Source of the DNA: Myxococcota bacterium
GTDB lineage: Bacteria > Myxococcota > Polyangia > GCA-2747355 > JAKLHH01
Direction: 5' to 3'
DNA: 13,298 nucleotides
Assembly: GCA_022710245.1 (NCBI GenBank)
Contig: JAKLHH010000073.1
Coordinates: 1 to 13,298, forward strand
How positions within the stretch are numbered: the stretch's first letter is position 1; the number at the start of each line of letters is the position of its first letter. Under the pieces are notes generated by a model. That model saw only the letters and a program-made list of their open reading frames with translations. It was not told where the DNA came from and made no database searches. Both the position numbers and the translations under genes were made by a program. Of this stretch, positions 1 through 13,298 are shown one piece after another.

Positions 1-9
1 CTTCTTCAT
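1..9 (-). CDS. Start of a leftward gene cut by the window edge
   Basis: Only the first three codons are inside the window: on the minus strand ATG AAG AAG (Met-Lys-Lys), with the ATG at 9-7. The call rests on context rather than protein: a GGAGGT ribosome binding site lies 8 nt before the ATG (minus strand, 18-23) and a plausible sigma-70 promoter lies upstream. Met-Lys-Lys is a common beginning of secreted proteins and lipoproteins, but nothing can be said about function. The gene is divergent from pbpC. Confidence 0.55.
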
Positions 10-47
10 GGGGACGACCTCCAGTGTGTTTTGACCCCCAAGTCGAA

Positions 48-77
48 ATTCGAGGCGTCCCCAACTTCTTTCGTCAA
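48..77 (-). promoter_or_regulatory. Candidate sigma-70 promoter for the left-edge gene
   Basis: On the minus strand there is a TTGACG -35 box (77-72), an 18-nt spacer and a TCGAAT -10 box (53-48, 4 of 6 matches to TATAAT). Transcription would begin near 41, leaving a leader of about 30 nt that contains the GGAGGT ribosome binding site. The first 100 bases are clearly richer in A+T than the rest of the window, as expected for a promoter region. Confidence 0.45.
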
Positions 78-105
78 GCATTCTTCTCTTCTACCACTGA
101 CTCCC

Positions 106-124
106 GCGGCGCCCCACGCGCCGC
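106..124. other. Perfect 7-bp hairpin in the pbpC leader
   Basis: GCGGCGC (106-112) and GCGCCGC (118-124) flank a 5-nt loop. It lies between the left-edge promoter and the preferred pbpC start at 151, so it would be in the pbpC leader RNA. It has no T tract. Such short GC stems arise easily by chance at this base composition, so a role is only a possibility. Confidence 0.25.
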
Positions 125-150
125 CTCGTTGTTGCTGCGAGACCTGTCGC

Positions 151-2718
151 GTGACTGAGAGCTGCACTCGGTCATCCAGTGCCGCATCCCGCGCGGGCTC
201 CTGGCTGCGCGCCCGCACCTGGGACCGCCTCCCCTCGGGTGCACGACGCGTGCTCGGTGCCCCCGCGCGCGCGCTGTCTTCGGTCGCTTCGCTCGCACCG
301 TCGGGGAGCCGGCGACGACGCGTCCTCGGCGCGCCGGCGCGCCTGCTCTCTCGTCTCGCGCCCCCGGGGAGCTGGCGGCGGCGCCTGGTCAAGGCGCTCG
401 GGCTCCTCGCGCTGGTCTTCTACAGCTTCCACCTGCTGCCGCACCGCCCGCTCGCTGACCGCTTCCCCTCCTCGGTCGCCGTCCTCGCGGCCGACGGCAC
501 CCTGCTCCGCCTCACCCTCGCCGAGGACGGCCAGTACCGCCTGTGGACGCCGCTGCCCGAGATCGCGCCGGCGCTGGTGCAGGCGACGCTCCTCTACGAG
601 GACCGCGCCTTCCGCTGGCATCCGGGCGTGAACCTCGCCGCGCTGGTCAGGGCGGTGAGCCAGACCTACCTCCGCGGCGGACCGCGCCAGGGCGGCTCGA
701 CGCTGACCATGCAGCTCGCCCGCCGCCTCTACGGGATCGACTCGCAGCGCGTGTGGGGCAAGCTGCAGCAGATCGCGGGCGCGCTCTACCTCGAGCTCCG
801 CTACAGCAAGCGCGAGCTCCTCGAGGCCTACCTCAACCTGGTCCCGCTCGGCGGCAACCTCGAGGGCGTCGGCGCCGCGAGCCTGGTCTACTTCGGCAAG
901 CCGGCGAGCCGCCTGCAGGTCGCCGAGGCGCTCACCCTCGCGGTGATCCCGCAGTCACCCTCGACGCGCGGCAACCCGCTCGCGCGCGGCAAGCGGCCGC
1001 CCGCCGGGCTCCTCGCGGCGAGGGCGCGCCTCTGGGCGAGCTACCGCTCGCGCCACGCCACCACCGCCGCCGATCGCGCGGCGATGCAGCTCCCGCTCTC
1101 GCTGCGGGGCCTCGGCGAGCTCCCCTTCGCCGCGCCGCACCTCACCGACGCGCTCCTCGCGCAGGCCGCCGCCCGCGGCCCCTCCGGCGCCGCCGAGCGC
1201 GTCATCCGCACCACCCTCTCGCTCCCGCTGCAGCGGATCGTCGAGCGGCAGCTCACTCTGCACGTGGAGCGCCACGCCCGCCTCGGCGTGCAGAACGCGG
1301 TGGCGATGCTGGTCGACGCGCGGACCATGTCGGTGCAGGCCCTCGTCGGCTCGGCGGACTACTTCAATAACGAGATCGCCGGGCAGGTCAACGGCGCCGC
1401 GGCCAAGCGCTCGCCCGGCTCGGCGCTCAAGCCCTTCGTCTACGCGCTCGGCATGGACCAGGGGGTGATCCACCCGGACTCGCTGCTGCGCGACGTGCCG
1501 CGCGCCTTCGGCGGCTACAGCCCGGAGAACTTCGACGGGCAGTTCGCCGGCCCCCTCAGCGCCACGCAGGCGCTCACCCGCAGCCGCAACATCCCCGCGG
1601 TGGGCGTCGCCGCGCACCTCAACCGCCCCACCATCTACCAGTTCCTCAAGACCGCCGGCGTCCTCCTGCCCAGGCCCGAGGAGCACTACGGCCTCGGGCT
1701 GGTCCTCGGCACCGGCGAGGTGACGATGCAGGAGCTCTGCGAGCTCTACGCCGCGCTCGCCAGCGGCGGGGTGGTGCGACCGCTCCGCTTCCGCCAGCGC
1801 GACCCGCTCGCCCCGGGCGTGCGCGTCCTCTCCGCGGAGGCCTCCTTCCTCACGCTGGAGATGCTGCGCGAGGGGCCGCGGCCCGACTGGGCGAGCGTCT
1901 CGGGGAGCCGCGCGCGCAAGGACGTGGCCTGGAAGACGGGCACCTCGTGGGGCTTCCGCGACGCCTGGACCGCGGGGGTCCTCGGGCCCTACGTCCTCGC
2001 CGTCTGGGTCGGCGACTTCTCCGGCGCGAGCAACCCCGCCTTCGTCGGCATCACCGCGGCGGCGCCGCTCTTCTTCTCCATCGCCGACGCGATCCGCGCC
2101 GAGCACCCCGACCGCTTCCCGCGCAAGCGCCCGAGGCCGCCGCAGGGCGTGGCCAAGGTCGAGCTCTGCGCCCTCACCGGCGCGCTGCCCGGCCCGCACT
2201 GCCCGCACCGCAAGCCGGGCTGGTTCATCCCCGGCCGCTCCTCGATCGAGCCCTGCGCGGTGCACCAGGAGCTCGAGCTCGACCTCGCGAGCGGCGAGCG
2301 CGTCTGCGGGCCGCACGAGGGCAGAACGCGCAAGGAGGTCTACGAGGTCTGGCCCTCGGAGCTCGCCGCGCTCTTCGCCCGCGCCGGGCTGCCGCGCCGC
2401 CCGCTGCCGCCGCCCGGCCCCGGCTGCCTCGCGCTCGAGCAGGAGCGCGGCAAGCCGCCGCGCATCACCTCGCCGCTCGCCAGCGCGCGCTACCTCCTCA
2501 ACCCGCGGCGGAGCGCCTGGGAGCCGGTCCCCTTCCTGGCCGAGCTCGAGGGCGACGCGCGCCGCGTCTTCTGGCACGTGGATCGCCGCTTCGTCGGCAG
2601 CTCCGACGCCGGCAAGGCCTTCCTCTGGCGGCCGCAGCCGGGGACGTACCTGGTCCGCGCCGTCGACGATCGCGGGCGCTCGGACAGCGTCACCCTGCGC
2701 GTGGAGCTGGCGCAGTGA
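151..2718 (+). CDS. pbpC: Penicillin-binding protein 1C (bifunctional class A PBP)
   Basis: This is an inner-membrane peptidoglycan synthase with glycosyltransferase and transpeptidase activities. Numbering is from GTG 151 (855 aa; E. coli PbpC is about 770). A basic N-terminus precedes a membrane anchor at about 82-96. The GT51 domain shows the catalytic E150-D151 in EDRAFRWHPG and the QGGSTLTMQL motif at 180-189. The transpeptidase domain shows SALK (Ser424 nucleophile, Lys427), SRN (478-480) and KTGTS (595-599). A Cys-rich linker (from about 673) and a C-terminal BiPBP_C domain (about 768-855) are typical of the 1C class. The frame is open back to TTG 31, but 31-150 has poor codon bias and overlaps the divergent promoter, so I prefer GTG 151; GTG 250 is also possible. 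The last codons overlap the start of the transpeptidase gene, so the two are probably co-expressed. Family assignment is secure; the start is not. Confidence 0.93.
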   Translation: MTESCTRSSSAASRAGSWLRARTWDRLPSGARRVLGAPARALSSVASLAPSGSRRRRVLGAPARLLSRLAPPGSWRRRLVKALGLLALVFYSFHLLPHRPLADRFPSSVAVLAADGTLLRLTLAEDGQYRLWTPLPEIAPALVQATLLYEDRAFRWHPGVNLAALVRAVSQTYLRGGPRQGGSTLTMQLARRLYGIDSQRVWGKLQQIAGALYLELRYSKRELLEAYLNLVPLGGNLEGVGAASLVYFGKPASRLQVAEALTLAVIPQSPSTRGNPLARGKRPPAGLLAARARLWASYRSRHATTAADRAAMQLPLSLRGLGELPFAAPHLTDALLAQAAARGPSGAAERVIRTTLSLPLQRIVERQLTLHVERHARLGVQNAVAMLVDARTMSVQALVGSADYFNNEIAGQVNGAAAKRSPGSALKPFVYALGMDQGVIHPDSLLRDVPRAFGGYSPENFDGQFAGPLSATQALTRSRNIPAVGVAAHLNRPTIYQFLKTAGVLLPRPEEHYGLGLVLGTGEVTMQELCELYAALASGGVVRPLRFRQRDPLAPGVRVLSAEASFLTLEMLREGPRPDWASVSGSRARKDVAWKTGTSWGFRDAWTAGVLGPYVLAVWVGDFSGASNPAFVGITAAAPLFFSIADAIRAEHPDRFPRKRPRPPQGVAKVELCALTGALPGPHCPHRKPGWFIPGRSSIEPCAVHQELELDLASGERVCGPHEGRTRKEVYEVWPSELAALFARAGLPRRPLPPPGPGCLALEQERGKPPRITSPLASARYLLNPRRSAWEPVPFLAELEGDARRVFWHVDRRFVGSSDAGKAFLWRPQPGTYLVRAVDDRGRSDSVTLRVELAQ

Positions 2719-3767
2719 GCCGGGGAGCGGCGCCGCACAGGTCGGGCGGTCGTGCGGAGCTGCCGCGACCAACACCCTCCCGATGCTCTGCCACCTCCAG
2801 GGCGGCAACCGCGTCCATCCTCGCCTCGCTTGTGCTCCTCGCCGCCTGCAGCGATGAGCGCTCCGGCGCGCAGCGCCTGGCCTCCGAGGGGCTCACGCTG
2901 CGCGCGCTCCTCGCGCACCCCTTCTACCTGGTCAAGGAGGGCGGCACGCGGAGCCTGCCGCCGCGCGAGCAGAAGCTGCTCCGCGGCTTCGGCGTCACCG
3001 TGCGCGAGGTCCTGGTCGAGAAGGGGGAGCGGATCGGGGTCACGGCGAGCGGCCTCCGCCTGCGCCTGCGCGACCTCGAGCCGCCGCTCCTCGCGCCCTT
3101 CGAGGGGGTCGAGCTCCTCGGCCGCCCGCTCGAGCTCGCCTGGGTGCTCCGCGACGGGGCGCCGCTCCTGCGCGCGCCCGAGCCCGGCGCGCGCGCGGTG
3201 CGTCGCCTCGCCCGCCTCGCGCGCGTGCAGCTCGCGCGCCGCGACGGACCGGCGGGCTTTCGCGCGGTCGCCGGCGGCTGGATGCGCGAGGCCGACCTGG
3301 CGATCCCCACCCTCTCCAGCCGCCCGCCCGAGGTGGGCCCAGGCGAGCGCTGGCTCGACGTCAGCCTCCGCTCGCAGACGCTGGTCGCCTACCAGGGCAG
3401 CCGCCCGGTCTTCGCCACGCTGATCTCGAGCGGCGTCGGCGGCCCCGGCAGCGCCTTCGCCACGCCTGTCGGCACGCACCGCATCATCGCCAAGCGCCTG
3501 ATGACCTCGATGTCGAACCTCGAGCACACCGGCGTCGACGCCTACTACTCCTACGAGGAGGTCCCGCTCGCGCAGTTCATCGGGCGCCAGGCGCTGCACG
3601 GCGTCTACTGGCACGACGGCTTCGGCCAGGTGAAGAGCCACGGCTGCGTCAACCTCTCGCTCCGCGACGCGCTCCGGCTCTTCGACTTCACCAGCCCGAC
3701 GCTCCCCGCCGGCGCGAGCGAGGTCACCGCGGAGGGGCGAGGGGGGACCGTGGTGCGGGTGCGCTGA
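2715..3767 (+). CDS. Lipoprotein L,D-transpeptidase (YkuD domain)
   Basis: The product is 350 aa. A hydrophobic segment at about 33-44 ends in the lipobox LAAC (Cys45), so it is probably an envelope lipoprotein. Residues 60-190 hold a beta-rich, SH3-like accessory region I cannot name. The C-terminal YkuD catalytic domain carries His295 and the SHGCVN motif at 308-313, with Cys311 as nucleophile. The family makes 3-3 cross-links in peptidoglycan or attaches proteins to it; which one applies here cannot be read. GTG 2715 is the only usual start that keeps the signal peptide. It overlaps the pbpC stop as GTGA, with GGAG 8 nt upstream, which suggests translational coupling. The N-terminal region before the hydrophobic segment is long (about 32 residues), and residues 4-20 are encoded by the 51-nt repeat element, which is odd for a signal sequence. 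Confidence 0.9.
   Translation: MSRGAAPHRSGGRAELPRPTPSRCSATSRAATASILASLVLLAACSDERSGAQRLASEGLTLRALLAHPFYLVKEGGTRSLPPREQKLLRGFGVTVREVLVEKGERIGVTASGLRLRLRDLEPPLLAPFEGVELLGRPLELAWVLRDGAPLLRAPEPGARAVRRLARLARVQLARRDGPAGFRAVAGGWMREADLAIPTLSSRPPEVGPGERWLDVSLRSQTLVAYQGSRPVFATLISSGVGGPGSAFATPVGTHRIIAKRLMTSMSNLEHTGVDAYYSYEEVPLAQFIGRQALHGVYWHDGFGQVKSHGCVNLSLRDALRLFDFTSPTLPAGASEVTAEGRGGTVVRVR
2725..2775 (+). repeat. 51-nt covarying hairpin element, copy 1
   Basis: This copy begins 6 nt after the pbpC stop and matches 10398-10448 at 44 of 51 positions without gaps. The predicted fold has an outer stem 2727-2731/2762-2766 (GCGGC/GCCGC) and an inner stem 2733-2738/2752-2757 (CCGCAC/GTGCGG). A bulged A (2739) and a closing pair 2740-2751 follow. 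The loop GTCGGGCGGT (2741-2750) is identical in both copies, as are the 3' 18 nt. It lies 10 nt past the transpeptidase start codon and is also translated. I do not recognise a known RNA family. Confidence 0.75.
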
Positions 3768-3771
3768 GTCG

Positions 3772-3786
3772 AGCGCCCTCCGCGCT
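3772..3786. terminator. Weak hairpin between convergent genes
   Basis: AGCGC (3772-3776) and GCGCT (3782-3786) form a 5-bp stem with a 5-nt loop in the 55-bp gap between the stops of the transpeptidase gene and the leftward PDZ lipoprotein gene. There is no T run on either strand, so terminator function is uncertain; the position between converging genes is the main argument. Confidence 0.25.
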
Positions 3787-3822
3787 TGCGCGCTTGACGC
3801 TGCTTCCAGTCCGCGCGTGGAA

Positions 3823-4449
3823 TCAGGGCTCGATGTGGTACTGCAGCTCGAGGAGCTGGGACCGACGCCGCACCACGAGGGAGAACTTCTTCGCGCTCTT
3901 CACGTTGGTGAAAGCCTTGAGGACCTGCTCCGCCGTGGTGAAGGGCATCCCGTTGCTCTTCTCGACGGCGTCACCGTTCTGCAGACCCAGCGCGGACCAG
4001 AAGCTCCCCGGGCGGATCGCGTAGAGCACGAAGCCAGCCGGCGCGCCGTTCCGGACCGAGGGTACGATCCGTACAGACCGAGCGAGCGCCATCGAGTCCC
4101 GGAGGAACCCGTCGAGCTCGGCGCGCTTGAGCCGGTACTTGTTGACCTCGACCTTCTTCGCCTCCCCGGACCCGCTCTCGCCGGGCAGTGCCCCCTCGAG
4201 GAGCTTCAAGCCCTGCATCGCCGACCGCACCAGCGCGTTCACGGCCTTGGTCACGAGCTCCTCGAGCCGCCGCTCGCTCACGGTCGCGAGCGCCTGCTGC
4301 TCGCGCCTGACGGTCTGCAGCTCCGTCGCGCAGCGCGCCTGCTCGGCGCGCAGGAGGGCGAGCTCTCGCTCCACGCGCTGGAGCACCTCCTCGGTGCGCG
4401 TGGAGGCACAGCCGGTCGCGAGCAAGACGAGCCAGAGCAGCCAGCGCAT
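3823..4449 (-). CDS. Lipoprotein with coiled coil and GspC-like PDZ domain
   Basis: The product is 208 aa from the ATG at 4449, which has GGAGGT a few bases upstream; an ATG 21 nt further up is less likely. The N-terminus MRWLLWLVLLATGC is a lipoprotein signal with Cys14 as lipidation site. Residues about 18-85 are charged and heptad-like (probable coiled coil). Residues about 100-208 resemble the C-terminal domain of type II secretion protein GspC: KRAELDGFLRD, RIVPS, an IRPGS segment, LGLQNGDAV, and a terminal strand LLELQYHIEP. In GspC this domain is tethered by an inner-membrane helix and follows an HR domain; here a lipid anchor and coiled coil replace them. No other secretion gene lies nearby. 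A role as periplasmic adaptor is inference. It is last in the leftward block and convergent with the transpeptidase gene. Confidence 0.82.
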   Translation of the reverse strand: MRWLLWLVLLATGCASTRTEEVLQRVERELALLRAEQARCATELQTVRREQQALATVSERRLEELVTKAVNALVRSAMQGLKLLEGALPGESGSGEAKKVEVNKYRLKRAELDGFLRDSMALARSVRIVPSVRNGAPAGFVLYAIRPGSFWSALGLQNGDAVEKSNGMPFTTAEQVLKAFTNVKSAKKFSLVVRRRSQLLELQYHIEP

Positions 4450-4578
4450 GGCACCTCCGCACGTCAGCATACCGCAGGCCGCGTTCGCCGCGAAGGCTGG
4501 CTCGACCCCGGGAGCGAGCTCTGAGCGGGCGCGGCCGTCTCCGGCAGGACGTCGAGTGATCCCCTCCCCGGTGAACGA

Positions 4579-5526
4579 TCAGCGCGGCTGCGCGCGGAAC
4601 CACTCCACGAAGCGCGCGAGCCCCTCCTCCATCGGCACCTTCGGCTCGTAGCCGAGCTCGCTCGCCGAGCGCTTGAGCGAGGCGCAGGTGATCGGCACAT
4701 CGCCCGCCTGGTCCGGCCCCGGCTCCACCGCCACCGCGCGGCCGAGCGCGCGGCTGATGGCGGCGACCAGCTCGCGCAGCAGCAGCGGCCGCGAGTTGCC
4801 GAGGTTGTAGCCGCGGACGTCGCGCCCCTCGCGGTCGAGCGCGGCGAGCGTCCCGGCCACGATGTCCTCGATGAAGGTGTAGTCGCGCCCGGAGCCGCCG
4901 TCGCCGAAGACCGGGATCGGCCTGCCCTCCTCGGCGAGACGCACGAACTTGTGGATCGCCATCTCCGGCCGCTGCCGCGGGCCGTAGACGGTGAAGTAGC
5001 GCAGGCAGGCGATCGCCATCCCGTAGAGGTGCCCGTAGGTGGCGCAGACCGCCTCGGTGGCGCGCTTGCTCGCCGCGTAGGGCGAGGCGGGCTGGTCGCA
5101 GGGGTCCTCCTCGCTGAAGGGCACCTTCGAGCGCGCGCCGTAGACCGAGGAGGAGGAGGCGACCGCGAGCCGGCCGATCCCGCGCCGCCGGCAGGCCTCG
5201 AGGAGCACCGTGGTCCCCTCGACGTTGACGCGCATGTAGCGCGCCGGCTCGGCGATCGAGGGCCGCACGCCGGCGAGCGCCGCGAGGTGCACCACCGCGT
5301 CGACGCCGTCGGTCAGGCGCGCGAGGAGCTCGCCGTCGAGGAGCTCACCCTCGTGAAGCTGGAAGCGCGGCCCCGCGCGCAGCCCCGCCAGGTTCCGCTC
5401 CTTGATCGCGCGGTCGTAGAAGCGGTCGAAGTTGTCGAGGCCGATCACCTCGTCGCCGCGCGCGACGAGCGCCTCGCTGACCGAGGAGCCGATGAACCCC
5501 GCCGCGCCTGTCACCAGGATGCGCAT
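4579..5526 (-). CDS. NAD-dependent UDP-sugar epimerase (extended SDR family)
   Basis: The product is 315 aa, the usual length for the family. The Rossmann motif GAAGFIG lies at 7-13 and D31 would bind the NAD ribose. The catalytic set is Ser125/126, Tyr150 and Lys154 (YAASK). The segments AGVRPSI (85-91) and YTVYGPRQRPEMA resemble UDP-glucuronate 4-epimerases and related CapI/GalE-like enzymes more than classical GalE, but the exact sugar cannot be fixed from sequence alone. It would act in the cytoplasm, supplying nucleotide sugars for surface polysaccharide. The ATG at 5526 has GGAGAG about 8 nt upstream. It starts 58 bp after the cysteine-rich lipoprotein gene, so the two may share a transcript. 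No glycosyltransferase is adjacent. Confidence 0.9.
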   Translation of the reverse strand: MRILVTGAAGFIGSSVSEALVARGDEVIGLDNFDRFYDRAIKERNLAGLRAGPRFQLHEGELLDGELLARLTDGVDAVVHLAALAGVRPSIAEPARYMRVNVEGTTVLLEACRRRGIGRLAVASSSSVYGARSKVPFSEEDPCDQPASPYAASKRATEAVCATYGHLYGMAIACLRYFTVYGPRQRPEMAIHKFVRLAEEGRPIPVFGDGGSGRDYTFIEDIVAGTLAALDREGRDVRGYNLGNSRPLLLRELVAAISRALGRAVAVEPGPDQAGDVPITCASLKRSASELGYEPKVPMEEGLARFVEWFRAQPR

Positions 5527-5583
5527 GGCCGTCTCTCCGGGCGGCGAGGCCCTCCCGCCGCCCTCGTCTTGGTGTTCGCGCGG

Positions 5584-6015
5584 CTAGTGCTTCGCGCCGC
5601 TGTCCTTGGGGAGGTTCGCGCCGGCGTCGACGAGGTGGTTGCAGCTCGAAGGAATCCCCGCCTCGGCGAAGAAGCAGTACCCGCAGAGGCCGAGGATGTT
5701 GTCCGGCGCGCTGGTGTCACACAGCGTATAGGTCTTGGGGTAGCAACCGCTGGCGAAGAAGCGGCAGTCGCCGTTGGTCCCGTTGCAGGCCGCGACCGGG
5801 TTCGGGCCCGCGCAGTTGCAGCCCCAGCAGTAGACCTTGTCCTTGCTGAAGGCGTTCGGCGGCAGGTCGCAGTCGGAGATACTGTTCACCAGCTTGCAGA
5901 CGTAGTTGTCTGCCTGCGACGTCCCCTCACCGACCCTGGCGTCCTTGTTCGGGTCTTCTCCCTTGCACCCCCCGAGGAGGGCCATCGTGAGCAGCAGTGC
6001 CAGGACTGATCGCAT
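5584..6015 (-). CDS. Cysteine-rich lipoprotein of unknown function
   Basis: The product is 143 aa from ATG 6015, which is preceded by GGAGGT at ideal spacing; longer versions of the frame lack a signal peptide at their start. Residues 1-17 are a lipoprotein signal ending LLGGC. The mature part has twelve further cysteines (40, 49, 63, 66, 68, 77, 84, 91, 99, 111, 114, 125), including the cluster CWGCNC, an even number that fits up to six disulfides in the periplasm or on the surface. The tail contains DAGANLPKDSGAKH, a style seen in lipoproteins of Polyangia-type bacteria. I recognise no named family. It lies upstream of the epimerase gene in the same direction, with a 194-bp leader region before it. 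Confidence 0.8.
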   Translation of the reverse strand: MRSVLALLLTMALLGGCKGEDPNKDARVGEGTSQADNYVCKLVNSISDCDLPPNAFSKDKVYCWGCNCAGPNPVAACNGTNGDCRFFASGCYPKTYTLCDTSAPDNILGLCGYCFFAEAGIPSSCNHLVDAGANLPKDSGAKH

Positions 6016-6139
6016 GCACACCTCCAGAGCACCAGGGCAGCAAGGCTCGTGCCACGGGTGCCCGTCTCCGGACATTGTCGATCGAGGCGTTTGCTCCGCG
6101 CGTCGGGCGCTGCCAATGGGATGCCGGGCCCCAGCTGTG

Positions 6140-6170
6140 GCGGCCACACCACGGGGCGCGGTCACACCAC
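6140..6170. repeat. Two 13-bp direct repeats upstream of the cysteine-rich lipoprotein gene
   Basis: GCGGCCACACCAC (6140-6152) and GCGGTCACACCAC (6158-6170) differ at one base and are 18 bp apart start to start. They lie about 125-155 bp upstream of the lipoprotein start codon, in the 194-bp gap that otherwise holds no gene. An activator or repressor binding site is possible; I found no convincing -35/-10 pair in this gap. Confidence 0.35.
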
Positions 6171-6209
6171 CCGGCGGCGGCACGACCGTCCCCGTGCGCG
6201 AGGTCACGC

Positions 6210-7001
6210 TCACTGCGGCTCCAGCCGCGCCAGCGCCACGGTGATGTTGTCGACGCCGCCGTTCGCGTTGGCCATCTCCACCAGCCGCTCGCAGCAGCGG
6301 TCGAGGTCCTTCTCCGTCATCAGCACCTTGGCCATCTCGGGCCCGTCCACCATGCCCGAGAGCCCGTCCGAGCAGAGCAGGTAGACGTCGCCGATGTGCG
6401 GCTCCTCCTTCACGATGTCGACCGCCACCGTCTCCTTCATCCCGAGCGCCCGCACGATGACGTTCTTGTGCGGGAAGCGATCGACGTCCTCGGGGGCGAT
6501 CCGCTTCATCTTGATGTAGTCGTTGAGCAGCGAGTGGTCCTCGGTGACCTGGCGGATCTTGCCGTCGCGGATCAGGTAGACCCGGCTGTCGCCGACGTGC
6601 GCGACCAGCACCTGGTCGTCGCAGAAGAGGCAGGAGACCAGCGTGGTGCCCATGCCGCGACTGCGAGTGTCGCGCTGGGCCATCTCGAAGATCTTCAGGT
6701 TCGCGAGCTTGATCCCGGTGACCAGCCGGTTCTCGTCGAGACGGTTGTCGCGGTCGATCATGAACGGCCAGGTGATCTTGGGATCCTCGGCGGTCGAGTG
6801 GAAGAACCCCGAGACGGTCTCCACCGCGAGCTTGCTGGCGAGGTCCCCCGCCGCGTGGCCGCCCATCCCGTCGGCCACCATCACCAGCCGCTCCTCGTCC
6901 GGGAGGTAGAGGTTGTCCTCGTTATGCGTCCGCTTCATGCCGACGTCGGTCTCGCCGGCGAAGCGTACCCGCATGCCATCCATCGGGAAGGAGGTGCTCA
7001 T
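6210..7001 (-). CDS. PP2C-type serine/threonine phosphatase
   Basis: The product is 263 aa from ATG 7001, near the usual 240-260 for bacterial stand-alone PP2C (Stp/PrpC type). All metal-site motifs are present: NEDN (27-30), DGMGG (44-48), GTTL, GDSRVY, SDGL (Asp212) and DNIT (Asp251). It would remove phosphate from Ser/Thr in the cytoplasm, usually opposing Hanks-type kinases; no kinase is in the window. There is no signal peptide or membrane segment. A TTG start at 7028 and an ATG at 6983 are alternatives; 7001 has a weak AGG ribosome binding site. A candidate promoter lies just upstream, so it may be transcribed separately from the DUF192 gene. Confidence 0.93.
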   Translation of the reverse strand: MSTSFPMDGMRVRFAGETDVGMKRTHNEDNLYLPDEERLVMVADGMGGHAAGDLASKLAVETVSGFFHSTAEDPKITWPFMIDRDNRLDENRLVTGIKLANLKIFEMAQRDTRSRGMGTTLVSCLFCDDQVLVAHVGDSRVYLIRDGKIRQVTEDHSLLNDYIKMKRIAPEDVDRFPHKNVIVRALGMKETVAVDIVKEEPHIGDVYLLCSDGLSGMVDGPEMAKVLMTEKDLDRCCERLVEMANANGGVDNITVALARLEPQ

Positions 7002-7027
7002 CCGAGCCTGCCGCTGTCGTTTCTGCA

Positions 7028-7057
7028 AAGGTACCGCGCGGCTCGCGGGCCGGTCAA
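7028..7057 (-). promoter_or_regulatory. Candidate sigma-70 promoter for the PP2C gene
   Basis: On the minus strand TTGACC (7057-7052) is followed by an 18-nt GC-rich spacer and TACCTT (7033-7028). It would give a short leader before ATG 7001. It also makes the alternative TTG start at 7028 unlikely, because that codon overlaps the -10 box. Boxes are read by eye only. Confidence 0.4.
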
Positions 7058-7136
7058 ATGTTGCTCGCTCCCGCGGCGTCCCGCGCCGGCGGACCTCGAA
7101 GGTGCGTCCAGTGATGAGAGCCTGCCTGGCCTGCGG

Positions 7137-7553
7137 CTACTCGCGCTCGAAGACCACCTGATCGCCGAGCGCGACCGCGCAGGCCGCCAGCCGGCCGGCG
7201 GCGAGCTCCAGCGTCGCGTGCGCCTCGCCGAGGAGCGGCGTGGCCCGCCAGGGGCGGAGCTGCGGTCGCAGGCCGACCACGCGGCCCGCGCGGTCGAGGA
7301 AGGCGACGTCGATCGCGTAGCCCATGAAGAACGTGTGCACCCCGCTGCAGGGCCGGAGCAGCAGCCCCTGGTCGCTGGCGAGGGGCGGCCGCCCGAGCAG
7401 GCCGCGCGCCCGGCTGAAGGGGCCCAGGCAGAGCAGCAGGGGCGCCGTCGCGAGCAGCGCGCCGCGCGTGAGATCAAGCGCTTGCAGCAGGTCGCGCGGC
7501 TGGATCTCCTCCAGCGCGACGCGCTCGCCGCGCGGCTCCGCGGGGTTTGACAT
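7137..7553 (-). CDS. DUF192 family protein
   Basis: The product is 138 aa from ATG 7553. The C-terminal two thirds match DUF192: ARGLLGR, a GLLLRPCSGVHTFFM core, AIDVAFLDRAGRVV, and an ending around LELAAGRLAACAVALGDQV. The molecular role of the family is not established. Many members are exported, but this one begins with a polar stretch and has no clear signal peptide. An in-frame ATG at 7562 adds three residues. Neither start has a ribosome binding site. A possible minus-strand promoter (TTGCGG at 7589-7584, CACAAT at 7566-7561) would begin transcription near 7554, which would make ATG 7553 practically leaderless. It is divergent from the small membrane peptide gene. Confidence 0.8.
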   Translation of the reverse strand: MSNPAEPRGERVALEEIQPRDLLQALDLTRGALLATAPLLLCLGPFSRARGLLGRPPLASDQGLLLRPCSGVHTFFMGYAIDVAFLDRAGRVVGLRPQLRPWRATPLLGEAHATLELAAGRLAACAVALGDQVVFERE

Positions 7554-7560
7554 GCGCAGC

Positions 7561-7576
7561 ATTGTGCCGTCACAAT
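7561..7576. promoter_or_regulatory. Perfect dyad ATTGTG-N4-CACAAT in a divergent control region
   Basis: ATTGTG (7561-7566) and CACAAT (7571-7576) are exact inverted repeats around CCGT. The dyad overlaps a possible -10 box of the DUF192 gene and lies 84 bp before the ATG of the rightward membrane peptide gene, so a bound regulator could affect both. It is unusually A+T-rich for this window. The regulator is unknown. Confidence 0.45.
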
Positions 7577-7617
7577 TGGGGCTCCGCAATGGATGCGCCC
7601 CGCGAGTGAGCGCGCAG

Positions 7618-7650
7618 CCACCGCGGACCTGCCAGCCGCCAGCGCGGTGG
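7618..7650 (+). promoter_or_regulatory. Hairpin that could cover the RBS of the membrane peptide
   Basis: CCACCGCG (7618-7625) and CGCGGTGG (7643-7650) pair perfectly over 8 bp with a 17-nt loop. The 3' arm runs into GGTGGGA (7646-7652), the only purine-rich stretch at ribosome-binding distance from ATG 7660. The fold could therefore limit translation of that peptide. The fold is read directly; the regulation is inference. Confidence 0.4.
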
Positions 7651-7659
7651 GACGTGACC

Positions 7660-7788
7660 ATGAGAAGGCTCCTCAGCCACGGGATCCTCGACGCGAACCC
7701 CATCGCCGTGGGGGTCTTCCTGGGCATCGTGGTGCTGATCACGGTCGCCTACCTGCTCCGCCGCCTCTGGCTGCGGGACCGGAAGTAA
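7660..7788 (+). CDS. Small single-span membrane peptide (42 aa)
   Basis: The ATG at 7660 opens a 42-residue frame. Residues about 14-33 (from NPIAVGVFLGIVVLITVAYL) form one hydrophobic helix, and the C-terminus RRLWLRDRK is strongly basic, predicting a cytoplasmic C-terminus. A GTG at 7654 would add two residues. Support for a real gene: GC-ending codons across the frame, a position 26 bp before the DUF4388-DnaJ gene in the same direction, and a divergent control region upstream. I recognise no family; it could be a small subunit or regulator of a membrane complex. It is too short for firm homology by eye. Confidence 0.6.
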   Translation: MRRLLSHGILDANPIAVGVFLGIVVLITVAYLLRRLWLRDRK

Positions 7789-7814
7789 ACGGATCGGCAC
7801 TCGAACGAGGGGAC

Positions 7815-10397
7815 ATGACGGCAGCTGCTCGACCCCCAGACGCGCAGGGAGACCTCAACCGCTTCCCCATCCCGCGGCTCCTCTTCTTCCTGCTCAAGAA
7901 GTCGTTCCTCGGCCAGGTCGAGGTGGTGAGCCAGAGCCTGCGCGGGCGCATCTACCTGCGCGACGGCATGCCGGTCTTCACCGACATCATCTCGACCCGT
8001 GACTACCTCGGCCGCATCCTCGTCGAGCGCGGCGCCATCAACGAGCAGACGTTCAACACCTCGCTGCAGCAGCTCGCGACGGCGCGCCAGCTCCACGGTC
8101 AGGTCCTGCTGCAGATGGGCGCCATCGATCAGCGCACCCTGGTCGACGCGCTCCGCCTGCAGCTCCACCGCAAGCTCAACCGGCTCTTCACGCTCGACGC
8201 GGCGCAGATCTCCCTCTACAGCGAGGAGCACCCGTACGGCCTCGAGGGTGAGGGCGCGCTGGTGCAGGCGGACCCGCTCCGCGTCATCTACCAGGGCGTG
8301 CGCAACTGCCTCGACCACCTCCGCATGGCCCCCGAGCTCGACAAGCTGCAGGGGCACATCTTCCGGCTGCGGCCGGGGTTCGAGCGCCGCCAGGCGCGCT
8401 ACGGGATGAGCGAGGACGAGCTCGCGCTGGTCTCGTTCCTGACCGGGAGCGCGGTCTCTGTCGAGGGCGTGCTGCGGGTGAGCCACCTGCCGCCGCTGCA
8501 GACGCTGATGGTGATCTACACGCTGTGGGTCACCGAGGCGCTCGCCGCCACCCCCGACGCCGCCGTCGCGCGGGCGCCGGCGCCCGCCCCCCGCGCCCCG
8601 AGCGCCGAGCTCCCGCCCGTCCCGCGCGAGGGCTCCGCTCCCCGCGCCGAGGTCCCTCCCCTCGCCCGCGTGCCGAGCGCCGAGCTCCGCGCCCAGCACC
8701 TGCGCGAGGGCTCCTCCCCACGCGCCGAGGCCCGCGCGCCGAGCGCCGAGCTCCCGCCCGTCCCGCGCGAGGGCTCCGCTCCCCGCGCGGAGGTCCCTCC
8801 CCTCGCCCGCGTGCCGAGCGCCGAGCTCCGCGCCCAGCACCTGCGCGAGGGCTCCTCCCCGCGCGCCGAGGCCCGCGCGCCGCTGCACGCCTCGTCCTCG
8901 TCGATCCCGGGCTTCGAGGACCTCGCCCGCGCCTTCACCCAGGACATGACCGGGCCCTCGCTGCCGCGCGCAGACGCGCTGGACGTCACCGGGCCCTCGC
9001 TGCCGCGCTTCGACGCGGACACGACATCGCCCTCGCTGCCGCGCGCGTTCGACGGCGAGACGACGGCGACGGAGGGGGCGACGCCGCTCATCCCCACCAT
9101 CGACCTGCCTGGCAGCGGCTCCTCCCCGGTGATCATCGCGCCGCCGCCGGTGATGATCACCCCGCCGCCGCCCGAACTCGGCCCGGCGCCGATCGCCCCG
9201 CCCGCGGGCCTGGGGCCGATCATCATGGGGCCGGAGCCGAGCCCGACGCCGGTGATCACGCCGCCGCCTCCCAGCGGCCCGATCATCATGCCGCCGCCGG
9301 ACGCGCTGGACGTCACCGGCCCGTCGCTGCCGCGCTTCAACCTCGAGATGACGGGCCCGTCGCTGCCGCAGGCGATCGCCCCCCCCGCACCGGCGGGCTA
9401 CGACGTGCCAGACCGGCCGCGGCGCGCCTCGCGCGAGTCCCAGCCCGCGGCGCGCCCGCCCGCGGGGCCGGGGGTCGCCCGCGTCCCCTCCTCGCCGGGG
9501 GCGGCGCTGCCGCGCGTGCCCTCCTCGCCAGGGGCGACGCTGCCGCGCATGCCCTCCTCTCCGGGCCTGCCGCGGGTGCCGGGCGGTCGCGAGGCGTCCG
9601 ACCCCGGCCGGCCGAGTCGGCCGACGGGCCAGACCCCGGCGGTGCCCTCGACGCAGGCGGTGATGGAGCACAAGACCCTGCTCAAGAAGACCCGCGAGCG
9701 GATCAAGGACCAGCACCACTACGACGTGCTCGAGATCAAGCGCGACGCGACCGCGGACCAGGTCCGCGACGCCTACTTCCGCCTGGCCAAGATCTACCAC
9801 CCCGATCGCTGCGCGGCGCTCGGCCTGAGCGACATGAACGCGGTCGCCGAGGAGATCTTCCGTCGCATCAACGAGGCGCACACGGTCCTCACCGACGAGG
9901 CCCAGCGCAAGGCCTACGACGAGGAGCTGGAGGGCGCGCCCTCGAGGAAGGAGGCGCAGAACGCGCTGGAGGCGGAGTTCACCTTTCAGAAGGGCGTCAT
10001 CTTCTTCCGCAAGAAGAACTTCGCCGAGGCGGTGAAGTGCTTCGAGGAGTCGTGGCGGCTCAATGACAAGGAGGGCGAGCACCTGGCCTGGCTCGCCTGG
10101 ACCATCTTCTCCGACCCGAAGAGCAACCGGCAGGCGGTGCTGCCCAAGGCCAAGGAGCGGCTGCTGCAGTCGATCAAGATCTCGCCGCAGAACCCGGTCT
10201 GTCACTACTACCTGGGCGAGGTCTACCTCGCGCTCGGCGATGAGAAGCGCGCCAGGACCTGCTTCCAGAAGACGGTGGAGATCCAGGAGGGCCACGTCGA
10301 GGCGAACCGCCACCTGCGGCTGATGAGCATGCGCAAGGAGAAGGAGGAGTCGAAGGGCAAGGGCCTCTTCGGGCTGAAGCTGGGGAAGAAGAAGTAG
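7815..10397 (+). CDS. DUF4388 (PATAN)-linker-DnaJ-TPR fusion protein
   Basis: The product is 860 aa from ATG 7815, preceded by GAGGGG 2 nt upstream. Residues about 10-60 (GDLNRFPIPRLLFFLLKK) are the start of a DUF4388/PATAN domain, followed to about 245 by helical segments of the kind seen with it (LGRILVERGAI, LLQMGAID). Residues about 250-615 are a Pro/Ala/Arg-rich linker with three repeat families. A J domain follows at about 634-700 (HHYDVLEI, then HPD at 662-664), and TPR-like helices at about 720-835 (FFRKKNFAEAVKCFEESW, HYYLGEVYLALGDEKRARTCFQKTVE). The tail is Lys-rich (KLGKKK). No membrane segment or signal is seen. The HPD motif predicts stimulation of a DnaK-type ATPase; PATAN domains are linked to signalling and motility assemblies. 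The combined role is unknown. The frame is open upstream to 7593 but that part has another gene in it. Confidence 0.88.
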   Translation: MTAAARPPDAQGDLNRFPIPRLLFFLLKKSFLGQVEVVSQSLRGRIYLRDGMPVFTDIISTRDYLGRILVERGAINEQTFNTSLQQLATARQLHGQVLLQMGAIDQRTLVDALRLQLHRKLNRLFTLDAAQISLYSEEHPYGLEGEGALVQADPLRVIYQGVRNCLDHLRMAPELDKLQGHIFRLRPGFERRQARYGMSEDELALVSFLTGSAVSVEGVLRVSHLPPLQTLMVIYTLWVTEALAATPDAAVARAPAPAPRAPSAELPPVPREGSAPRAEVPPLARVPSAELRAQHLREGSSPRAEARAPSAELPPVPREGSAPRAEVPPLARVPSAELRAQHLREGSSPRAEARAPLHASSSSIPGFEDLARAFTQDMTGPSLPRADALDVTGPSLPRFDADTTSPSLPRAFDGETTATEGATPLIPTIDLPGSGSSPVIIAPPPVMITPPPPELGPAPIAPPAGLGPIIMGPEPSPTPVITPPPPSGPIIMPPPDALDVTGPSLPRFNLEMTGPSLPQAIAPPAPAGYDVPDRPRRASRESQPAARPPAGPGVARVPSSPGAALPRVPSSPGATLPRMPSSPGLPRVPGGREASDPGRPSRPTGQTPAVPSTQAVMEHKTLLKKTRERIKDQHHYDVLEIKRDATADQVRDAYFRLAKIYHPDRCAALGLSDMNAVAEEIFRRINEAHTVLTDEAQRKAYDEELEGAPSRKEAQNALEAEFTFQKGVIFFRKKNFAEAVKCFEESWRLNDKEGEHLAWLAWTIFSDPKSNRQAVLPKAKERLLQSIKISPQNPVCHYYLGEVYLALGDEKRARTCFQKTVEIQEGHVEANRHLRLMSMRKEKEESKGKGLFGLKLGKKK
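8595..8876 (+). repeat. 141-bp coding tandem duplication in the linker
   Basis: Two head-to-tail units (8595-8735 and 8736-8876) encode the same 47 residues (261-307 and 308-354). I see three base differences, all synonymous (GCC/GCG, GCC/GCG, CCA/CCG). Each unit is itself two diverged half-units built on the pattern PSAEL...REGS-PRAE. Recent unequal exchange or slippage followed by selection on protein sequence fits the pattern. Confidence 0.9.
8943..9371 (+). repeat. Five scattered (D/E)xT(G/S)PSLP(R/Q) motifs in the linker
   Basis: The motif starts at residues 377, 390, 402, 499 and 511 of the DnaJ fusion (nt 8943, 8982, 9018, 9309, 9345). DALDVTGPSLPRF occurs identically twice. The copies are separated by unrelated Pro-rich sequence, so they look like short linear motifs rather than a simple tandem array. 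Further on, PSSPG occurs three times between nt 9484 and 9570. Confidence 0.75.
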
Positions 10398-10448
10398 GAG
10401 CGGCGCCCCGCACGTCGGGCGGTGGCGGGCAGCTGCCGCGACCAACAC
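10398..10448 (+). repeat. 51-nt covarying hairpin element, copy 2
   Basis: This copy begins at the base after the stop codon of the DnaJ-fusion gene. The outer stem is 10400-10404/10435-10439 (GCGGC/GCCGC). The inner stem is 10407-10411/10425-10429 (CCCGC/GCGGG), then a bulged A (10412) and the pair 10413-10424. The loop is GTCGGGCGGT (10414-10423). Compared with copy 1, three pairs have changed on both sides. There is no T run after it, so it is not an ordinary intrinsic terminator. Confidence 0.75.
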
Positions 10449-10489
10449 GTAGCCCGCTCCGCCCTCGCTCCCGCTGCTCCTGCACTCAC

Positions 10490-10522
10490 CTGCTCACGCC
10501 CTGCTCACGCCCTGCTCACGCT
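10490..10522. repeat. Three tandem 11-bp repeats (CTGCTCACGCC)
   Basis: CTGCTCACGCC occurs at 10490-10500 and 10501-10511, and as CTGCTCACGCT at 10512-10522; a degraded unit (CTGCACTCAC) precedes them. They lie in the 184-bp gap between the convergent DnaJ-fusion and mtnA genes. Apart from the 51-nt element, I see nothing else in this gap. A slippage product is the simplest explanation. Confidence 0.7.
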
Positions 10523-10581
10523 CTGGCATTCGGCTTCTTACCGACGCTGCCCCCGCTGCCCACACGGTCCTGCCCCCCGGC

Positions 10582-11658
10582 TCACTTCTCAGGCGAAGAG
10601 AAGAGCGCGGCGATGGTCTCCTCGCAGGGCGGGCGGGCGAGGCCGACCTCGGTGATGACCGCCGTGACGAGCTCCCGCGGCGTCACGTCGAAGGACGGGT
10701 TGCGCACGCCGACGCCGTCCGGCGCGAGCTGCGTCTCGCCGAGGTGGGTGACCTCGCGCGCCGCGCGCTCCTCGATCGGGATGCCGCTCCCGTCGGCGGT
10801 GGCGCGGTCGATGGTCGAGCGCGGCGCCGCGACGTAGAACGGCAGGCCGTGGTGGTGGGCGAGCACCGCCACGCTGAAGGTGCCGATCTTGTTCGCCACG
10901 TCGCCGTTGCGCGCGATGCGGTCCGAGCCCACGACGACGCAGGTGATCTCGCCCCGCCGCATCAGCGCGCCGGCCATGTTGTCGCAGATCAGCGTGACGT
11001 CGATGCCGTCGCGGTGGAGCTCCCACGCGGTCAGCCGCGCGCCCTGCAGGTAGGGCCGCGTCTCGTCGGCGACGACGCGGATCCGCTTGCCCGCCTCCAC
11101 CGCCGCGCGCACCACCCCGAGCGCGGTGCCGTAGCCGCCCGTGGCGAGCGCGCCGGCGTTGCAGTGGGTGAGCACGGTGGCGCCGTCGGGGATGAGCGCC
11201 GCGCCGTGCCGGCCGATGGCGCGGCAGCAGGCGATGTCCTCGTGCCAGATCGCGATCGCCTCTCGCTCGAGCGCCGCGCGCGCCGCGGCCGGACCCTCCG
11301 CGGCGAGGACCCGCTCGCCGACCTGCCGCTGCCGCTCGAGCGCCCAGAAGAGGTTCACCGCGGTGGGGCGCGAGGCCGCCAGCTCGGCGCAGGCCGCGGC
11401 CAGCCCCTCGTGAAACCCCGCGCGCTCGTCGGGGAGCTGCCGCGCGGCGGCGGCGACCCCCATGGCCGCCGCGCAGCCGATGGCCGGCGCCCCGCGGATC
11501 ACCATCTCGCGGATCGCGCGCGCGACCTCGCCCGCGCTGGCGTAGCTGTGCCAGACCTCGCGCGTCGGCAGGAGGCGCTGGTCGAGCATCACGACCTTGC
11601 CCTCGTCCCAGTAGAGCGGGCTCAGGCACTCCTCCCAGAGCTTCTTCTTCTCGCTCAT
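10582..11658 (-). CDS. mtnA: S-methyl-5-thioribose-1-phosphate isomerase
   Basis: The product is 358 aa, normal for the family. It converts methylthioribose-1-phosphate to methylthioribulose-1-phosphate in the methionine salvage pathway, in the cytoplasm. Visible family motifs are RGAPAIG (55-61), the catalytic Cys166 in [36 protein letters not shown] (197-214), and the catalytic Asp246 in [17 protein letters not shown]. These favour MtnA over the related eIF2B alpha/beta/delta proteins, which lack the catalytic pair. The ATG at 11658 has GAGGAG 3 nt upstream. It follows gatB in the same direction after 90 bp; no other salvage gene is in view. No riboswitch-like structure is obvious ahead of it apart from the hairpin at 11676-11710. 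Confidence 0.95.
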
Positions 11659-11675
11659 CGTCTCCTCGCGTCGTC

Positions 11676-11710
11676 GCGGCGCCGCACCGGCCTGGGTGGT
11701 GCAAAGCCGC
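11676..11710. other. Two-tier hairpin in the gatB-mtnA gap, shaped like the 51-nt element
   Basis: Outer arms GCGGC (11676-11680) and GCCGC (11706-11710) enclose inner arms GCACC (11684-11688) and GGTGC (11698-11702) with 3-nt internal loops on each side. The first 12 bases (GCGGCGCCGCAC) equal those of copy 1 of the 51-nt element, but the loop and 3' flank differ. On the transcribed minus strand it would be in the mtnA leader. Confidence 0.35.
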
Positions 11711-11741
11711 GGCGATCTGCAGCGCCTCTCTCGAAGGCGGG

Positions 11742-11761
11742 CCTCGGCTCAGGAGCCGAGG
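11742..11761. terminator. 8-bp hairpin over the gatB stop codon
   Basis: CCTCGGCT (11742-11749) and AGCCGAGG (11754-11761) pair perfectly around a 4-nt loop, and the gatB stop codon (11751-11749) lies inside. No T tract follows on the minus strand, so it may stabilise the 3' end or act at termination of translation rather than end transcription. Confidence 0.4.
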
Positions 11762-13239
11762 TGCTTCTTCAAGAGCTCGTTGACCAGCGCCGGGTTCGCC
11801 TTGCCCGCCGTCGCCTTCATCACCTGCCCGACGAAGTAGCCGAAGAGCTTCTGCTTGCCCGCGCGGTACTGCTCGGCCTGCGCCGGGCTGGCGGCGATGA
11901 CGCGCAGCACCTCGGCCTCGATGGCGCCCGCGTCGCTCTGCTGGACGAGGCCCTCGGCGGTGGCGATCTCCTCGGCGGAGCGGCCGCTCTCCCACATGCG
12001 CGGCAGGATCTCCTTGGCCAGCTTGCCGCTCACGCGGCCGCCCTCGACGAGCGCGAGGAGCCCGGCCAGCGCCTGCGGTGAGACCGGCGCCTGCGCGAGC
12101 TCGCGCGCGTCGCTGACGCGGGAGAGGAGCTCGCTGCGGATGAAGTTCGCCGCGGCGCGGGGGCGGGCGCCGGCGGCCACCGCCGCCTCGAAGTAGTCGG
12201 CGAGCTCGCGCTCGCGGGTGAGCTCGGCGGCGTCCTGCTCGGGGAGCCCCTGCTCGGCGATGAAGCGCGCCCGCCTCGCGAGCGGAAGCTCGGGGAGCTC
12301 GGCGCGCAGCCGCTCGAGGAGCTCGGGGGCGACCTCGACGGGGGGCAGGTCGGGCTCGGGGAAGTAGCGGTAGTCGTGCGCCTCCTCCTTCGAGCGCATG
12401 CTCTCGGTGACGCCTCGGTCGGAGTCCCAGAGGCGCGTCTCCTGCACCACCGCGCCGCCCCGCGCGAGGACCTGGCGCTGCCGCTCCGCCTCGTACTCGA
12501 GGGCACGCTGCACGAAGCGGAACGAGTTGAGGTTCTTCACCTCGGCCTTGGTGCCGAGGCGCGCCTCGCCGCGCAGCCTGAGCGAGATGTTCGCGTCGCA
12601 GCGGAGCGAGCCCTGCTCCAGGTTCCCGTCGCAGATGCCGAGCGCGCGCACGATGGCTCGCAGCGTGCGCATGTACTCGGCGGCCTCGGCCCCGCTCTGC
12701 AGCTCGGGCTCGCTGACGATCTCGATCAGCGGCACCCCGGCGCGGTTGAGGTCGACGAGCGAGCTCGGCGAGCCGGCGGGGTGCAGGCTCTTGCCCGCGT
12801 CCTCCTCGAGGTGGATCCGCGTCAGGCCCACGCGGCGGAGCGTCCCCTCGTGCCAGAACTCCACCGCGCCGCCCTCGGCGAGCGGCTCGTCGTACTGCGA
12901 GATCTGATAGCCCTTCGGCAGGTCGGGGTAGAAGTAGTTCTTGCGCGCGAAGCGGCTGCGGCCGCGCACGCGGCAGCCGGTGGCGAGCGCCATCCGCAGC
13001 GCGTAGTCGACCACCCGCGCGTTGAGCACGGGGAGCACCCCGGGCTGACCGGAGCAGACCGGGCAGACGTGGGTGTTCGGCGGCGCGCCGAAGCGGGTGG
13101 AGCAGCCGCAGAAGATCTTGCTCGCGGTGTCGAGCTGCGCGTGCACCTCGAGGCCGATCACCACCTCGAACCGCGGCTCTTGCCCTGGCGCGGGCAGCGC
13201 GTAGAGCTCGGCTGCGGTCATCGCGGTCGTCGCGGTCAT
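11749..13239 (-). CDS. gatB: Aspartyl/glutamyl-tRNA amidotransferase subunit B
   Basis: The product is 496 aa, slightly above the usual 475-485 because of an N-terminal stretch MTATTAMTAAELYALP. GatCAB turns Glu-tRNA(Gln) or Asp-tRNA(Asn) into the amidated form in the cytoplasm; GatB binds the tRNA and holds the kinase/transamidase centre. Visible motifs are EVVIGLEVHAQL (25-36), zinc-type cysteines 44, 46, 59 and 62, RKNYFYPDLPKGYQISQY, VDLNRAGVPLIEIVSEPE, SLRCDANISLR, and DYRYFPEPDLPP. A GatB/YqeY tail domain follows to the end. ATG 13239 has GGAGG 7 nt upstream. The start region is tandemly duplicated. The partners gatC and gatA, usually upstream, would lie beyond the right edge. Confidence 0.96.
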   Translation of the reverse strand: MTATTAMTAAELYALPAPGQEPRFEVVIGLEVHAQLDTASKIFCGCSTRFGAPPNTHVCPVCSGQPGVLPVLNARVVDYALRMALATGCRVRGRSRFARKNYFYPDLPKGYQISQYDEPLAEGGAVEFWHEGTLRRVGLTRIHLEEDAGKSLHPAGSPSSLVDLNRAGVPLIEIVSEPELQSGAEAAEYMRTLRAIVRALGICDGNLEQGSLRCDANISLRLRGEARLGTKAEVKNLNSFRFVQRALEYEAERQRQVLARGGAVVQETRLWDSDRGVTESMRSKEEAHDYRYFPEPDLPPVEVAPELLERLRAELPELPLARRARFIAEQGLPEQDAAELTRERELADYFEAAVAAGARPRAAANFIRSELLSRVSDARELAQAPVSPQALAGLLALVEGGRVSGKLAKEILPRMWESGRSAEEIATAEGLVQQSDAGAIEAEVLRVIAASPAQAEQYRAGKQKLFGYFVGQVMKATAGKANPALVNELLKKHLGS

Positions 13240-13298
13240 CGCGAGCCCTCCGTGGCTGCGGTCATCGCGCCCATCGCGGTCATCGCGAGCCCTCCGTG
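13211..13298. repeat. 44-bp tandem duplication of the gatB RBS and start
   Basis: Units 13211-13254 and 13255-13298 match at 41 of 44 positions, the differences lying together at 13226-13229 against 13270-13273. Each unit carries GGAGG and an ATG on the minus strand. The unit is itself made partly of 9-bp steps (TCGCGGTCA-like) that encode MTA/TTA/MTA at the GatB N-terminus. The second unit reaches the window end, so more copies may follow. Confidence 0.9.
13236..13283 (-). CDS. Possible 15-codon mini-ORF overlapping the gatB start
   Basis: The upstream repeat unit has its own GGAGG-N7-ATG (ATG 13283). Its frame, MTAMGAMTAATEGSR, ends in TGA that overlaps the gatB start codon as ATGA, because the 44-bp period is not a multiple of three. 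It could couple translation into gatB, or be a by-product of duplication across a gatA-gatB junction. There is no evidence that the peptide itself matters. Confidence 0.35.
   Translation of the reverse strand: MTAMGAMTAATEGSR

Follow-up and report, generated by a model that had tools for sequence, protein, structure and literature searches.

A hairpin repeat directly behind two stop codons on a Myxococcota contig, on balance a REP-like element

The window, by which we mean the whole 13,298-nt stretch of DNA analyzed here, was modelled as ten genes on the basis of open reading frames, Pfam matches and third-position GC. Three of these run rightward, being a 5'-truncated gene for a PBP1C-like protein, ykuD, which encodes an L,D-transpeptidase lipoprotein, and a gene encoding a DnaJ-DUF4388-TPR protein (here dnaJ), the last of which converges with mtnA and gatB (Table 1). 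No transposase was found in the scanned genes of the window. GatB groups within a 36-row clade (support 100/100), the names in these rows being Deltaproteobacteria, Proteobacteria and Myxococcales bacterium, and GatB has an IF-2B neighbor in 9 of 12 loci (L015–L026); the lineage is probably Myxococcota. Relatives sharing 77–78% GatB identity exist. The nearest genome found, G381, shares 72% GatB identity with the window and is an order-level relative; four genomes of its order were compared. The window further contains a 141-nt tandem repeat within dnaJ (8590–8882), a 44-nt direct repeat whose copies are 93% alike, located where gatB starts and the contig ends (13210–13298), and, behind copy 2 of the element described below, a tandem repeat of 3.4 copies of CCTGCTCACGC (10489–10525).

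Table 1. Coordinates of the features discussed, in the window unless a locus of a related genome is given.
Feature	Position	Strand	Remarks
PBP1C-like gene, 5' cut	1..2718	+	Transgly, Transpeptidase, BiPBP_C; TGA 2716-2718, 5 nt before copy 1
Place in copy 1 equivalent to the foot of copy 2	2720..2726	+	CCGGGGA: CGGG in place of copy 2's GTAG
Element copy 1	2724..2775	+	45/52 identity with copy 2; covariance model R1, 84.4 bits
Copy 1 hairpin	2727..2766	+	Outer stem GCGGC/GCCGC, inner stem, 10-nt loop GTCGGGCGGT at 2741-2750; 13 pairs, 3 compensatory
Copy 1 invariant 3' tail	2767..2775	+	GACCAACAC
YkuD L,D-transpeptidase lipoprotein gene, codon-biased part	2832..3767	+	YkuD domain
DnaJ-DUF4388-TPR gene (dnaJ)	7593..10397	+	TAG 10395-10397, last G common to copy 2
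REP-like foot of copy 2	10394..10399	+	GTAG (TAG = dnaJ stop codon) followed by unpaired GA
Element copy 2	10397..10448	+	45/52 identity with copy 1; R1, 83.6 bits
Copy 2 hairpin	10400..10439	+	Loop GTCGGGCGGT at 10414-10423
Copy 2 invariant 3' tail	10440..10448	+	GACCAACAC
mtnA-like (IF-2B) gene	10582..11658	-	Convergent with dnaJ across copy 2
Weak hairpin relative	11673..11722	+	Between gatB and mtnA; R1, 15.4 bits, E 0.041; not counted as a copy
G381 repeat family	L052:5386-5445, L055:10737-10797, L097, L104, L109, L095, L111, L101		
G335 RAYT-family gene	L091:5974-6630	-	NF047646, 80.7 bits, cut-off 80

Two copies of a 52-nt element, alignable without gaps, lie behind the PBP1C-like gene and dnaJ, respectively. 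The preliminary description had placed them at 2725–2775 and 10398–10448 with 44 of 51 positions identical, and coordinates, gapless alignment and identity all held on realignment; extension by one identical base at the 5' side then gives 45 of 52. The 10-nt loop and the 18-nt 3' part are the same in both. In 12 order-3 Markov simulations, compared with the internal dnaJ repeats excluded, the best ungapped 52-nt self-match reached 35–37 identities, against 45 observed, and the likeness between the copies ends abruptly at the borders of the 52 nt. A scan with a covariance model of the element (R1) revealed no inverted partner near either copy.

Both copies had been said to begin 0–6 nt past the stop codon of a rightward gene, which is correct for the start points then used. 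The setting of copy 1 is unidirectional, between PBP1C and ykuD, and that of copy 2 is convergent, and the neighboring genes are unrelated. The element stands behind two of the three rightward genes; when both strands were scanned with R1 without filters, none of the seven leftward gene ends had it, barring one weak match on the opposite strand behind gatB. The hairpin at this site has GCGGCGCCGCAC in common with copy 1; as a third window copy it is suggestive only and possibly due to chance. The ykuD reading frame is open back to a GTG at 2715, and copy 1 was considered as part of a coding N-terminal extension of YkuD. This is disfavored because codon bias is absent, with a GC3 of 29/39 in 2715–2831 versus 304/311 in 2832–3767, and because the lipobox cysteine would lie at residue 45, versus residues 7–20 in relatives (by a simple pattern, found in 21 of 27), which have short signal peptides. 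From the low GC3 and the short signal peptides of these relatives, copy 1 is most likely untranslated and situated in the gap before ykuD.

The seven differences between the copies occupy element columns 12, 14, 17, 28, 30, 32 and 34. The first reading of this DNA had assigned six of them to three stem pairs that change together, and the 52-nt alignment bears this out: pairs 12/32, 14/30 and 17/28 are altered on both sides with Watson–Crick pairing retained, the last of these one step out of register across bulged A16, and column 34 is unpaired. The remaining ten of the 13 pairs are invariant between the copies and hence uninformative. With seven substitutions placed at random, 51 of 200,000 trials produced three compensatory pairs in the same register and 4,284 of 200,000 did so when any nested register was permitted, and sliding the 3' partners by 1–3 columns left no pair with a change on both sides. 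A column-shuffle control, which has little power, reached the observed value in 65 of 500 cases. Extra stability of the hairpin relative to dinucleotide shuffles was found for neither copy (z +0.46 and +0.11). The covariation comes from two sequences and from a structure picked after the data were seen. The earlier claim of selection on the fold stands in part: a constraint on the hairpin is supported by the paired changes, within the limits of two sequences whose folding energies are like those of shuffles. For the speculative pseudoknot of the preliminary description, the invariant loop and tail offer no covariation. The hairpin repeat is, at the level of these two sequences, real and structure-constrained.

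Further copies were then a matter of pattern and model searches, both of which could overlook diverged copies. A pattern scan of 84,980 GTDB species returned 14 matches; the 14-nt spacing of the window copies was seen in none, nor did the part between the two halves resemble the element in any. In viral contigs none of three element patterns matched and the DnaJ protein had no relative, and short matches were obtained in plasmids with copy 1 as the query (best E 0.2 among the matches listed, from 16 plasmid records) and in phages with copy 2 as the query (best E 0.07 among the matches listed, the best 20 of 194 records). Matches to R1 at E ≤ 0.01 were present in 2 of 377 genomes of the phylum, versus 3.8 expected by chance, and at E ≤ 0.02 in 5 of 317 genomes of the class, versus 6.3 expected; these genome sets overlap, and all seven matches fall within open frames of 402–889 codons. 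The four order genomes gave none. With cmsearch, the best score was 17.7 bits in 416 kb of relatives' DNA and 21.6 bits outside the window in 1.0 Mb that included it, versus 84 for the window copies. Since few first-look candidates were scored per genome (at most 15 in the phylum, 18 in the class and 150 in the order), with no positive control, the genome searches speak against close copies only. Additional copies, which the preliminary description had proposed to look for by model search, were thus not convincingly present in the relatives searched, the host genome lying outside this test. Within the window, Rfam 15 gave no match at gathering score. On elements of this sort, whether in myxobacteria or described as structured RNAs, the literature search found nothing relevant, which leaves absence in print unproven. 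An integron attC site was dismissed by eye against the attC core motifs.

Repeats at stop codons do occur in order relatives. G381 has its own dispersed hairpin/terminal-repeat family, which is modular, with ends AAACATGG/CCATGTTT and, in aligned windows, ends such as TAAACATGG, TGAACCCGG and TAGACGTGG. No dispersed repeats were apparent in the first 340 kb of G381 and the family emerged only with a larger sample, being first noticed as repeated 16-mers and then followed by a mismatch search, which gave eight matches. A profile made from seven copies recovered all of them in 752 kb at E < 1e-3, together with two weaker matches. The element end is overlapped by the stop codon of a gene-like ORF in four of the seven copies, and six of the seven have a stop no more than 27 nt away. 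Clustering of 538 windows taken behind stop codons put 12 into a single group, which by our own count represents nine distinct places; control windows inside genes (100-nt windows, slightly different filter) formed clusters of at most three. Another genome, G385, offered just four usable 3' windows. Homology between the window element and the G381 repeat was rejected, the best E of the profile search being 3.1; four of 28 pairwise shuffle tests gave p < 0.05 (range 0.013–0.04), uncorrected. A second relative, G335, carries a RAYT-family gene flanked by 60-nt inverted repeats, 80% complementary and beginning GGGGTCAC, a start that fits the published TIRYT motif GGGGWSAS, and a relative of this inverted repeat is located behind a TAG in another contig (L152, near 2136). 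The window element, with ends GGAGCGGC and GACCAACAC, does not have GGGGWSAS at its ends. Y1 transposase matches at E ≤ 1e-8 were found in 79 of the 306 class genomes searched, and in G381 there were none. Elsewhere in G335, the stretch following the stop codon of its PBP1C relative (L038, behind 8524) groups with three further 3' stretches from G335, and loci L037, L129, L131, L166 and L169 contain GGGCCTC heptamer arrays shortly past stop codons.

We read the window element as, on balance, a lineage-specific, REP-like dispersed hairpin repeat. A REP-like dispersed repeat had been one of three roles offered for it at the outset and fits best, with the foot of copy 2 and the 3'-end positions of both copies matching GTAG-type REPs. 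What is observed for this reading are the two copies, the three compensatory pairs and the position at stop codons; further copies, mobility, the enzyme and any effect on the transcript are inferred. A Y1/HuH transposase of RAYT/TIRYT type, acting in trans, would use the hairpin in single-stranded DNA as its substrate and spread copies to tolerated sites directly 3' of stop codons. A fold needed either by the enzyme acting on DNA or within the 3' UTR of the mRNA would keep the stem paired while its letters change, and outer stem, loop and tail would stay fixed as contact sites. Counting for the REP-like reading are a repeat and co-changes that exceed simulation, placement at the stop codon of two unrelated genes, the location of copy 1 in non-coding sequence, and order relatives with a stop-codon repeat (G381) and a RAYT-family gene (G335). 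Counting against it are that just two copies are known, that copy 1 has CGGG, that basal stem and loop deviate from the published rule, that an inverted partner near either copy, a transposase among the scanned window genes and a clear excess of GTRG hairpins in G381 or G335 are lacking, and that the G381 repeat is non-homologous and its genome without a Y1 match at the threshold used. The absence of the element elsewhere would not be surprising, because REP families may be confined to one species according to passages of PMC3733652. That unrelated hairpin families abut stop codons in one uncultured order suggests that insertion directly behind stops is a recurrent habit of such elements.

A more far-reaching version, speculative and in our view unlikely, is that the element represents an undescribed class of stop-codon-anchored mobile hairpins of this uncultured order, targeting or recreating stop codons, here featuring a stem in two tiers, a 10-nt loop and a 3' tail that are both fixed, and a possible loop–tail pseudoknot (GUCG/CGAC); a RAYT/TIRYT-like enzyme would move them, and they would also serve as 3' UTR elements. 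If that were true, the unrelated G381 family would show this habit a second time.

The same conserved parts could instead mark a cis-acting structured RNA at mRNA 3' ends, where the fixed loop and tail would be bound by a protein or RNase that determines where the transcript ends or how stable it is, selection and not mobility keeping the copies. The invariant 10-nt loop and 18-nt 3' part, the compensatory stem change and the sense orientation of both copies directly 3' of a stop codon are in line with this account; a fold energy no better than that of shuffles, the lack of Rfam matches, unrelated host genes and the lack of a convincing copy in the relatives searched speak against it, and we consider it possible but rather unlikely. 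Improbable, in turn, is a terminator hairpin, factor-dependent or lacking a U-tract, that is used again behind several genes. Such a terminator would agree with copies behind stop codons, with copy 2 between convergent genes and with a weak leftward site in copy 2 (10409–10397, minus strand; tail TACTTCTTCT; one found versus 0.1 expected) that could serve mtnA. However, neither the loop nor the tail would have to be fixed in a terminator, copy 1 is flanked by rightward genes on both sides, ykuD following soon after, and terminator-like sites were found on the plus strand at neither copy and on neither strand at copy 1. A G+C-rich hairpin followed by a T-run, as in an intrinsic terminator, is absent from the plus strand at both copies, and the earlier suggestion of an unusual terminator is unsupported as regards a rightward intrinsic one. 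The weak terminator-like site in copy 2 reads toward the dnaJ end. A one-off duplication without function, its co-changes due to luck, would suit the two known copies and the 4,284 trials in which any nested register sufficed, but is very improbable given the 51 trials in one register, the abrupt end of likeness at 52 nt and the placement of both copies at stop codons.

Returning to the REP-like reading, the closest comparison is with GTAG REPs. As set out in passages of PMC3733652, these are 20–40 bp elements with an unpaired GTAG end that are found near 3' ends in convergent or unidirectional settings, the GTAG end often supplying the TAG stop; sub-families are split by complementary stem residues, GTAG-1/2 have an unpaired dinucleotide ahead of the stem and a conserved 3-bp motif after it, and some elements overlap N-terminal ORF ends and are maybe noncoding. 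Tagged REPs are described there as known predominantly from gamma- and alphaproteobacteria. Passages of PMC3686654 give GTAGGAGCGAGCyyGCTCGCGA as a Pseudomonas example, and a search rule in passages of PMC6006769 asks for a palindrome directly downstream of the tag, made of a basal stem of 7–20 nt and either a loop of 2–5 nt or a second stem across a 1–3 nt bulge. A 5'-terminal GTRG 0–2 nt ahead of the stem marks GTAG REPs.

When counted as a composite pattern, the copy 2 foot has one occurrence in the window, none in 703,542 bases of the loci examined, none in 751,796 bases of G381 and a single one in 247,317 bases of G335, these sequence sets being overlapping. GTRG-tagged hairpins as a family were rejected for both relatives, with no excess in G381 (49 versus 30, 37, 58 and 92 for control heads) and no clear excess in G335 (19 versus 10, 5, 26 and 22).

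The inverted repeats of TIRYT type in G335 resemble the window element in their order of bacteria, in the RAYT-family enzyme present in G335 and in ends behind TAG stops, and differ in being longer and flanking a gene, no sequence likeness having been noted. The G381 family is alike in order, dispersal and ends that overlap stop codons (4 of 7 copies), and unlike in being modular, with its own ends and no detectable homology. Relative to GTAG-1/2 of Pseudomonas, as given in the passages of Di Nocera 2013 (PMC3733652) and Nunvar 2013 (PMC3686654), copy 2 has the same layout, GTAG-GA-GCGGC...GCCGC-GA. The window element is extragenic and, as in the GTAG REPs of these passages, positioned near 3' ends and variable in complementary stem residues, with the TAG supplied by the tag in copy 2. 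The initial statement that no named family fits was therefore too strong, since the copy 2 foot and both positions match published GTAG-type REPs, albeit with some defining features absent. Copy 1 differs in having CGGG and no GTRG; the basal stem is 5 bp, with bulges, a long inner stem and a 10-nt loop, outside the search rule of PMC6006769; 52 nt are conserved and the stem-loop by itself measures 40 nt, versus the GTAG REP size quoted above; and the fixed 10-nt loop and fixed 9-nt tail set the element apart. A high copy number and a cognate RAYT flanked by the repeat, as expected of GTAG REPs, are not known for the window element, which is seen in two copies in 13.3 kb; the RAYT-family gene of G335 is flanked by other inverted repeats. 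Because copy 1 is without GTRG, the basal stem short and the loop long, we do not file the element as a canonical GTAG REP; by analogy, it would work like a REP, as opposed to being a GTAG REP.
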